Assembly (NCBI GenBank): GCA_017628205.1
Contig: JAGBZO010000045.1
Coordinates: forward strand, 151,883-215,882
Origin: Duodenibacillus sp.
GTDB taxonomy: Bacteria > Pseudomonadota > Gammaproteobacteria > Burkholderiales > Burkholderiaceae_F
DNA: 64,000 nt
Reading direction: 5' to 3'
Position 1 is the stretch's first letter. Each line of letters starts with the position of its first letter. The notes below the pieces were generated by a model, which worked only from the letters and a program-made list of their open reading frames with translations, did not search any database and was not told the origin of the DNA. The translations under genes were made by a program, and so were the position numbers. Below are positions 1-64,000 of the stretch, piece by piece.

Positions 1-1
1 G

Positions 2-106
2 TGGCACGAGTTGCAACTCTTGGCAACGGGGTGCCGATTTGACGATTTCGAACAGTTGGTAAATATCGCCACGATTAACGGCCGCAAGGTTTTGGGGATT
101 GCATAA
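2..106 (+). CDS. C-terminal end of an amidohydrolase-like protein (partial)
   Basis: The window opens inside a reading frame that gives 34 residues and stops at a TAA two bases before the pyrE start codon. The visible end contains HELQLLATGCRFDDFEQLV followed by NIATINGRKVLGI. This resembles the last helices of metal-dependent amidohydrolases (chlorohydrolase/deaminase type), where an 'AT-NGA--LG' segment is common. The catalytic part lies outside the window, so the substrate cannot be stated. It is very close to pyrE and in the same direction, so co-transcription is likely. The family assignment rests on one short motif and is tentative. Confidence 0.4.
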   Translation, partial: WHELQLLATGCRFDDFEQLVNIATINGRKVLGIA

Positions 107-107
107 G

Positions 108-803
108 ATGACGCAGAAATTTAAACCGAGTTACACCAGCAGCATTGCTGAAGACATCATGGCGGAACGCCTCATCAATGCGCAGGCCGTTGAATTTTTG
201 TCCGAAGCTCCCATGCGTTTGAAGTCGGGGTTGATTTCTCCCGTTTACGTTGACAACCGCAAGCTGTTTTCTCACCCCGAAGCATGGACGGACATCATTG
301 AAACGATGGCCAGCCGTGTTGAAGAATTCGATCTGAAGTTCGATATGGTGGCCGGTGTCGAAGCGGCCGGTTCCATGCACGCGGCTGCGTTGGCCTATCG
401 TTTGCAGGTTCCCGCGCTCATGGTTCGTCAAAAGGCCAAGACGTACGGCAATCGTTCCCGTATCGAAGGCGCCTCCGTCAAGGGTAAGAACATTCTGCTG
501 TTGGAAGATCACATCTCCACGGGGTTGTCTTGCTTGGACGCCATTCGCGCCTTGCGTGACGAAGGGGCCGAAGTGACGCAAGTCATGTCCATCACGAACT
601 ATTCGATTCCGGAAACGAATCGCTTGTTTGCTGAACAAGGTATCGAAACCTTTGACGTGATTGCCTTCGAGAAGGTGGTTTTGAAGGCCCGCAAGATGGA
701 AGTCATTACCGAAGAGCAGAAGAATTTGGTAATGGAATGGCTCAAGACTCCGTGGACCTGGGCGGCCATGCACGGCGTCATCGCCAAGGCAATGGAAAAC
801 TAA
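108..803 (+). CDS. pyrE: Orotate phosphoribosyltransferase
   Basis: This enzyme converts orotate and PRPP to orotidine monophosphate, the fifth step of de novo pyrimidine synthesis, in the cytosol. The 231-residue protein carries the type I phosphoribosyltransferase PRPP loop at about residues 130-141 (LLLEDHISTG), with the adjacent acidic pair E133-D134. The ATG at 108 is preferred over the in-frame TTG at 99 because it directly follows the upstream stop and gives the usual N-terminal length. A strong terminator follows at 849. The pyrD homologue of the same pathway lies at 60.5 kb in this window and has unusual residues, so pyrE's partner enzyme deserves attention. Confidence 0.95.
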   Translation: MTQKFKPSYTSSIAEDIMAERLINAQAVEFLSEAPMRLKSGLISPVYVDNRKLFSHPEAWTDIIETMASRVEEFDLKFDMVAGVEAAGSMHAAALAYRLQVPALMVRQKAKTYGNRSRIEGASVKGKNILLLEDHISTGLSCLDAIRALRDEGAEVTQVMSITNYSIPETNRLFAEQGIETFDVIAFEKVVLKARKMEVITEEQKNLVMEWLKTPWTWAAMHGVIAKAMEN

Positions 804-848
804 GTCATCTGATTTAGGTACTTCATTGTAGCCCGTTTGTTGTGGCTC

Positions 849-890
849 ATCCCCGAAAAGCTTTTTTGCAATTCGGGGATTTTTTTTGCG
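849..890 (+). terminator. Intrinsic terminator after pyrE
   Basis: The inverted repeat ATCCCCGAA (849-857) / TTCGGGGAT (872-880) is followed by a run of T (880-887). It ends the pyrE transcript. From here to 996 I see only AT-rich DNA that probably holds the promoter of the next gene. Confidence 0.85.
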
Positions 891-996
891 TAAATATAGA
901 ATTTCGCTAGGACATTTACGAACAAATCAATTTATGATGCAAATATCCTTGTGCCAAAGTCAATTGGTATTGGTCAACTTTTTTAGGTGGTAGACA

Positions 997-1797
997 ATGA
1001 AAACAATTGCAGTTATTGGTTGTGGTGCCTTAAGTCACGTATTTGCTCAGAATTTGCCGCGTCTTATGCCTGAGGATTACTTGATCACGGGTGTCATGTC
1101 GCGTACGCCGGCTCGTACGCAGGAATTTGCCGATCTGTTGGGGTGCGGCGCTCACAACGACATTCGCTCGTTATTGGCCTCCCGTCCCGACTTTGTCGTG
1201 GAGTTTGCCGGCGTGGATGCCGTCCGTCAGTATGCGGAAGAGATCTTGTCTGCCGGTACCAACCTTGTTGTCGCTTCCGTCGGTGCTTTTGCCGACGAAG
1301 ACTTCAAGAAGAAAATCATGGCGGTGGCTCGTCAGACGCGCACCAAGGTGTACATCCCGAGCGGCGCGATCGGCGGTTTTGACTTGATGAAGACGTTTGC
1401 TTTGATGGGTAACGCCGAAGTGACCATCGATGATTATTTGTCTTCCGACGCTTTGTCGGGGGCGCCTTTCCTGAAGGATCGCAACATCGCTATCGACCAG
1501 CCTGGCGTTGTTTTCAGCGGCACTCCGAGCGAAGCTATCGAAGGCTTCCCCAAGAATGTGAACGTTGCCGTTGCAACCGCCATGGCTACGGCTTCTCCCA
1601 ACGCCAAGATCAACATTCACTGTGTTCCCGAGACCGATGAAACGACGCATCGCATCACGTTGAAGAACAACTTGATGCATGCCGAGTTGAATATTTCGTC
1701 TCGCCCCGATCCTGAAAATCCTCGCTCCAGCGTTTCCGCTGCGTGGAACGTTCTGACCCTGTTCAAGACGCTGGCTTCGCCGATGGTCTACTTCTAA
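997..1797 (+). CDS. nadX: L-aspartate dehydrogenase
   Basis: This 266-residue NAD(P)-dependent enzyme oxidises L-aspartate to iminoaspartate, which can feed quinolinate and NAD synthesis in place of aspartate oxidase NadB. The N-terminal Rossmann nucleotide-binding loop GCGALS is at residues 8-13. The family segment PSGAIGGFD lies near residues 124-132 and forms the start of the C-terminal catalytic (DUF108-type) domain. A good ribosome site (AGGTGG) precedes the ATG. The gene stands alone between two terminators, and no nadA or nadC is next to it, so a role in NAD synthesis rather than aspartate catabolism is an inference. Confidence 0.88.
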   Translation: MKTIAVIGCGALSHVFAQNLPRLMPEDYLITGVMSRTPARTQEFADLLGCGAHNDIRSLLASRPDFVVEFAGVDAVRQYAEEILSAGTNLVVASVGAFADEDFKKKIMAVARQTRTKVYIPSGAIGGFDLMKTFALMGNAEVTIDDYLSSDALSGAPFLKDRNIAIDQPGVVFSGTPSEAIEGFPKNVNVAVATAMATASPNAKINIHCVPETDETTHRITLKNNLMHAELNISSRPDPENPRSSVSAAWNVLTLFKTLASPMVYF

Positions 1798-1824
1798 GAG
1801 TCACACGGATTCGGACTTGTTTGA

Positions 1825-1870
1825 GCCGTATCGTTTCCGTTTAAGAGGAAATGATACGGCTTTCTTTTTT
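1825..1870 (+). terminator. Intrinsic terminator after aspartate dehydrogenase gene
   Basis: A 14-bp inverted repeat with one mismatch (1825-1838 / 1847-1860) encloses a short loop and is followed by TTTCTTTTTT. It lies between the converging nadX and gph genes. The T-run is on the plus strand only. Confidence 0.85.
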
Positions 1871-1879
1871 GGGTCGAGA

Positions 1880-2542
1880 TTAGGTTGAGGAAATGATGGA
1901 GAGGATGTCGAGAGGATGCCGCGCAATCCAATCGGCGTTCCAGGAGAAGGGGGCATGTTTGCTTCCGACGTACCCCCAGGCGGCGGCAACGGTTCGGCAA
2001 GAGGCTGCACGGCCGGCTTCGATGTCGCGTCGATCGTCCCCGACATAGAGCGTTGTTTCGGGATTGGCTCCCAGTTCCCGCAAGGCCAAGAAAATGGGAT
2101 CGGGGGACGGCTTGGGATGAGGGGTCGAGTCGCCGCCGATCAGACAACCCGGACGCAGGTCGTTGGCTTCGCACAGCAGACGAGCCAAATGCGAGTGCTT
2201 GTTTGTCACGACGCCCCAATCAATGGAACGTTCTTCCAGATGATGCAACAACGCAGAGATGCCTTCAAAAGGACCGCAACCCTCATTGATATGCGTCTCG
2301 TAGTAAGAGAGCAAAGACGATTTCCTCTGTTCAAAAGAACGGGCGTCGGTAGGCAAGCGCAGGCCGCTCCACAAGAGGCCTCGGACGCCGTGACTGCAGA
2401 CGTCTCGCATGGCGAGGAAAGGCAGTTCCGGCAGATGTATTTCGCGTCTTACGGCATTGGCGGCGGCAACGAGAGCCGGAGCGCTGTCAATCAGCGTTCC
2501 GTCCAAATCGAATAAAACGGTACGAATGGTCGAACTGGTCAT
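1880..2542 (-). CDS. gph: HAD-family phosphatase, phosphoglycolate phosphatase-like
   Basis: This is a 220-residue haloacid dehalogenase hydrolase. Motif I FDLDGTLID (residues 11-19) supplies the nucleophilic and acid/base aspartates. Motif II is in WGVVTNK, motif III is the lysine in HPKPSPD, and motif IV is the YVGDDRRDI segment. A helical cap between motifs I and II marks subfamily IA. The best match by layout is phosphoglycolate phosphatase, which removes 2-phosphoglycolate made during DNA repair. HAD substrates cannot be fixed from sequence alone, so other small phosphate esters are possible. It is read away from the Pit transporter's 3' end and separated from it by a terminator. Confidence 0.8.
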   Translation of the reverse strand: MTSSTIRTVLFDLDGTLIDSAPALVAAANAVRREIHLPELPFLAMRDVCSHGVRGLLWSGLRLPTDARSFEQRKSSLLSYYETHINEGCGPFEGISALLHHLEERSIDWGVVTNKHSHLARLLCEANDLRPGCLIGGDSTPHPKPSPDPIFLALRELGANPETTLYVGDDRRDIEAGRAASCRTVAAAWGYVGSKHAPFSWNADWIARHPLDILSIISST

Positions 2543-2549
2543 GAACGAG

Positions 2550-2589
2550 CGAAAAGAAAAAAGAAGGCCTCATCGCGAGACGAGGCCTT
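2550..2589 (-). terminator. Intrinsic terminator after the Pit transporter gene
   Basis: Arms AAGGCCTC (2564-2571) / GAGGCCTT (2582-2589) are followed on the minus strand by a T-rich tail (complement of 2551-2563). It lies just past the transporter stop and before gph. Confidence 0.85.
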
Positions 2590-2600
2590 AAGTTTAGTCG

Positions 2601-4955
2601 TTAGTTTTGACGATCGTGTTTGGTCAAATGCAATACATGCAAAATACGATCTGACAAATGTACGGATGCGGGGCTATCCTCCAAGCTGGAGCCGTCATGC
2701 GGTTGCGATGTATCGCTTTGCGTGTCCATTTGGGCCTTCTTGTCGCACAACTCGTTCAGTTCTTGTTGCATGACGGAAACGATGGTATAGCGCGAGACGA
2801 TCTCACGTCCCAATTGCAAGAAAGACAGATACAGTTCGCAGCCGCGCATGGAAATATCTTCGGAAGAAATCGAACGCAACAAGTCGTTTTGCATCCGTTC
2901 GATTGAAGAAATGATTTCATGCGTGCTCAGCATCAAAGTTTCAAGCGCGTGACGTCCCTCCGCACCGCGCGTCAACTTTTGCAAATCTTGCGACAGACGA
3001 AGAAGGTTGAGCTTGAGTTCGCCGTGGAAAACGCGATGACGATTGGCGATGTGTTCTTTCGTGGTTGTGGACAAGCGCTGGAGTTCACGACATACTTCGC
3101 GCATGTTGGAGAATGCGCGGTAGTACATGTAGCGAGCGTCACGATCGAGTTTCGGGTCGTTTTCACTGTCCTGCTCCAGCGTGTAATACACTCGACGGCC
3201 TTGACTGAGTTGCTCGAACAAAGCGGACGATTCGACTTTCAAACGGCGCAAAGAGCTTTCGTTGTCATTCAAGAAAGCGCTGATCGTTTCGCTGAACAAT
3301 TCGACCGTTCGCGTTAAGTTCGGACCAACGACGGTATTGATCGCATCGCGCACGGCGATGCAATCGCGGCCTTTGAGGAGAGAGTCGGATTGAACTTCTT
3401 CCGATTTGTTGATGAAGTTCGAACGAATCAACAACGTCACGACCAGGATCATCAAAGCGACGGCCATCAAATTGCCGCCGAGATTGATCAACGTGCAAAC
3501 CAAGCCGCCCATTGCGCAGGCTGCGAAGGCGGTCAAGAACCAGCCGCTGATGACGGTTAAAACGCCGGAAATGCGGTAAACGGCGCTTTCTCGGTCCCAT
3601 GCGCCGTCAGCGAAACTCGAGCCCATGGCCACCATGAAGGTGACGTACGTCGTGGACAAAGGCAACTTCAAAGAGGTGGCGGTGGCAATCAAGATGGAAC
3701 TCAGAACCAAGTTGATTGAGGCGCGAACATAGTCAAAGGGCAGGGCGACTTCGCCGCGCTGAAGCTTGCGAGGTTTGAAGCGCGAGTCGATGCCGGAACG
3801 AATGCCCGAGGGAATGATTTGATTGATGATCGTGCCGAGCGTCATGGACGAACGCACGATCATGCGACCGGGTAAAGACGAACCGAATTGTTCTTGTTCC
3901 CCGGCCTGGCTCGAAGAGAGGTTCAGGGAGGTCTTCAAAACGCGGTGCGCTTTTTTACTGCACCACAAGGTCAAAACCATGACGAGACCGGCCAACAACA
4001 GGTACAAAGTCGGGGCCTTGGAAGCTTCAAGCAGGCTGTTCATCATATAGGTGTCGCCGTTGACGCCGCCGTTGGCGGTAAAGTCGACAACGCTGTCCAA
4101 AGCGGCCAAGGGAACGCCGACGAAGTTGACCAAATCGTTACCTGCAAAGGCAAATGCCAAAGAGAACGTGCCGCTCAAAATAATGATGCGGAATACGTTG
4201 AGCTGGACAAGCCAGATCAAGATTTGGAATACGATCGACAACCCGATGAACAAAGACAACAAGATCGTCATCGTATTGGCATTGATCCAGTCGATCCATT
4301 CGGGACGCATGAAGCTCGAACCTTTGGCCCCCTTCATGATCAGGAAGTAGAAAATGGACGTGATGGCAAAGCCGCCATAGATGCCGCCGATGCGGCGGTA
4401 CATGGCTTCGAAATGGAACGTGAAGATAATGCGCGCCAGATACTGCACGATGGCGCCCGCAATGAAGGCGATGACGACCGATACCAAAATGCCAGAGATG
4501 ATGGTCAGCGCTTTGCTGCTGTTAATGAACGTGGCCACCTCGACGAGACTGGCGCCGGCAGACGTCAGCTTGTAAATGGCGGCGGCCAGGGACGTACCGA
4601 GAAGTTCGAAAATGATGGATACCGTCGTGGAAGTCGGCAGTCCGAGCGAGTTGAACGTATCGAGAAGAAACACTTCACTGATCATGACTGCCAGGAAAAT
4701 AACCATGATCTCGTTGAAGGTGAACATTTGAGGATGGAAAACACCCGAGCGCGCCACTTCCATCATGCCGGACGAGAAGGTTGCGCCTAGCAACACGCCG
4801 AAACTGGCGACCCACATGGTCGTACGGAAGGATGCGATACGGCAACCGATGGCTGAGTTCAGGAAGTTGACCGCGTCATTGCTGACGCCGACAAACAAGT
4901 CGAAGCAAGCCAGAATGATCAGAAAGCCAAGAATGACAAAATAAAACTGTTCCAT
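2601..4955 (-). CDS. Pit-family inorganic phosphate transporter with PhoU-like C-terminal region
   Basis: This 784-residue inner-membrane protein belongs to the Pit/PiT proton- or cation-coupled phosphate symporters. The two pseudo-symmetric signature segments are visible as SNDAVNFLN near residue 25 and AGNDLVNFVG near residue 270. The hydrophobic helices run to about residue 515. The last ~230 residues are charged, helical and soluble-looking, like the PhoU-type domains attached to or encoded beside Pit carriers, so transport may be sensed or gated from the cytosol. Ordinary bacterial Pit proteins are near 500 residues, so the extra length is this tail. It is a single-gene unit with its own terminator. 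The substrate is inferred from the family. Confidence 0.85.
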   Translation of the reverse strand: MEQFYFVILGFLIILACFDLFVGVSNDAVNFLNSAIGCRIASFRTTMWVASFGVLLGATFSSGMMEVARSGVFHPQMFTFNEIMVIFLAVMISEVFLLDTFNSLGLPTSTTVSIIFELLGTSLAAAIYKLTSAGASLVEVATFINSSKALTIISGILVSVVIAFIAGAIVQYLARIIFTFHFEAMYRRIGGIYGGFAITSIFYFLIMKGAKGSSFMRPEWIDWINANTMTILLSLFIGLSIVFQILIWLVQLNVFRIIILSGTFSLAFAFAGNDLVNFVGVPLAALDSVVDFTANGGVNGDTYMMNSLLEASKAPTLYLLLAGLVMVLTLWCSKKAHRVLKTSLNLSSSQAGEQEQFGSSLPGRMIVRSSMTLGTIINQIIPSGIRSGIDSRFKPRKLQRGEVALPFDYVRASINLVLSSILIATATSLKLPLSTTYVTFMVAMGSSFADGAWDRESAVYRISGVLTVISGWFLTAFAACAMGGLVCTLINLGGNLMAVALMILVVTLLIRSNFINKSEEVQSDSLLKGRDCIAVRDAINTVVGPNLTRTVELFSETISAFLNDNESSLRRLKVESSALFEQLSQGRRVYYTLEQDSENDPKLDRDARYMYYRAFSNMREVCRELQRLSTTTKEHIANRHRVFHGELKLNLLRLSQDLQKLTRGAEGRHALETLMLSTHEIISSIERMQNDLLRSISSEDISMRGCELYLSFLQLGREIVSRYTIVSVMQQELNELCDKKAQMDTQSDTSQPHDGSSLEDSPASVHLSDRILHVLHLTKHDRQN

Positions 4956-5058
4956 AGAATGTAAGCGCAGAAGACTTGTTTGTGCGAATCGAGTTTGCCA
5001 GGTGATTGTTTACACACTTGTCTACGATAAATTGTATAGAAACCTTCGCGCAACACAT

Positions 5059-5095
5059 AAAAGATCACCCGTCTTTTGAGGACGGGTGATCTTTT
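5059..5095 (-). terminator. Intrinsic terminator after yhbY
   Basis: A perfect 15-bp inverted repeat (5059-5073 / 5081-5095) has A-rich and T-rich outer ends, so it can work in both directions. Only yhbY (minus strand) reads into it. Confidence 0.9.
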
Positions 5096-5106
5096 GTTGA
5101 AACAGA

Positions 5107-5601
5107 TTAGGCAAGAGCGGCCTTTTTGGTCAGGCGCTTGTGTTTCGGGCGGGCTTTGATAACGATTTTTTTACCCTTTTTGTCAACGGCGGGTTTGGCG
5201 GGAGCCTTCTTGGTTTTTGCCTTGGGATCGACGGGCTTGCGGGCGCCGCGAGCGCCGGGATCGGCCTTTGCGCCCAAAACCAGTTTCTGAGTCGCTGCCT
5301 TGGCGGTTGCTTCTGCGGCGTCATCTTCCTGAGGACGGTAGAAAACGAGCATTTTGCCGATCATTTGAATGCGTGCGGCATTCAACTTTTCGGCAACGGT
5401 GTGATAAATTTCCATCCGTTCTTCACGATCATCGGAAGGTACGTGTACTTTGATCAGGCCGTGGTGCTTCAATGCACGGTCGATTTCCTTGATAACGGCG
5501 TCGGTAAAGCCCTGTGCGCCGAGTAAAACCATCGGAGCGAGGTGGTGGGCCTGGGCGCGCAACGTCAAGCGTTCATTGCGTTCGAGAATGAGTTCTGCCA
5601 T
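5107..5601 (-). CDS. yhbY: YhbY-type RNA-binding ribosome assembly factor with basic tail
   Basis: Residues 1-97 form a CRS1/YhbY (CRM) RNA-binding domain, with the characteristic loop LGAQGFTDAV and the helix EIDRALKHHGLIKV. E. coli YhbY binds the large ribosomal subunit precursor. The protein here is 164 residues against about 97 for the E. coli protein. The extra ~65 residues are rich in Ala, Lys and Pro and end in many lysines. The gene is divergent from rlmE, another 50S maturation factor, with only 59 bp between their start codons, a layout conserved in proteobacteria. That suggests shared control of two 50S assembly proteins. Confidence 0.9.
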   Translation of the reverse strand: MAELILERNERLTLRAQAHHLAPMVLLGAQGFTDAVIKEIDRALKHHGLIKVHVPSDDREERMEIYHTVAEKLNAARIQMIGKMLVFYRPQEDDAAEATAKAATQKLVLGAKADPGARGARKPVDPKAKTKKAPAKPAVDKKGKKIVIKARPKHKRLTKKAALA

Positions 5602-5660
5602 ATTGTTTCTAATGTGGTCGTGTTTGAAAAATAAGTCAACGTATCGGTATTGTAGCGGTT

Positions 5661-6311
5661 ATGCCTAAGTCCTTGAAAAAATTACGTTCTAATCGCGCTT
5701 GGATTGAGCGCCATATCAACGATCCCTTTGTGAAAAAAAGCCGTGCAGAAGGCTATCGCGCCCGTTCGGTATATAAGTTGACCGAGCTCGATGACAAAGA
5801 AAAATTGTTCAAGCCGGGGATGACGGTTGTCGACTTGGGCAGCGCTCCCGGAAGTTGGACGCAGATTGTACGTGAGAGACTGAGCGATAGCGAAGGCAAT
5901 TTGAACGGACGCATCATCGCCATGGACATTTTGCCCATGGATCCTATTGACGGAGCGATCTTTTTGCAGGGCGATTTCCGTGAACAGGAAGTCGCCGACA
6001 AGTTGGCCGAAATTTTGGATGGCGATAAAGTCGACGTCGTCGTCAGCGACATGGCTCCCAACTTGTCCGGGGTCGCGATGGTGGATGCGGGCGCCAGCAT
6101 TCTGCTCAACGAATTGGCTTTGGAATTTGCCATCGAACATCTCAAGCCGACGGGCGTGTTGGTGACCAAGGTATTCCAAGGATCGGGATACTCGCAGTTC
6201 ATCGAGGCTTGCAAAAAGCATTTCAAGTCGGTCGCGCAACGCAAGCCCGAGGCCAGTCGCGGCAGCAGTGCCGAAATGTACGTCGTCGCGCGCAACCTCA
6301 AAAAGCAATAA
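5661..6311 (+). CDS. rlmE: 23S rRNA (uridine-2552-2'-O)-methyltransferase
   Basis: RlmE (FtsJ/RrmJ) methylates the ribose of U2552 in the 23S A-loop late in 50S assembly, using S-adenosylmethionine. The 216-residue protein has the SAM-binding motif VVDLGSAPGSW near residues 54-64, the SDMAPNLSG segment holding the catalytic aspartate, and a lysine in LVTKVFQGSG. The ATG at 5661 gives the expected family length. It is followed by ftsH after a 164-bp gap that contains stem-loops rather than a plain terminator, so limited read-through into ftsH is plausible. Confidence 0.95.
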   Translation: MPKSLKKLRSNRAWIERHINDPFVKKSRAEGYRARSVYKLTELDDKEKLFKPGMTVVDLGSAPGSWTQIVRERLSDSEGNLNGRIIAMDILPMDPIDGAIFLQGDFREQEVADKLAEILDGDKVDVVVSDMAPNLSGVAMVDAGASILLNELALEFAIEHLKPTGVLVTKVFQGSGYSQFIEACKKHFKSVAQRKPEASRGSSAEMYVVARNLKKQ

Positions 6312-6320
6312 CGGTTGGAT

Positions 6321-6435
6321 ACACAATCGGATTGTGTAGTGCACCAAAAGTGCAACCAATTCGTATAAATTTAGCCTGACCTCGGTGCCGACACGCATTC
6401 CAGGGCTGACGCTCCGGAAGCGTTTACGTGTCGGC
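6321..6435 (+). promoter_or_regulatory. Structured 5' leader of ftsH
   Basis: Three inverted repeats lie in the gap before ftsH. ACACAATC/GATTGTGT spans about 6321-6337. A long outer stem GCCGACACG (6387-6395) / CGTGTCGGC (6427-6435) encloses an inner hairpin ACGCT (6409-6413) / AGCGT (6419-6423). None is followed by a T-run, so they are not intrinsic terminators. TATAAA at 6364-6369 could be a -10 box, but no good -35 is visible. A role in ftsH expression is inference. Confidence 0.45.
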
Positions 6436-6475
6436 TCAAAACAGAACGATTCGCAGCGTATAAGAGAGAAGAATT

Positions 6476-8473
6476 TTGAATAATAAGATGATCAGCCGAA
6501 TTGCGGTCTGGGCCTTGATCGCGTTCGTGTTATTTACGGTTTTCAGACAGTTTAGTGGATCGCGCGAAGCGGACCTTCAGCAGGACCAAATCAGTTACAC
6601 GCAATTTATGACCGATGCCAAAGCCGGCAAGGTTCGTCGCGTGGACGTGCAGGGGCGTCAGTTGACCGTGACGCCGACGGAAGGGGCCAAGTATCAGATC
6701 ACCAGTCCCGGCGATTTGTGGATGGTGGATGATCTGCGCAAGAACGGCGTTCAGGTTTTCGGCAAGGCCGAAGAGGGACCCTCGTTCCTTGAAACCATCT
6801 TTGTCAGCTGGTTCCCGATGATCCTTTTGATCGGCGTGTGGATTTTCTTCATGCGTCAGATGCAAGGCGGCGGCAAGGGAGGCGCGTTCTCGTTTGGTAA
6901 AAGTAAGGCTCGCATGCTTGACGATACGAGCAACAAAGTGCGCTTTGCCGACGTGGCCGGTTGTGATGAAGCAAAGGAAGAAGTGCAGGAGGTCGTAGAT
7001 TTCTTGCGCGACCCTTCGCGCTTCCAACGCCTGGGCGGTCATATTCCCCGCGGTATTTTGTTGGTCGGCTCTCCGGGGACTGGTAAGACGCTGTTGGCCA
7101 AGGCGATTGCAGGGGAAGCCGGCGTGCCGTTCTTCTCGATTTCCGGTTCGGATTTCGTAGAAATGTTCGTCGGTGTCGGTGCGGCTCGCGTACGAGACAT
7201 GTTCGAAAACGCCAAGAAGAACTCTCCGTGCATCATTTTCATCGACGAAATCGATGCGGTCGGTCGCCAGCGCGGTGCCGGTCTGGGCGGCGGTAATGAC
7301 GAACGCGAACAAACGTTGAACCAGATGTTGGTTGAAATGGACGGCTTTGAAACCGGTAGCAACGTCATCGTGATCGCCGCGACCAACCGTCCCGACGTCT
7401 TGGATCCAGCCTTGATGCGTCCGGGGCGCTTTGACCGTCAGGTCGTCGTGCCGTTGCCCGACATTCGCGGTCGCGAGCATATCTTGAACGTCCACATGCG
7501 CAAGATTCCCGTCGGAACGGACGTCCGCCCCGACATCATCGCTCGAGGCACTCCGGGATTTTCCGGTGCCGATTTGGCGAACTTGGTCAATGAGGCCGCT
7601 TTGTTTGCGGCACGACGCAACGGTCGTGTCGTCGAAATGGGCGATTTTGAATTGGCCAAGGACAAGATCATGATGGGGGCTGAACGCCGTTCGATGGTCA
7701 TGACGGAAGACGAACGTCGCAATACGGCTTATCACGAGTCCGGTCACGCTTTGGTCGCCAAGTTGTTGCCTAAGTCCGATCCGGTTCACAAGGTCACCAT
7801 CATTCCCCGCGGTCGCGCTTTGGGCGTCACGATGCAGTTGCCTGAAGAAGATCGTTACGCTTACGACAGCCAGTACATGCTGACGCGTATCGCCATTCTT
7901 TTCGGCGGTCGCATTGCTGAAGAAGTGTTCATGAATCAGATGACAACCGGCGCGAGCAACGACTTTGAACGAGCCACGCAGATGGCCCGCGATATGGTGA
8001 CGCGCTACGGCATGACCAAGGCCATGGGCGTCATGGTCTACGCCGAAAACGAAGGCGAAGTGTTCTTGGGGCGTTCGGTCACCAAGACGACGCATATTTC
8101 CGAAAAGACGATGCAAGCCATTGATGCGGAAATCCGTCGCTTGCTGGAGGAACAATACAACTTGGCACGTCGTCTGATCGAAGAAAACCGCGACAAGATG
8201 GAAGCGATGGCTCAGGCGTTGCTCAAGTGGGAAACCATTGACGCCGACCAAATCGACGATATCATGGCGGGTCGCGAACCGCGTCCGCCCAAGGGAGCGG
8301 AGCAACCCGCTCGCGAGCCTCAGGAGCCGGTTGCTCAAGCGGCCGAGTCGCAGAGCGAGGAACGTACGGAGCCCGTGCAAGAAATGACGCAGGCTCCCGC
8401 CGAAGCGACTGAAAGCGTCGATCCGGCTCGCGAGGAAGAACCCCAGGTTCGGGACAACGACAAAAACAATTGA
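6476..8473 (+). CDS. ftsH: ATP-dependent zinc metalloprotease FtsH
   Basis: FtsH is a membrane-anchored hexameric AAA+ protease that degrades misfolded membrane proteins and regulatory proteins such as LpxC or heat-shock sigma factor in relatives. The 665 residues show transmembrane helices at about 8-25 and 106-126 around a periplasmic domain. Walker A is GSPGTGKT at 198-205 and the Walker B region is FIDEIDAVG. The second region of homology is [20 protein letters not shown], and the zinc site is HESGH at 420-424. The TTG at 6476 is preferred because it gives the MNN start typical of betaproteobacterial FtsH and lies about 6 bases after GAGAGAAG. The last ~60 residues are rich in Glu, Pro and Ala and probably disordered. 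Confidence 0.96.
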
Positions 8474-8502
8474 TCGACCGACGAAGTTCGATCGTAAACA
8501 AG

Positions 8503-8547
8503 GGCTGGAAATGGCGTCTGATGCGACTGTTTTCAGCCTTTTTTCTT
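8503..8547 (+). terminator. Intrinsic terminator between ftsH and folP
   Basis: GGCTGGAAA (8503-8511) pairs with TTTCAGCC (8531-8538) with one bulge, and T-rich DNA (8539-8546) follows. folP starts 13 bases later, so part of its expression may come from read-through. Confidence 0.7.
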
Positions 8548-8559
8548 TGAGGTAATCAA

Positions 8560-9426
8560 ATGTTGCGTGCAACACGATGGGTTTGTCGGGATCGTTTTCT
8601 ATCCCTTGAAAAACCGCTGATCATGGGCATTGTCAATGCCACGCCTGACTCGTTTTCCGACGGAGGGCTGCATGTCGGCGCCCGGGGAGCCATCGAATGG
8701 GGCCTGCGGTTGATGGAGCAAGGGGCGGATATTTTGGACGTGGGTGGCGAGTCCACTCGTCCAGGCGCGCCGGAGGTGAGTCTCGACGAGGAGCTTGACC
8801 GAGTGATTCCCGTCGTCGAATCGCTCGTACGTGCGGGAGCCGTCGTATCGGTTGACACGAGCAAATCGCAGGTGATGCGCGAGGCATTGAAGGTCGGCGT
8901 CCATATTCTCAACGACGTTCGCTCGTTTACGTTGCCCGGGGCGCAAGAAGTGGCCGTCAACAGCGATGCCGGTTTGGTTCTGATGCACATGCAGGGGACG
9001 CCCGCGACGATGCAGCGTTGCGTGAGCTATGAAAATGACGATGTGACGGCCAGTGCCATCCGTTTTTTGCAAGAGCGTGATGATGCGTTGACGGCGGCCG
9101 GGGTAAATCCGAGTCGTATTTGTTGGGATTGCGGTTTCGGATTTGGAAAAACCGTGGAACAGAACTTCGAATTGCTGGCTCAGACGGAACGCTTTGTGCA
9201 ATGCGGTCGTCCTTATTTGATGGGCTTGTCGCGTAAAAGCAGTATCGGAGCGGTGACGGGAGTCAAGGAGCCGCAAGATCGCGTCGTCGGCTCTGTCGTA
9301 GGGGCGCTTTTGGCTGCTCAACGCGGCGCGCAAGTGTTGCGTGTTCATGACGTTGCCCGAACTAAAGAAGGCTTGGCTGTTTGGCACGCTACGCAAAAGG
9401 CGGGGCTTACCCCTAAAATAAAATGA
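8560..9426 (+). CDS. folP: Dihydropteroate synthase
   Basis: FolP joins 6-hydroxymethyl-dihydropterin pyrophosphate with p-aminobenzoate in folate synthesis and is the sulfonamide target. The 288-residue TIM-barrel protein has both family signatures. The first is IMGIVNATPDSFSDGG near residues 26-41. The second is the ILDVGGESTRPGA loop near residue 64. SVDTSKSQV and the C-terminal RVHDVARTKEGL segment complete the set. A GAGGT ribosome site precedes the ATG. The order ftsH-folP-glmM is conserved in proteobacteria. Confidence 0.95.
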   Translation: MLRATRWVCRDRFLSLEKPLIMGIVNATPDSFSDGGLHVGARGAIEWGLRLMEQGADILDVGGESTRPGAPEVSLDEELDRVIPVVESLVRAGAVVSVDTSKSQVMREALKVGVHILNDVRSFTLPGAQEVAVNSDAGLVLMHMQGTPATMQRCVSYENDDVTASAIRFLQERDDALTAAGVNPSRICWDCGFGFGKTVEQNFELLAQTERFVQCGRPYLMGLSRKSSIGAVTGVKEPQDRVVGSVVGALLAAQRGAQVLRVHDVARTKEGLAVWHATQKAGLTPKIK

Positions 9427-9456
9427 TTAACGACAACCTCATAGGGTAGGTATCAG

Positions 9457-10794
9457 ATGGCTCGACGTTATTTTGGAACGGACGGTATGCGCGGCGAAGT
9501 CGGCTCCGCTCCGATCACTCCCGAATTTGTAATGTTGCTCGGTCAGGCGGCCGGTCGCGTTTTGCGCAAAGGTCAACGTTGTGGCCGTGTGACCGTTTTG
9601 ATTGGCAAGGACACGCGTATTTCCGGTTACATGTTGGAGGCTGCATTGGAGGCCGGTTTCGCCGCTTCTGGTGTGGACGTTGTTTTGTGTGGTCCGATTC
9701 CCACGCCGGCCGTCGCGTATCTGACGCGCGCCTTGCGTTTGGACGCCGGCGTCGTCATCAGCGCAAGCCACAATCCCTACCATGACAACGGCATCAAGTT
9801 CTTCTCCGCGCAAGGCACCAAGTTGCCCGACTCGTTTGAAGAAGAAATCGAAGCCGAAATGGACAAAGGGTTTGACTGCGTGCCGAGCGATCATTTGGGA
9901 CGCGTACGTCGTCTTGATGATGCGCTGGGCCGTTATGTCGAATTCTGCAAGAGTTCCTTCCCCTTCGGTCTTGACCTCAAGGGCATGCATTTGTATTTGG
10001 ACTGTGCTCACGGTGCAGCCTACCATGTGGCCCCGGCAGTGTTTCACGAACTCGGTGCTGAAGTCCGCGTGGCGGGTAACGAGCCCAACGGCTTCAACAT
10101 CAATCGGGGCGTCGGTGCGACGCATACCGAAGACTTGGCCGAACGAACCAAGTTGGCAGGGTGTGATCTCGGGTTGGCTTTTGACGGCGATGCCGATCGC
10201 TTGATCATGGCTGACAATCGGGGGCATGTCTACAACGGGGACGAATTGCTGTATGTCATGGCTTCCGATCGAGCACGACACGGTGACATCGGCGGCGTCG
10301 TCGGTACGCTGATGACGAATTACGCCTTGGAAAAGCGTTTTAAGGAAATGAACGTGGATTTCGTTCGTGCCAAAGTCGGCGACCGCTACGTGATGGAAGA
10401 GTTGCGTCGTCGCGGCTGGTTGTACGGCGGCGAATCGTCCGGGCATTTGATTGCCTTGGATCGTCAAAGTACCGGTGACGGCATTGTCAGCGCTTTGCAG
10501 GTGTTGGCAGCCATCCGATCGCAAGGCAAGACGTTGGCCGAACTAACGGCCGATCTTCAGTTGATGCCCCAGGTGTTGGTCAACAAGCGGATCCCCAAAG
10601 GATACGATTGGAAGGGGGACGAGGCCTTCATGCAGGCCGTTGCGGCAGCCGAAAAGGACGTCGAAGGGCGCGGCCGCGTGTTGATTCGTCCTTCGGGTAC
10701 GGAGCCGCTGTTGCGCATTATGGTCGAAGCGGACGATTCGAGTCTGGCCTCCATGTTGGCTCATCGTCTGGCCGGCGCCTTGTCCGTTGATTGA
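9457..10794 (+). CDS. glmM: Phosphoglucosamine mutase
   Basis: GlmM interconverts glucosamine-6-phosphate and glucosamine-1-phosphate, feeding UDP-N-acetylglucosamine for peptidoglycan and LPS. The 445-residue protein has the four alpha-D-phosphohexomutase elements. The active-site serine is Ser104 in SASHNP. The metal loop is DGDADR at 243-248, the sugar-binding loop is GGESSGH, and the phosphate-binding loop is [10 protein letters not shown] near the C-terminus. It lies 30 bp after folP without a terminator, so the two genes are likely co-transcribed. Confidence 0.96.
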
Positions 10795-10821
10795 TAGAGA
10801 CTGTTCCTTTTTGTGATTTAG

Positions 10822-10853
10822 GCCCCTGGATTCATAAGAATTCAGGGGCTTTG
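10822..10853 (+). terminator. Probable terminator after glmM
   Basis: GCCCCTGGA (10822-10830) pairs with TTCAGGGGC (10841-10849), followed by only a few T. The stem is strong but the T-run is weak, so termination may be incomplete. Confidence 0.6.
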
Positions 10854-10930
10854 TCGTACGAAAGATTAAAAAAGCGTAAAATATTTTCCTTTGATGCGAG
10901 GGAGTCGCCCGATTCCCGTCGATTGTGTGT

Positions 10931-10947
10931 GCGACCGTTTCGGTCGC
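10931..10947 (+). promoter_or_regulatory. Hairpin in the alaS 5' leader
   Basis: A perfect stem GCGACCG (10931-10937) / CGGTCGC (10941-10947) with a TTT loop sits 21 bases before the alaS ATG. No T-run follows. It could affect translation or be a protein-binding site. E. coli AlaRS represses its own gene by binding a promoter palindrome, but that palindrome is not this sequence. Confidence 0.35.
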
Positions 10948-10968
10948 GTTAGCGAATACAAACAGTTT

Positions 10969-13611
10969 ATGAAACCCAGTACTTACATGACGGCCGCCGA
11001 AATTCGCGCCGCTTACTTAAAGTTCTTCGAAAGCAAGGGCCACGCGATTGTGAAGTCGAGCCCCGTTGTTCCGCAGGACGATCCGACGTTGTTGTTCACC
11101 AATGCCGGTATGAACCAGTTCAAGGACAATTTCCTCGGTTTGGACAAGTCTCTCGATCGTGCCGCGACCGCTCAGAAGTGCATTCGTGCTGGGGGCAAGC
11201 ACAACGACTTGGATAACGTCGGTTACACGGCTCGCCACCACACTTTCTTCGAAATGTTGGGCAACTTCAGTTTCGGCGACTATTTCAAGCGCGAAGCCAT
11301 TGCATTTGCTTGGGAATTGTTGACGACGGTTTACCATTTGCCGCCCGAACAACTTTGGGTTACGGTCTACGAAGAAGACGACGAAGCGTACGAAATTTGG
11401 AATAAGGAAATCGGCGTTCCCGTCGAGCGCATCGTTCGTATCGGCGACAACAAGGGCGCTCGCTACATGTCCGACAATTTCTGGATGATGGGCGATACCG
11501 GTCCGTGCGGTCCCTGTTCCGAAATTTTCTACGACCGCGGTCCTTCCGTTCAGGGCGGCCCTCCCGGAAGCCCGGACGAAGACGGCGACCGTTACATGGA
11601 AATTTGGAACTTGGTGTTTACGCAGTTCAACCGTGATGCCAGCGGCAAGATGAATCGTCTGCCTCGTCCGAACATCGACACTGGCATGGGTTTGGAACGC
11701 TTGGCCAGTGTTTTGCAAGGCGTCGCCACGAACTATGACATCGACCTCTTCCAAAACCTCATGAAGGCAGCCCGCGAAGCCGTTCAGGCTGTCGGCGGCG
11801 GTGATATCGATCCGCAGTCGCCCTCCTTGAAGGTGATCGCCGACCACATTCGCTCCTGCAGCTTTGCCATCGCCGACGGCGTCGTACCGGGCAATGAAGG
11901 CCGTGCATACGTCCTGCGCCGCATCTGCCGTCGCGCCATTCGTCACGGCTACAAGCTGGGTGCTCGCGGCACGTTCTTCTACAAGTTGGTCGATACGTTG
12001 GCCTGTGAAATGGGCGACATTTATCCCGAACTCAAGAATCCCCGCATCGCCGAAGTATTGAAGGCGGAGGAAGAACGCTTCTTGCTGACCTTGAGCAACG
12101 GTATGGAAATTTTGGATGCCGCCATTGCCGAAACCACGAATGGCGTGTTGGACGGCAACTTGGCATTCAAGTTGCACGACACGTACGGTTTCCCCGTCGA
12201 CTTGACCGGCGATGTTTGCCGTGAACGCAATCTCGTCGTTGACACCGAAGGTTTCGACGCCGCCATGGAAGAGCAGCGCAACAAGGCTCGCGCCGCCGGC
12301 AAGTTCAAAATCGCCGCGGGGTTGGTCTACAACGGTGACAACAATGAATTCGTCGGCTACGATCGTTTGTCCTGTGAAGGCGCACGCGTGCTCGGTCTTT
12401 TCAAGGACGGTACGGCTGTCGACGAAGTGACGGCGGGCGACGACATCGTCGTGGTACTGGACAAGACGCCGTTCTATGCCGAAATGGGCGGTCAGGTCGG
12501 CGACTGCGGTCGCATGGAAAACGCCACCACGATGTTGACGGTGTCCGATACGTTTAAGATCAAGGCCAGCGTGTTCGGTCATGCCGCACACGTAGCCGAG
12601 GGTACGCTCAAGGTGGGCGACGCCCTCAATGCCTTCGTCGACGAACAGGTTCGTATGGCCACCGAACGCAATCACTCCGTAACGCACATCATGCACAAGG
12701 CCTTGCGTGAAGTGCTCGGCGCACACGTTTCCCAGAAAGGAAGCCTCGTCAATGCGGACGTGACTCGCTTTGACTTCACGCACGACAAGCCTATGACGGC
12801 TGAGGAAATTCGCGCCGTGGAAGATATCGTGAATGCCGAAATCTTGGCCAATACGGCAACCGAATGCCGCGAAATGAGCGTGGAAGACGCCAAGAAGTCC
12901 GGCGCGACCATGCTCTTTGGCGAAAAGTACGGTGAAGAAGTTCGCGTACTCAACATCGGTACGTCTTGCGAATTGTGCGGCGGGACGCACGTTGAACGCA
13001 CGGGCGACATCGGCTCGTTCAAGATTCTCGGTGAAGCGGGCATCAGCGCCGGCGTTCGTCGTCTTGAGGCCGTGACCGGTGAAAACGCCGTACGTTTGAT
13101 GCAACACCAAGCTGCTTTGTTGGTTGAAGCTGCCGCCCGCTTCAAGACGCCGGCCGAGGAATTACCGGGCAAGATCGATCACTTGTTGGGACAGGTTCGC
13201 GATCTCGAAAAGGCTTTGGCCGAAGCCAAGAGCAAGCTCGCCGCTCAGCAGGGCGCCGATCTGCTCAACCAGGCTCAGGATGTCAACGGCGTGAAGGTTC
13301 TCGTCGCCACGATCGAAGGCATGGACGCTAAGGTTCTCCGCGAAACGATGGACCGTTTGAAGGACAAGTTCGGTACGGCCGTCATCGTGTTGGCCGTGAC
13401 GGGCGGTGCCAAGATCCAGTTGTGTGCGGGCGTCACCAAGGATCTGATTGGTCGCGTTAAGGCCGGTGAATTGGTCAACGTCGTCGCCTCTCAGGCCGGC
13501 GGCAAGGGTGGCGGCAAGCCCGATATGGCTATGGCTGGCGCCAGTGACGCCGCCGCTTTGCCCGCCGCTATGGAATCGGCCAAGGCTTGGATCGCAGAGA
13601 AGTTGGCATGA
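10969..13611 (+). CDS. alaS: Alanine--tRNA ligase
   Basis: AlaRS charges tRNA-Ala and edits mischarged Ser or Gly. The protein is 880 residues from the ATG at 10969. The class II aminoacylation core begins with the FFESKGH segment near residue 20 and includes [17 protein letters not shown]. The editing domain has HSVTHIMH, with the zinc ligands completed by [11 protein letters not shown]-terminal C-Ala region is rich in Ala and Lys. A longer frame from TTG 10891 exists, but its first 26 residues run through a leader hairpin and have no counterpart in known AlaRS. No clear ribosome site marks the chosen ATG, and ATG 10987 is the alternative. The stop overlaps the tusA start. Confidence 0.94.
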
Positions 13612-13847
13612 GTCAGAACACGTTAGATTTGCGCGGATTGTGTTGTCCGATGCCGGTGCTCAGAACCAAGAAGGTACTGGCAAAAATGCAGCCTGAAGAA
13701 GTTCTGGTTGTCAAGACGGACGACCCGCACGCCGTTGCGGACATCGCTTTGTTCATTGAGCAAAGCGGGCATGTTCTGAAGTCGCAGCAGGCTGATCCGA
13801 CGACGGACGGCGTGACGGTCCATACGATCGAGCGACGCAAAGAGTAA
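13608..13847 (+). CDS. tusA: TusA-family sulfurtransferase
   Basis: This is a 79-residue SirA/TusA-like protein. The family core [13 protein letters not shown] begins at residue 10, with the sulfur-carrying cysteine at position 13 before Pro. TusA proteins relay persulfide sulfur from cysteine desulfurase (IscS, encoded at 32.4 kb here) to tRNA thiolation, molybdenum cofactor or other pathways. The start codon overlaps the alaS stop (ATGA), indicating translational coupling to a tRNA synthetase. Whether it feeds tRNA thiolation here is inferred. Confidence 0.88.
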
Positions 13848-13863
13848 ACTCAAGCGATAAGAG

Positions 13864-13897
13864 AAACGCGATTGCTACATGGCAATCGCGTTTTTTC
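13864..13897 (+). terminator. Intrinsic terminator after alaS-tusA
   Basis: AAACGCGATTGC (13864-13875) pairs with GCAATCGCGTTT (13882-13893), followed by further T. It faces the tmRNA terminator coming from the other side. Confidence 0.92.
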
Positions 13898-13902
13898 TTG
13901 TA

Positions 13903-13945
13903 GAACAAAAAGAAAAATCCCAAGCTTCATGGGAAGCTTGGGATT
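13903..13945 (-). terminator. Intrinsic terminator of the tmRNA gene
   Basis: Arms 13916-13928 and 13933-13945 (ATCCCAAGCTTC core) form a 13-bp stem. On the minus strand it is followed by TTTTTCTTTTTG, directly after the CCA end of tmRNA. Confidence 0.92.
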
Positions 13946-13951
13946 GGAATT

Positions 13952-14316
13952 TGGTGGAGGTGGCGGGAATTGAACCCGCGTCCGAAATGATTTTTTCGTC
14001 GGATCTACATGTTTAGTTCAAGTATTTTGAGTTCTTATTGACGATCCTGCTCTTGAACAAGCCTATCGGCAACCAGTCGCTTGATTTCGGAAAGGCCGTC
14101 ACGACTCCGACCCTTCCTAGACTCTGTAAATGACGATGCCGTCGGTATTACCCGACCTGAACCAGAGACAATTCAGTGCATCGCTCGCGGCCCTTAGGCG
14201 GCGAGAGCGTAACGCTCGTTGTTGGCGTTTATTTGTGTCTAGCTGTTTTACGAGGTGACTAGACCTCGACATGCACCGTACGACGTCCTACACCCCGTCG
14301 AAACCGGAACACCCCC
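13952..14316 (-). ncRNA. ssrA: Transfer-messenger RNA (tmRNA)
   Basis: This 365-nt one-piece tmRNA rescues stalled ribosomes with SmpB. The 5' end GGGGGUG pairs with CACCUCC before the encoded 3' ACCA, making the alanine-type acceptor stem with a G3-U pair. The T-arm GTTCAATTC is visible near the 3' end. The tag frame runs from 14226 down to the TAA at 14194-14196 and reads ANNERYALAA. It ends in the LAA signal recognised by ClpXP and FtsH. The gene is transcribed toward alaS-tusA and ends at a strong terminator. Confidence 0.97.
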
Positions 14317-14389
14317 GTAGGTGAACAACGAATGATATACGAACCCAAGCAATAGAGCAAAGCTAAAGGCGGGGATCAAAAGCAAACAG

Positions 14390-14438
14390 GCACCAAAATG
14401 GAGCGAAAAACCGCAGTAAGAATGCCCTAAGATAGTGC
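14390..14438 (+). promoter_or_regulatory. Two NtrC-like enhancer sites upstream of glnA
   Basis: GCACCAAAATGGAGC (14390-14404) and GCCCTAAGATAGTGC (14424-14438) each match the NtrC dyad GCACY-N5-RGTGC with one mismatch. Their centres are 34 bp apart, about three helical turns. They lie about 96 and 130 bp before the start site expected from the sigma-54 promoter. This closely resembles the paired enhancer of E. coli glnA. Confidence 0.7.
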
Positions 14439-14500
14439 GGCATGCATTACAATTGAATGATTGTGTGCGTGAGAAGCTTGATTTTAAAGCGTCTTCAAAC

Positions 14501-14517
14501 TGGCACGAATATTGCTT
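14501..14517 (+). promoter_or_regulatory. Sigma-54 promoter of glnA
   Basis: TGGCAC-N5-TTGCTT (14501-14517) fits the -24/-12 consensus, with the GG and GC dinucleotides at the required spacing. The predicted start is near 14527, about 60 bp before the glnA ATG. Confidence 0.88.
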
Positions 14518-14586
14518 ATAGCAGGCTAGCAATGATTTGTGCCGATCGGCACTGACTATATCTCTACGGATTCTAGGAGAAAGATT

Positions 14587-15999
14587 ATGACGTCGCCCGC
14601 TGACGTACTGCAAATGATCAAAGACAACGATGTCAAGTTCGTTGATTATCGTTTTACGGACACGCACGGCAAAGAGCACCATTTGTCGGTTCCCGCTCGT
14701 GCCGTGACCGAAGACACGTTCGAGGACGGCCAGGCGTTTGACGGTTCCTCGATTGCAGGTTGGCGCGGTATCGAAGCGTCCGACATGATTTTGGTTCCCG
14801 ATCCCGAAACGGCACGCATGGATCCTTTCCGTGAACAGAATACGTTGATTCTGACTTGCGACGTTCAGGAACCGGATACCGGCAAGGGCTATGCCCGCGA
14901 CCCGCGTTCGTTGGCTCGTCGTGCCGAAGCCTATCTGAAGTCGACCGGTATCGGCGATCAGGCTTTCTTCGGTCCCGAACCGGAATTCTTTATTTTCGAC
15001 GGCATTACGTGGGGTACGGATCCCGACCACACGTTCTACAAGATTTTGTCCGAAGAAGCCCCTTGGTCCAGCAAGATCGAATATGAAGGCGGCAATCTCG
15101 GTCATCGTCCGCGTTTTAAGGGTGGCTATTTCCCCGTGCCTCCCGTTGACAGCTTTACGGAAATCCGTGCCGAAATGTGCACGTTGCTCGAACAGCAGGG
15201 CGTTCCCGTTGAAGTGCATCATCATGAAAACGGTGCGGCCGGTCAGTGCGAAATCGGTACGAAGTTCTCGACGTTGGTCGAGCGTTGCGACTGGAACCAG
15301 ATCATGAAGTACACGATCTGGAATGTTGCGGCCGCCTATGGCAAGACCGCCACGTTCATGCCCAAGCCCATGACCGGCGACGCCGGTTCTGGCATGCACG
15401 TTCACCAGTCCATCTGGAAGGACGGTCAGAACGTCTTTGCGGGTAACGGCTATGCCGGCTTGTCCGATATCGCCATGTACTACATCGGCGGCATCATCAA
15501 GCACGCTCGCGCGCTCAACGCTTTTACCAACCCGACGACCAACTCCTACAAGCGTCTTGTCCCCGGGTTCGAAGCTCCGGTCAAGTTGGCCTATTCCGCC
15601 AAGAATCGTTCCGCGTCGTTGCGTATTCCGCACGTCCACAGCCCCAAGGCTCGTCGTGTTGAGGTTCGCTTCCCCGATCCCATGGCCAACCCGTATTTGG
15701 CTTTCTCCGCCATGCTGATGGCCGGGTTGGACGGCATTCAGAACAAGATTCATCCGGGTGAACCCGCCGACAAGAACTTGTACGATTTGCCGCCTGAAGA
15801 AAACGCCAAGATCCCGACCGTTTGCGCCGATTTGAGCGAAGCTCTGGACGCTTTGGAACAGGATCGCGAATTCTTGACGCGCGGCGGTGTTTTCACCGAC
15901 GACTTGATCGACGCCTACATCGATATCAAGCGCAAGGAAGTGGCTCGTTATCGTGCAGCCGTTCAGCCGATCGAATACGACATGTACTTCGCACGCTAA
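14587..15999 (+). CDS. glnA: Glutamine synthetase, type I
   Basis: GlnA makes glutamine from glutamate, ammonia and ATP, and is the main point of ammonia assimilation. The 470-residue protein has the GS signature [13 protein letters not shown] near the N-terminus, the ATP-binding GSGMHVHQS loop and [18 protein letters not shown] places the adenylylation tyrosine at Tyr399, so activity is expected to be controlled by GlnE. The ATG at 14587 follows an AGGAGAAAG ribosome site, while upstream in-frame starts run into the promoter. Transcription should depend on sigma-54 and NtrC, whose genes follow. Confidence 0.97.
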
Positions 16000-16055
16000 T
16001 CGGCAGCAGTTCGGCCGTAAGATCCCGTCGGATCGTGCGGCCTCCAGCACATTAA

Positions 16056-16094
16056 AGAGCGCTTCGAGGCAATGGATCGAGCGCTCTTTTTTTT
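16056..16094 (+). terminator. Intrinsic terminator between glnA and ntrB
   Basis: AGAGCGCT(T)CGA (16056-16066) pairs with TCGAGCGCTCT (16076-16086), followed by eight T. ntrB starts 12 bases later, so ntrBC are probably expressed at a lower level by read-through, as in enterobacterial glnALG. Confidence 0.88.
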
Positions 16095-16106
16095 ATATGA
16101 GTTGAG

Positions 16107-17195
16107 ATGTCCGTGATTGAGTCCCAACCGTTTGATTCTTTTGCCGGCCAGGTCTTGGACAAATTGGCCACGAGCGTGATCGTCTGTGATGATGCCGCGC
16201 GCGTGGTCTGGTGCAATGCGGCAGCCGAAGTGCTTTTGGGGTGTTCGCGCGCCCATTTGAAACGAGTGAATTTGGGAATGCTGTTGCCTCAGGTCAAGCA
16301 ATGGCTCGGGCAACTGGTCGGAACGCAAGGCAAATACATTCCGTACAACGCAGTGACGCAATTATGTCGTCCGCCCAACGCCCCCGTACCCGTCCACATT
16401 ACGATTTCAAGCATGAGCGGCGTGCGTGATTTGTTCATGATTGAAGTGATCGAGCTGGACCAGGCGTTTGAGATCGTGCGTCAGGAGCAGGAAGAAGGCA
16501 CGACGGACATGACCAAGGTACTTTTGCGTAATTTGGCTCATGAAATCAAAAATCCGTTGGGCGGCATTCGCGGCGCGGCGCAACTGCTGGAGTTGGAATT
16601 GGCGGCCGGCGAACAGAAGGAATATACGGACGTCATCATCAACGAAGCCGATCGTTTGCAGTCCTTGGTCGATCGTCTGCTGGTTCCTTACCGGCACCAA
16701 CTCAATACGCAGAAGGTCAATATCCACGAAGTACTCGAGAGAGTCAGGGCCGTTGTCGGTGCCGAGTTCGGCCCGAAGTTGCGCATCGATCGTGATTACG
16801 ACGTCTCAGTACCCGAAATTATCGGTGACTTCGAACAGCTTGTTCAGGTCTTTTTGAATATTCTGCGCAATGCCGCACAGGCGTTGCAAGAGCAAATACA
16901 CGATGCGACGGCTCGGATCGTTTTGCGAACGCGCGTAACGCGACAGGTCACGATTCGTCGTCAACGCCATCGTCTCGCATTGTCCGTTCATGTCATTGAC
17001 AACGGTCCCGGGATTGATGAGGCGATCAAGGAAAAGATTTTTTATCCCTTGGTGACCGGACGGGCCGAAGGAACCGGCCTCGGGTTGGCGTTGGTTCAAC
17101 ACTACGTCGAACAGCACGGTGGTTTGGTGGAAGTGAACAGTATTCCCGGATGCACGGATTTCAGTCTCGTGTTTCCCTTTGAACAGAAGGTGTAA
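16107..17195 (+). CDS. glnL: Nitrogen regulation sensor histidine kinase NtrB
   Basis: This cytosolic kinase/phosphatase responds to PII and controls NtrC phosphorylation. The 362-residue protein has an N-terminal PAS domain (about residues 15-125) and no membrane segment. The HisKA box is LAHEIKNPLGGIRGAAQLL, with the phospho-acceptor His145. The HATPase has its N box near LNILRNAAQAL, the G1 box DNGPGID and the G2 box GTGLGLALV. It begins 12 bp after the glnA terminator and ends 2 bp before ntrC, so it shares a transcript with ntrC. Confidence 0.94.
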   Translation: MSVIESQPFDSFAGQVLDKLATSVIVCDDAARVVWCNAAAEVLLGCSRAHLKRVNLGMLLPQVKQWLGQLVGTQGKYIPYNAVTQLCRPPNAPVPVHITISSMSGVRDLFMIEVIELDQAFEIVRQEQEEGTTDMTKVLLRNLAHEIKNPLGGIRGAAQLLELELAAGEQKEYTDVIINEADRLQSLVDRLLVPYRHQLNTQKVNIHEVLERVRAVVGAEFGPKLRIDRDYDVSVPEIIGDFEQLVQVFLNILRNAAQALQEQIHDATARIVLRTRVTRQVTIRRQRHRLALSVHVIDNGPGIDEAIKEKIFYPLVTGRAEGTGLGLALVQHYVEQHGGLVEVNSIPGCTDFSLVFPFEQKV

Positions 17196-17197
17196 AG

Positions 17198-18619
17198 ATG
17201 CAAGCAATTTGGGTTGTGGACGATGATCGTTCCATCCGATGGGTGTTGGAAAAAGCGTTGACTCGAGCGCAAATGCCGGTACGTCTGTTTGAAAAGGCCG
17301 AGGACGTCGTGACGGCATTGCGTTTTGAGGAGCCTTCCGTCGTTTTGAGCGACATTCGCATGCCCGACATGAGCGGCGTGGAGTTGTTGGCGAAAATCAA
17401 AGAGCGCAATCCACAAATTCCCGTCATTATCATGACCGCATTTAGCGACTTGGACAGTGCTGTGAGCGCATTTCAAAGTGGCGCTTACGAGTATTTGGCC
17501 AAGCCCTTTGACATCAACAACGTCATCGAGTTGTTGCGACGCGTTCGTGAAGAAAGGCAAGGAACGCAGTCGACGGATGGTGCCGAGTTGACCAGCACGC
17601 AAGACTCTCCCGACATGATCGGTCAATCGCGCGCCATGCAGGAAGTGTTTCGCGCCATCGGGCGTTTGTCACAAAGTCATGTCACCGTGTTGTTGACGGG
17701 GGAATCGGGCAGCGGCAAAGAAGTGGTGGCTCGAGCGTTGCATCGACACAGTTTGCGCGCCAAGGCGCCGTTCGTTGCGATCAATACGGCAGCAATTCCT
17801 CGCGAATTGCTCGAAAGCGAGTTGTTCGGGCATGAACGAGGCGCGTTTACAGGTGCCAACACCTTGCAATACGGTCGCTTCGAGCAGGCCAAGGGCGGAA
17901 CGTTGTTCCTCGATGAAATCGGAGATATGCCGATGGAGTTGCAGACACGTTTGCTGCGCGTATTGTCGGACGGGAGTTTTTATCGTGTCGGCGGTCGTCA
18001 GCTGATTCACGCCGACGTGCGCGTGATTGCCGCTACGAATCAAAATCTTGAAGAGCGTGTGAAAGAAGGCTTGTTCCGCGAAGATTTGTACCATCGTTTG
18101 AACGTGATTCGCTTGCGTTTGCCTCCCCTCAGAGAGCGCGTCGAGGACATCGAGGCCTTGTCCAATCATTTTTTAACGGCGGCTGCCAAAAGTTTGCGGA
18201 CCGAACGCAAACAGTTGTCTCTTGAAGCCCTCAATTGCATGCAAGCCTTTGCATTTCCTGGCAATGTCCGACAGCTTGAAAATGTGTGCAATTGGTTGAC
18301 CGTCATGGCGCCGTCCCAAATCATTCGAGCCAATGATTTGCCGCCGGAATTTCACGATCGCACGCCGGCGCCCGTGATGACGGCAATGTCGTGCGAGCCG
18401 TCGATGCAGTTGTGGACGGAGGGTTTGCGCGAGGAAGTGTTGCAGTCGCTCAAAGAGAATAAACCGCAAGTGATGACCGAAATGATGCGACGGTTCGAAT
18501 CCGTCGTTTACAAAGCGGCGCTTGAGGCGACCAACGGTAAAAAGATCGAGGCGGCGCAGAAATTGGGCGTGGGTCGAAACACCTTGACGCGAAAAATTCA
18601 AGAATTGGATTTGGCTTGA
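17198..18619 (+). CDS. glnG: Nitrogen regulation response regulator NtrC
   Basis: NtrC is a sigma-54 enhancer-binding activator. The 473-residue protein has a receiver domain with the phosphorylation site Asp52 (VVLSDIRMPDMSG) and a central AAA+ domain. That domain has Walker A GESGSGKE at 168-175, the sigma-54 contact loop GAFTGA at 215-220 and Walker B FLDEIGD. The C-terminal Fis-type helix-turn-helix contains AAQKLGVGRNTLTRKIQEL. All key residues are present. Expected targets include the two dyads before glnA in this window. rlmN-like and a membrane-protein gene follow in the same direction 48 bp later without a terminator. Confidence 0.95.
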   Translation: MQAIWVVDDDRSIRWVLEKALTRAQMPVRLFEKAEDVVTALRFEEPSVVLSDIRMPDMSGVELLAKIKERNPQIPVIIMTAFSDLDSAVSAFQSGAYEYLAKPFDINNVIELLRRVREERQGTQSTDGAELTSTQDSPDMIGQSRAMQEVFRAIGRLSQSHVTVLLTGESGSGKEVVARALHRHSLRAKAPFVAINTAAIPRELLESELFGHERGAFTGANTLQYGRFEQAKGGTLFLDEIGDMPMELQTRLLRVLSDGSFYRVGGRQLIHADVRVIAATNQNLEERVKEGLFREDLYHRLNVIRLRLPPLRERVEDIEALSNHFLTAAAKSLRTERKQLSLEALNCMQAFAFPGNVRQLENVCNWLTVMAPSQIIRANDLPPEFHDRTPAPVMTAMSCEPSMQLWTEGLREEVLQSLKENKPQVMTEMMRRFESVVYKAALEATNGKKIEAAQKLGVGRNTLTRKIQELDLA

Positions 18620-18667
18620 CGGTAAAATAAACATTTAATCGCTTAATTTGAGAGGAAACGCACACGC

Positions 18668-19702
18668 ATGGCAAGAGCCGAACACTTGTCGGAATTGGTT
18701 GATTTGTTGGTCCAACGCGGTGCCAAGACGGGACACATCCGTCGTTTGCTTCGAGCCTGGATGCATTTGGGCCCGTGGGAAGAGCGATCTAACGATCGAT
18801 ATCCCAAGCGGGTGGCCGAGTTCTTGCCGGAGTTCAAAAGCCGCTTGCAGGGCTTGTCTCGCGTTTTGCCGATCGAAAGTCGACAGCCCGACTCCATGAA
18901 GTTGATCGTCGGTTTGCATGACGGGGAGTGCGTGGAATCCGTTCTGTTGCCGCGACAGGCGCTGTGTATTTCGACCCAGGTCGGATGCGCCGTCGGCTGC
19001 GTGTTTTGCATGACGGGAAAAAGCGGCCTGATTCGCCAGTTAAGTAGTGCGGAGATTTTGGCTCAGGTGGCGGAAGCCCGCGCCATTCGCCCCAATCTGA
19101 AGAAGGTGGTTCTGATGGGGATGGGGGAACCGAGTCACAATCTCAAGGCGGTTTGCGAAGCCATCGAATTTATGGGGACGACGCTCGGCATGGCGCACAA
19201 AGAAATCGTTGTGTCCACCGTGGGCGATCGACGCTTGTTCGAGGTGTTGCCGACGCTGTCCGTCAAACCGGCCATTGCGCTGTCGTTGCATACGACGGAT
19301 AACGAGAAGCGTCGCCGTTTGTTGACCAACGCGGCTCCGCTTAGCGTGGAGGAAGTGTTGGAATCGACGCTGTCGTATGCGGAGGCTACGAAATACCCGG
19401 CTCAGATCGAATGGACCTTGATGGCCGGCGTGAACGATACGTTTGAGGAAGTGGAGCGTTTGGCCGATTTGCTTGAGGGCCGTTACGCGATGGTCAATTT
19501 CATCGCCGTCAATCCGATTGACGGTTCGCCGTATCAGCGTCCGAGCGATGCCCACATGCAGGATTTGATAACGATTCTGCGCCGTCGCGGCATTGTCGCG
19601 ACGATTCGTATGAGCGCAGCCCAAGACGTGGATGGCGGATGCGGACAGTTACGCGCCCGAGTAGTCGGCCGACAGAGTGAAGTACAAAAGGAAAACCAAT
19701 GA
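18668..19702 (+). CDS. RlmN-family radical SAM RNA methyltransferase
   Basis: This 344-residue protein has the radical-SAM cluster motif C107-x3-C111-x2-C114 (GCAVGCVFCMTG). It also has both extra cysteines of RlmN/Cfr chemistry, Cys100 in CISTQVGC and Cys325 in DVDGGCGQL. It should therefore methylate C2 or C8 of an adenine in RNA by a ping-pong mechanism. GMGEPSHN and SLHTTDNEKR are also family elements. The N-terminal ~90 residues look unlike canonical RlmN, so this may be a paralogue rather than the main A2503 enzyme. It follows ntrC, and its stop overlaps the next start by ATGA. No gene symbol is given because the target base is uncertain. Confidence 0.82.
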   Translation: MARAEHLSELVDLLVQRGAKTGHIRRLLRAWMHLGPWEERSNDRYPKRVAEFLPEFKSRLQGLSRVLPIESRQPDSMKLIVGLHDGECVESVLLPRQALCISTQVGCAVGCVFCMTGKSGLIRQLSSAEILAQVAEARAIRPNLKKVVLMGMGEPSHNLKAVCEAIEFMGTTLGMAHKEIVVSTVGDRRLFEVLPTLSVKPAIALSLHTTDNEKRRRLLTNAAPLSVEEVLESTLSYAEATKYPAQIEWTLMAGVNDTFEEVERLADLLEGRYAMVNFIAVNPIDGSPYQRPSDAHMQDLITILRRRGIVATIRMSAAQDVDGGCGQLRARVVGRQSEVQKENQ

Positions 19703-20151
19703 AACGACGCAGTCAAAAATTAAACCCCTCCAAAGCCAAAACGATGTGGTTGGCGTGGTTGACTTGGGGGGTGATGGGTTCGATTTTTGTTTTCGAGGAC
19801 GTTAGCGGCGGTACCGGGTGGTTGACGTTGTTGTTGACGGCGCCTTTTTGGTTGATGTTTGCCGTTTGGCCTGTTTTGTGGCTGTGGTTGGCAACCCGTC
19901 GCAATCCCGACTGGGTCGAGTTGGACGATGACATTATTGCCGGAGAGAAAATGGCCCGTCTCGTTCAGCACAACGGCGTGCGCTATGTCGACATGGACGC
20001 GTTCAGTTTTGTTTTCGGAACGCCGACCGATCTGGACTTCGTCAATATCCCGGGAGGTAACGAGCGATTCGTGACGATCGATACCGTTCGACCTTTTGCC
20101 AAAGACAACAAGCCGTTGGCCAAATGGTTGTCGGTCGTGGATTCGCTGTAA
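19699..20151 (+). CDS. Small membrane protein of unknown function
   Basis: I do not recognise this 150-residue protein. It has a basic N-terminus (KRRSQKLNPSKAK), two hydrophobic helices at about residues 16-33 and 40-65, then a soluble tail of about 80 residues rich in Asp. A cytosolic N-terminus and a cytosolic C-terminal domain are likely. It overlaps the RlmN-like gene by four bases (ATGA), so the two are translationally coupled. A bidirectional terminator ends the ntrBC-rlmN-like unit right after it. Confidence 0.7.
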   Translation: MKRRSQKLNPSKAKTMWLAWLTWGVMGSIFVFEDVSGGTGWLTLLLTAPFWLMFAVWPVLWLWLATRRNPDWVELDDDIIAGEKMARLVQHNGVRYVDMDAFSFVFGTPTDLDFVNIPGGNERFVTIDTVRPFAKDNKPLAKWLSVVDSL

Positions 20152-20164
20152 TCGAGGATGAAGT

Positions 20165-20201
20165 AAAAAAACGGCGTGTGCTTGGCACACGCCGTTTTTT
20201 T
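20165..20201. terminator. Bidirectional terminator between the converging ntrC and tol units
   Basis: ACGGCGTGTGC (20171-20181) pairs with GCACACGCCGT (20185-20195), flanked by A-run on the left and T-run on the right. It serves both the plus-strand unit and tolA, whose stop is at 20200. Confidence 0.93.
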
Positions 20202-21168
20202 AGTGGGTGTCTTCCACCGGATCGAAAGTGATTTCCATCGTGCGCGGCATGGGAGTGTGATCGCCCGGTTTGGGCAACGGATTGCACTTCAAAATAGCGC
20301 GCTCGACGGCCGTGTCAAACGCAGGCAGTCCGGACGACTTCAAGAGTCTGGGCGCCTGTGCGTGCTCGCCGTTGGGCAATAACGTCAACTGGTAAACCGC
20401 CTTGTGCGAGCCACGCGTCACGTTGCTCGGAACCGTGTACGTAATCCACGGTCGGATGCAAGCGGCTACACGGGTCGAGTACTGTGCTGACACGCGTCCC
20501 GTGAGATTTTGTTGACGAATGGTCGGATCGCCTTTGGTGGAACCAACTCGAGCCGAGTGAGCGGCGGGCGCATTGGCAATACGAGCCAGTTCGGCCTTAC
20601 GGATTTCTTCGGCCAAACGCTTTTGTTCGGCGGCCTCGCGTTTCTTTCGTTCGGCCTCGCGGCGACGCGCTTCTTCAATACGGCGCTTGCGTTCGGCTTC
20701 GGCTTTGCGTTTCTTTTCTTCGGCCAAGCGCTTGGCTTCCGCGCGTCGTTTTTCTTCAGCGATGCGCTTTTCTTCGGCTATGCGCTTTTCTTCGGCTATG
20801 CGTTTTTGTTCCGCAATACGCTTTTCTTCTTCAAGTTTGCGTTGCTCGGCCAGCTTGATCTCGGCTTCTTTGGCGGCAATTTCTTCCGGCGTCGGAGCGG
20901 GAGGTTTTGGCTCGGCCTTAGGCTCGGGTTCAGGTTTTGGTTCGGGGTCGGGCGGCGTCGGTTTCACCGCTTCTTTGCCACGTTCTTCGCTCGTGGCATC
21001 CTGAGGAGCCCACAGTTCGGCGTAGAACGTTTCGGATTCGGTTCGCCACTGCATGGCCGAAATGAGACCGACGACCAATAACGCGTGAACGGCCAAAGCC
21101 CCGGCGAAGCCGAAAGCTCCGTCGGATGCCTTATGGTTTGAGACGCGTTTGTTCATAGGCTGGGTCAT
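20200..21168 (-). CDS. tolA: Cell envelope protein TolA
   Basis: TolA links the TolQR motor to Pal in the outer membrane and helps outer-membrane constriction at division. The 322-residue protein has one transmembrane helix near residues 22-42 and a Pro/Glu/Lys-rich segment. A long Ala/Glu/Lys/Arg helix (about residues 95-200) carries RIAEEK repeats. A C-terminal TolA/TonB-like domain follows (about 225-322), with GSHKAVYQLTLLPNG and FDTAVERAI. GGAG precedes the ATG. It ends at a terminator and no tolB or pal follows. Confidence 0.92.
   Translation of the reverse strand: MTQPMNKRVSNHKASDGAFGFAGALAVHALLVVGLISAMQWRTESETFYAELWAPQDATSEERGKEAVKPTPPDPEPKPEPEPKAEPKPPAPTPEEIAAKEAEIKLAEQRKLEEEKRIAEQKRIAEEKRIAEEKRIAEEKRRAEAKRLAEEKKRKAEAERKRRIEEARRREAERKKREAAEQKRLAEEIRKAELARIANAPAAHSARVGSTKGDPTIRQQNLTGRVSAQYSTRVAACIRPWITYTVPSNVTRGSHKAVYQLTLLPNGEHAQAPRLLKSSGLPAFDTAVERAILKCNPLPKPGDHTPMPRTMEITFDPVEDTH
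20749..20820 (-). repeat. 18-bp tandem coding repeats in tolA
   Basis: About four 18-bp units encode RIAEEK-like hexapeptides. Two of them (20767-20784 and 20785-20802) are identical in DNA. They extend the helical domain and could change copy number by slippage without breaking the frame. Confidence 0.85.
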
Positions 21169-21179
21169 GCGGATCTCCG

Positions 21180-21611
21180 TTAACGGCGGGTCCGCTCGAT
21201 TTGCAATGCCAGACCGACGCGCTGAACGTCGGACTGTTGGAGTTGTTTCATGACGTTGACGACTTGTTCGTAACGTACGTCACGATCGGCGGCGATCACA
21301 ACCGGCGTTTCAGGTGCCCCTGCCTGAGCGCTCTTTACGTTGGCAACTAATGTTGCCAACTCGATCGGCTTGAGCCCTTTGTCTGTCTTGATACCCAACT
21401 TCCCATCGGCGTGAACGACCACTTCCACGACTTTCTGGGGTGCCGTGCTGGCCTTTTGGACGGACGGCAAATTGACGATGGACGGGTTGACAAAGGGAGC
21501 AGCCACCATCAAGATCACGACCAATACGAGCATGACGTCGATATAAGGCACGACGTTCATGTCGCTCATCAAGCGGCGCCGAGACCGAATTCGAGAACTT
21601 CCTAATGCCAT
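21180..21611 (-). CDS. tolR: Biopolymer transporter TolR (ExbD family)
   Basis: This 143-residue inner-membrane protein pairs with TolQ to use proton flow. There is one N-terminal transmembrane helix (about residues 20-42) that begins with the family aspartate in MNVVPYIDVMLVLVVILMV. A periplasmic domain follows. It is 11 bp before tolA and 17 bp after tolQ on the minus strand, so all belong to one operon. Confidence 0.94.
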   Translation of the reverse strand: MALGSSRIRSRRRLMSDMNVVPYIDVMLVLVVILMVAAPFVNPSIVNLPSVQKASTAPQKVVEVVVHADGKLGIKTDKGLKPIELATLVANVKSAQAGAPETPVVIAADRDVRYEQVVNVMKQLQQSDVQRVGLALQIERTRR

Positions 21612-21628
21612 GATGACGACTCTTGAGG

Positions 21629-22294
21629 TTAATGCTGACGAGCGAGGATGTTCAAAAATTCCTCGGAGAAGCTGTCAAAGCGATTCGTGATACGGTCAAG
21701 ACGGGTGGCGAAATAATTGTAAGCGGCGGTCGCGGGAATGGCGGCGAACAAACCGATGGCCGTAGCGACCAATGCTTCGGCAATCCCCGGGGCCACGACG
21801 GCCAACGAGACGTTGTCGAGCGTGGACAAGCCGGTAAAGGCGTTCATGATGCCCCAGACGGTGCCAAAGAGCCCGATGTACGGGGAGACGGAACCGATGG
21901 AAGCAAGCAACGGCAAGCCGCGTTCAAGGTCGTCCAACTCGCGTTGATAAACGGCGTTCATGCCGCGACGAACGCCCGAGAGCAATTCGCCTTCTGCTTT
22001 TCCGGATAACTTTAGGTACTCGGTCATGCCGGCGGCAAAAATACGTTCTTCGGCGCCGGAACGGTCGCGACGTGAGGTGGCCGTTTCAAACAACTGGGCC
22101 AAATCGGCGCCGGACCAGAAGCGTTTTTCAAATTCGTTGGTCTGTTTCATGGCGCGGGACAGGACGATTCCCTTGCTGAAAATGGTCGCCCAACTGAGAA
22201 GGGATGCGAAGACCAAAATGCCCATGACGATTTTGACCACGAGCGAAGCGTTCATCACCAACGTGACGATGGAAAGATCGGCGGAAGGAGTCAT
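21629..22294 (-). CDS. tolQ: Tol-Pal motor protein TolQ
   Basis: TolQ is the pentameric proton-channel subunit of the Tol motor (MotA/TolQ/ExbB family). The 221-residue protein has a first helix near residues 15-37 and paired helices in the C-terminal half, with the family segments GTVWGIMNAFTGLS and APGIAEALVATAIGLFAAIP. The ATG at 22294 is chosen. A longer in-frame extension of 33 residues overlaps ybgC and does not look like TolQ. Confidence 0.94.
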   Translation of the reverse strand: MTPSADLSIVTLVMNASLVVKIVMGILVFASLLSWATIFSKGIVLSRAMKQTNEFEKRFWSGADLAQLFETATSRRDRSGAEERIFAAGMTEYLKLSGKAEGELLSGVRRGMNAVYQRELDDLERGLPLLASIGSVSPYIGLFGTVWGIMNAFTGLSTLDNVSLAVVAPGIAEALVATAIGLFAAIPATAAYNYFATRLDRITNRFDSFSEEFLNILARQH

Positions 22295-22299
22295 TTTGT

Positions 22300-22722
22300 T
22301 CAGTTCTCCGTGTCCAAATACGGTAAAAGGCTGTTGAAAATCGAGTCGGGAAGGACGACGGGATTCCCTTTGACGGGGTCGACGGAGGCACAACGTACGG
22401 TTGCCGTCGTCATCAATTGGTCGTCACGATAAATTTTTTGTTCAAAAATGAAGCTGGCGCGGCGCAGCCCGATCAGGCGGGTGCGAACGGTCAGCATGTC
22501 ATCGAGCTGAGCGGGGCGACGGTAATTGATCTCGATGCCGGCCACGACAAAAATCGGTTGACCGCTTTTCTTCATGGCGTTTTGCTCGAAGCCGATGGAT
22601 CGCAGCATGTCCGTGCGACCGCGCTCCATGAATTTCAAGTAATTGGAGTGATAAACGATGCCGCCGGCATCGGTGTCTTCCCAGTAAATACGTACGGGAA
22701 TGTCAAAATATTTCGGGGCCAT
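22300..22722 (-). CDS. ybgC: Tol-Pal associated acyl-CoA thioesterase YbgC
   Basis: This hot-dog fold thioesterase of 140 residues is the usual first gene of tol-pal operons. The signature WEDTDAGGIVYHSNYLKF lies near residues 13-30, with the catalytic Asp in DTD. Its substrate in vivo is not settled for the family. The start is uncertain: ATG 22722 gives MAPKYFDIPV, ATG 22752 is an in-frame alternative, and neither has a clear ribosome site. It lies 5 bp before tolQ. Confidence 0.92.
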   Translation of the reverse strand: MAPKYFDIPVRIYWEDTDAGGIVYHSNYLKFMERGRTDMLRSIGFEQNAMKKSGQPIFVVAGIEINYRRPAQLDDMLTVRTRLIGLRRASFIFEQKIYRDDQLMTTATVRCASVDPVKGNPVVLPDSIFNSLLPYLDTEN

Positions 22723-22852
22723 GTGTGTAAATTGTTTTCGTTGGGTTTGCATTGGACACAAAATCCGTCAAAATCCAATGCGTGGTCCGTTTTTCTAATT
22801 GAGGCTAACGGGCAAAGTATATTGGATTTCCTATAGGCTGATAAGAAGAAAC

Positions 22853-25081
22853 GTGTCGCGGTTGCATTGTTTTTCACGCTTGGTACAACGTGCGTTGGTC
22901 GTGACGGGGATCGCTCTTTTGGTCGGTGCTTGCGACAAACCCGTCAATTCCCCGCAGGCATTGGCCGAATACGAGCACAACACGCTCTTTTCGAGTTTCT
23001 CCGGGCGCAGTCCGAAAACACTCGATCCGCAGGTATCCTATTCCTCGGACGAGTCGCTTTATACGTATGCCGTTTATGAGACGCTCTACGGTTACCACTA
23101 TTTGAAGCGGCCCTACGAAATCGTTCCCCGAACGGCAGAGCGTTTGGTCGAGCCGACGTATCTGGACCGAGAGGGGCGCGTATTGCCCTCCGATGCGGCT
23201 CCCGAAACCATTGCCACGAGCGTTTATCGAATTCCCATTAAAAAGGGTGTCAAGTTTGCGCCTCATCCGGCTTTTGCCAGGGATGAACAAGGACGTTATC
23301 GATATCACGCGTTATCACCCGAACGGGCCTCGGCGCTCGACAGTCCCTTGCAACTCGAATACCACCAGACGCGCGAGTTGACCGCACACGACTACGCGTA
23401 CGGCATCAAGCGCTTAGCGAATCCGTTGATTGTCAGTCCGTTGTTGAGCGTGATGGCTCCGACGATCGTCGGGTTGGACGACTTGGCCAAAACGCTGCGA
23501 CAACAAACAAAAGCCTTCCAAAGCGAAGGCTGGGTCGACATGCGACGATATGACTGTGCCGGCATTCGCGCGATTGACGATTACACGATCGAATTGCGGA
23601 TTCACGGCAAGTACCCCCAATTCGTCAATTGGCTCACGATGAACTTTTTTGCTCCCGTACCGTGGGAGGCGGAACGGTTCTACGCCAACGAACACCTGCG
23701 TCGCAACAATATTTCGCTGAGTACTTGGCCGGTTGGAACGGGGCCCTATTATTTGGCGGAATCCAAGCAAAACCGACGGCACGTGCTCGCGCGCAATCCC
23801 AACTATCGGGCGGATCCGTATCCGTGCGAGGGGGAACAAACGGATCGAGACAAAGGGCTTTTGGTCGATTGCGGCAAGCCGATGCCGTTCATCGATCGCG
23901 TCGTCATGCAGCTGGAAAAAGAAGCGGTGTCGACTACGACGAAGTTCCTGCAGGGTTACTACGACAGTCCGCAAATTTCTCGTGTCGATACGGGGCAGGG
24001 ATATCTGGTCGCCGCCCAAGACGATCCGAACAAGGCGAAACTCTACGAGAGCAAAAAATTGCAATTTCCGACGACCGTCGAGGCATCCGTTTGGTATATG
24101 GGATTCAATTGGCTTGATCCGGTCGTAGGAGGAGGTACGAGCGCCGAGCAGGCCGAGCGCAATCGCAAGTTGCGTCAGGCGATCAGTATCGCGGTCGATT
24201 GGGAAGAGCAAATCGCCATCTTTGAAAAAGGGCAAGGACAGGCGGCGCACGGGCCTTTGCCCCCGAGTCTGTTCGGTTGGCGGGATGACGGCGTGTCGGC
24301 GTTCAATCCCGTGGTGTATCGACGCGATGCGGATGGTCGCGTCGTCAGACGTTCGATTGAGGAGGCCAAGGAGTTGATGCGACAGGCCGGTTATCCGAAC
24401 GGGCGCGACGCACAAACCGGCAAACCGTTGGTGCTCAATTTCGACTGGCAGGGCACCTCGCCGGGGTCCAAGGCGTTTTTGGATTGGTTCTCCAGGCAAT
24501 TTGCCAAGATCGGCATTCAGTTGGAAATTCGTGCGACCGATTACAACCGATTCCAGGACAAGATGAACAAGGGCGTGGCGCAAATTTACTATTGGGGATG
24601 GTTGGCCGATTATCCCGACGCGGAGAATTTTTTGTTCCTGTTGTACGGGCCCAATAGCAAGGCGGGCTCGGGCAGCGGTGGGGAAAATGCCAGCAATTTC
24701 CGACATGCCCGATATGATCGTCTGTTCGAGGTGATGAAGATGACGCCCGACGGTCCCGCAAAGCAACGACTCATCGACGAGATGATTTCCATTGCTCAAC
24801 ACGAAGCGCCATGGAGCTTCGGCTACTACCCGACAAGTGCGGCCGCATTGCATCATTGGGTGAAAAATGGCAAGCCGACCTCGACCGTTCGCAATAACAT
24901 CCAATATTTGCGTATTGACGCGCAAGAACGTGCGAAGTCGATCGCTCAGTGGAATCAACCGATTGTATGGCCGTGGATCGCACTGATTTTCGTCGGTGCA
25001 CTCGGCGCCTGGAGCGTTCGCAGGCACGTTAGACGTAACGCGGGGGCGTCGGCCCGACGTCGACAAAGGATTCGAGCATGA
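22853..25081 (+). CDS. Peptide ABC transporter substrate-binding lipoprotein (SBP family 5)
   Basis: This 742-residue periplasmic binding protein of the oligopeptide/dipeptide family has a lipobox LVGAC with acylated Cys27 after a short signal peptide, if translation starts at GTG 22853. The SBP_bac_5 fold is recognisable from SPKTLDPQVSYSSDE at the N-terminus and the NFDWQGTSPGSKAF/YYWGWLADYPD segments. Unusually, the C-terminus has another hydrophobic helix (WPWIALIFVGALGAWSV) and a basic end, predicting a second membrane anchor. It overlaps the next permease by ATGA. The layout binding protein, permease, permease, fused ATPase matches yejABEF. A peptide substrate is inferred. Confidence 0.85.
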   Translation: MSRLHCFSRLVQRALVVTGIALLVGACDKPVNSPQALAEYEHNTLFSSFSGRSPKTLDPQVSYSSDESLYTYAVYETLYGYHYLKRPYEIVPRTAERLVEPTYLDREGRVLPSDAAPETIATSVYRIPIKKGVKFAPHPAFARDEQGRYRYHALSPERASALDSPLQLEYHQTRELTAHDYAYGIKRLANPLIVSPLLSVMAPTIVGLDDLAKTLRQQTKAFQSEGWVDMRRYDCAGIRAIDDYTIELRIHGKYPQFVNWLTMNFFAPVPWEAERFYANEHLRRNNISLSTWPVGTGPYYLAESKQNRRHVLARNPNYRADPYPCEGEQTDRDKGLLVDCGKPMPFIDRVVMQLEKEAVSTTTKFLQGYYDSPQISRVDTGQGYLVAAQDDPNKAKLYESKKLQFPTTVEASVWYMGFNWLDPVVGGGTSAEQAERNRKLRQAISIAVDWEEQIAIFEKGQGQAAHGPLPPSLFGWRDDGVSAFNPVVYRRDADGRVVRRSIEEAKELMRQAGYPNGRDAQTGKPLVLNFDWQGTSPGSKAFLDWFSRQFAKIGIQLEIRATDYNRFQDKMNKGVAQIYYWGWLADYPDAENFLFLLYGPNSKAGSGSGGENASNFRHARYDRLFEVMKMTPDGPAKQRLIDEMISIAQHEAPWSFGYYPTSAAALHHWVKNGKPTSTVRNNIQYLRIDAQERAKSIAQWNQPIVWPWIALIFVGALGAWSVRRHVRRNAGASARRRQRIRA

Positions 25082-26055
25082 TTCGCTATTTGATTCGTCG
25101 CATTCTCTACGGCGCATTGATCCTGCTGGGGGTCAACGTACTGACGTTTGTTCTCTTTTTTGCGGTCAATACGCCCGATGACATGGCACGCCTGTCCATT
25201 GGAGGTCGCTATGTGACGAGCGAAGCGATCGAACAGTGGAAGCAGACGCACGGCTACGACTTGCCTTTGTTTTGGAACGAGCGGGAAGAGGGCGTGAACA
25301 AGGCGACCGAAACCATTTTCTACACGCGCTCGGTACCGTTGTTGAAAGGCGATTTCGGCCAATCCGATGCGGGACGCAGCATCAACCGTGAAATCCTCGA
25401 ACGCGTCGGACCCTCGCTGGCTTTGGCCGTGCCCACTTTTATTTTGGGCGTTTTCGTCATGGTGACGTTTTCGTTGTTGTTGGTGTTGGTCAGGCGGACG
25501 CGACTTGAATGGGCGGGCATAGCCATGAGTGTCGCCATCATGAGCGTGTCGGGACTCTTTTACATCATCGTCGGCCAGTGGTTGTTTGCCAAAACGTTGC
25601 GGTGGGTGCCTGTTTCCGGTTTTATGGACGGTTGGTCCATGACATCGTTTCTTATTTTGCCCATTGCCATCGGTATTTTTTCGCGATTGGGCGGCGATAC
25701 GTTGCTTTATCGAAGCATGTTTTTGGAAGAAATCGGCAAGGATTACGTTCGAACGGCTCGCGCCAAAGGCGCCGGCGAGTTGCGCGTGTTGTTCCGACAT
25801 GTTTTGCGTAACGCCTTATTGCCGATTCTGACCAGCACGGTTGCCGTTTTGCCGATGTTGTTCATGGGCTCGTTGATTATGGAAAACTTCTTTGGCATCC
25901 CCGGTCTGGGGTCGTACACGATCGACGCGATCAACGCGCAAGACTTTTCCATCGTACGAGCCATGGTGTTTCTCGGTACGTTCGCTTATATCGTCGGCTT
26001 GATCGCCACGGACATCGCCTATACGTTGGCCGATCCCCGTATTCGATTGAAGTAG
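25078..26055 (+). CDS. Peptide ABC transporter permease (OppB/YejB-like)
   Basis: This 325-residue inner-membrane permease starts with the RRILYGALILLGVNVLTFVLFF helix typical of the OppB/DppB class. There are about six transmembrane helices. The cytosolic EAA loop is YVRTARAKGAGELRVLFRH, followed by LRNALLPI. It is translationally coupled to the binding-protein gene by a four-base overlap and followed by the second permease after 18 bp. Confidence 0.9.
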   Translation: MIRYLIRRILYGALILLGVNVLTFVLFFAVNTPDDMARLSIGGRYVTSEAIEQWKQTHGYDLPLFWNEREEGVNKATETIFYTRSVPLLKGDFGQSDAGRSINREILERVGPSLALAVPTFILGVFVMVTFSLLLVLVRRTRLEWAGIAMSVAIMSVSGLFYIIVGQWLFAKTLRWVPVSGFMDGWSMTSFLILPIAIGIFSRLGGDTLLYRSMFLEEIGKDYVRTARAKGAGELRVLFRHVLRNALLPILTSTVAVLPMLFMGSLIMENFFGIPGLGSYTIDAINAQDFSIVRAMVFLGTFAYIVGLIATDIAYTLADPRIRLK

Positions 26056-26073
26056 AACAAAGGGGAGAGCAAG

Positions 26074-27462
26074 GTGAAATTTGTCGTTTTGTATACGGAC
26101 GTCGTGTTATGGTCGGTCGTCCTTTTGCTCGCACTGTATGTGCGGCACGTGCTTCGCACGGATGCGTTGCGTCAGAAATGGCGCGGCGTGCTGAGAAATC
26201 GAACGGCAACGGCCAGCGCCGCCGTCTTGGCCGTCTTCTTTCTCATCGCCTTGGCCGACAGCGTTCACTACCGTCCCCGATTGGAGCAAACGGGAGGGAG
26301 CGTCGCGTACGACACCCAAACCGTTTCTCTCATGGATACGCTGATCGGTCAACGCATTGCCGGTCGGGAACGCAGTTATTCCGCTCCTTTTGCTTTTCGC
26401 GAGTTTGACAAGACGACCAAAATCATCGACGGAAAGCCTATCCGCGACTACCATCGGCTCAACGGCGTCGATCCTTCGACGAGTGATAAAGACATCGGAA
26501 TGAAACGATTGCGCCAAGTCGAAGTCGGAGTCGTGGCCGGATTGGGAGCCGTCATCTTGTTTTGGGTTGTTTTGTCCGTGATCGCGGCCAAAGCGAGTCG
26601 TTGCAAGGCCAGGGCCGCTTTCGCTCGGTTGGCTCGACGAGACAATCCATGGCGACCGGTCATCACCGTGGCGTTGATCGTGGTGTTTTTGGCGGCCTTT
26701 CTTGGCATCGTTTGGCCGCATTGGCACGTGCTCGGAACGGACACGACCGGCAACGACGTGTTGTACGTCGCGCTCAAGTCGGTGCGTACAGCGATGGTCA
26801 TCGGGATTTTGTCGATTCTCGCCACGTTGCCGTTCGCCGTCGTTCTGGGAATCTGTGCGGGCTATTTCAAGGGCTGGGTCGACGATCTCGTGCAGTACGT
26901 TTATACGACGATTTCATCCATTCCTTCGGTTCTGTTGATCGCCGCCTCCGTTTTGATGATTCAGGTGTTCATTGACAAAAATCCCGGTCTATATGAAACA
27001 GGTTTGGAGCGCGCGGATTTGCGTCTGTTTTTGTTGGCGCTCATTATCGGGGTGACCGGTTGGGCCGGTTTGGCCCGCTTGTTGCGCGCCGAAACGATGA
27101 AAGTGTCGGCAATGGATTTCGTGTCGGCGGCCAAAGCGTTCGGGGTCGGTCATTGGCGCATCATGATGCGCCACGTATTACCCAACGTGATGCATATTGT
27201 TTTGATCGTGGCCGTCTTGGATTTTTCAGGGATCGTTTTGTATGAAGCCGTTTTGTCCTATGTCGGCGTTGGTGTGGACCCCGTGATGGAATCGTTCGGA
27301 TCGATGATCAATGCAGCGGCGGTTGAGATGAGCCGATCCCCCATGATTTGGTGGAATTTGTTGGGAAGCTTTTTGTTTATGGTCACGATGGTATTGGCGG
27401 CCAATCTGTTCGCCTCCGGCGTCAGAGAAGCGTTCGACCCTCGCTCCGATCGTCAGGGATAA
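26074..27462 (+). CDS. Peptide ABC transporter permease (OppC/YejE-like), extended
   Basis: The second membrane subunit is 462 residues, longer than most OppC proteins (about 300). It has an extra N-terminal helix (residues 5-23) and the OppC N-terminal helix near 45-60. A periplasmic segment of about 90 residues contains the conserved LGTDTTGNDVLY after another helix pair. The core permease carries the EAA loop SAAKAFGVGHWRIMMRHVLPN. The LGTD-GND element is characteristic of OppC/DppC. It is followed by the ATPase after 12 bp. Confidence 0.88.
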   Translation: MKFVVLYTDVVLWSVVLLLALYVRHVLRTDALRQKWRGVLRNRTATASAAVLAVFFLIALADSVHYRPRLEQTGGSVAYDTQTVSLMDTLIGQRIAGRERSYSAPFAFREFDKTTKIIDGKPIRDYHRLNGVDPSTSDKDIGMKRLRQVEVGVVAGLGAVILFWVVLSVIAAKASRCKARAAFARLARRDNPWRPVITVALIVVFLAAFLGIVWPHWHVLGTDTTGNDVLYVALKSVRTAMVIGILSILATLPFAVVLGICAGYFKGWVDDLVQYVYTTISSIPSVLLIAASVLMIQVFIDKNPGLYETGLERADLRLFLLALIIGVTGWAGLARLLRAETMKVSAMDFVSAAKAFGVGHWRIMMRHVLPNVMHIVLIVAVLDFSGIVLYEAVLSYVGVGVDPVMESFGSMINAAAVEMSRSPMIWWNLLGSFLFMVTMVLAANLFASGVREAFDPRSDRQG

Positions 27463-27474
27463 GGAGAGGTCACG

Positions 27475-29286
27475 GTGCTGAAAGTACGAAATTTGTCCGT
27501 TGAAATCACATCGAAAACGGGGACGGTTCAACCCGTCGTCGACTTGTCGTTCGACGTGCGAGCCGGAGAAACGTTGGCCATCGTGGGCGAAAGCGGTTGC
27601 GGCAAGTCGATGACGGCTTTGGCGCTGATGCGACTGCTGCCGCCCGGGGGCGCGGTGTCGGACGGACACGTCGAGCTCGACGGATGCGACCTGTTGGATT
27701 TGTCCGAGCGGGCGATGAATAGCGTACGAGGGAAAAAAGTCGCCATGATATTCCAAGAGCCCGGTACGAGTTTGAATCCCGTCATGACGGTCGGCCAACA
27801 GATCGCCGAGGTGCTGCAGCTGCATGAAGGTATTAGCGGTGCCGAGGCGCGCAAGATGGCTTGTCAATGGCTTGAGCGTGTTGGAATCGACCGCCCCGAG
27901 GAAAAGGTCGACGCCTATCCCTTCGCCCTGTCCGGAGGGCAAAAACAGCGCGTGATGATAGCGATGGCATTGGCCGCAAACCCGAGCATCGTGATTGCTG
28001 ACGAGCCGACGACAGCCTTGGACGTTACGACGCAGATGCAGATTTTGCATTTGATCAAAACGCTGCAACGCGAGAGGAAATTGGCGTTGATCATGATCAC
28101 GCATGATATGGCTGTCGTTCGCTCGATGGCCGATCGGGTGGCGTTGATGTATGCCGGTCAAATTGTCGAGCAAGCCGAGGTCGAGCGCTTTTTTACGTCG
28201 CCAGCGCACCCGTATGCCCGCAGTTTGATGGCGGCGATTCCGACACGAGGTCGAAAAGACCGCCTGCTCGAAGCTATAGAGGGCGTCGTGCCGTCATTGT
28301 CGAAGCGGATCGTCGGATGTCGCTTCGCCGATCGTTGTCGTCATGCTCAAGAGCGTTGTCGTACCGAGTCGGTACCGATGAGGGAGGTGGCTATCGGGCA
28401 CGACGTACGTTGTATTCGTCACGATCTTTGCCCGACCCATACCGATGAGTCTGCTCAAATCACTTCCGGTGCTTTGGGTGAGACGTTGCTCGACATGCAA
28501 GGCGTTTGCATCACGTACGGCTCCGGCAACGGCCTGTTTCGACGTGCTCGCGGAGTCCATGTGGTGCACGAGGCCGATTTGTCGTTGCGAGCCGGAGAGA
28601 CGTTGGTTCTGGTCGGCGAGTCGGGATCGGGCAAGACGACGTTAGGCAAGGCGGCTTTGAAACTGTTGTCCGATGTCAAAGTGGACGGAGAGATCAAGAT
28701 TGCGGGGCAGTCGGTCACAAGCGCGTCTCCGAGTCAGTTGCGCTCGATTCGTCGCCTGGCTCAAATCATTTTTCAGGATCCCTTTGCGTCCCTTGATCCG
28801 CGTATGACAATCGGTGAAAGTATTTTGGAGGGCATGCAGGCGCTCGGGATCGGCTCGTCGGAGAACGAAAGAAAGGCGAAGATGGCGGCGCTGTTGGAGC
28901 GAGTGGGGCTGCCTCGGGAGGCGATCGGGCGCTTGCCTCATGAATTCTCGGGCGGGCAGAGACAACGCGTGGCGATTGCCCGCGCTCTGGCGGTCGATCC
29001 GAAGTTAATCGTTTGCGACGAACCGACGAGTGCGTTGGACGTCAGTGTTCAAGCACAAATCCTCAACTTGATGAAAACGCTGCAGCGTGAACTTGGCATC
29101 GGCTATCTCTTTATCACTCACAACTTCGCCGTGGTGGAGTATATGGCCGATACGGTTGCGGTCATGCAAAAGGGGCGCATTGTCGAGTACGGACGGGCTC
29201 GAGACGTATTGGATTCGCCTCGACACCCGTACACGCGGAGGCTGTTGGCGGCCGTGCCGTCGATTATGAAATCACGCCTGGAATGA
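27475..29286 (+). CDS. Fused dual ABC ATPase of the peptide importer (YejF-like)
   Basis: Two complete ABC ATPase domains are joined in 603 residues. The first has Walker A GESGCGKS at 38-45 and signature LSGGQKQRV. The second has Walker A GESGSGKT at 381-388 and signature FSGGQRQRV, and both have Walker B DEPTTALD/DEPTSALD. Each domain ends in the cysteine-containing oligopeptide-transporter tail (the first has CRFADRCRHAQERC, which in relatives holds an Fe-S cluster). The GTG at 27475 follows AAGGAGAGG. The last 23 bases overlap the converging hemolysin III gene. Confidence 0.92.
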   Translation: MLKVRNLSVEITSKTGTVQPVVDLSFDVRAGETLAIVGESGCGKSMTALALMRLLPPGGAVSDGHVELDGCDLLDLSERAMNSVRGKKVAMIFQEPGTSLNPVMTVGQQIAEVLQLHEGISGAEARKMACQWLERVGIDRPEEKVDAYPFALSGGQKQRVMIAMALAANPSIVIADEPTTALDVTTQMQILHLIKTLQRERKLALIMITHDMAVVRSMADRVALMYAGQIVEQAEVERFFTSPAHPYARSLMAAIPTRGRKDRLLEAIEGVVPSLSKRIVGCRFADRCRHAQERCRTESVPMREVAIGHDVRCIRHDLCPTHTDESAQITSGALGETLLDMQGVCITYGSGNGLFRRARGVHVVHEADLSLRAGETLVLVGESGSGKTTLGKAALKLLSDVKVDGEIKIAGQSVTSASPSQLRSIRRLAQIIFQDPFASLDPRMTIGESILEGMQALGIGSSENERKAKMAALLERVGLPREAIGRLPHEFSGGQRQRVAIARALAVDPKLIVCDEPTSALDVSVQAQILNLMKTLQRELGIGYLFITHNFAVVEYMADTVAVMQKGRIVEYGRARDVLDSPRHPYTRRLLAAVPSIMKSRLE

Positions 29287-29956
29287 CGTAGAGAAGAATC
29301 GAGAAAAACTGCAAAGCCGTTCCCGCAAATACGAAGACGTGCCATATGGCATGACTGTAGGGAAGTCGTTCCCAGATATAGAAAATAACGCCGAGCGAGT
29401 AGGCAAGGCCGCCGCCGACCAATAACCACAGCCCTGCCGCATCAAGTTGGTTCATTAGCGGTTCGATGACGAAAAGGGCGAGCCAGCCCATGGCCAGATA
29501 AAGCAGGCAGTTGATCCAATCGCTACTCTTCATTAATACATGTTGAAGCGATACGCCGGCAATGGCGATGCTCCAGACGGCTCCGAGCAAAATCCAACCG
29601 GTCACCCCGTTTAACGTGATAAGACAAAACGGCGTGTACGAGCCGGCGATCAACACGTAAATCATGGAGTGATCGAGAACCTGTAGCACTTTTTTGGCGC
29701 GTTTGTTCGGAATCGCATGATAGAGCGTGGAGGCCGTATAAAGGAAAATCATGCTGGCGCCGAAAATGCTGACGCCGACAATCACGCGAGGTGAGCCGGA
29801 AAAGGCAACCGCAAAACCGACCAATACGGCCAGTCCCGCAATCGACAGCAGTGCGGCGACGCCATGCGTGATGGCGTTGGCGATTTCTTCGCCGATCGAA
29901 TAATTGGCGACACAAGCAAGCGATTTTCCCGTGGGAAGCGATGTTTCGTAAGTCAT
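29264..29956 (-). CDS. Hemolysin III family membrane protein
   Basis: This 230-residue protein has seven predicted transmembrane helices and belongs to the PAQR/hemolysin III family. The metal-binding pattern of the family is visible: a His in AITHGV, Ser-x3-His in STLYH, and His-x3-His in HAIWH near the C-terminus. The name comes from Bacillus cereus HlyIII; most homologues have no proven toxin role and may act in membrane lipid homeostasis. Its 3' end overlaps the ABC ATPase gene on the other strand by 23 bp, and no separate terminator is visible for either. Confidence 0.88.
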   Translation of the reverse strand: MTYETSLPTGKSLACVANYSIGEEIANAITHGVAALLSIAGLAVLVGFAVAFSGSPRVIVGVSIFGASMIFLYTASTLYHAIPNKRAKKVLQVLDHSMIYVLIAGSYTPFCLITLNGVTGWILLGAVWSIAIAGVSLQHVLMKSSDWINCLLYLAMGWLALFVIEPLMNQLDAAGLWLLVGGGLAYSLGVIFYIWERLPYSHAIWHVFVFAGTALQFFSILLYVIPGVIS

Positions 29957-30026
29957 CGTGGAACAATGATGTGCGAAAAGAAGGCTATGTTGTTGAGTTT
30001 AATGAAAATTTCCAATCCGTGCAGGT

Positions 30027-30060
30027 AAAAAAAGCGCATCGAACGATGCGCTTTTTTTTC
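30027..30060 (-). terminator. Intrinsic terminator after the amino-acid permease gene
   Basis: A 14-bp stem (30027-30041 / 30044-30057, core AAGCGCATCG) is flanked by A and T runs. It can act in both directions, but only the minus-strand permease reads into it. Confidence 0.9.
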
Positions 30061-30072
30061 CGTCAAGTCTAA

Positions 30073-30738
30073 TTATCGGGCGTCGGAAGAGCGGAAACGC
30101 TTTTCCAGATAGCCGACCAAACGGGTAATCGACAAGGTCATGACCAGATAGAGCAGGGCGACCGCGGTCCAAATTTCGAGAGAACCATAGGTCTCGGCGA
30201 TCACCAACTGACCGGAACGCGTCAATTCTTCGAAACCGATGACGGAAACCAAGGAGGAGTCCTTCAGCATGGCGATGAATTCGTTACCCAGCGGCGGGAT
30301 GATGCGCTTGAAAGCCTGAGGCAGGATGATGAAACGCATCGTCTGTGCCCAGGTCATGCCCAAGCTCAGACCTGCGCGCATCTGACCTTGCTCGATCGAC
30401 TGAATACCGGCTCGGAAAATTTCGGCGACGTAAGCACCGGAGTTGATCGAGCAGGCGGCCACTGCGGCAACGAACGGATCAATGCGGTGACCGATGATGA
30501 CCGGCAAGGCAAAGTAGATGATGAAAATCTGAACCAGAAGCGGGGTGCCGCGGATGAAGTCGACGTAAACCTTGGCCAAAATGCGAAGGATGCCGAACTT
30601 GCTGAGCTGAGCCAATGCGGCGATCAAACCGAGCACCAAACCCAAGCCAACTGCCAATGCCGTGATTTGCAGCGTTACCAGAGCCCCTTGCAGCAACAGC
30701 GGGAACGAGCTCGTGATAAGAGAAAAATCAAAGTCCAT
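30073..30738 (-). CDS. Polar amino-acid ABC transporter permease
   Basis: This 221-residue inner-membrane permease belongs to the His/Glu/Gln/Arg family, with about five helices. The EAA loop is GLSLGMTWAQTMRFIILPQA, followed by PLGNEFIAMLKDSSL, which is diagnostic of this family. The ATG at 30738 is preceded by GGAG and fits known N-termini; an 8-residue longer form is possible. The binding-protein gene lies upstream across a terminator. No ATPase gene of this type is in the window. Confidence 0.9.
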   Translation of the reverse strand: MDFDFSLITSSFPLLLQGALVTLQITALAVGLGLVLGLIAALAQLSKFGILRILAKVYVDFIRGTPLLVQIFIIYFALPVIIGHRIDPFVAAVAACSINSGAYVAEIFRAGIQSIEQGQMRAGLSLGMTWAQTMRFIILPQAFKRIIPPLGNEFIAMLKDSSLVSVIGFEELTRSGQLVIAETYGSLEIWTAVALLYLVMTLSITRLVGYLEKRFRSSDAR

Positions 30739-30824
30739 GGAAAAGGAACTCCAAAAAACCAAATACGCGAAAGCGAAGATTCTATTATTTTAGATAAAAC
30801 GGCCTAATTGTAAAGAAAACGAAA

Positions 30825-30855
30825 AAAAATGCGGACAGGGTCCGCATTTTTTTGT
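30825..30855 (-). terminator. Terminator between the amino-acid binding protein and permease genes
   Basis: AAAAATGCGGAC (30825-30836) pairs with GTCCGCATTTTT (30840-30851), with T-run on the minus strand too. Partial termination here would give more binding protein than permease, a common arrangement. Confidence 0.9.
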
Positions 30856-30858
30856 TTA

Positions 30859-31614
30859 TTACTTGGCGCCAAACCACTTGCGGTAAATTTGGTCGAACTC
30901 GCCGGACTGCTTGACGTCGGCAAGAGCCTTGTTCAGCTTGTCGAGCAAAGCGGTGTTTTCCTTGGTGACGGCAAAGCCGAACTGTTCGCTTTCGAGCACT
31001 TCATCAAGGTGCTTGAAGAGTTGCTGATTGCGAGGGCGGGAAGCCATAAAGTAGCTCGTTACGGGTTTGTCGGTAATGACGGCCTGACACCCCTTGTTGC
31101 GCAACTCCATGTAGGCGTCGCTAATGGCGTTGAACGAACGCAATTGGGCGCCCTCGATTTCCTTGGCGAGCATGGCGCCGGAGGTGCCGATCTGGACGCA
31201 GAGGGTCTTATTCTTCAAATCGGCCGAGGACTTGATCGTGTTTTCGTCGGCCTTGTTGATCAAAATCGAGACGCCGGAGTCGTAGTACGGCGTGGTGAAG
31301 TTCACCTTGGTGGCGCGTTCCTTGGTAATCGTGATGGCCGAGCCGCCGATATTGGCCGTGCCGGTCATGACGGACGGGATGACGGCATCAAAGCCCATAT
31401 TGGTGATGTCGAGCTTGGCCCCGATTTTCTTTGCCAACACTTTCAGAAGGTCCACCTCAAAGCCCACGTGATCGCCGGTTTTGGAATCGACGAAAATGAA
31501 CGGAGCGTAGGAGCTTTCCGCTGCGACTCGCAACGTTTCGGCTTGAGCCGTAGCGGAAGTAGAGATCAGAGCGGCGCCGAGCGCGCCGACAAATGCAAAT
31601 TTCTTTAAAAACAT
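30859..31614 (-). CDS. Amino-acid ABC transporter periplasmic binding protein
   Basis: This 251-residue family 3 binding protein starts with a signal peptide (basic MFLKKF, hydrophobic stretch, cleavage expected after ATAQA). The mature part begins ETLRVAAESSYAPF and contains the family segments GFEVDLLKVLAKKIG and PYYDSGVSILI. Similar proteins bind glutamine, basic or other polar amino acids; the exact ligand is not clear. The ATG at 31614 is preferred over an in-frame start six codons upstream because it gives a normal signal peptide. Confidence 0.9.
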   Translation of the reverse strand: MFLKKFAFVGALGAALISTSATAQAETLRVAAESSYAPFIFVDSKTGDHVGFEVDLLKVLAKKIGAKLDITNMGFDAVIPSVMTGTANIGGSAITITKERATKVNFTTPYYDSGVSILINKADENTIKSSADLKNKTLCVQIGTSGAMLAKEIEGAQLRSFNAISDAYMELRNKGCQAVITDKPVTSYFMASRPRNQQLFKHLDEVLESEQFGFAVTKENTALLDKLNKALADVKQSGEFDQIYRKWFGAK

Positions 31615-31706
31615 CGGTGTGCCCTCAGTCAAAATGGTTGGAAATCACCCCGGCGTTGCGAGGCAGGAGCAAACGTTACGGCAAAAAAAAAGATCGCAAA
31701 TCATTA

Positions 31707-31909
31707 AAAGTACTTAGCAAAATTTCAGTTAGATCAAAAAATAAAAATTTTGTTTGTCCTTGAAGTTCAAGAGAGTTTTGCTTCTAAGTGGTATATCTAA
31801 TACGCAGTTTCTTGAAATTGTTACATAAAGAAAATTAGTCTTAGACTTTAGTCGGCTATTTCCTGTATTATTCTTGACCAGAAAGCTCGGGTATTTTTAA
31901 AGTACTTAG
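31707..31909. repeat. Direct repeats of AAAGTACTTAG flanking the iscR upstream region
   Basis: The 11-mer AAAGTACTTAG, whose core AAGTACTT is a palindrome, occurs at 31707-31717 and 31899-31909. One copy is near the divergent binding-protein gene and one just before iscR. A shared operator is possible, but no regulator is identified. Confidence 0.5.
31835..31894 (+). promoter_or_regulatory. Two IscR type-1 binding sites before iscR
   Basis: Two 25-bp stretches, 31835-31859 and 31870-31894, each match 19 of 25 positions of the IscR type-1 consensus. The first ends in a perfect right half AGTCGGCTAT. The second begins ATTCTTGACC and ends CTCGGGTAT. Their centres are 35 bp apart and the second is 28 bp before the iscR ATG. 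This implies repression of the isc operon by [2Fe-2S]-IscR. The remainder of 31615-31834 is AT-rich and holds no gene. Confidence 0.75.
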
Positions 31910-31921
31910 GAAATTGACATC

Positions 31922-32374
31922 ATGAAGTTAACCACTCGCGGTCGTTTTGCTGTCACCAGCATGATTGATTTGGCGCTTTACGGCGGTGATCGTCCCGTAC
32001 GCTTGTGCGACATTGCAGCCCGACAGCACATTTCGATTCCGTATTTAGAACAAATTTTCGCCACGCTGCGACGAGCCGAGCTTGTTGTCAGCGTACGCGG
32101 TCCCGGTGGTGGCTACCTTTTGGCCCGCCCCAAGGAAGAAATTACGGCCGGTGAAATCGTTTCGGCTCTCGACGGTCAAGTCGAAGAAACGAAGTGTCGC
32201 GGCGGCGGTTCTTGTTTGGGCGGCGCGGAGTGTTTGGCATACGGTCTTTGGACGGATATGAACCATCATGTCGCCCAATTTCTGAATTCCCGCACGCTAG
32301 CGGATATTTTGAAGCTGTACGCCACAAACCATCTGCCCGACAGCCCCGATGTCATTTGCATCAAGCCCGTTTAA
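31922..32374 (+). CDS. iscR: Fe-S cluster assembly transcriptional regulator IscR
   Basis: IscR is a 150-residue Rrf2-family winged-helix regulator that represses isc when it holds a [2Fe-2S] cluster. The helix-turn-helix is in residues 28-50 (DIAARQHISIPYLEQIFATL). The cluster cysteines are Cys92, Cys98 and Cys104, with the same spacing and numbering as in E. coli. It is the first gene of a complete isc operon and has two type-1 sites in front of it. Confidence 0.96.
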   Translation: MKLTTRGRFAVTSMIDLALYGGDRPVRLCDIAARQHISIPYLEQIFATLRRAELVVSVRGPGGGYLLARPKEEITAGEIVSALDGQVEETKCRGGGSCLGGAECLAYGLWTDMNHHVAQFLNSRTLADILKLYATNHLPDSPDVICIKPV

Positions 32375-32403
32375 TTGAATCCATCCTGTTTTGAGAGAAG
32401 AAA

Positions 32404-33615
32404 ATGCAACTGCCCGTATATCTCGATTACTCGGCCACAACTCCTGTAGATCCGCGTGTTGCCGAAAAGATGATTCCGTATTTGTGTGAAAAGTTCGGTA
32501 ACCCCGCCAGTCGTTCTCATGCCTACGGTTGGGATGCCGAAAAGGTCGTGCAAGAGGCTCGTGAAGAGGTCGCCAAGTATTTGAACGCCGATCCTCGCGA
32601 AATCGTTTGGACGTCCGGCGCAACGGAAGCCGATAATTTGGCCATCAAGGGCGCAGCCCACTTCTACAAGGACAAGGGCAAGCATCTGATCACGGTTAAG
32701 ACCGAACACAAGGCCGTTTTGGATTCCATGCGTCATTTGGAGTCCGAAGGGTATGAAGTCACCTACATGGACGTTCTTCCCAACGGTTTGCTCGATCTTG
32801 AAGCTCTCAAGGCCGCCATGCGTCCGGACACGATTTTGGTCTCCGTCATGGCCGTGAACAATGAAATCGGTGTGATTCAGGATCTCAAGGCGATCGGCGA
32901 ACTGTGTCGCGAACGCAAGATCATTTTCCACTGCGACGCCACCCAGGCAGCCGGCAAGATGAAGCTCGACATGCAGGAATTGAAAATCGATTTGTTGAGC
33001 CTGTCTTCTCACAAGGTATACGGTCCCAAGGGTATGGGCGCGCTGTACGTTCGTCGCAAGCCGCGCGTTCGTATCGAAGCCCAGATTCACGGCGGCGGTC
33101 ACGAACGCGGCATGCGTTCGGGTACGTTGGCCACTCATCAGATCGTCGGTATGGGTGAAGCTTATCGTCTGGCTCGTTTGGAACAGGACGAAGAAATCGC
33201 CCGTTTGACCAAGTTGCGTCAGCGTTTGCTCGACGGCATCGTCAACAACATTCCCGAAGTTGTCGTTAACGGTGACATGGAAAATCGCGTCTGCTGTAAC
33301 CTGAACGTCTCGTTTGCTTTCGTTGAAGGCGAAAGCTTGATGATGGCGTTGAAGGACATTGCCGTCAGCTCCGGTTCGGCCTGTACCTCGGCTTCTCTCG
33401 AACCTTCGTACGTTTTGCGCGCTTTGGGTATTGACGATGAATTGGCCCACAGTTCTTTGCGTTTCTCGATGGGTCGCTGGACGACGGAAGAAGAAATCGA
33501 TTTCACGATCAAGTTGTTGATCGAAAAGGTTGCCAAGTTGCGCGAAATGTCGCCCCTTTGGGAAATGCATCAGCAGGGCATCGATCTTGACACCGTCAAG
33601 TGGTCCGAACACTAA
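32404..33615 (+). CDS. iscS: Cysteine desulfurase IscS
   Basis: IscS is a PLP enzyme that takes sulfur from cysteine as a persulfide for Fe-S clusters, tRNA thiolation and TusA. The 403-residue protein has the PLP lysine Lys204 in [12 protein letters not shown] and the persulfide cysteine Cys327 in [16 protein letters not shown]. Length and motifs are standard for the housekeeping group I enzyme. It lies 29 bp after iscR. Confidence 0.97.
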
Positions 33616-33671
33616 TTGATTGAATGACGACCCGGGTCGATCGGTTCGGGTCGTTTAACGGAGTTTTTATT

Positions 33672-34061
33672 ATGGCTTACAGCGAAAAGTTGATTGATCA
33701 CTATGAAAATCCCCGCAATGTCGGCACCCTTGACAATGCCGACTCGACGGTCGGGACCGGTATGGTCGGCGCACCGGCTTGCGGCGACGTCATGCGTTTG
33801 CAGATCAAGGTCAATCAGGAAGGCGTGATTGAAGACGCTAAATTCAAGACGTATGGTTGCGGTTCCGCAATCGCCTCGAGCTCTTTGGTGACCGAATGGG
33901 TCAAAGGCAAGTCCATCGAAGACGCCGCCAAGATCACCAATGCCGAAATCGCGGAAGAGTTGGCTTTGCCTCCCGTCAAGATCCACTGTTCCATTTTGGC
34001 CGAGGACGCCATCAAGGCGGCCATTGACGACTACAAGAGCAAGCAGGGAAGCAAGGAGTAA
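33672..34061 (+). CDS. iscU: Fe-S cluster scaffold protein IscU
   Basis: IscU is the scaffold on which [2Fe-2S] clusters are built. The 129-residue protein keeps the three cluster cysteines Cys37, Cys63 and Cys106 at E. coli positions, and the HscA recognition motif LPPVK. The ATG at 33672 is chosen; an upstream in-frame start gives 16 extra residues with no counterpart in the family. Confidence 0.97.
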   Translation: MAYSEKLIDHYENPRNVGTLDNADSTVGTGMVGAPACGDVMRLQIKVNQEGVIEDAKFKTYGCGSAIASSSLVTEWVKGKSIEDAAKITNAEIAEELALPPVKIHCSILAEDAIKAAIDDYKSKQGSKE

Positions 34062-34064
34062 CTC

Positions 34065-34388
34065 ATGGCAGTAACCTTGACCGAATCCGCCGCCAAGCAC
34101 GTTGCGGCCTATTTGACCAAGCGTGGCAAAGGGATCGGCCTGCGTTTGGGCGTCAAAACCTCCGGTTGTTCCGGTATGGCCTACAAGCTCGAATTCGCCG
34201 ACGTCATCAATGAAGACGATCAAACGTGGGAAAGCCACGGCGTTAAAGTGATCGTCGATGCCAAAAGCCTGCCCTACATCGACGGGACGGAATTGGACTA
34301 CGTGCGTGAAGGCCTGCAAGAAGGCTTCAAGTACAACAACCCGCAAGAAAAAGAACGTTGCGGTTGCGGGAAGTCTTTCCACGTCTAA
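34065..34388 (+). CDS. iscA: Fe-S cluster assembly protein IscA
   Basis: IscA is a 107-residue A-type carrier that passes clusters to target proteins. The three conserved cysteines are Cys35 (SGCSGMAY), Cys99 and Cys101 (CGCG), as in E. coli. It starts 3 bp after iscU. Confidence 0.97.
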
Positions 34389-34400
34389 GTGGGTGACGAG

Positions 34401-34901
34401 ATGGCAGAAATGACACCGTTTGCTCTTTTAGGTCTGCCGGCTCGATTCGCCATTGAGTCCGAAGAAATTGAGGAGGGATGGCGCCGTGCGATCGCAATGG
34501 TCCATCCCGATCGTTTCGCATCTCGCCCCGCTGCGGAACGACGTGTTGCTGAACAATGGGCGGGACGCATCAACGAGGCAAAAGAGGCGATAGAAAATCC
34601 GATCAGCCGAGCCGTAACGTTACTCAAATTGCGTGGCGTTGATGTCGGTACCGAAACCGACACAAAAATGGACATGCAGTTTTTGATGCAACAGATGCAA
34701 TGGCGCGAGGCAGCCGAATCGCTGGTCTCCGCGCAAGCGAAACAAGCGTTGTTGGAAGAAATTTGCTCGGCTCGAGCCGACGAAGTACGCTTGTTGACCG
34801 ATGTGTTGGACGGTAACGGCGATTTGGCTCAAGCCAGACAAGCCGTGCGTCGTCTGATGTTTATCGAAAAAATTTACCGCGACATCGATCGCGAACAATA
34901 A
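34401..34901 (+). CDS. hscB: Co-chaperone HscB
   Basis: HscB is the J-domain partner that brings IscU to HscA. The 166-residue protein has the His-Pro-Asp signature at residues 35-37 and a C-terminal helical IscU-binding domain. The ATG at 34401 is preceded by GACGAG; a GTG at 34389, directly after the iscA stop, is the alternative and would add four residues. Confidence 0.94.
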   Translation: MAEMTPFALLGLPARFAIESEEIEEGWRRAIAMVHPDRFASRPAAERRVAEQWAGRINEAKEAIENPISRAVTLLKLRGVDVGTETDTKMDMQFLMQQMQWREAAESLVSAQAKQALLEEICSARADEVRLLTDVLDGNGDLAQARQAVRRLMFIEKIYRDIDREQ

Positions 34902-34922
34902 TCGTCAAGAAAGAACCACACC

Positions 34923-36806
34923 ATGATGGGATTAATGCAAATTGCCGAGCCCGGCATGTCTGCCGCTCCGCACGAAGAGCGTTTGGCTGTCGGTATCGAC
35001 TTGGGGACGACGAATTCGCTGGTTGCCAGTGTCATGAGCGGAACGGCCGAAGTTATTCGAGATCAAGCCGGTCGCGCCCTGTTGCCTTCGATTGTTCGTT
35101 ACCTCTCGGACGGCTCGACGCAAGTCGGCTGGGATGCGGTGGCGCACATGCAAAGCGATCCGTTGAATACGATCAGCTCCGTCAAGCGACTGATCGGCCG
35201 CGGCTTAAGCGATGTCGGCGGCAATGTGATCCTGCCTTATCAGTTTGTCGACGTGCCCGGCATGGTGCAGGTTGAAACGGTTGCGGGTGTCAAGAGCCCC
35301 GTCGAAGTTTCCGCCGAAATTCTCAAGACGTTGAAGGCGCGAGCCGAAGAACGATTGGGCGGCGACTTGGTGGGAGCCGTCATCACGGTTCCCGCTTATT
35401 TTGATGATGCTCAACGTCAGGCGACCAAGGATGCCGCACGCGTGGCCGGTCTCAACGTTTTGCGTTTGCTGAACGAACCGACTGCGGCTGCGTTGGCATA
35501 CGGGCTGGACAACGGTGCCGAAGGCACCTATTTGATTTACGACTTGGGCGGCGGCACTTTCGACGTTTCGTTGCTGAAGTTGACCAAGGGTGTTTTCGAA
35601 GTACTGGCGACCGGCGGTAATTCGGCTTTGGGCGGCGACGACTTTGATCATCGTATGGTTTGCTGGGCCCTGGAAGAATTGGCCGGCGAACACGGGGAAG
35701 GTATTTTGACCAATTCCGACAAGCGTTTGCTGACCTTGGCCGCCAAGAAAGCGCGAGAAGCCTTGACCGATAGTGAAGAGGTGAGTTTCGAGGCCACGTT
35801 GTCCGACGGTCGTTCGCTGTCGTTGCCTTTGAACCGAACGGGGTTTGCCGTTTTGGTCGAACACTTGGTCAAGAAGACCTTGGATGCCGTTGCAAACGTA
35901 CTGCGCGATGCGCAGGTCAAGCCCGAAGAGATCAAGGGTGTTGTTCTGGTCGGCGGTTCGACCCGCATGCCCGTGATCCGTCAGGCCGTCACGCAGTATT
36001 TCGGTCGCACGCCGTTTTGCGATATCGATCCCGACCAGGTTGTTGCAGTGGGTGCGGCCATGCAGGCCAACAAGTTGGCCGGCAACACTGGAGCCGACGA
36101 AGACTGGCTTTTGCTCGACGTCACCCCCTTGTCTTTGGGGCTGGAAACCATGGGCGGTTTGGTCGAAAAGGTCATTCCGCGCAATACGGCCATTCCGGTT
36201 GCGATGGCGCAGGATTTCACGACGTTCAAGGACGGCCAAACGGCCATGGCCATTCACGTGCTCCAAGGCGAGCGCGAAGTCGTCGACGCCTGTCGCTCGT
36301 TGGCCAAGTTTGAACTGCGCGGGATTCCGCCGATGGTAGCGGGTGCCGCCCGCATTCGCGTGACCTTCCAGATCGACGCCGACGGTCTTTTGTCCGTTTC
36401 CGCTCGTGAAACGCGTACCGGTGTCGAGAGCTCCATCGTCGTCAAGCCCAGTTACGGGCTCAGCGACGAAGATGTCATTCGCATGTTGCAAGAAGGTACC
36501 GCTTCGGCCAAGGACGACATGTATGAACGCGAATTGCGTGAGCAACGCGTCGAAGCGGCGCGATTGCTTGAATCCACGCAATCGGCTTTGGATGCCGACG
36601 CCGATTTGCTGAACGAACAGGAATTGGCCGAGGTCAAGGCCAAGATGAGCGAGTTGACCGCCATTGCCGAAGGCAAGAATGTTGAGGCGATCAAAGCGGC
36701 GTTGACGCGTTTGACCGAAGCGACTGAAGAATTTGCGGCCCGTCGCATGGACCGCTCCATCCGTCAGGCGTTGGCCGGACAGAGCATCGATCAATTGAAT
36801 ATTTAA
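34923..36806 (+). CDS. hscA: Chaperone HscA
   Basis: HscA is the specialised Hsp70 that releases clusters from IscU. The 627-residue protein begins its ATPase domain with [13 protein letters not shown] and contains [13 protein letters not shown] and [12 protein letters not shown]. The linker [17 protein letters not shown] leads into the substrate-binding domain. It lies 21 bp after hscB. A few methionines at the start (34923, 34926, 34935) make the exact N-terminus uncertain. Confidence 0.96.
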
Positions 36807-36816
36807 GAGGATAACT

Positions 36817-37152
36817 ATGCCGATTGTTACCGTTTTACCGAATGAAACGCTTTGCCCCGAAGGCGCCAAGATTGAAGTGCCGACCGGAGCTCGTTTGGCT
36901 CAGGCTTTGTTGGCCAACGGGATTCGCATTCCTCATGCCTGCGAACACAATTGCGCATGTGCCACCTGCCATGTCATCGTACGTGAAGGTTTCGATTCGC
37001 TCGACGAGCCCGAAGACGAAGAATACGATCAGCTTGATACGGCGTTCGGCAGTTGCGCCTTGTCGCGTTTGAGTTGTCAGACCGTGATGGGCGAGAGCGA
37101 CATCACGATTGAAATTCCCAAGCACAATCGGAATTTGGTCAACGAGGAGTGA
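36817..37152 (+). CDS. fdx: [2Fe-2S] ferredoxin of the isc operon
   Basis: This ferredoxin probably supplies electrons for cluster assembly on IscU. The 111-residue protein has cluster ligands Cys42, Cys48, Cys51 and Cys87 in the adrenodoxin-type pattern C-x5-C-x2-C ... C, with an additional Cys46. The acidic patch DEPEDEEYDQLD (residues 63-74) is where partners dock. It lies between hscA and iscX with 10-bp and 3-bp gaps. Confidence 0.96.
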   Translation: MPIVTVLPNETLCPEGAKIEVPTGARLAQALLANGIRIPHACEHNCACATCHVIVREGFDSLDEPEDEEYDQLDTAFGSCALSRLSCQTVMGESDITIEIPKHNRNLVNEE

Positions 37153-37155
37153 GCT

Positions 37156-37353
37156 ATGTCGTTGAAGTGGACCGATGCGCAGACGATTGCCGAAGAACTC
37201 TACGACGCCAACCCCGACTTGGATCCGACGACGTTGCGTTTGACCGAGTTGCACGCCATGGTTCTCGCGTTGGATGATTTCGAGGACGATCCCGAAGCCA
37301 GCAACGAGGCCATTTTGGAAGCGATTTTGCAGGCCTGGCTCGACGAACGCTAA
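37156..37353 (+). CDS. iscX: IscX protein
   Basis: IscX is a small acidic protein (65 residues) that binds IscS and iron and modulates cluster assembly. The family pattern [17 protein letters not shown] at the N-terminus and [19 protein letters not shown] are clear. It is the last gene of the isc operon and is followed by a terminator. Confidence 0.95.
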
Positions 37354-37374
37354 TACGTCTTGCTTCCTAAAGGA

Positions 37375-37411
37375 AAAAATCCGTCTTGTGGTGACAAGAC
37401 GGATTTTTTAT
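37375..37411 (+). terminator. Intrinsic terminator of the isc operon
   Basis: AAAAATCCGTCTTG (37375-37388) pairs with CAAGACGGATTTTT (37395-37408). It is symmetric with A and T runs, so it can also stop transcripts from xthA on the other strand. Confidence 0.93.
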
Positions 37412-37455
37412 GGAAGTCGAGTGCTTGAGTGAATTCGAATTTCTTCAAGACGTCG

Positions 37456-38250
37456 TTAAAGCGAAAGGTCCGCCACAACGGGAGCGTGATCGCTGGGCTT
37501 GTCCCATCCGCGAGGCGTGACGTCCACATGTACGTTGTGAATGCGATCGCTCAAGGATTTGGAGCACAATAAATGGTCGATGCGCACACCGTGGTTTTGC
37601 TCGAAACCCGACTGTCGGTAGTCCCACCAGGAGAACGTGCCGGGGGCATGCAGCTCCAGCGACCACGTATCGATGAAGCCGACAGACAATAATCGGAAGA
37701 AGGCTTCGCGTTCGGGGGCCGAGGCAAGAATGCGACCGCGCCATCCGATCGGATCCCACAGATCTTCATCGCTGGGAGCAATGTTGAAGTCGCCGCCCAA
37801 GAGCAAGGGAATGTCGCGGGCAAGTTCGGCTTTCAGCCAGTACGTCAAGGCTGCCATCCACTCCAATTTGTACCAATATTTGTTGGTGCCGACCTCTTGC
37901 CCATTGGGGAAGTAAGCCCCGATAAAGCGCACGGATTTGCCCTCGCGATCGGTGATTGTCGCAGCAACGAGGCGCTTTTGTTCATCGTCGTATCCGGGGA
38001 TGTTATAGACGGGATCGGTGACGGAGGAGATGGTGGAGCGACGCGTGAGCAGGGCGACCCCGTTGTAGGCCTTTTGACCGACAAACACGGCGTCAAAGCC
38101 GGCTTCCTGCAATGCTTTAAGAGGGAAAGCTTCGTCCACCGTCTTGGTTTCTTGCAAAACGACGGCGTCGATTTTCGCCTCGTCCAACCAAGAAAGCAGA
38201 TGGGGTAGACGTACCTTGATGCTGTTGACGTTCCAGGTGGCAATGCGCAT
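37456..38250 (-). CDS. xthA: Exodeoxyribonuclease III
   Basis: This AP endonuclease/3'-5' exonuclease acts in base excision repair. The 264-residue protein has the EEP-fold motifs: ATWNVNSIKVR at the N-terminus, LQETK with the metal-binding glutamate, GGDFNIAPSDEDL, and the C-terminal SDHAPVVADL with the catalytic Asp-His. It is the last gene of the prfB-lysS-nudix-xthA unit and begins 5 bp after the nudix gene. Confidence 0.93.
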   Translation of the reverse strand: MRIATWNVNSIKVRLPHLLSWLDEAKIDAVVLQETKTVDEAFPLKALQEAGFDAVFVGQKAYNGVALLTRRSTISSVTDPVYNIPGYDDEQKRLVAATITDREGKSVRFIGAYFPNGQEVGTNKYWYKLEWMAALTYWLKAELARDIPLLLGGDFNIAPSDEDLWDPIGWRGRILASAPEREAFFRLLSVGFIDTWSLELHAPGTFSWWDYRQSGFEQNHGVRIDHLLCSKSLSDRIHNVHVDVTPRGWDKPSDHAPVVADLSL

Positions 38251-38255
38251 GTGAA

Positions 38256-39062
38256 TTAAACTGAAAAAGGCTCCTGATCGAGCATGAGGGATAAGAAGGA
38301 CAAGGAGGCTTCGACCGTCACTTGATTGTCGGCTATGCGGGAAAGCAAAGTGACGCCGTCGACCGATTCAATCCTTTCAACTTCACCGTCCATGTTACGT
38401 GGGCTGGCCGAATCGAGCAAATACATCGGATAGGTGACGGAATATTCACGCAACCAACCGTCGGGTAGCGGCCGTTCGTATAGGCCGACGCTCGGTTGAC
38501 CGATGCGGTAGGAGGTCGGAGGCAAGCCGGCTTCCTCAAGCGTTTCCCGTTGTAGCGCTTGTCGGTGAGATTCCCCCGCACCGACGAGACCGCCGACAAG
38601 CGTGTCCCATTTGCCGGGTTGGATGAGTTTGGTTCGACTGCGCAAACTCATGAGCCACTTACCGTTTTGAAAGCCGACGCCGTGCACGCAAGTGGTCGTC
38701 ATGCCGAGAAAGCGAAACATGGCGCGTTCGGCTTTGGCGACGATACGGCCGTCATGCGTCACGACGTCAAGCAATTCGTCGCACCAGCGCGACAAAGCGC
38801 CCGCTCGGTACCAATGGCGTCCCATGGCGTCCAAACGTTCGTCAAGTTCTGGGGCAGGGCAGGTTAATTCAATGGACTGACCGGAAAATGACAAGGCCGA
38901 GCGCAGTTCCTCGGGAAGAGAAAGAAAAAACGGCAAAGCGTTCGGGAGAACGAGCCCGATGTCTTTGCCGTTAATTCGAAAGGTCGACGCCTCGGCAGGA
39001 CGAACCGTTGCGACCTGTCGCAACAGTTGGTGTTGAAGCTGTCCTGCCGAAACGGTTGTCAT
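38256..39062 (-). CDS. Nudix hydrolase with DUF4743-type N-terminal domain
   Basis: This 268-residue protein has a complete Nudix box at residues 158-180 (G-x5-E-x7-RETLEEAGL). It should hydrolyse a nucleoside diphosphate-X substrate. The N-terminal ~120 residues resemble DUF4743, which is attached to Nudix domains in bacteria and to thiamine pyrophosphokinase-like proteins in fungi, where oxidised thiamine diphosphates have been reported as substrates. The substrate here is unknown. It starts 3 bp after lysS, so it is translated from the prfB-lysS transcript. Confidence 0.82.
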   Translation of the reverse strand: MTTVSAGQLQHQLLRQVATVRPAEASTFRINGKDIGLVLPNALPFFLSLPEELRSALSFSGQSIELTCPAPELDERLDAMGRHWYRAGALSRWCDELLDVVTHDGRIVAKAERAMFRFLGMTTTCVHGVGFQNGKWLMSLRSRTKLIQPGKWDTLVGGLVGAGESHRQALQRETLEEAGLPPTSYRIGQPSVGLYERPLPDGWLREYSVTYPMYLLDSASPRNMDGEVERIESVDGVTLLSRIADNQVTVEASLSFLSLMLDQEPFSV

Positions 39063-39065
39063 GTA

Positions 39066-40583
39066 TTAGTTTTCGGGGCGAAGAGCCGGGAAGAGCAATA
39101 CATCACGAATGGTCGTCGAATTCGTCAACAACATGACGAAACGGTCGATACCGACGCCACAGCCGGCGGTCGGAGGCAGACCGTATTCGAGAGCGCGGAT
39201 GAAGTCGGCGTCATAATACATGGCTTCGTCGTCGCCGTTGGTTTTGGCGTCGGCCTGAGCCTGGAAACGCTGCGCCTGATCTTCCGGATCGTTCAATTCG
39301 GAGAAGCCGTTGGCGGTTTCACGACCGAAGATGAACAATTCGAAACGCTCCGTCAAACCGGGCTTGGTGTCGGAAGCGCGAGCCAAGGGGCTGATTTCAA
39401 CCGGGTAATCGACGATGAAGGTCGGCTGAATGAGCTTGCTTTCGGCCGTTTCTTCAAACAGAGCCATGACCAAGGCGCCAATGCCGACCCATTCGGGCTG
39501 GGGAGCGCCCAGGCGCTTGAGTTCATTGCGCAAGAACCCTTCGTCTTCGAGTTGTTCGAGCTTGTACTGCGGCGCGTACTTCAGGATGGCTTCCTGAGGC
39601 GTCAAACGGTCGAACGGCTTGGACAAGTCGATTTCCGTACCCTGATAGTTGATGACTTCGGAACCGGTTGCTTCTCGTGCGACGAATCGGAGCAGATTTT
39701 CGGTGAATTCGATCTGATCCTTGTAAGTCCAGTACGTGGCATAGAATTCGATCGTCGTGAATTCAGGGTTGTGACGCGTATCGATGCCTTCGTTACGGAA
39801 GCAACGATTGACTTCGAACACGCGTTCGAAGCCGCCGATCACGAGACGCTTCAAGTAGAGCTCCGGAGCGATGCGCAAGTACTGGTCGATGTCCAACGCA
39901 TTGTGATGCGTGATGAACGGCTTGGCGTTGGCGCCGCCGGGAATCGGGTGGAGCATCGGGGTTTCGACTTCAACGAAGCGGTGCTGCTGCATGAAGTTGC
40001 GGATGGCGCTGACGGCCTTGAAACGCGTCATGAAGCGGTTGCGACTTTCCTCGTTGATGATCAGATCGACTTCGCGCTGACGGCAGCACATTTCGGGATC
40101 TTGCAAACCCTTGTGCTTGTCGGGCAGCGGACGCAGGTTCTTGGTCAACAAACGCAGTTCGGTCACGCGCACGGACAACTCGCCACGCTTGGTGCGGAAG
40201 AGCTTGCCGCGGGCGGCAACGATGTCGCCTAAGTCAAACGTTTTGAAAGCGGCGTAGGCTTCGTCGCCGACTTCTGCCGGCGTGATGAAGTACTGCATGT
40301 CGCCGGTAAAGTCATGAACGGTGGCGAAGCTGGCCTTGCCCATGATGCGCTTGAGCATCATGCGACCTGAAACGGCGACGTTGATGTCGGCCGCTTCCAA
40401 TTCTTCGGCAGTCTTGTCGCCCCACTGGGCGCGCAGATCACCGAAAAGATCCTTGCGTTCGAAGTCGTTCGGGTAGGCGACGCCTTGTTCGCGCATGCGA
40501 GCAAGCTTGGCGCGGCGTTCCGCAATGATGCGATTTTCGTCTTCAACGACGGCGCAAGTCGGCTGATTGTTGTTTTCAGTCAT
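39066..40583 (-). CDS. lysS: Lysine--tRNA ligase (class II)
   Basis: LysRS charges tRNA-Lys. The 505-residue protein has an N-terminal OB-fold anticodon-binding domain and the class II core. Motif 2 is [21 protein letters not shown], and motif 3 includes [15 protein letters not shown] near the C-terminus. The ATG at 40583 (MTENNNQ) is chosen; a GTG seven codons upstream is possible. It follows prfB by about 33 bp, the conserved proteobacterial pair. Confidence 0.94.
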
Positions 40584-40616
40584 TTGTAAATTATCCAAAG
40601 ACACGAGGTCGATTAG

Positions 40617-41721
40617 TTACACGCCCATCTTAAGGCTGGCTTCGATAAATTGATCCAAGTCGCCGTCCAAAACCGCACCGGTATTGCCCGTTTCGACGTT
40701 GGTGCGCAAGTCCTTGACGCGAGACTGGTCCAAGACGTAGCTGCGAATCTGGTGGCCCCAAGCGATGTCACTCTTGGCGGCTTCCATTTTTTCTTGTTCC
40801 GCCATGCGCTTGCGCATTTCGGCTTCATACAACTTGGCCTTCAACTGACGCATGGCCTGCTCACGGTTGTTGTGCTGACTGCGGTCGTCTTGACACTGCG
40901 TCACGATGCCGGTCGGCAAGTGCGTGATACGTACGGCCGATTCGGTCTTTTGAACGTGCTGACCGCCGGCGCCCGACGCACGGAACACGTCCACGCGAAG
41001 ATCGGCCGGATTAATCGTGATTTCGATCGAATCGTCGACTTCCGGATAAATGGAAACGCTAACGAAAGACGTATGGCGACGCGCGTTGGAGTCGAAAGGA
41101 CTCTTTCGAACGAGACGGTGAATGCCGTTTTCGGTACGAAGCGTACCGTAGGCCCATTCGCCTTCGACAAAAATCGTGCAGCCCTTGATGCCGGCAACGT
41201 CGCCCTCGGTTTCTTCCGTCAGCTTGGCGCTAAAGCCCGAGCGTTCGGAATAACGAAGGTACATGCGTTGCAACATGCTGGCCCAGTCTTGGGCTTCGGT
41301 ACCGCCGGCACCGGCCTGGATTTCGATAAAGCAATTGGCGCTGTCCATCGGTTGGTTGAACATGCGCTTGAATTCCAGCTTCTCGACGTCCTTGCAGTAG
41401 TGTTCCACTTCCTGCGCGATATGTTCGGCGCCGTCCCAATCTTCTTCGGCAACGGACATTTCGAACAATTCTTTGGCATCGGCCAAGCCTGAACTCAGAC
41501 GCTTGAACGAACCGACGAGATCGTCGAGCAATTTCTTTTCTTTGCTAATTTCTTGTGCGCGCTTGGGGTCGTTCCACAAATCGGGATTTTCGACTTCGCG
41601 ATTGACTTCTTCGAGGCGTCGTTCCTTGCGGTCGACGTCAAAGATACCCCCTCAGCTCACATAGACGGTGAACTAGGTCGTCGCACAGATTGTTGATGGA
41701 GTTAATGCGTTCGGCTTCCAT
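40617..41721 (-). CDS. prfB: Peptide chain release factor 2 with programmed +1 frameshift
   Basis: RF2 ends translation at UGA and UAA. The first frame starts at ATG 41721, reads 27 codons (beginning [11 protein letters not shown], ending LRGYL) and reaches TGA at 41640-41638. Reading resumes one base further at GAC 41639 and continues 340 codons to 40617, for 367 residues in all. The GGQ peptidyl-hydrolysis motif is in [14 protein letters not shown], and the stop-recognition tripeptide SPF is in [11 protein letters not shown]. The continuous frame alone would miss the N-terminus. The coding join is 41721-41641 with 41639-40617. Confidence 0.95.
41637..41652 (-). promoter_or_regulatory. prfB programmed frameshift signal
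   Basis: The minus strand reads AGGGGGTATCTTTGAC. It contains the internal Shine-Dalgarno-like AGGGGG, the slippery CTT and the in-frame TGA followed by C. This is the classical autoregulatory signal: low RF2 lets ribosomes shift +1. Confidence 0.96.
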
Positions 41722-41761
41722 GGATGGTCCTGGTTAGCTGTTGACAAAAGAGGACAAACCG

Positions 41762-41846
41762 CGCCCGATGTGCGGTCGGGCGTCGTCTGTCACTCCAATT
41801 TTTCAAGATAACTTGAAATTATACGGTAACTTCGATAGGCCGAAGT
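41762..41846 (-). promoter_or_regulatory. Probable prfB promoter and leader
   Basis: On the minus strand a perfect TATAAT lies at 41823-41818. The palindrome ACTTCG-N6-CGAAGT (41829-41846) covers the expected -35 zone, which is otherwise poor. A leader hairpin CGCCCGA (41762-41768) / TCGGGCG (41776-41782) follows. The palindrome could be an operator. All of this is predicted from sequence alone. Confidence 0.5.
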
Positions 41847-41848
41847 AT

Positions 41849-41876
41849 AAAAAACCTCAAAAAACAAGACGCGAGG
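41849..41876 (-). terminator. Probable terminator after recJ
   Basis: On the minus strand, ACCTC and GAGGT pair around a 14-base loop, with TTTTTTAT following. The stem is short, so confidence is moderate. Confidence 0.6.
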
Positions 41877-41883
41877 TCAGGAA

Positions 41884-43581
41884 TCAACCTTCGGCGGCTT
41901 CAACGACAAGTTGGATCGATCGACGTCCCATAAATTCGTTGATTTCGGGTCGGTAGGCCAGTCGAACGTGTGTCGGCAACGGTTCGTTGCGTCGGAAATA
42001 AATGGCTTCGAAACGAGACCCGGCCAGATCCAAAACCAGCTTGAGGTGCGTGTCCTTCAACACACGCTGACTCAAGATCTGAAAGTCGTTGGCAAACAAC
42101 GGCTTTTCAAAACCCTGACCCCAGATACGGGAAGAGAGCGCTTCGATCAAGGGCACGTTGATTTCTTCCGGGGAGAGTGCTCCGTCGACGAGAACCATGC
42201 GGTTGAAGACGTCGGGCGAGGCCATCTCCGTGACGGCTTTTTCAAACAGGTCGCTGAAGCGATGGTAGTTTTCTCGTCGGATGGTCAGACCGGCGGCCAT
42301 GGCATGCCCGCCAAAACGTTCGATGACGCCTGGGGCGATTTTGCTTACGCGATCGAGCGCGTCGCGCAGATGAATTCCTTCGATCGATCGGCCGGATCCT
42401 TTGAGATCGTTGTTCTCATCAATTGCGAACGCGATGACGGGTCGGTGAATCTTCTCTTTGAGACGACTGGCGACGAGGCCGACAACGCCTTGATGCCACT
42501 CTTTGTCAAACAGTGTGATGGTCGATCGATCCTGCCAGTTCATGTGGGCGATGTAGTCGGCCGCTTCCAGCTGCATGTTTCCTTCGAGATCGCGGCGTTC
42601 GCGATTGAGGTTCTCCAATTCCATAGCGATGGAGAGAGCTTGCTCATGCGTTTCGGAGAGAAGGCAGTCGATCCCGATGCCCATTTCGGTCAGGCGCCCG
42701 GCGGCATTGATGCGCGGAGCGATGGCAAAGGCGAAGTCTTTGACGGTGGCGTTGCGTATGTCGCGTCCGGCCACTTCGAAAACGGCGTTGATGCCGTGAC
42801 AGCCCAAGCCACGGCGAACGCGACTGAGACCTTGTGCGACCAAGATGCGATTGTTCTTGTCCAAACACACCACGTCGGCAACGGTACCTAACGCAACCAA
42901 ATCGCTCAATTGGTCGAGTCGGGGTTGCGTCTTCGTATCGTAAATGCCTCGACGTCGCAATTCGGCTCGCAAGGCCAGCAGCACGTAATACATTACGCCA
43001 CACCCGGCCAAAGACTTGCTTGCAAAGGAGCTGGTTTTGACGTTGGGATTGACAATGCAGGCTGCGTCGGGTAACTCGTCGCCTTGCAAATGGTGGTCCG
43101 TAATGATGACGTCTATGCCCAACTCACGCGCGCGTTCGACCCCCTCGACGCTGGCGATGCCGTTATCCACCGTGACGATCAGATCGGGACGGGGAGAGCG
43201 GGCGTGTGCAAGATCCACGATGGCGGGGGAGAGGCCGTAACCCAACGTGAAGCGATCCGGAACGATGTAGTCCGCAGAAAGCCCCAACATGGCAAAGCCT
43301 TTCATGGCGACGGCGCAGGCGGTCGCACCGTCGCAGTCGTAGTCCGCGACGAGGGTGATGTGTTTGCCCGCTTCACGGGCATCGGCCAAAAGTCGGGCGG
43401 CTTCTTGCGTGCCTTCCAACAGGTTGGGAGGCAACATGTGACGCCACTCTTCGCTAAGGTCTTCCTCACAGGTGACGCCTCGAGCGGCCAATGCTTGTGC
43501 GATGGGACGCAAAACGCCACCGTGACACAAGCGCTCCGAGACCATTTTGTCGTAAGCACGAACGGAAAAAATGGTGGACAT
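41884..43581 (-). CDS. recJ: Single-stranded-DNA-specific exonuclease RecJ
   Basis: RecJ is a 5'-3' ssDNA exonuclease used in RecFOR recombination and mismatch or base excision repair. The 565-residue protein has the DHH-family motifs VADYDCDGATA (motif I), VTVDNGI (motif II) and ITDHHLQGDELP (motif III). Further on are the DHHA1 GRSIEGIHLRDAL and GGHAMAAGLT segments. It starts 3 bp after the rpfE-like gene. Confidence 0.95.
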   Translation of the reverse strand: MSTIFSVRAYDKMVSERLCHGGVLRPIAQALAARGVTCEEDLSEEWRHMLPPNLLEGTQEAARLLADAREAGKHITLVADYDCDGATACAVAMKGFAMLGLSADYIVPDRFTLGYGLSPAIVDLAHARSPRPDLIVTVDNGIASVEGVERARELGIDVIITDHHLQGDELPDAACIVNPNVKTSSFASKSLAGCGVMYYVLLALRAELRRRGIYDTKTQPRLDQLSDLVALGTVADVVCLDKNNRILVAQGLSRVRRGLGCHGINAVFEVAGRDIRNATVKDFAFAIAPRINAAGRLTEMGIGIDCLLSETHEQALSIAMELENLNRERRDLEGNMQLEAADYIAHMNWQDRSTITLFDKEWHQGVVGLVASRLKEKIHRPVIAFAIDENNDLKGSGRSIEGIHLRDALDRVSKIAPGVIERFGGHAMAAGLTIRRENYHRFSDLFEKAVTEMASPDVFNRMVLVDGALSPEEINVPLIEALSSRIWGQGFEKPLFANDFQILSQRVLKDTHLKLVLDLAGSRFEAIYFRRNEPLPTHVRLAYRPEINEFMGRRSIQLVVEAAEG

Positions 43582-43584
43582 GCC

Positions 43585-44655
43585 TTACTCCTCGAAGAGC
43601 CAGTTGGCGGCCGGAACGGTTTTTTGCGTCGTCAAGCGAGCCAAAAGCGAAAAGGCACGGGGTGCAAACTTGATCGGAAGGCTGACCGTGCTACGGGAGC
43701 CGCAAGCCACAATCAGTGCGCTGTCGCACCCTTTCAGGCGTGCGTTGTCGCTCAACCGCTTGACGGTTGCGATCACTTCGGGGAGTTTTTGTTGCCAAGC
43801 GGACCAATCTTGCGTCAACCACGATTCGTACAAATCGTCGATGACGGCCAAACGTTCGCCATTGGGGGCGTCCGAAGGCCATTGCTCGGCTCCGGAGACC
43901 CTACCGGTGCGGTGATCTAAAATGCCGGCATTTTGCGCCCAAGCCAAAATGGCGGGGTCGTCGGTCAGGACGCTACGCAACAGCGTCGGCGGGTAAAAGC
44001 GTTGCAAGTGCCCGCCCTCGCTGATCCACAACGAGTCGATCGTCCGACCGTCCGGCAAACGAATGTCGGCGTCCGTCAGTGTTTGTTCAAGACGTCGCAT
44101 CGCCTCCAGAGCCTGCGTCGCGCGTTCGGAGTGGCCGCCTTCTAAGTCTTCCACACGACAGGCATCGGCAGTCGAATGCACTATGTTGCGCCAAGGACGC
44201 ACACGCACGCCCCAGTCGGTTTTACGCGTGAGATACAAACGGGTGTCCCAACGTTGTAAAACGAAGCCTTCTTGGCGTAGCGCAGGGGTCAAACAAAGGC
44301 ACAAGGCTTCGATCGTCGCCTCGTCTAGCAAAGGTTCGACATCGACGAGTGTGCCCTCGACGTCACGGTGAGCAAGATGCAGTTGCCACACTTCGGACAA
44401 CAGTTCGGGACCGTGATCCATCAGCCAACGGAAAGGCGCCAGTGCCGGAGCAAATTGTCGGCGCGTAATCACCTTCCAAGCCCACACGTAATGAATCGAA
44501 TCCGTGTAGACGCCCGTGTCGAGCTCTTGACGGATTGTGTCGGAACAAAGACCTTTGCTGAGATCGGTCAATTGCTCGAGCGTTTCGGAGGAAATGTGAT
44601 CTTTTGCGTGCGTAGGCAGTCGTAATCCAGGTATCAGAAAGTAAGCTTGAGTCAT
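43585..44655 (-). CDS. RpfE-like / phosphoglycerate mutase-like protein of the recJ operon
   Basis: This 356-residue protein belongs to the group encoded next to recJ in many beta- and gammaproteobacteria, called RpfE in Xanthomonas and sometimes labelled phosphoglycerate mutase-like. Visible features are the start FLIPGLRLP, the segment LTPALRQEGFVLQRWDTRLYLTRK cut by a short loop, and DGRTIDSLWISEGGH in the middle. There are no membrane segments. The molecular activity is not established. The ATG at 44655 lacks a strong ribosome site. Expression may be affected by the structured leader just upstream. Confidence 0.65.
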   Translation of the reverse strand: MTQAYFLIPGLRLPTHAKDHISSETLEQLTDLSKGLCSDTIRQELDTGVYTDSIHYVWAWKVITRRQFAPALAPFRWLMDHGPELLSEVWQLHLAHRDVEGTLVDVEPLLDEATIEALCLCLTPALRQEGFVLQRWDTRLYLTRKTDWGVRVRPWRNIVHSTADACRVEDLEGGHSERATQALEAMRRLEQTLTDADIRLPDGRTIDSLWISEGGHLQRFYPPTLLRSVLTDDPAILAWAQNAGILDHRTGRVSGAEQWPSDAPNGERLAVIDDLYESWLTQDWSAWQQKLPEVIATVKRLSDNARLKGCDSALIVACGSRSTVSLPIKFAPRAFSLLARLTTQKTVPAANWLFEE

Positions 44656-44725
44656 TACACACAAGGAAGCGAATACAAAATCAAAAAAAGTGAAACAAGC
44701 TTATCACGATCGATAAAACAATAGG

Positions 44726-44808
44726 CAAAAAGGGGTGCGGTTTCGCACCCCTGGCATGGAAGATTCGACACCTGCGACGTCGAAGAGGCGCTCCCGTCAC
44801 CTCGTGTC
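44726..44808 (-). promoter_or_regulatory. Structured, terminator-ended element ahead of rpfE-recJ (candidate attenuator or small RNA)
   Basis: On the minus strand an imperfect long stem spans 44808-44767. GACAC pairs with GTGTC and GACG with CGTC around a GC-rich loop. After 14 bases comes a perfect 9-bp hairpin AGGGGTGCG/CGCACCCCT (44752-44731) followed by TTTTT. It lies after the response-regulator terminator and about 70 bp before rpfE. This is the layout of an attenuator or of a short independent RNA. I do not recognise a known riboswitch. Confidence 0.45.
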
Positions 44809-44842
44809 TTAAAAGAAAACCCGTTGAATAGATCAACGGGTT
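44809..44842 (-). terminator. Intrinsic terminator after the response regulator gene
   Basis: AACCCGTTGA (44818-44827) pairs with TCAACGGGTT (44833-44842). On the minus strand it is followed by TTTTCTTTT. It begins only a few bases after the stop codon. Confidence 0.88.
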
Positions 44843-44848
44843 CTCGTG

Positions 44849-45502
44849 TCAGAAAGAGCTCGACTTCATGCCGGCGCCCATGACGACGCGCATCAGGTCA
44901 GCCACTGTGCCGGAATTGGTTTTGTCCATGATGGAAGCGCGATGTGCTTCCACGGTCTTGATGGAGATGCCCAAGTCGTCGGCAATTTGTTTGTTCAAGC
45001 GCCCGGCGACAATGCGTTCGAGTACTTGCTGTTCGCGCGGAGTCAACTTGCTCAACAAGGCTTCGTTCAAGCTCTGTCGTTCGTTTTTGACGCGACGATC
45101 TCGCGCTTCCTGCAACATGCGCTCCACTTGTTGCTTGAGGGCGGCCTGATCGAACGGTTTTTCAATGAAGTCGACGGCGCCCTTTTTGAGCGCGTTGACG
45201 GCCATTGCCACATCGCCGTGACCGGTAATGAAAATAATGGGCAGGTCGGCTTTGCGGGCGATCAAGTGCTCTTGCACTTCAAGTCCGCTCATACCGTTCA
45301 TACGAACGTCCAACAACAAGACGGCGATGGCGTTCGGGTCATATTTAGCAATAAAACTTTCGCCACTGTCGTAGAGCTCGACTCGATAGTCGCTGGCCTC
45401 GAGCAACCAACGAATGGAGTCGCGAACGGCCTCATCGTCATCAACAACGTAGACGGTACCCAAAGTAGAGGAAGTATCGGTCACGAGAGTAGAAAAAGGC
45501 AT
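44849..45502 (-). CDS. FixJ/NarL-type response regulator
   Basis: This 217-residue two-component regulator has an N-terminal receiver with the acidic pocket DDDE (residues 21-24), phosphorylation site Asp65 (VLLLDVRMNGMSG) and Lys in EKPFD. A C-terminal LuxR-type helix-turn-helix contains LTPREQQVLERIVAG and NKQIADDLGISIKTVEAHRASIM. It follows its kinase gene by about 40 bp on the same strand. An alternative GTG start four codons upstream exists. Target genes are unknown. Confidence 0.9.
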   Translation of the reverse strand: MPFSTLVTDTSSTLGTVYVVDDDEAVRDSIRWLLEASDYRVELYDSGESFIAKYDPNAIAVLLLDVRMNGMSGLEVQEHLIARKADLPIIFITGHGDVAMAVNALKKGAVDFIEKPFDQAALKQQVERMLQEARDRRVKNERQSLNEALLSKLTPREQQVLERIVAGRLNKQIADDLGISIKTVEAHRASIMDKTNSGTVADLMRVVMGAGMKSSSF

Positions 45503-45543
45503 AAACAGGCTCACGAAAAAAGAAAACGTAATTACCGAGGATT

Positions 45544-47868
45544 TTACGCGTCATTTACCGCGGGTAGGGATAATCTAAAGGTTGTACCTCCCTCGGGATT
45601 ATCCTGATACGTCAGTCGACCGTGGTGCGTTTCGACAATGGTTCGGCAAATGTTCAAGCCGATCCCCATCCCCGAGCTCTTGGTGGTGAAGAATGGCGTG
45701 AACAGTTTTTCCTTGACGTCGTCGGAAATGCCTTGGCCGTAATCGATCACTTCAAAAAAGACGCGTTGATGCTTGCTCGAAACGCGCAGTACGATCTCGC
45801 GACTGGAGGTGGGCAGACTGGCTTCCATGGCGTTGCGCAACAAATTGAGAAGAACCTGCTCGATTTGCACGGCGTCGCACATAATGGACGGGAGATTTTT
45901 CTCGATGTCGACGGTAATGGCGACGTTCAGTTTTTTGCTTGTGATGCGCGAAAGTTCCAACGTACCGTCCAAAACGCGTTCGATCGGCGTTATCGTTAGC
46001 GATGCGTCTCTGCGCTTGGCATAGCCTCGGATGTGTCGCATGACCTGAGCGGCGCGTTGCGTTTGCGTGATGATGCGCTCGAACGCTTCGTCGATGTTAT
46101 CGGATTTGAGTTTGTGCGAGCGATGCAACGTCAACGCGCCCGAGGCGTAATTTTGAATTGCCGCAAGCGGTTGATTCAATTCATGCGCCAACGAGCTGGC
46201 CATTTCCCCCATCGTAATGAGTCGGGCGGTATGTTCGGCATTTTTAAGTTGTTCGTCCAACAAAGCCTGGGCCTGCTTTTTGAGAGTGATGTCGGTTGCT
46301 GAAAGCAAGCTGACGCAGGCGCCGTCGATCCATGTGATGTCTTTGATCTTGACGATGAACCAACGTTGGGTTTCCTCGTCGAACACTTCGTTGGCGTTGT
46401 CGTTGGCAAGCAGAGCTAGTGAGCTTAAGCGCGCGTGAGCGCCCGGATCAGGTCCGAACGTATCGATATAGTGTTGGTTCGTGAACAGGCTGACGGGGGT
46501 GTTGCCGTCAAGTCGAATCACGGACACCGCGGCGTTGATGGATTCCAAAATGCGGGTCACGCTGTCGTAGGCACGAGAAACGCTCAATTTGGCTTGATTG
46601 CTCTCGGTTTCGTCTTGGTAAATGATCAGATAGCCCAAAACGTTCTTTCCACTGTCAAAAATCGGTCGGGTTTGAGCGAAACAGTCGAAAAACGAGCCGT
46701 CTTTTCGTTGGGCGACAAAGCGCAAGTCGTGCGGGTTGGATACGCCGCTCGATCGCATGGTCAGTTCGTCAAATAAACGGGTGACGTCTTCATTCAACCA
46801 ATAGGGGTAGGGCGGAACGGTATTGAGGATGTCCGATTTGTTGTAGCCGAACAGTACCTCAAACGACGTGTTGACATACAAAATGCGCCCTGACGGATCG
46901 GTGACGCAGATCCCGTTGCTGAATGCTTGGCTCATCGCCTGTTGTAGCAGAATGCGGCTACTCAGTTGCTCTTCCGTTTTCAGTTGACGATATTGGTAAC
47001 GCAAACCGAGCAAAATGGAAACCAGCATGACGCCCAATAGACCGAACAGAGACCAAACAAGGCGACTGTTCGTCATGAGCGCGGCATTGTTTGACGAGAT
47101 GGTCAACGTAACGCTCGCGGGCAAAGGGGGGACGGCGCTGGTCAAGGACAAGTCGTTTGTTTGCAAAGGATGCTGTCGGGGCCATACGGTTGTGCCGTTG
47201 GAGTTGAGACTGACCGTGTGTTTTGGGCCGATCAAACGATGTTGGGACTCCCTGATGAGGGATAAGGTAACGCGGCCGATGGCCAAACGTTCAAGCGATT
47301 CGTCAATGGGAAGCACAATATCGACGAAAGGATTGCCGATGGCGTTATCGAGCATGTAAACGCCCGAATAAACGGACGAACGCATTTGGCGTGTTGTGGC
47401 TATGGCGTTGCGCTGGGCTGCATCGACAATGCGTGTGCCTACGGGACGGAGCAATTCCCCGTAGACCGAGGGATTGGCGCAGCTGGCGTAAACAATTTCA
47501 TCCTTGCCTATGATGGACAATTCGGCTAAGGAAGGATGAGTGCGGAAAAGAGGGAGTAACGCGGAACAATTGAAGGGGGTTCCGGAGTCGACGGAGAGTT
47601 CCGAGGTGAAGTAGTTGATGGCCTGAGCCAAGTCGCTGAGTTGCGCTCCCGCGTCATGCTTGACAGTGGCCATGATGTTTTCAATTTTGTTCATTTCCGT
47701 TTTGTATGATTCGGTCAGAATGAAACGCGACAGGGAAATGCCCAAAATAAAGAGCAGAACCAAAGAGAAGGTCGTGACGTACAACCCGAAGCGACTGGCC
47801 GAGTGTTTCTGGTTTCCCAGTAAGTCGAGCAGGTAGTCGTCCAAGGACAGATCGGAGGTTGAACGCAT
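45544..47868 (-). CDS. Membrane PAS sensor histidine kinase (partner of the FixJ-type regulator)
   Basis: This 774-residue kinase has a first helix near residues 30-52 and a periplasmic sensing region of about 220 residues. A second helix near 275-292 leads to two cytosolic PAS-like segments (about 320-430 and 440-540). HisKA has phospho-acceptor His562 in SLAHELNQPLAAI, the FixL/DctB subgroup form. HATPase motifs are LLNLLRNAMEAS, YGQGIS and GMGIGLNICRTI. There is no receiver domain. The signal is unknown. The ATG at 47868 is chosen; seven residues may be added upstream. Confidence 0.9.
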   Translation of the reverse strand: MRSTSDLSLDDYLLDLLGNQKHSASRFGLYVTTFSLVLLFILGISLSRFILTESYKTEMNKIENIMATVKHDAGAQLSDLAQAINYFTSELSVDSGTPFNCSALLPLFRTHPSLAELSIIGKDEIVYASCANPSVYGELLRPVGTRIVDAAQRNAIATTRQMRSSVYSGVYMLDNAIGNPFVDIVLPIDESLERLAIGRVTLSLIRESQHRLIGPKHTVSLNSNGTTVWPRQHPLQTNDLSLTSAVPPLPASVTLTISSNNAALMTNSRLVWSLFGLLGVMLVSILLGLRYQYRQLKTEEQLSSRILLQQAMSQAFSNGICVTDPSGRILYVNTSFEVLFGYNKSDILNTVPPYPYWLNEDVTRLFDELTMRSSGVSNPHDLRFVAQRKDGSFFDCFAQTRPIFDSGKNVLGYLIIYQDETESNQAKLSVSRAYDSVTRILESINAAVSVIRLDGNTPVSLFTNQHYIDTFGPDPGAHARLSSLALLANDNANEVFDEETQRWFIVKIKDITWIDGACVSLLSATDITLKKQAQALLDEQLKNAEHTARLITMGEMASSLAHELNQPLAAIQNYASGALTLHRSHKLKSDNIDEAFERIITQTQRAAQVMRHIRGYAKRRDASLTITPIERVLDGTLELSRITSKKLNVAITVDIEKNLPSIMCDAVQIEQVLLNLLRNAMEASLPTSSREIVLRVSSKHQRVFFEVIDYGQGISDDVKEKLFTPFFTTKSSGMGIGLNICRTIVETHHGRLTYQDNPEGGTTFRLSLPAVNDA

Positions 47869-48003
47869 GGCGTGGAATCCCAAGAACAATTACTCCCCAA
47901 TCATAGCGCGAAGCCGACAAGCATCGTAAAATATTCGAATCGCCGACGATGCGTTGGACGGCCCTCGCTCCGGGGTTTTAAAACAAAATAAAAGGGAAGG
48001 CAG

Positions 48004-48660
48004 ATGGATCAGAATCAATTGAAGAAGCAGGTGGCAGAGGCCGCCGTGGCGTATGTACAGCCAGGCAAGGTGCTGGGCGTCGGTACGGGTTCGACCGTGG
48101 ATTTCTTTATCGATGCGCTGGCACAGAGCGGGATCGAGGTGCCGGCTTGCGTATCGAGTTCCGAACGTTCGACGCGCAAATTGTTGGCGCTCGGCTTCAA
48201 GGTGGTCGATTTGAACGAAATCGAATCGATCGGCGTGTATGTCGACGGCGCCGATGAAATCGACGCTTCGTTTGCCATGATTAAAGGTGGCGGCGGCGCG
48301 TTGACTCGCGAAAAAATTGTCGCCAGCGTCTCGGAACGCTTCGTTTGCATCGCCGACGGCAGTAAGAAGGTCGATTGTCTTGGAACGTTCCCGTTGCCGG
48401 TCGAGGTGATTCCGATGGCGGTTCAATCCGTCGCACGATTCTTGAAAGAACTCGGCGGCGAGCCTGTGGAACGCGACTTCACGACGGATAACGGCAATCG
48501 TATTTTGGACGTGCACGGTTTGCGCATCGACGATCCCGTCGCGATGGAAAGCCGCATCAATCAGATGCCGGGCGTGGTGACGGTCGGCTTGTTCGCGCAA
48601 CGCGGGGCGGACGTATTGTTGCTCGGTACCCAGGACGGTGTCGTAACCTCTCAAAAGTAA
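48004..48660 (+). CDS. rpiA: Ribose-5-phosphate isomerase A
   Basis: RpiA interconverts ribose-5-phosphate and ribulose-5-phosphate in the pentose phosphate pathway. The 218-residue protein has [11 protein letters not shown] (substrate phosphate loop) near residues 24-34, VDGADEID with the catalytic acid, and [11 protein letters not shown]. It is divergent from the histidine kinase gene and has its own terminator. Confidence 0.96.
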
Positions 48661-48685
48661 TTGAGCGCGGGCGAACAATGGCCAG

Positions 48686-48721
48686 AAAAAAACCGAAATC
48701 GGTGACGATTTCGGTTTTTTT
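48686..48721. terminator. Bidirectional terminator between rpiA and yggX
   Basis: A 16-base arm (48686-48701) and its complement (48706-48721), core AACCGAAATCG, are flanked by A and T runs. It serves both converging genes. Confidence 0.93.
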
Positions 48722-48740
48722 AAGGTTCGATCCGCCAAAC

Positions 48741-49010
48741 TTATTCGACGGGAACGTGATTGCGAATGGGCTCGACGCCTTCGCCGAAGAAATAGCGTTC
48801 GCACTGATTCATAAGGTGCTGGCGAATTTTCGGATCGGCACAGTTCAAACCGTATTCGTTAATCATCATCGTTTGCAACTTGGTCCATTCGGCCCAAGCT
48901 TCCTTGCTGACCTGAGCCCAAATACGCTTGCCCAGTTCTCCGGGAACAGGCGGAAAGGCCAAGCCCTCGGCCTCTTTCTTCAATTTGACGCATTGCACCA
49001 TACGGGCCAT
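48741..49010 (-). CDS. yggX: YggX-type Fe(II) trafficking / oxidative damage protection protein
   Basis: YggX is a small conserved protein linked to protection of Fe-S clusters from oxidants. The 89-residue protein starts [17 protein letters not shown], with the conserved Cys7, and has [13 protein letters not shown] and [12 protein letters not shown]. The ATG at 49010 is set by a strong GGAG ribosome site six bases ahead; longer in-frame starts lack one. The isc genes in the same window make a shared physiological role likely, but there is no operon link. Confidence 0.93.
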
Positions 49011-49169
49011 GACGAACTCCTTAAACTCTATGTTGCGAGTCAATAGTGTTAATGTCCTCCGATTGTAGCGCGAGCGGCTCGCTCTGTGTTGGCTCAAGGT
49101 AGGCGGTGTCTATAATGGCGGCCTAAGGCCGTTTGTTTTTGACTTTGTGACGCTGTCACCGCTGTAGTT

Positions 49170-52100
49170 ATGTCCGACTCTTCTTCCAATCGTCCCTTCG
49201 GTAATTTACGCTCGATGATCGATCCTGCCGCCATCAAACCCGTGCAGGGTTTGCCGTTTGGTGGCAAAAAGAAATTGAAGGCCTTGGCAAACGACAAAAT
49301 CGAAGAGTCTCGGCGCGATCGGAACGAGCCGCCCACGACGCGCAAGGAACCGCCGACGCCTCAAAAAAAGACGGATGCGCCTTCGGCCGCCAAGCGCCCC
49401 GCTTCGTCTTCTTTCGCCCGCAGGGACGAACGCGAAACGAAAAGCGCGCAGCCCAACCAACGTCGATCGTTGGAGCGGCCGGTCCAAAAGACGCCGGGTC
49501 GGGCAAGCCGGCAACACGAGCAAAACGTCGTTTTGCAACGGCCTGAGGATCACGCGCCCTATTTGCCGAAAGAATGCGCCCAAGGCAAGGTCGTGCGTGA
49601 TGAGAACGGTCGCATCGTGCGCAATTCCGTTCCCGCGTTCGAGTTGGTCGAAGGTTTGCCCGTCAGCCAACAAGCCGACGTTCTTGTCAAAGCGATCCGC
49701 GACAACCAAGTCGTCATTATTTGCGGTGAGACGGGGTCGGGTAAAACGACGCAGTTGCCCAAAATTTGTCTGATGGCGGGACGAGGGCGCACCGGTTTGA
49801 TCGGTCACACGCAGCCGCGTCGAATCGCCGCCAGCTCGATTGCCAAACGCATTGCCGTCGAGTTGAACACGCCCTTGGGCGATGTTGTCGGCTACAAAGT
49901 GCGCTTCACCGACAAGACCAGCCCAGGCGCAACGATCAAGTTGATGACTGACGGTATCTTGTTGGCGGAAACGCAAACGGATCCGTTGCTCAAGCGCTAC
50001 GACACGATCATTATTGACGAAGCTCACGAACGCTCGATCAACATCGACTTCTTATTGGGGTATTTGAAACGCATCTTGCCCAAACGTCCCGATCTCAAGG
50101 TCGTAGTCACCTCGGCAACGATCGACGCGGAACGTTTTGCCGCGCATTTCGGGCGTTCCGCCGAGGAGCCCGCCCCGGTGTTTACCGTCAGCGGACGTAC
50201 GTATCCGGTGGAAATTCGTTATCGCCCCGTCGAAGAGTTGGACGAAGAAGACGATCGCACGCTCATGGATGCCATTGCCGACGCCGTCGACGAGTTGGAG
50301 ATGGTGGGACGGGGCGATATTTTGGTGTTTTTGCCCGGCGAACGAGAGATTCGAGAGGCGGCCGATGTATTGAGACGTCGGCATCGTCCGGGAACCGTCG
50401 ATATTTTGCCGTTATATGCTCGCCTGTCCGCAGAAGATCAAGAACGAGTTTTTCGTTCCGGCGGCGTTCGACGGATTGTGTTGGCGACTAACGTGGCGGA
50501 AACGTCTATCACCGTGCCCGGTATTCATTATGTCGTCGACACCGGTTTGGCTCGTGTGAAACGTTATTCGTATCGAAACAAAGTCGAACAGTTGTTGGTC
50601 GAGCCGATCAGTCAGGCGTCCGCCAATCAGCGAGCCGGCCGATGCGGTCGTACGGCCAACGGCATTTGCATTCGTTTGTTCAACGAAAATGACTGGGCTC
50701 GACGTCCCGCCTTTACCGATCCAGAAATCATGCGATCGAATCTTGCGGCGGTTATCTTGCGCATGAAGTCTCTCAAGCTGGGGGAAGTTCGCGATTTCCC
50801 CTTCGTTCAGGCTCCGCCCAGCCGCGCTATCAGCGACGGGTATACGATTTTGAGCGAATTGAATGCCGTGGACGATCGCGGCCAGTTGACGGAAGTCGGT
50901 CGACAATTGGTGCGTTTACCGATCGATCCGCGCTTGTCGCGTATGTTGTTGGCCGCGCATCAGGTCGGTGCGTTGCGAGAAGCTTTGATCATTGTTTCCG
51001 GTTTGGCCATTCAAGATCCCCGAGATCGTCCCGCCGAAGCCCAAGAGGCAGCTGACAACGCGCATAAAACATTTGCCGACGAGCGTAGCGACTTCCTGTC
51101 GTATTTGAAGATTTGGCAATGGTATTTGAAGGCGTTCGAGCAAAAGGAAAGCAATCGAAAGCTGACCGAACAGTTGCACAAAAAGTTCCTTTCGGCTCGT
51201 CGCATGCATGAGTGGAAGGACGTTTGGCGTCAACTCAACGAGTTGACGCGCGAGATCGGTTGGGAGAGCAACACGGCTGAAGCTACCTATGAACAGTTGC
51301 ATTGCGCTTTGCTCACCGGGTTGTTGGGCAATCTCGGTATGCGCCAACTGGATGCCGATTTTCGTGCGCCTCCTTTCCTCGGAGCGCGTGGCATTCGCTA
51401 CTGGGTTTGGCCCGGTTCGGCGTTGGCAAAAAAAGGGGGCAAATGGATCATGGCCGCCGAGCTCATCGAAACGAGCCGTTTGTTCGCTCGATGCGTGGCC
51501 GATATCGAGCCTGAATGGGTGGAGAAAACAGCTTCGCATTTGATTAAGAAAAGTTGGACCGAGCCTCATTGGGAAAAAAGTCGAGGGGAGGTCGTCGCTT
51601 TCGAGCGGGGCGCTTTGTACGGTCTGACCTTGTACGCACAACGCAAGGTCGGCTTTGCCAAGCACGATCCAAAACTCGCTCGAGAACTCTTTATTCGTGA
51701 AGCGCTTGTTCAGGGAGAGTTTGACAGTCGCGCGCCTTTTTTCCTTCACAATCGACGCCTGATTCGTGATATCGAAGAAATCGAACACAAAGCGCGCCGA
51801 CCGGATGTTTTGGTTGACGACAGTTTGATTTTTGCGTTCTACGATGCGCTTCTTCCCGAAACGGTCGTCGGAGCGGTGACTTTCGAGCAATGGAGAAAAC
51901 AAGCGGAAAAGGACACTCCCAAATTGTTGTTCTTGTCTCGGGAGGAGCTGATGCGTCATGAGGCCAGCGGCGTTACGACCGACTTCTTCCCGAAGACATG
52001 CGAGCACGCGGGGGTTGCCATGGCTCTGACATACCATTTCGAGCCGGGAGCTCCGCGCGACGGCGTGACTTTGACGGTGCCGTTGTTCGCCCTTAATCAG

Positions 52101-53381
52101 ATCGACCCGGTTCGTTGCGAATGGCTTGTTCCCGGAATGCTCAAGGAAAAGGTGCAAACGCTCATCAAGAGTCTGCCCCAGCGTTTGCGTCGGCATTGCG
52201 TTCCGATCAACCAATATGCGGCCGATTTTTATGAGAGAACCAACGGGGTGCAGGTCGGGAAAAAGGCGCTCTTGGATGCGTTGATCGACGATATCCGTGA
52301 ACAAACGAGAACGATCTGCGAAAAGGCCGACTTCAAACTGGAGTTCTTGCCCAAACACCTGATCATGAACTTCAAAGTTGTCGACGAGCACGGCAGACAA
52401 TTGGCCATGGGGCGCAATTTGTCAGAGCTGAGGGCTGAGTTGGGGTCGGAAGCGCAAAAGCTTTTTCAGTCGGTTGCCGAAGCCGACAAGAGCGTTGCCG
52501 ACGAGTTGATCGACGAGATTGTCACGTGGAATTTCGGCGAATTGCCCGAGTTGATGGAGATCCGTCGTAAAGGAACGACGTTGATCGGTCATCCCGCTTT
52601 GGTCGATCGAAAAACGCATTGTTCGCTGGAGGTTTTTGACGAACCGCAAGAGGCGATGCGCATGCATAGAGTGGGTTTGCGTCGCTTGTTCTTGCTGCAA
52701 CTCAAGGAACAGGTGCGCTATTTGGAAAAGAATTTGTCGGGACTGCAGCGAACGCAAATGCAGGCTTCCGTCATCGAAGGCGTAGCGCAAGCGTTTCCCG
52801 GAGTTGAGGCTTTGCGCGACGACGTGATCGGCGCCACTATCGAAGTGTGCGCCATGTACCAACCGTGGCCGGTCAACGAGATCGAGTTCGCGGAGCGTAA
52901 GGATGCCGTGCGTTCGAAATTGACGTTGATCGGCATGGAGATCGAGCGTTTGGTAGCTACGATCGTGACGGAATTGTCGGGCTTGCCGAAAAAACTGGCC
53001 AATGCCAAAGGTTGGCCCGACGTTGTCAAAGACGTGCAGGCACAGCTCAAAGCGTTGTTCCCCGCGCATTTTCTGTTGACGATTTCGTACGAGCAGTTGA
53101 AGCACTATCCCCGCTATATGAAAGCAATCAACGTTCGTTTGGAGAAGTTGCGCAACGATCCGACCCGAGATGCGGAACGTATGGCAGACATACAAAAGTT
53201 GTCCGTTGCGTTCTGGCGTGAATTTGCTTCCCGTAAAGGGGTTGTGGACGAACGATTGACCGCGTATCGGTGGTTGCTCGAAGAGCTGCGCGTGTCGTTG
53301 TTCGCTCAAGAGCTTCGAACGCCCATGCCGGTCAGCGTAAAACGTCTGAACAAGGTATGGGAATCCATCCGTCGACTTTGA
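49170..53381 (+). CDS. hrpA: ATP-dependent RNA helicase HrpA
   Basis: HrpA is a DEAH-box RNA helicase; in E. coli it has been linked to mRNA processing and to resolving stalled ribosomes. The 1403-residue protein has Walker A GETGSGKTT from residue 186, DEAH from 283, SAT, and motif VI QRAGRCGRT. HA2/OB-fold regions and a long DUF3418-type C-terminal domain follow. The N-terminal ~150 residues are a low-complexity Lys/Arg/Pro/Ala-rich extension with many charged residues, probably disordered, which E. coli HrpA lacks in this form. It is a monocistronic-looking gene. Confidence 0.94.
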   Translation: MSDSSSNRPFGNLRSMIDPAAIKPVQGLPFGGKKKLKALANDKIEESRRDRNEPPTTRKEPPTPQKKTDAPSAAKRPASSSFARRDERETKSAQPNQRRSLERPVQKTPGRASRQHEQNVVLQRPEDHAPYLPKECAQGKVVRDENGRIVRNSVPAFELVEGLPVSQQADVLVKAIRDNQVVIICGETGSGKTTQLPKICLMAGRGRTGLIGHTQPRRIAASSIAKRIAVELNTPLGDVVGYKVRFTDKTSPGATIKLMTDGILLAETQTDPLLKRYDTIIIDEAHERSINIDFLLGYLKRILPKRPDLKVVVTSATIDAERFAAHFGRSAEEPAPVFTVSGRTYPVEIRYRPVEELDEEDDRTLMDAIADAVDELEMVGRGDILVFLPGEREIREAADVLRRRHRPGTVDILPLYARLSAEDQERVFRSGGVRRIVLATNVAETSITVPGIHYVVDTGLARVKRYSYRNKVEQLLVEPISQASANQRAGRCGRTANGICIRLFNENDWARRPAFTDPEIMRSNLAAVILRMKSLKLGEVRDFPFVQAPPSRAISDGYTILSELNAVDDRGQLTEVGRQLVRLPIDPRLSRMLLAAHQVGALREALIIVSGLAIQDPRDRPAEAQEAADNAHKTFADERSDFLSYLKIWQWYLKAFEQKESNRKLTEQLHKKFLSARRMHEWKDVWRQLNELTREIGWESNTAEATYEQLHCALLTGLLGNLGMRQLDADFRAPPFLGARGIRYWVWPGSALAKKGGKWIMAAELIETSRLFARCVADIEPEWVEKTASHLIKKSWTEPHWEKSRGEVVAFERGALYGLTLYAQRKVGFAKHDPKLARELFIREALVQGEFDSRAPFFLHNRRLIRDIEEIEHKARRPDVLVDDSLIFAFYDALLPETVVGAVTFEQWRKQAEKDTPKLLFLSREELMRHEASGVTTDFFPKTCEHAGVAMALTYHFEPGAPRDGVTLTVPLFALNQIDPVRCEWLVPGMLKEKVQTLIKSLPQRLRRHCVPINQYAADFYERTNGVQVGKKALLDALIDDIREQTRTICEKADFKLEFLPKHLIMNFKVVDEHGRQLAMGRNLSELRAELGSEAQKLFQSVAEADKSVADELIDEIVTWNFGELPELMEIRRKGTTLIGHPALVDRKTHCSLEVFDEPQEAMRMHRVGLRRLFLLQLKEQVRYLEKNLSGLQRTQMQASVIEGVAQAFPGVEALRDDVIGATIEVCAMYQPWPVNEIEFAERKDAVRSKLTLIGMEIERLVATIVTELSGLPKKLANAKGWPDVVKDVQAQLKALFPAHFLLTISYEQLKHYPRYMKAINVRLEKLRNDPTRDAERMADIQKLSVAFWREFASRKGVVDERLTAYRWLLEELRVSLFAQELRTPMPVSVKRLNKVWESIRRL

Positions 53382-53466
53382 TCGCAGATGATTTTGCTTG
53401 GTTTTGAAGCACGCATCAAAAGCTTTTAAAATAAAAAGATTCGTTAATTTTTTCTTTGATTACAAA

Positions 53467-54495
53467 GTGAATTTGCGTCGAACTTTGGTTTGGTTGGCCT
53501 CGTGCGCGTTGTTGGGGACGGGATTTGTGACGACCGGGTCGGTTGTGGCCGCCCCGGCCTCGCAGGTTGCGAGCATGTCTCCCGCAAAGGTAACGAAACA
53601 GGCCAAACACAAGAAGGTCAAACGGGCGAAAAAGAAACGCGTAGTCAAAAAACGTCGCATCCGTCGCCAGGCTCCGAGCGTGGCGATGTTGGCGGGGTTG
53701 CGCAATACGCCCGATCCGTTGGAACTCTCGAGCTCGGTCGCCTACATGGTCGACCAGGATACGGGAGAAGTCTTCTTCGACAAGAATGCCGATGTAAAGT
53801 TGCCGATTGCTTCGGTGACGAAATTGATGACGGCTCTCGTTATCGCTGAAAGCGAGTTGTCGCTCCGATCCAAAATTCGCGTTACGCGGGCCGACTACGT
53901 CAGCAGTCGAGCCACCAGCAAATTGAGAAACGGCATGGTGTTGACGCGCAAAGCCGCATTACAAGCCGCCTTGATGAGCTCCGACAATCGCGCGGCACAC
54001 ATGTTGGCGCGAACTTTCCCTGGCGGGAAGAAGGCCTTTATTCAGGCGATGAACGCCAAAGCCGAAGAGCTGGGCATGCTTGACAGTCATTTTGCCGATC
54101 CGACGGGGCTGTCCAACGCGAACGTATCGACCGCCCGTGATTTGGCCATACTCGTGGCCGAGGCCCACAAACATGCGGTCATTCGTGATGCGTCTACATC
54201 GCCGGTCGCGCTTTTAAGTGCCGGACGCTATAAAGTGCGAATGCAGACGACCAATCGTTTGATTGGCGATCCTCGTTGGAACGTGGGTTTGCAAAAGACA
54301 GGCTTTACCACGGCTGCCGGACGCTGTATGGTAGTTCAAAGCGAGTTTGCCGGACGTCGAATGGTGATGGTGGTGTTGGATTCGGCCAGTAACGGCAAGC
54401 GAGCGGACGACATGCTCAGAATGCGACGTTGGTTCGAGGCAGAAACGGAGTTCGCACAACAATTTGCCAAAATTTCACCGTACGAATTGCTTTGA
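53467..54495 (+). CDS. pbpG: D-alanyl-D-alanine endopeptidase, PBP7-like, with a basic segment
   Basis: This periplasmic serine peptidase (S11 family) cuts D-Ala-meso-DAP cross-links in peptidoglycan. A signal peptide covers residues 1-29. Catalytic motifs are SVTK (Ser116/Lys119), SDN (172-174) and KTG (277-279). Residues 41-67 are extremely basic (17 Lys/Arg in 27), lying between the signal peptide and the catalytic domain. The protein is about 342 residues from GTG 53467; TTG 53473 and a TTG at 53398 are alternatives, and none has a clear ribosome site. A large hairpin follows the gene. Confidence 0.88.
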   Translation: MNLRRTLVWLASCALLGTGFVTTGSVVAAPASQVASMSPAKVTKQAKHKKVKRAKKKRVVKKRRIRRQAPSVAMLAGLRNTPDPLELSSSVAYMVDQDTGEVFFDKNADVKLPIASVTKLMTALVIAESELSLRSKIRVTRADYVSSRATSKLRNGMVLTRKAALQAALMSSDNRAAHMLARTFPGGKKAFIQAMNAKAEELGMLDSHFADPTGLSNANVSTARDLAILVAEAHKHAVIRDASTSPVALLSAGRYKVRMQTTNRLIGDPRWNVGLQKTGFTTAAGRCMVVQSEFAGRRMVMVVLDSASNGKRADDMLRMRRWFEAETEFAQQFAKISPYELL

Positions 54496-54505
54496 CGGAT
54501 AAAAA

Positions 54506-54571
54506 AATCCCCGATTGACCTTTCGAGCCGAACTGTTGTTCGGTACGTGGAAAGGTGATCGGGGATTTTGT
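54506..54571. terminator. Long bidirectional terminator between pbpG and the iclR gene
   Basis: AATCCCCGAT (54506-54515) pairs with ATCGGGGATT (54558-54567). Inside it CCTTTC pairs with GAAAGG and GCCGAAC with GTTCGGT, giving a long imperfect stem. A-run and T-run flank it, and the converging genes both end here. Confidence 0.88.
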
Positions 54572-54583
54572 TTTCCACACGTG

Positions 54584-55369
54584 TCAGTGCTGGCCAAGCC
54601 AGCCCAAACTGGCTGAAACCGCCGCCGTTGTCGACAACAAATGGCGAACCCATTCGGGCTTTTGGGACATGTCGGACGAACTGACGATCGTGATGGCCGC
54701 GATGATGCCCCCATGATGGTCGCGGATCGGAGCGCCGATGCAACGAATGCCGTGTTCCAGTTCTTCTTTGTCGTCGGCCCATCCCAATTCTCGAATACGA
54801 TCGAGTTCGGGAATCAATCGTTCGGCAGATGCGATCGAGTATTCGGTCCGGGGCGTCAAACGCGACCGAGCAATGTAGGCGGAAACGTCTTCGGGCGAGA
54901 ATTCGCTCAAAAACAACTTGCCGCCGCTCGTACAATGCAACGGAGCCATGGAGCCGATTTGCCGAGTCAAACGAAGGCCGTTTTGCGAAGCAAGAACGTG
55001 TTCGACATACATGACGTGATCGTCGTGACGCATGGACAAATTGATCGTTTGCCCCGTTTTTTCGAATAGCACGTGCATGAGCGGCAAAGCCTTTTCCCGT
55101 ACGTCCAGACGATCGCGCACCAAGCTGCCGTAGTGAAGGAAACGCAACCCCAGACTCCAACGTCCGTTCTCGTCGCGTTGAAGATAGTCTTGCTCCGCCA
55201 AATTCCACAACAAACGATGAACCGTCGAGGGGTGTAGTTGTGCCGTCACTGCAATGTCGTGCAACGAAATCGGTTGCCGTCGGGCAGCAATGATGGACAA
55301 GATCGAAAGAGCGCGATCGAGAACCTGAATCGGCTTTTGCTTTTCGCGCTCGGTGCCGTTTTTCGTCAT
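54584..55369 (-). CDS. IclR-family transcriptional regulator
   Basis: This 261-residue regulator has an N-terminal winged helix-turn-helix (about residues 15-75, PISLHDIAVTAQLHPSTVHRLL). The IclR effector-binding domain (about 85-255) contains PLHCTSGGKLFLSE and GIRCIGAPIRDHHGG. The ATG at 55369 is set by AGGA nine bases upstream and overlaps the stop of the Fe-S oxidoreductase gene (ATGA). It is therefore co-translated with that gene and may control it. The ligand is unknown; many IclR proteins sense aromatic or small organic acids. Confidence 0.92.
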   Translation of the reverse strand: MTKNGTEREKQKPIQVLDRALSILSIIAARRQPISLHDIAVTAQLHPSTVHRLLWNLAEQDYLQRDENGRWSLGLRFLHYGSLVRDRLDVREKALPLMHVLFEKTGQTINLSMRHDDHVMYVEHVLASQNGLRLTRQIGSMAPLHCTSGGKLFLSEFSPEDVSAYIARSRLTPRTEYSIASAERLIPELDRIRELGWADDKEELEHGIRCIGAPIRDHHGGIIAAITIVSSSDMSQKPEWVRHLLSTTAAVSASLGWLGQH

Positions 55370-57372
55370 GCTTGCGTATCCTGTTTGGTCGCTTGCAATC
55401 GTGCAGAAACGATTTCCGCAATGTCTTCGATACGCGTCGTATCGGCGTCGTTGTTTTGCTGCGCCTGAGCGCTGGACAACATCGTCAGACAGTGCGGGCA
55501 GGCGACGGCGATGCATTCGCTCTTGGTTTGTTTCAGTTCCTTCAGTCGAATGACGTTTATACGACCGGGGCGATCCATAAAGATTTGTGCGCCGCCGGCA
55601 CCGCAACAGGTCGCATTGGCTCCGGTATTGGACGCTTCAATCAAACGAGCGCCCGATTTGTTGAGAATGGCACGGGGTGTTTGCTCAATACCGTTGTAAC
55701 GCGCCAAATAGCAAGGATCATGGAACACGATCGAGCCGATTTGTTCCTGAGTCAAGGGCAGGCGGTTTTCACGCAACAAGCGATCGATGAAATCGGCGTG
55801 ACTGGTCACCTCATACGCCCCGCCCTCAAATTGCGGATATTCGTTTTTGAGAGTGCTGAAGCAGTGCGGGCAGGCGGCGACGATTTCACCGAAACTGTAT
55901 TGCGCCAAATTTTCAATGTTTTCCATGGCGGCGGTTTGGAAGAGGTATTCTTCCCCGGCTCGTCTGGCGAAATCGGCGTGGCAGCGTTCCTCTTGCATGA
56001 CGGCAAACGAGACACCGGCCGATTTGAAAATGTTCACCATCGCCTTGGCGATCTTTTGTGCTCGGCGATCGTAAGAGGCGGAACAGCCAACCCAATACAG
56101 AACGTCGACGTGTTGACCGGGTTTGGCCACGGGAACGTCAAGTCCCTTCGCCCAAGCCAAGCGGCTGCCCGGATCCATACCCCAAGGATTACCGACGCTG
56201 GCGGTGTTTTCCAATGCGCCGGCCAAGCCTTCGGGGAAGTCGCCTTGCTCCAGTGCCAAATGACGACGCATGGAGACGATCAATTCGTGGATCGGAATCT
56301 GAGCGGGGCAGACGTTGGTGCAGGCGCCACAGGTGGTGCAACTCCAAAGCGCATCCTTTTCGACAATACCGTCAATCAGCTCTTGCTCGCTCGACGGGGT
56401 GTGCATGCGATGCTTCAAAGACAAGATCAAGTTCTTGGGATCCAACGGGGTTTTGGCTTTGACGGCCGGGCAGACGCCGCGGCAACGGCCGCACTCGGTG
56501 CAACCGTCGAAACGAATGCGGTCGCGCCAAGAGAATTGTTTGAAGTCCGAAATGCCGAACGATTCCTGCTCTTCAATATCTTCAATTTTGGCAATGGCTC
56601 CCATGGGTGTTTCTTTCTTCCAGAAAATGGAGGAGGGAGTCTTGAAAATATGGGCGTAATAGGTCAGGGGAATGGCCGCGACAAACGTCAAGGCGGCTAG
56701 GCCGTGGATGACCCAGACATAAATGTGCAGCGTCCGCAGTGTGTCTTCGGACAAGCCGACAAAGGCAAGGGAGATCACGTGACCGACGGGAGAGTAAATG
56801 CTCCATGCCGGCTGTTGCGTGGCCAAACGCAGCGCTTCGACAAGAAAACCGGTCAGGATGATGGCGACCAGACTGCCTAAAACATACGCAAATCGCTGCG
56901 ATTGTTCGACTTTGGGGTCTTGACGGACAAAGCGACGCCACAGGGAGAAGCACAGAGCGATCAAAGCGGCAAGCCCTGCAGTGTCCAAAATCAATTTGTA
57001 CATCAAGTAGAAATTGCCGGTCAAAAATTGCTTGCCGAACACATAGTGGCCGATATCCCAGTCGAGCGTGGCGGTTGCCGTGCCCCAGAACAACAGCAAA
57101 AAGCCCCAGAAAATGGCGAAGTGAGCCTTGCCGCTGGCGCCTTGCATGACGCGCGGTTGAAGGAAAATTTCTTTGAGCATTTGCTTGGTACGCCATTGGG
57201 TCAAGGGGGCGACCTTTTCATCGGCGGCGCCAAGACGGCGGGATTTGATGGAGCGAACAATGCCGGCAATACAAATGATCAAGGCGGCGAGGCCGACAAT
57301 ATAAACGCCGATTTCAGCCCACAGAGGCACATTCCAAAACCCGGGGCGAACCGGAATAGCAGTCGATTGCAT
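55366..57372 (-). CDS. Membrane-bound Fe-S oxidoreductase (heterodisulfide reductase/NarI-like fusion)
   Basis: This 668-residue inner-membrane protein has a NarI/HdrE-like heme b-type membrane part (helices at about 20-40, 85-105, 125-145, 160-180 and 220-240). Two [4Fe-4S] motifs follow (CTECGRCRGVCP from 291, CTTCGACTNVCP from 345). Two CCG domains come next, the second with NATCCGAGGAQ and ACPHCLTML. Such fusions pass electrons between a soluble donor, often an electron-transfer flavoprotein or a dehydrogenase, and the quinone pool. No etfAB or dehydrogenase genes are adjacent, so the donor is unknown. The start at 57372 lies in a region of repeated GTCGATTGCA elements. Confidence 0.88.
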   Translation of the reverse strand: MQSTAIPVRPGFWNVPLWAEIGVYIVGLAALIICIAGIVRSIKSRRLGAADEKVAPLTQWRTKQMLKEIFLQPRVMQGASGKAHFAIFWGFLLLFWGTATATLDWDIGHYVFGKQFLTGNFYLMYKLILDTAGLAALIALCFSLWRRFVRQDPKVEQSQRFAYVLGSLVAIILTGFLVEALRLATQQPAWSIYSPVGHVISLAFVGLSEDTLRTLHIYVWVIHGLAALTFVAAIPLTYYAHIFKTPSSIFWKKETPMGAIAKIEDIEEQESFGISDFKQFSWRDRIRFDGCTECGRCRGVCPAVKAKTPLDPKNLILSLKHRMHTPSSEQELIDGIVEKDALWSCTTCGACTNVCPAQIPIHELIVSMRRHLALEQGDFPEGLAGALENTASVGNPWGMDPGSRLAWAKGLDVPVAKPGQHVDVLYWVGCSASYDRRAQKIAKAMVNIFKSAGVSFAVMQEERCHADFARRAGEEYLFQTAAMENIENLAQYSFGEIVAACPHCFSTLKNEYPQFEGGAYEVTSHADFIDRLLRENRLPLTQEQIGSIVFHDPCYLARYNGIEQTPRAILNKSGARLIEASNTGANATCCGAGGAQIFMDRPGRINVIRLKELKQTKSECIAVACPHCLTMLSSAQAQQNNDADTTRIEDIAEIVSARLQATKQDTQA

Positions 57373-57434
57373 ATCAGTAAGAACGAATGAAAAAACACAA
57401 CGGCTTCACATGTCGATTGCACGGTATGCAATCG
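57362..57434 (-). promoter_or_regulatory. Repeated palindromic element at the start of the Fe-S/IclR operon
   Basis: CGATTGCA (57414-57421) and TGCAATCG (57427-57434) form a palindrome with a 5-base spacer. A second copy of GTCGATTGCA lies at 57362-57371, over the start codon region. A weak promoter-like pair (TAGACA at 57485-57480, TATTCT at 57460-57455, 19-bp spacer) would place the start just before the palindrome. It is a good candidate operator for the coupled IclR regulator. Confidence 0.5.
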
Positions 57435-57735
57435 GCGTGTCGAGCTAAGGCGGAAGAATACCGCAAATTGAAGGGGTTTTGTCTATTCTAAAAAGGCGGA
57501 TTTGCTCGTTTTCAGCAGGAAAAGTCGGGGAATTGAGCACTAATGACGGACGTCGAGCTATAAGAGGACTCTTTTCACAGAGTGAAAAAATGCGAACCGC
57601 GGAATAAATGGAAAACGTTCATGCCTCTGCAATGGGCCAAGAAGTTTTGTCCGTGTCGGTGCATCAAGCAAAGACGTGCGAAAACAACATCATGGAATAA
57701 TCGACGTTGTTGAATCGAGACGAGCAATTTGAAAA
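57435..57735. other. Intergenic stretch without a recognisable gene
   Basis: About 300 bp between the Fe-S oxidoreductase gene and the autotransporter 3' end. The oxidoreductase promoter probably lies in the first 60 bp. A short hairpin TTTTCAC/GTGAAAA lies near 57572-57588. I see no coding frame or RNA family in the rest. Confidence 0.6.
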
Positions 57736-57763
57736 GAGGCGACCCGTAACCGAGCCGCCTTTT
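57732..57763 (-). terminator. Probable terminator after the autotransporter remnant
   Basis: An imperfect hairpin with two mismatches joins AAAAGAGGCG and CCGCCTTTT. On the minus strand it ends in CTTTTC. It lies about 25 bp past the autotransporter stop. Confidence 0.6.
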
Positions 57764-57789
57764 CGTCAGTGCAACTGTTGGGATTTAAA

Positions 57790-59145
57790 TCAGAACATAT
57801 AACGCGCACCGAAATTCCATTGATACGGGCTCTTTAACTTGGAGTCCGTCGTGGTTTGGAATTCGCCGTACACGGCGAAGTTCTTCGCAACGTTATACGT
57901 GCCACCAATAGCAAATTCACCCCAGGTACTGCCCAAATCTTCTTCCATGGCCTCAAGACCGTTGCTCATCGTGATGCGAGCTTTGCCCATGGCTTGGTGA
58001 GCGACGCTGGCCTTGACGTAATCCGAGCCGTGTTCGAACTTGGCACTGAAGGCAAGGCCCAAGCGACCGACGAGGCTTTCGAGCTTGTCTTGCTTGGCGG
58101 CGACGCCGTCGTCGGTCGTGTAAGACACATCGTCCATCACGCTGTAGCTTACTTCGGCTTGCGGTTCAATCCAGAACTTGTCCGTTAAGCTGAAGCGCCA
58201 ACCGTATTCGGCACAAATGCTACAACCGTTGGTATCGTAAGAGCCCTTGCTCATGGCGCCGGTGGTGTAAGCCATTGCGAAGTCATTGTCAAAATGATTG
58301 TGCTTGACGATTACGTCGACAAATTGTCCGTTTTCAGCCATCCAGCCGCCGTAAGCACCGAGGCTGTAGGACTTGTCTTCGTTCTTACCGTTGTTGAGCT
58401 TGCCTTCGCCTTCGGAGTAGCTGGCGGCCAAACCAAAATAGAAGTTATCCGCAATGCGCGTATCGGCACCGATTTGGATTGTATTGTGGTCATACTTCAA
58501 TCCGCGATCGCCGTACTTCATTTGGCCGCCGTAGGTGCGAGCCCAAGCACCGTGCTGGTTCGGGTAAGAGCGCAAATCGCCCAAACGCTTGTTGACATCG
58601 TTAATCTGTGCAATCCAAGAAAGTATTTGGAGGCTTGCGACATCGTTGGGGCTTTCGGACACGGAGGTGTTGCTCTCTTGATTGTCGGAGACGATTTGCT
58701 TGTCACCGCCGGCGCCAACAACAATTTGACGTTGCGTACTGTTGGAACCCTCGTTTTGAACAATCGTAAAGCCCGGGTTTTGTTCGGGATTTTCAAAACA
58801 CAGGCCCTTGGCCACATCGGCACCCGACATATTGGCAGGAATCGTATCGTAGACCACATTAAGCGCAGGGCCGCTTTGCGAGTTGTTGCGCAGCATCATG
58901 CGGGCCGGTGCAGCTTGAGTGAGATTGCCGATGGTGAATTGCTCAGCCTTCGGCGTCGTTGCCGTAAACGTTAAATCCTTATTAAAGGCTAAGTTATTGA
59001 TCTTAAGATTGTGCGCGCCTGCATGGATGGTGGCGGCAGCGGCTGCAATATCACGAGTCGTTGAAGACATCGGCGTTTCAATCGTCAAATCGGATACCGT
59101 CGAGTTGCCCGTCATATTCCATGCAGAACCTTCTTCCATGGTCAA
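57790..59145 (-). CDS. Autotransporter beta-barrel domain, N-terminally truncated
   Basis: The last ~270 residues form an autotransporter (type Va) outer-membrane barrel. HGAWARTYGGQMKYGDRGLKY starts the barrel, and the end WNFGARYMF has the aromatic C-terminal residue recognised by the BAM complex. About 170 residues of beta-helix-like passenger precede it (ESLQGVFLTMEEGSAWNMTGN). There is no signal peptide, and the frame is closed upstream by TAG at 59184-59182. The protein as written cannot be exported. The listed start (TTG 59145; ATG 59139 is next) is only the first possible codon. A second passenger fragment lies just upstream in another frame. Confidence 0.75.
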   Translation of the reverse strand: MTMEEGSAWNMTGNSTVSDLTIETPMSSTTRDIAAAAATIHAGAHNLKINNLAFNKDLTFTATTPKAEQFTIGNLTQAAPARMMLRNNSQSGPALNVVYDTIPANMSGADVAKGLCFENPEQNPGFTIVQNEGSNSTQRQIVVGAGGDKQIVSDNQESNTSVSESPNDVASLQILSWIAQINDVNKRLGDLRSYPNQHGAWARTYGGQMKYGDRGLKYDHNTIQIGADTRIADNFYFGLAASYSEGEGKLNNGKNEDKSYSLGAYGGWMAENGQFVDVIVKHNHFDNDFAMAYTTGAMSKGSYDTNGCSICAEYGWRFSLTDKFWIEPQAEVSYSVMDDVSYTTDDGVAAKQDKLESLVGRLGLAFSAKFEHGSDYVKASVAHQAMGKARITMSNGLEAMEEDLGSTWGEFAIGGTYNVAKNFAVYGEFQTTTDSKLKSPYQWNFGARYMF

Positions 59146-59342
59146 GAAGACGCCTTGGAGCGATTCCTTAGGGGTGGGGCGCTACGAGCGAGACTAAAGA
59201 GCATAGGCACGTCCGAGGCGGGAGCCACACCGGAGTCCTCCAGAAAATCTTCAATAACACCTTCGAGCGATTGGTTCTTCTTTAACTTCAATTTGACAGC
59301 ATTGTTGGAGGTGCCGTTGTTCGTAACATAGATATTGCCCAT
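59142..59342 (-). pseudogene. Frameshifted 5' passenger fragment of the autotransporter
   Basis: A frame from ATG 59342 encodes MGNIYVTNNGTSNNAVKL and then LKKNQSLEGVIEDFLEDSG before stopping at 59142. It is Asn/Thr-rich and passenger-like. One extra C in the C-tract near 59170-59178 would join it to the downstream frame as ...SAPPPKESLQGVFLTM.... The fragment has no signal peptide and the expected upstream part is missing. I read the locus as an autotransporter gene that lost its 5' end and then suffered a one-base deletion. Confidence 0.55.
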
Positions 59343-59389
59343 CAAACTATCCGATCCGGTACATCGGACAGACATTCGGCAAAGAAGGC

Positions 59390-59432
59390 AATAACGGCAA
59401 CAGACACGCTGTCCAAGTCTGTCGCCGTTATT
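59390..59432 (-). terminator. Probable terminator after the aldo/keto reductase gene
   Basis: AATAACGGC (59390-59398) pairs with GCCGTTATT (59424-59432), with inner ACAGAC/GTCTGT pairing. The T-run on the minus strand is weak. Confidence 0.6.
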
Positions 59433-59448
59433 ATTCAGTCGGCGTGAA

Positions 59449-60477
59449 TTACATGGCCGGGTTGGGGATTTCGTTATGAATTTCTTCGATTCGGGCCAAG
59501 ACTTCTTCGGACAACACGACGTTGCATGCGCTGACGTCGGCTTTGAGCTGTTCCAATGAGGTGGCCCCCAAAATCGTCGACGATACAAACCAACGGGAAG
59601 AAACGAACCCGAGAGCCAATTCGATCGGCGTTAAGCCGGCGCTCGTTGCCAAATCCAAGTATTTTTGGGTGGCGCGACCGACGCTGGGACGGGTGTAGCG
59701 AGGCGAGTAGTCCGAAGGGAATTGGGTGAATCGGCCGATGGCTCCGGGCTTGAGATATTTGCCCGACAGCGTGCCGCCAGCTAACGGGGAGTAAGCCAAC
59801 AAAGCGACGTCTTCGTTCCAACACGTTTCGTCAAGCCCTTGTTCGAATTGACGGTTGGTCAACGAGTATGCGTTCTGAATGGAGACGATGCGCGGCAGGT
59901 CGTATTCGTCTGCCAAACGACAGAACTCGCAGACCCCCCAGGACGTTTCGTTGGAAACGCCGAGAGCTCGAATTTTGCCTTCGTCAATCAGTTCCTTGAA
60001 TACTTCAAGTTGTTCGCGAATGCCGACTTCTGCGATGCGTTCCTCTTCCGTCGGAGGAACGTAACGCGTGTTTCCGAAGATCGGCGCTTTGCGACAAGGC
60101 CAATGAATCTGATAAAGGTCGATGTAATCGGTTTGCAAACGAGCGAGCGATTCGTCGATGGCGCGACGAATGCCGTCAAGCGAGTATTTCCCGTCTCGGA
60201 TCCAACGGCGCCCGGGACCGGAAACTTTGGAGGCAACGATGACTTCGTCGCGTTTTTGATGCTTCAACCACTCGCCGATGTAGCGTTCCGTCAGGCCCTG
60301 CGTCTCGGGGCGGGTGTAAACGGGATACATCTCGGCGCAGTCGATGAATCGAATGTCGTTGTCGAAGGCCCACTGCAATTGTTCGTGTGCCTCGTCCATC
60401 GTGTTTTGTTCGCCGAAAGTCATGGTCCCGAGAATAATCTTCGGGAAGGCGAACGGGGAAGTAGTCTTGCGAGTCAT
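59449..60477 (-). CDS. tas: Aldo/keto reductase, Tas family
   Basis: This NADP(H)-dependent oxidoreductase has 342 residues. It matches the E. coli Tas pattern closely: LGTMTFGEQNTMDEAHEQL at the N-terminus, DCAEMYPV with the catalytic Tyr, ETQGLTERYIGEWL, and DLYQIHWP with the catalytic His. GVSNETSWGV and YSPLAGGTLSGKYL follow. The natural substrate of Tas is not settled. The ATG at 60477 follows AAGGA and lies 11 bp after the pyrD-like stop, so it is the last gene of the nudix-aat-bpt-pyrD unit. Confidence 0.92.
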   Translation of the reverse strand: MTRKTTSPFAFPKIILGTMTFGEQNTMDEAHEQLQWAFDNDIRFIDCAEMYPVYTRPETQGLTERYIGEWLKHQKRDEVIVASKVSGPGRRWIRDGKYSLDGIRRAIDESLARLQTDYIDLYQIHWPCRKAPIFGNTRYVPPTEEERIAEVGIREQLEVFKELIDEGKIRALGVSNETSWGVCEFCRLADEYDLPRIVSIQNAYSLTNRQFEQGLDETCWNEDVALLAYSPLAGGTLSGKYLKPGAIGRFTQFPSDYSPRYTRPSVGRATQKYLDLATSAGLTPIELALGFVSSRWFVSSTILGATSLEQLKADVSACNVVLSEEVLARIEEIHNEIPNPAM

Positions 60478-60488
60478 AGCGCAGTTCC

Positions 60489-61538
60489 TTAGATTTGGGC
60501 GTGTTCTCGTCGCCAACCGGCGGCGGCTTCAACGCATTCAGCGACCAGAGAGGGGCCCTGATACACCAACCCTGAGTATAGTTGAACCAGGCTTGCTCCT
60601 GCTTGGAGCTTCTCGACGACATCGTTCGGTGTCATAACACCGCCCGAAGCAATGACGGGCAACTGAGAACCCAAATGCTCCGTCAAGCGCGCGACGCAAT
60701 GCGTTGTTCTCTCGGACAGCGGACGGCCGGACAACAATCCCGCGTCATTGCTTAATCCTTCGATGACGGAGCAATCGTTGGAGGCGGACGTGCCGACGAT
60801 ACCGTCCATGTTCAGGGAAAGCACTGTGTCGGCTAATCGCAACAATTGATCATCGGATAAATCGGGAGAGATTTTTACGGCGATGGGTTTGTAGGGCTGG
60901 TCATGTTCGGAAATAAGGCGAGAACGCTCGTCACGAAGAGCGGATAAGAGTCCCGTCAGGATTGCTTCGGAGTGCAGAAGATGCGTTGTACGTGCTTCAG
61001 TCGAAGTCAGATTGATGCAGAAGTAGTCCGCCTTGGCGTAAGTCTGCTTGAAAGTAAACAGATAGTCGTTGACGCAATTTTCTACGGCGGTGACCGAGTT
61101 TTTTTCGATGTTAATACCGAGAATGCCGCCTCTAAGATGGAAACAGTCGGCACTGCGCAAGTTGCGCAACGTCTGCTCGACGCCGCAACTGCTCGAGGGC
61201 GTTGCATCGACCAGTGCCTGTCGCGGCTTGATGCGAACGCAGTCGTTGGCCGTTCGAATGCCTTGGGCGGTAGGACAGACGGGGCCGACTTCGATATGAC
61301 CGAAACCGAGGGCGCCAAATGCGCTGACACAGTCAGCATTGACATCCATACCGGCTGCCAAGCCAACGGCATTGGGAAATCGAATGCCCATGACGACGGT
61401 CGGATCTTCTTGCGGCATGTGACAACAGTCCTTGTGCCAGCCCATTGTTGTCATCCAATCGAGATTGGATATCATGAGTTGGTGAGAGGTGGCCGGCGGC
61501 AAAAGAGGAAGAATGCGCGAGCAAAGTTTAAATAACAT
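60489..61538 (-). CDS. pyrD: PyrD (class 2 dihydroorotate dehydrogenase) homologue with altered substrate site
   Basis: This 349-residue protein is in the expected place after aat-bpt and keeps the fold and FMN features of quinone-dependent dihydroorotate dehydrogenase: GLAAGMD (59-65), GILGINI, IAVKISPDLS with Lys222, LLSGRPL, GASLVQLYSG. The residues that hold orotate in E. coli PyrD are replaced. Lys66 is Val66, the NRMGFNN loop with Asn111 is absent, SSPNTPGLR is changed to TSTEARTTHL (losing Asn177), and the ATN of Asn246 is GTS. The serine base appears kept as Ser179. Either it is inactive, has another substrate, or belongs to a strongly divergent lineage. The start at ATG 61538 gives a normal N-terminus; ATG 61577 overlaps bpt. 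Confidence 0.85.
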   Translation of the reverse strand: MLFKLCSRILPLLPPATSHQLMISNLDWMTTMGWHKDCCHMPQEDPTVVMGIRFPNAVGLAAGMDVNADCVSAFGALGFGHIEVGPVCPTAQGIRTANDCVRIKPRQALVDATPSSSCGVEQTLRNLRSADCFHLRGGILGINIEKNSVTAVENCVNDYLFTFKQTYAKADYFCINLTSTEARTTHLLHSEAILTGLLSALRDERSRLISEHDQPYKPIAVKISPDLSDDQLLRLADTVLSLNMDGIVGTSASNDCSVIEGLSNDAGLLSGRPLSERTTHCVARLTEHLGSQLPVIASGGVMTPNDVVEKLQAGASLVQLYSGLVYQGPSLVAECVEAAAGWRREHAQI

Positions 61539-61551
61539 GTCGTATCCGTCG

Positions 61552-62280
61552 TTAAGTAGTCTCTTGTAAGAACGCATCGAAGTCTAGCCAACGGGAGTTG
61601 TGAAAGACTTCCGTCGGCTGAAAGTTTCGTTTGTAGTCCATGCGAGGATAATTTTGAAGCCAGTATCCCAAATATAAGTAGGGATAGCCGAGACGTTTGG
61701 CTAATTCTAACTCGTACAAAATGCAGAACGTGCCAAGGCTTGACGTACGGGCTTGCGGGTCATAAAAGGTGTAAACCGCGCTCAGGCCATCGGCTGTATC
61801 GTCGACGACGGCAACCGCAGCCGGGGCTTGTGTGTCCGGGTAAGAAAACTCCAAAAGAAACGTTCTTGCCGAAGTTCCCAGAAGATGTTTGGTGTAGTCC
61901 TGCTCGGTCATGGTGCTCATGTATCCGCCGTGCCGCATACGCTCGTAACGGATGAACAGGTCGTAATGCTCCTGAACGAAGACGGGAGGTAGCGAGCGGA
62001 CAAGAAGATGCGAGTTGCGTTTCAACGTTTTGCGTTGGGTGGCGTTCGGAATGAATTCGTTCGTTCGTACGCGGGTGGATTTGCAGGCTTGGCAGTCGGC
62101 GCATACAGGGCAATATTGAGCCGTTCCGTCTCGACGATACCCGTTCTGAATCAGAATATCGTATGACTCGGGTGTGGATTGGGCGGGATCGCACAGGCGA
62201 ATTTGAGACTTCTTTTCCGGGAAATAAGAGCAAGAGGTCTCGAATTCAAAACAAGTAAAACGGTAGCTCGGAGTACTCAT
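61552..62280 (-). CDS. bpt: Aspartate/glutamate leucyltransferase (Bpt)
   Basis: Bpt (an ATE1-related enzyme) adds leucine to N-terminal Asp or Glu, making N-degrons for ClpS-ClpAP. The 242-residue protein has the N-terminal cysteine cluster CPVCADCQAC near residues 56-65 and the segment RYERMRHGGYMS. The GYWLQNYPRMDYKRNFQP segment is typical of the family. It overlaps the aat stop by four bases. Together with aat it covers both bacterial N-end-rule transferases. Confidence 0.94.
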   Translation of the reverse strand: MSTPSYRFTCFEFETSCSYFPEKKSQIRLCDPAQSTPESYDILIQNGYRRDGTAQYCPVCADCQACKSTRVRTNEFIPNATQRKTLKRNSHLLVRSLPPVFVQEHYDLFIRYERMRHGGYMSTMTEQDYTKHLLGTSARTFLLEFSYPDTQAPAAVAVVDDTADGLSAVYTFYDPQARTSSLGTFCILYELELAKRLGYPYLYLGYWLQNYPRMDYKRNFQPTEVFHNSRWLDFDAFLQETT

Positions 62281-63041
62281 ACGCTGAGACGGTCGTTAAG
62301 AGGGCGATCTCGCAGGCAGGACCAAGACATGGCAAGCGGCTCGTCGTACAGTTGTCGGCTCAGATGAGTGAAGGTCGCGCGAGACATGGTTCCTGCACCT
62401 AGACTTTGCAGGTGGTCGGTGTGGGCTTGGCAGTCGATGAGATCGACGCCTAAATCGGAGGATAGGTGGCACAAAAGGGCCAGAGCGATTTTAGAGACGT
62501 CCGGGCACAGATGGAACATGGACTCGCCGACGAAGACTTTGCCAAAGCACGTACCCCAAAGGCCGCCAACTAATTGTCCGTTTACGTGAACCGATATCGA
62601 GTGGACGTAACCGAGATCGGCCAACAGACCGTAGGTGTCGATGTATTCCGATGTGATCCAGGTTTCGGGTTGGTTTTTGCGTACTGTTTCGGCGCATGCT
62701 CGAATAACGTCTTTCGTCTCTTTGTCAACAAACAACAGGCAATCGTGTTTGCTGTACCTGAAACGAGCCGCCTGTCGAAGTCGTTTGGCAAATGTTCGGC
62801 TGCAATGCAAATGCGTCGGAATCAGGACGGTACGATCCAGGGGGCTGAACCAATAAAAGAGATCGCTGTGTTTGAACCACGGAAAAATGCCGTACCGATA
62901 GCCTCCTGCGACAAGTTCGGGGGAAAGCGATTGCGTTACGGCAACACACTCGTCGCACTCCTCAAGTCGGGAGGCGACGTAGGCAAATTCTTCAGGATTG
63001 CGAACGAAGAAAACTGGCGGTTCGGAAGTAGGGTTGGTCAT
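62277..63041 (-). CDS. aat: Leucyl/phenylalanyl-tRNA--protein transferase
   Basis: Aat adds Leu or Phe to N-terminal Lys or Arg. The 254-residue protein has the typical GGYRYGIFPWF near residue 47 and WWSP-like YWFSPLDRTVL. GLWGTCFGKVFVGESMFH and LIDCQAHTDHLQSLGAG complete the pattern. It overlaps both its neighbours by four bases (nudix upstream, bpt downstream), so the genes are translationally coupled. No clpS or clpA is in the window. Confidence 0.95.
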   Translation of the reverse strand: MTNPTSEPPVFFVRNPEEFAYVASRLEECDECVAVTQSLSPELVAGGYRYGIFPWFKHSDLFYWFSPLDRTVLIPTHLHCSRTFAKRLRQAARFRYSKHDCLLFVDKETKDVIRACAETVRKNQPETWITSEYIDTYGLLADLGYVHSISVHVNGQLVGGLWGTCFGKVFVGESMFHLCPDVSKIALALLCHLSSDLGVDLIDCQAHTDHLQSLGAGTMSRATFTHLSRQLYDEPLAMSWSCLRDRPLNDRLSV

Positions 63042-63580
63042 ATCGAGAATCGATGCACCGTAAAGGAGCCTTTTTTACGATCTTCGAAAAAAGCCTGTAA
63101 CGTTAAGCGCACGGTCTGAAAACTGAGCTGCTCCCATGGAATTTCGTCTTCGGCGAACAAACGAACCTCAAGACTTTCCGATGTAGGGGAGAATTCGGGC
63201 GAGTCCAAACGAGCGCGGTAAAAGAAGCTGATGTTGTTCGAGCTGCAGGAATCGAATACAGTAAATAGGTCAATGATCGAGACTTTGGCGTTGGTCTCTT
63301 CGATGGTTTCCCGCACGGCGCCGTTTGCAAGCGTTTCGTTGATTTCCATGAAGCCGCCGGGGAGCGTCCAGCAACCGTAGCGCGGTTCAATGGCGCGTCG
63401 TGCTAACAGGACCTTGTCTTCGTAGGTGGCGACGGTTCCAACGACCGGGATGGGATTGAAGTATCGAATGTAGCCACATTTGGGGCAAACGTCTCGCAGT
63501 GCGTTTTCTCCCGGAGGAATCGCTCGTTGCATAGGAGTGCCGCACTTTTCACAGTAATAGGCGCGCGTAGTAAGCAACAT
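63038..63580 (-). CDS. Nudix hydrolase with N-terminal zinc ribbon
   Basis: This 180-residue protein has a zinc ribbon with Cys10, Cys13, Cys32 and Cys35, followed by YFNPIPVVGTV and a Nudix box at about residues 76-98 (GGFMEINE...AVRETIEETNA). Asn97 replaces the usual Gly near the end of the box. The form is that of the NudC-like/ADP-ribose pyrophosphatase-like proteins common in bacteria; the substrate is unknown. Two ATG codons lie close together. ATG 63580 is chosen because GGAGG is nine bases before it but only three before ATG 63586. It is the first gene of the aat-bpt-pyrD-tas unit. Confidence 0.85.
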   Translation of the reverse strand: MLLTTRAYYCEKCGTPMQRAIPPGENALRDVCPKCGYIRYFNPIPVVGTVATYEDKVLLARRAIEPRYGCWTLPGGFMEINETLANGAVRETIEETNAKVSIIDLFTVFDSCSSNNISFFYRARLDSPEFSPTSESLEVRLFAEDEIPWEQLSFQTVRLTLQAFFEDRKKGSFTVHRFSI

Positions 63581-63657
63581 GATCATGAACCTCCGTTTGA
63601 CGTGTAGAGTAAATAATAGGGTAGACGGGGGTGTTTTGGTGAATTGATTTAAAAGTC

Positions 63658-63686
63658 TTGACATTTAAAAAAATGCCACATATAAT
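63658..63686 (+). promoter_or_regulatory. Consensus sigma-70 promoter of tRNA-fMet
   Basis: TTGACA (63658-63663), a 17-bp spacer and TATAAT (63681-63686) match the consensus perfectly. Transcription should start near 63693, about 34 bases before the tRNA. Confidence 0.93.
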
Positions 63687-63726
63687 TCCATTCTCGCTAC
63701 GAAATGGTGGCGAAACAATCAGGGAT

Positions 63727-63803
<77 letters not shown>

Positions 63804-63813
63804 ACGATTGATG

Positions 63814-63838
63814 AGAGTTCCGTTAGGAGCTCTTTTTT
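63814..63838 (+). terminator. Intrinsic terminator after tRNA-fMet
   Basis: AGAGTTCC (63814-63821) pairs with GGAGCTCT (63826-63833) with one G-U pair, and six T follow. Confidence 0.88.
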
Positions 63839-63841
63839 ATG

Positions 63842-64000
63842 AGGGCTTAGCTCTCTCGTAAAAGCTCTTTAAAAATTTGAAACGAACCGATAAGTGTGGG
63901 CGTTACGAATAATTCGAGTCGAAAACTCAAATTATTTTTAAGTGCTCGCACTTAGCAAAGAATGCAGATAGGAATACATATTCCAATCGATTCTAGCGAG
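63842..64000 (+). other. Probable rRNA-operon leader with boxA-like antitermination site
   Basis: GCTCTTTAAAA at 63864-63874 matches the boxA antitermination element. It is followed by GATAAGTGTGGGCG and the hairpin AAGTGC/GCACTT (about 63941-63954), sequences typical of betaproteobacterial rRNA leaders or spacers. No 16S, 23S or 5S sequence is reached before the window ends. No clear -35/-10 is visible between the tRNA terminator and boxA. Confidence 0.5.

Follow-up and report, generated by a model that had tools for sequence, protein, structure and literature searches.

The pyrD gene of the Duodenibacillus genome studied here encodes a class 2 PyrD homologue from which the four residues of the orotate clamp have been lost, and this altered gene occupies the pyrD locus native to the genus. 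Every genome read that has lost the clamp also carries a second class 2 PyrD, whose own clamp is intact and which has Cys at the catalytic-base position (called type B in this analysis). Purifying selection on the altered genes was calculated from their codons. On this basis, it is probable that type B took over dihydroorotate oxidation and that the native PyrD survives with another role. The window, which is the whole stretch of DNA analysed, is 64,000 nucleotides long; its genome is designated G000, and the other Duodenibacillus genomes compared are G001-G009.

The open frame runs from 61577 to 60489 on the minus strand (362 aa). Alignment with E. coli PyrD places the start at the ATG at 61538, 13 bases past the bpt stop codon, which gives a protein of 349 aa; the coordinates of the initial annotation, 60489..61538, are therefore right. 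The protein matches Pfam PF01180 (DHO_dh; 141.8 bits) and TIGR01036 (247.2 bits versus a cut-off of 200), scores below the cut-offs of the other NCBIfam PyrD equivalogs, and is 36% identical to E. coli K-12 PyrD (120/338 aligned positions). It is a whole-length class 2 PyrD homologue. The gene and the codons discussed below are as follows (fully altered copies are those that have lost all four clamp residues).

60489..61538, minus strand: pyrD orthologue at the native locus, orotate clamp lost, 349 aa (PF01180, TIGR01036, alignments)
61341..61343, minus strand: codon of V66, at the E. coli Lys66 position (alignment)
61188..61208, minus strand: residues 111-117, DATPSSS, the NRMGFNN loop of E. 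coli (alignment)
61011..61013, minus strand: codon of N176, at the Asn172 position, kept in 7/7 fully altered copies (alignment)
61002..61004, minus strand: codon of S179, at the position of the catalytic base Ser175; 7/7 fully altered copies have Ser or Cys here (alignment)
60996..60998, minus strand: codon of E181, at the Asn177 position (alignment)
60873..60875, minus strand: codon of K222, at the Lys217 position, kept in 7/7 fully altered copies (residue counts)
60786..60788, minus strand: codon of S251, at the Asn246 position (alignment)

Lys66, Asn111, Asn177 and Asn246 are taken here to be orotate contacts, from the E. coli and human structures. A list of orotate contacts was sought in the available part of PMC7762340 and none was found there. 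The initial annotation had claimed that these four residues are changed or missing, and the alignment bears this out: in E. coli numbering, K66 is replaced by V, N111 by D, N177 by E and N246 by S. The surrounding motifs are affected as well, since MGFNN reads TPSSS, SSPNTPGLR reads TSTEARTTH (P176 to T, N177 to E) and ATNTT reads GTSAS (N246 to S, T247 to A). The four clamp residues are invariant in all E. coli, canonical and type B sequences compared, where the site is covered; judged from the alignment, their loss in the window protein is not ordinary variation.

Other parts of the active site are retained. The FMN-framework motifs AAGMD, GINI, VKISPDLS, LSGRPL and LYSG are all present, as had been reported, and so are several cradle glycines and three residues that the initial annotation did not mention, N172, S175 (the base position) and K217; yet P176 and N177, which adjoin S175, are changed. 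His19 and Arg102, which presumably form the quinone site by correspondence to human His56 and Arg136, are both retained.

The neighbours of the gene in the window are the following.

61552..62280, minus strand: bpt-like gene, upstream (gene name from the initial annotation)
62277..63041, minus strand: aat-like gene (gene name from the initial annotation)
63038..63664, minus strand: putative Nudix-type gene; it adjoins native pyrD in several other Sutterellaceae (neighbour comparison)
59449..60516, minus strand: aldo/keto reductase gene, downstream, likewise downstream of canonical pyrD in G001 and G002 (neighbour comparison)
55366..57372, minus strand: membrane Fe-S protein with CCG domains, downstream of pyrD in 10/10 Duodenibacillus genomes (Pfam CCG/Fer4 in homologues)
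54584..55606, minus strand: regulator of the IclR family, the third conserved gene of the locus (Pfam IclR in homologues)

The order pyrD-CCG-IclR was found in all ten Duodenibacillus genomes, altered and canonical alike, with the aldo/keto reductase gene lying between pyrD and the CCG gene in the window, G001 and G002. The product of 55366..57372 has TfrB- and LdhH-like matches below cut-off, and that of 54584..55606 NCBIfam IclR-type matches, also below cut-off. In the genomes G062 and G063, which belong to another genus, the altered copy adjoins the nudix gene, like the canonical copies of that genus. The conserved pyrD locus proposed in the initial annotation is thus real, and neighbour comparison identifies the altered gene as the native one there. 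The idea that a new paralogue landed in the pyrD locus is rejected because canonical and altered genomes have identical neighbours. Similarly, a role of the Fe-S neighbour as a partner specific to the altered copy is unsupported, because the same neighbour follows canonical pyrD.

The CCG Fe-S protein and the IclR regulator (54584-57372) are also linked to pyrD in several Sutterella genomes. An autotransporter beta-barrel frame, with TTG as its listed start, lies at 57790-59145, between the aldo/keto reductase and Fe-S genes. Elsewhere in the window, a tmRNA gene (tag peptide ANNERYALAA) occupies 13952-14316 on the minus strand.

One option raised in the initial annotation was a second pyrD elsewhere in the genome. 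It was found: a full-length class 2 PyrD of 345 aa, 44% identical to the E. coli enzyme, is encoded at G000:C21:107859-108890 (= L005:7854-8891). In this protein K66, MGFNN, N177 and N246 are intact, with D at position 172 and C at 175; Cys at the base position and N172D are identical across all type B copies in which the sites are covered. Duodenibacillus belongs to the Sutterellaceae, and type B was found in four genera of this family. In a search for full-length PF01180 matches that took in 25 genomes, type B was the only such match in all five Mesosutterella genomes (G010, G027, G077-G079), and it occupies the native pyrD locus in the three of them read for neighbours (G010, G027 and G078). 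L056, L075 and L076 are Mesosutterella loci with type B. Because it is the sole full-length PyrD there and lies at the native locus, type B may be the native PyrD of Mesosutterella, and this genus may be close to the donor of the other type B copies.

Type B copies of the other genera fall together in one clade next to that of Mesosutterella (99/99). Transfer would account for this, with Mesosutterella on the donor side; an old duplication followed by many losses would also fit, because these copies are a single clade next to that genus. When type B was compared with plasmids, 81 records matched, none of them at 60% identity or above. In G062 and G063 (L058 and L059), type B and the altered native pyrD lie on the same contig, about 8.5 kb apart in both genomes. 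According to the available text of PMC8520639, class II enzymes use serine as the base and class I enzymes cysteine, and Cys-type class II dihydroorotate dehydrogenases are active in fungi that make pyrimidines without oxygen. By this likeness, type B would be suited to the anoxic gut.

Clamp sites could be read in 60 of 67 family genomes; no match was obtained in G024, G035, G061 and G065, and the partial matches of G028, G072 and G074 were left unread. All four clamp residues are lost from the native copy in seven of the 60, five of Duodenibacillus (G000, G003, G005, G006 and G008) and two (G062 and G063) of a genus to which a Candidatus Aphodousia record (G063) belongs. The native copy of G004 is partly changed (K66R, F115N). 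Type B accompanies all eight altered copies, seven full and one partial, the type B of G004 being a 60-aa fragment at a contig edge. Type B occurs together with a canonical native copy in five genomes (G067, G084, G086, G088 and G089) and on its own in another five, and 42 carry only the canonical type, as a single copy except in G075, which has two. The native copies of G001 and G064 are partial, and that of G064 stops short of position 246. Among public relatives, 74 of the best 80 of 404 keep all four clamp residues; the six without the full clamp come from the same taxa as the altered copies.

A chimeric or error-ridden assembly could have faked the alteration, and the window genome is a MAG (1.83 Mb, 50 contigs, 85.66% complete). 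Such an artefact is hardly credible: the frame is open, the native neighbour order is found on both sides of it, and similar losses occur in seven genomes of two genera, with two genomes listed as 99-100% complete.

The number of losses was estimated from a tree of the linked proteins, with 23 rows for CCG and 14 for IclR. In this tree the other five altered Duodenibacillus genomes group with canonical G009 (100/99) and the window genome falls outside. A single clade of the six altered Duodenibacillus genomes was rejected by the linked genes (AU p 4e-13), and with it one single loss in Duodenibacillus, assuming that those genes were untransferred. The Duodenibacillus type B copies do not form one clade either (AU p 3e-5 in the tree of type B only and 0.035 in the full tree), and the neighbours of type B differ between G000 and G003. 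From these three lines, the linked-gene tree, the type B trees and the differing neighbours, we infer that the clamp was lost at least twice in Duodenibacillus and that type B was probably gained at least twice; a third loss is likely in the Candidatus Aphodousia group. The PyrD protein tree alone is compatible with one loss or with several: the eight altered copies of both genera lie on one side of a branch (97/91), with long branches, in the free tree, and trees that place the altered copies of either genus with their own canonical copies are about 8 log units higher and were not rejected (p 0.67-0.68).

The frames of all eight altered copies are open. Those of G003 and G005 share K66R, N111H, F115L, N246G and T247P, changes that are therefore most simply older than the split of the two. 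With a pairwise codon model written for this analysis, this pair gave a dN of 0.236, a dS of 2.35 and a dN/dS of 0.10 (2dlnL 190 against 1), compared with a dN/dS of 0.007 and a dN of 0.005 for type B of the same two genomes; Nei-Gojobori values were in accord (0.14 for the altered pair, 0.012 for type B). An omega of 1 was rejected in all seven altered pairs tested (2dlnL 89-190); dS was saturated in six of them, several values lying at the search bound, and these six were used solely to reject 1, so only G003-G005, itself with a dS of 2.35, gives a usable dN/dS. In a neutral simulation at distance 0.8, 8.6 stops accumulated per lineage, and none of 2000 runs was stop-free. No broken frame and no absence of selection on the protein was found, and a plain neutral pseudogene is rejected by the dN/dS and by the simulation. 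The altered copies look kept, not decaying, because the dN/dS of 0.10 comes from a pair that apparently split after the loss. Constraint on them is nevertheless much relaxed, since their dN is 0.236 versus 0.005 for type B in this same pair.

What the altered copies have kept was assessed at 83 positions that are invariant in the canonical, type B and E. coli sequences compared; the seven-copy counts and identities leave out G004, whose clamp is only partly changed. None of the seven fully altered copies keeps K66, N111, N116, N177, N246 or T248, nor G94, N95, P98, R99, G108 or G265, and all seven keep A62, G63, K217, G268, G296 and G297. R102 is kept in six of the seven and H19 in five, and the FMN-site residues T86 and T245 in two and one, respectively. 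By the lists of contacts used here, orotate positions are kept in 14/56 cells (0.25) and FMN-only positions in 61/91 (0.67), compared with 282/476 (0.59) for the other invariant positions. By these counts, the loss is sharply focused on the substrate side, and FMN positions fare just a little better than the remaining ones.

Mean pairwise identity gave a similar picture, with column sets of our own choosing for the substrate face and the FMN cradle. From canonical to altered copies it falls from 0.87 to 0.18 in substrate-face columns, from 0.87 to 0.69 in FMN-cradle columns, from 0.70 to 0.33 in the N-terminal segment, and from 0.72 to 0.41 over all columns. In these alignments the substrate face ranks among the best-conserved parts of true PyrD, yet of the parts examined it is the least conserved in the altered copies. 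R66, H111, G246 and P247 are common to G003, G005 and G008, other lineages differ, and new pocket residues shared by all altered lineages were sought in the seven fully altered copies and none was found. FMN binding by the altered copies is weakly suggested by these data.

These observations bear on the possibility that the native copy is a relic in slow decay after its displacement, its frame being open through short time or because the costs of misfolding slow its loss. The branches are long and the dN of the altered pair is about 40-50 times that of type B in the same genomes, the pocket differs by lineage with no new residues common to all, and G004 (K66R, F115N) resembles an early stage; all this would be expected of a relic. 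Slow decay is nonetheless unlikely: eight of eight copies are open where neutral drift over such distances should have produced many stops, a dN/dS of 0.10 is seen after the loss shared by G003-G005, and FMN-cradle columns still have an identity of 0.69.

It may also be asked whether the window protein is still a dihydroorotate dehydrogenase that works through other residues, type B doing something else. This is very unlikely, even if N172, Ser or Cys at the base position and K217 are kept in all seven fully altered copies, and the TIGR01036 score of the window protein exceeds the cut-off. K66, N111, N177 and N246 are gone from all seven, with replacements that differ between lineages. Type B, in contrast, has all four, and five of five Mesosutterella genomes have no other full-length PF01180 protein. 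Activity is known for Cys-type class II enzymes of fungi (PMC8520639, available text).

Takeover by type B is thus the reading that we retain. In it, type B would have been gained from a Mesosutterella relative and would have taken over the oxidation of dihydroorotate; native PyrD, then freed from dihydroorotate binding, would have stayed on in a different role as a folded protein associated with the membrane and possibly holding FMN, having retained its fold, part of the FMN cradle and two presumed quinone-site residues. For this role, two proposals can be made. The initial annotation suggested a changed substrate, that is, a repurposed flavoenzyme; this is allowed in so far as the gene is under selection without its dihydroorotate residues, but the lineages share no replacement pocket. 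That native PyrD turned repeatedly and independently into an FMN- and quinone-linked enzyme for a substrate other than dihydroorotate, at its old locus near a membrane Fe-S protein, is accordingly rather doubtful. We tentatively favour, at somewhat less than even chances, a role without a fixed small substrate, as a pseudoenzyme, a partner protein, a component of electron transfer or a flavin carrier close to the quinone pool; since the pocket differs between lineages, such a role is somewhat likelier than a single new enzyme. Against the takeover reading as a whole count the fast change, the drop in N-terminal identity, the PyrD tree, the single usable dN/dS pair and the weak retention of the FMN site.

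The rest of the pyrimidine pathway also weighs against takeover, as PyrB and PyrC were unrecognised in Duodenibacillus. Carbamoyltransferase searches (one over 15 genomes, another over 24) recognised no PyrB in ten Duodenibacillus genomes: eight have a single carbamoyltransferase match and two have none. The match is ornithine carbamoyltransferase in G000 and G007; the other six were left unclassified individually. The loss of PyrB does not follow the altered state, since canonical G007 has the ornithine enzyme only; in altered G063, the best models for the carbamoyltransferase match are aspartate carbamoyltransferase, below their cut-offs. Among 24 genomes searched, none of the ten of Duodenibacillus has a full-length match to either PyrC model. 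In G008 an amidohydrolase is encoded next to type B; as a possible substitute for PyrC it was rejected, because at E <=1e-20 none of its matches is to a dihydroorotase model, and the two other amidohydrolase models that it does match score below cut-off. PyrF is present in all 24 genomes and a uracil phosphoribosyltransferase match in 23 of them. Uptake of pyrimidines, another option of the initial annotation, is possible, as nine of the ten Duodenibacillus genomes, G000 included, have this latter match. The gene annotated as pyrE in the window does match orotate phosphoribosyltransferase, just under the TIGR00336 cut-off (105.9 versus 106.8). Imported dihydroorotate or orotate may be the starting point of the pathway.

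Canonical native copy with type B, altered native copy with type B, and type B alone coexist within one bacterial family, which makes it a replicated natural experiment on the fate of a central-pathway enzyme once another copy takes over. It is also a trap for annotation: the window protein, those of G003 and G005 (fully altered) and that of G004 (partly altered) exceed the TIGR01036 cut-off, so a pipeline relying solely on this cut-off would annotate them as dihydroorotate dehydrogenase. Should the protein indeed serve a new function, gut bacteria would be using the PyrD fold in a way not yet described. In titles and abstract openings of the open-access literature, with subscription papers mostly outside, no description of comparable PyrD copies was found.

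Compared with class 2, quinone-dependent PyrD (TIGR01036; E. coli PDB 1f76), the window protein is alike over its whole length (36% identity), in several FMN-cradle glycines, and in K217, N172 and Ser at the base position; it differs by the loss of K66, N111, the MGFNN loop, N177 and N246, and its genome differs in holding another PyrD with the clamp residues. Type B shares Cys at the base with the Cys-type class II dihydroorotate dehydrogenases described for anaerobic fungi in the part of PMC8520639 available and occurs in gut bacteria; it differs in having N172D, in being bacterial and in being known here from sequence, and the window gene itself is not Cys-type. Inactive paralogues that partner an active one, such as that of trypanosomatid deoxyhypusine synthase (PMC3663545, available part), likewise present an inactive-looking copy kept beside an active one; here, however, it is the native gene that looks inactive, while the copy that looks active seems to have been acquired. 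The present case would be that of a displaced enzyme kept without its substrate site, and its strength lies in its replication across lineages.
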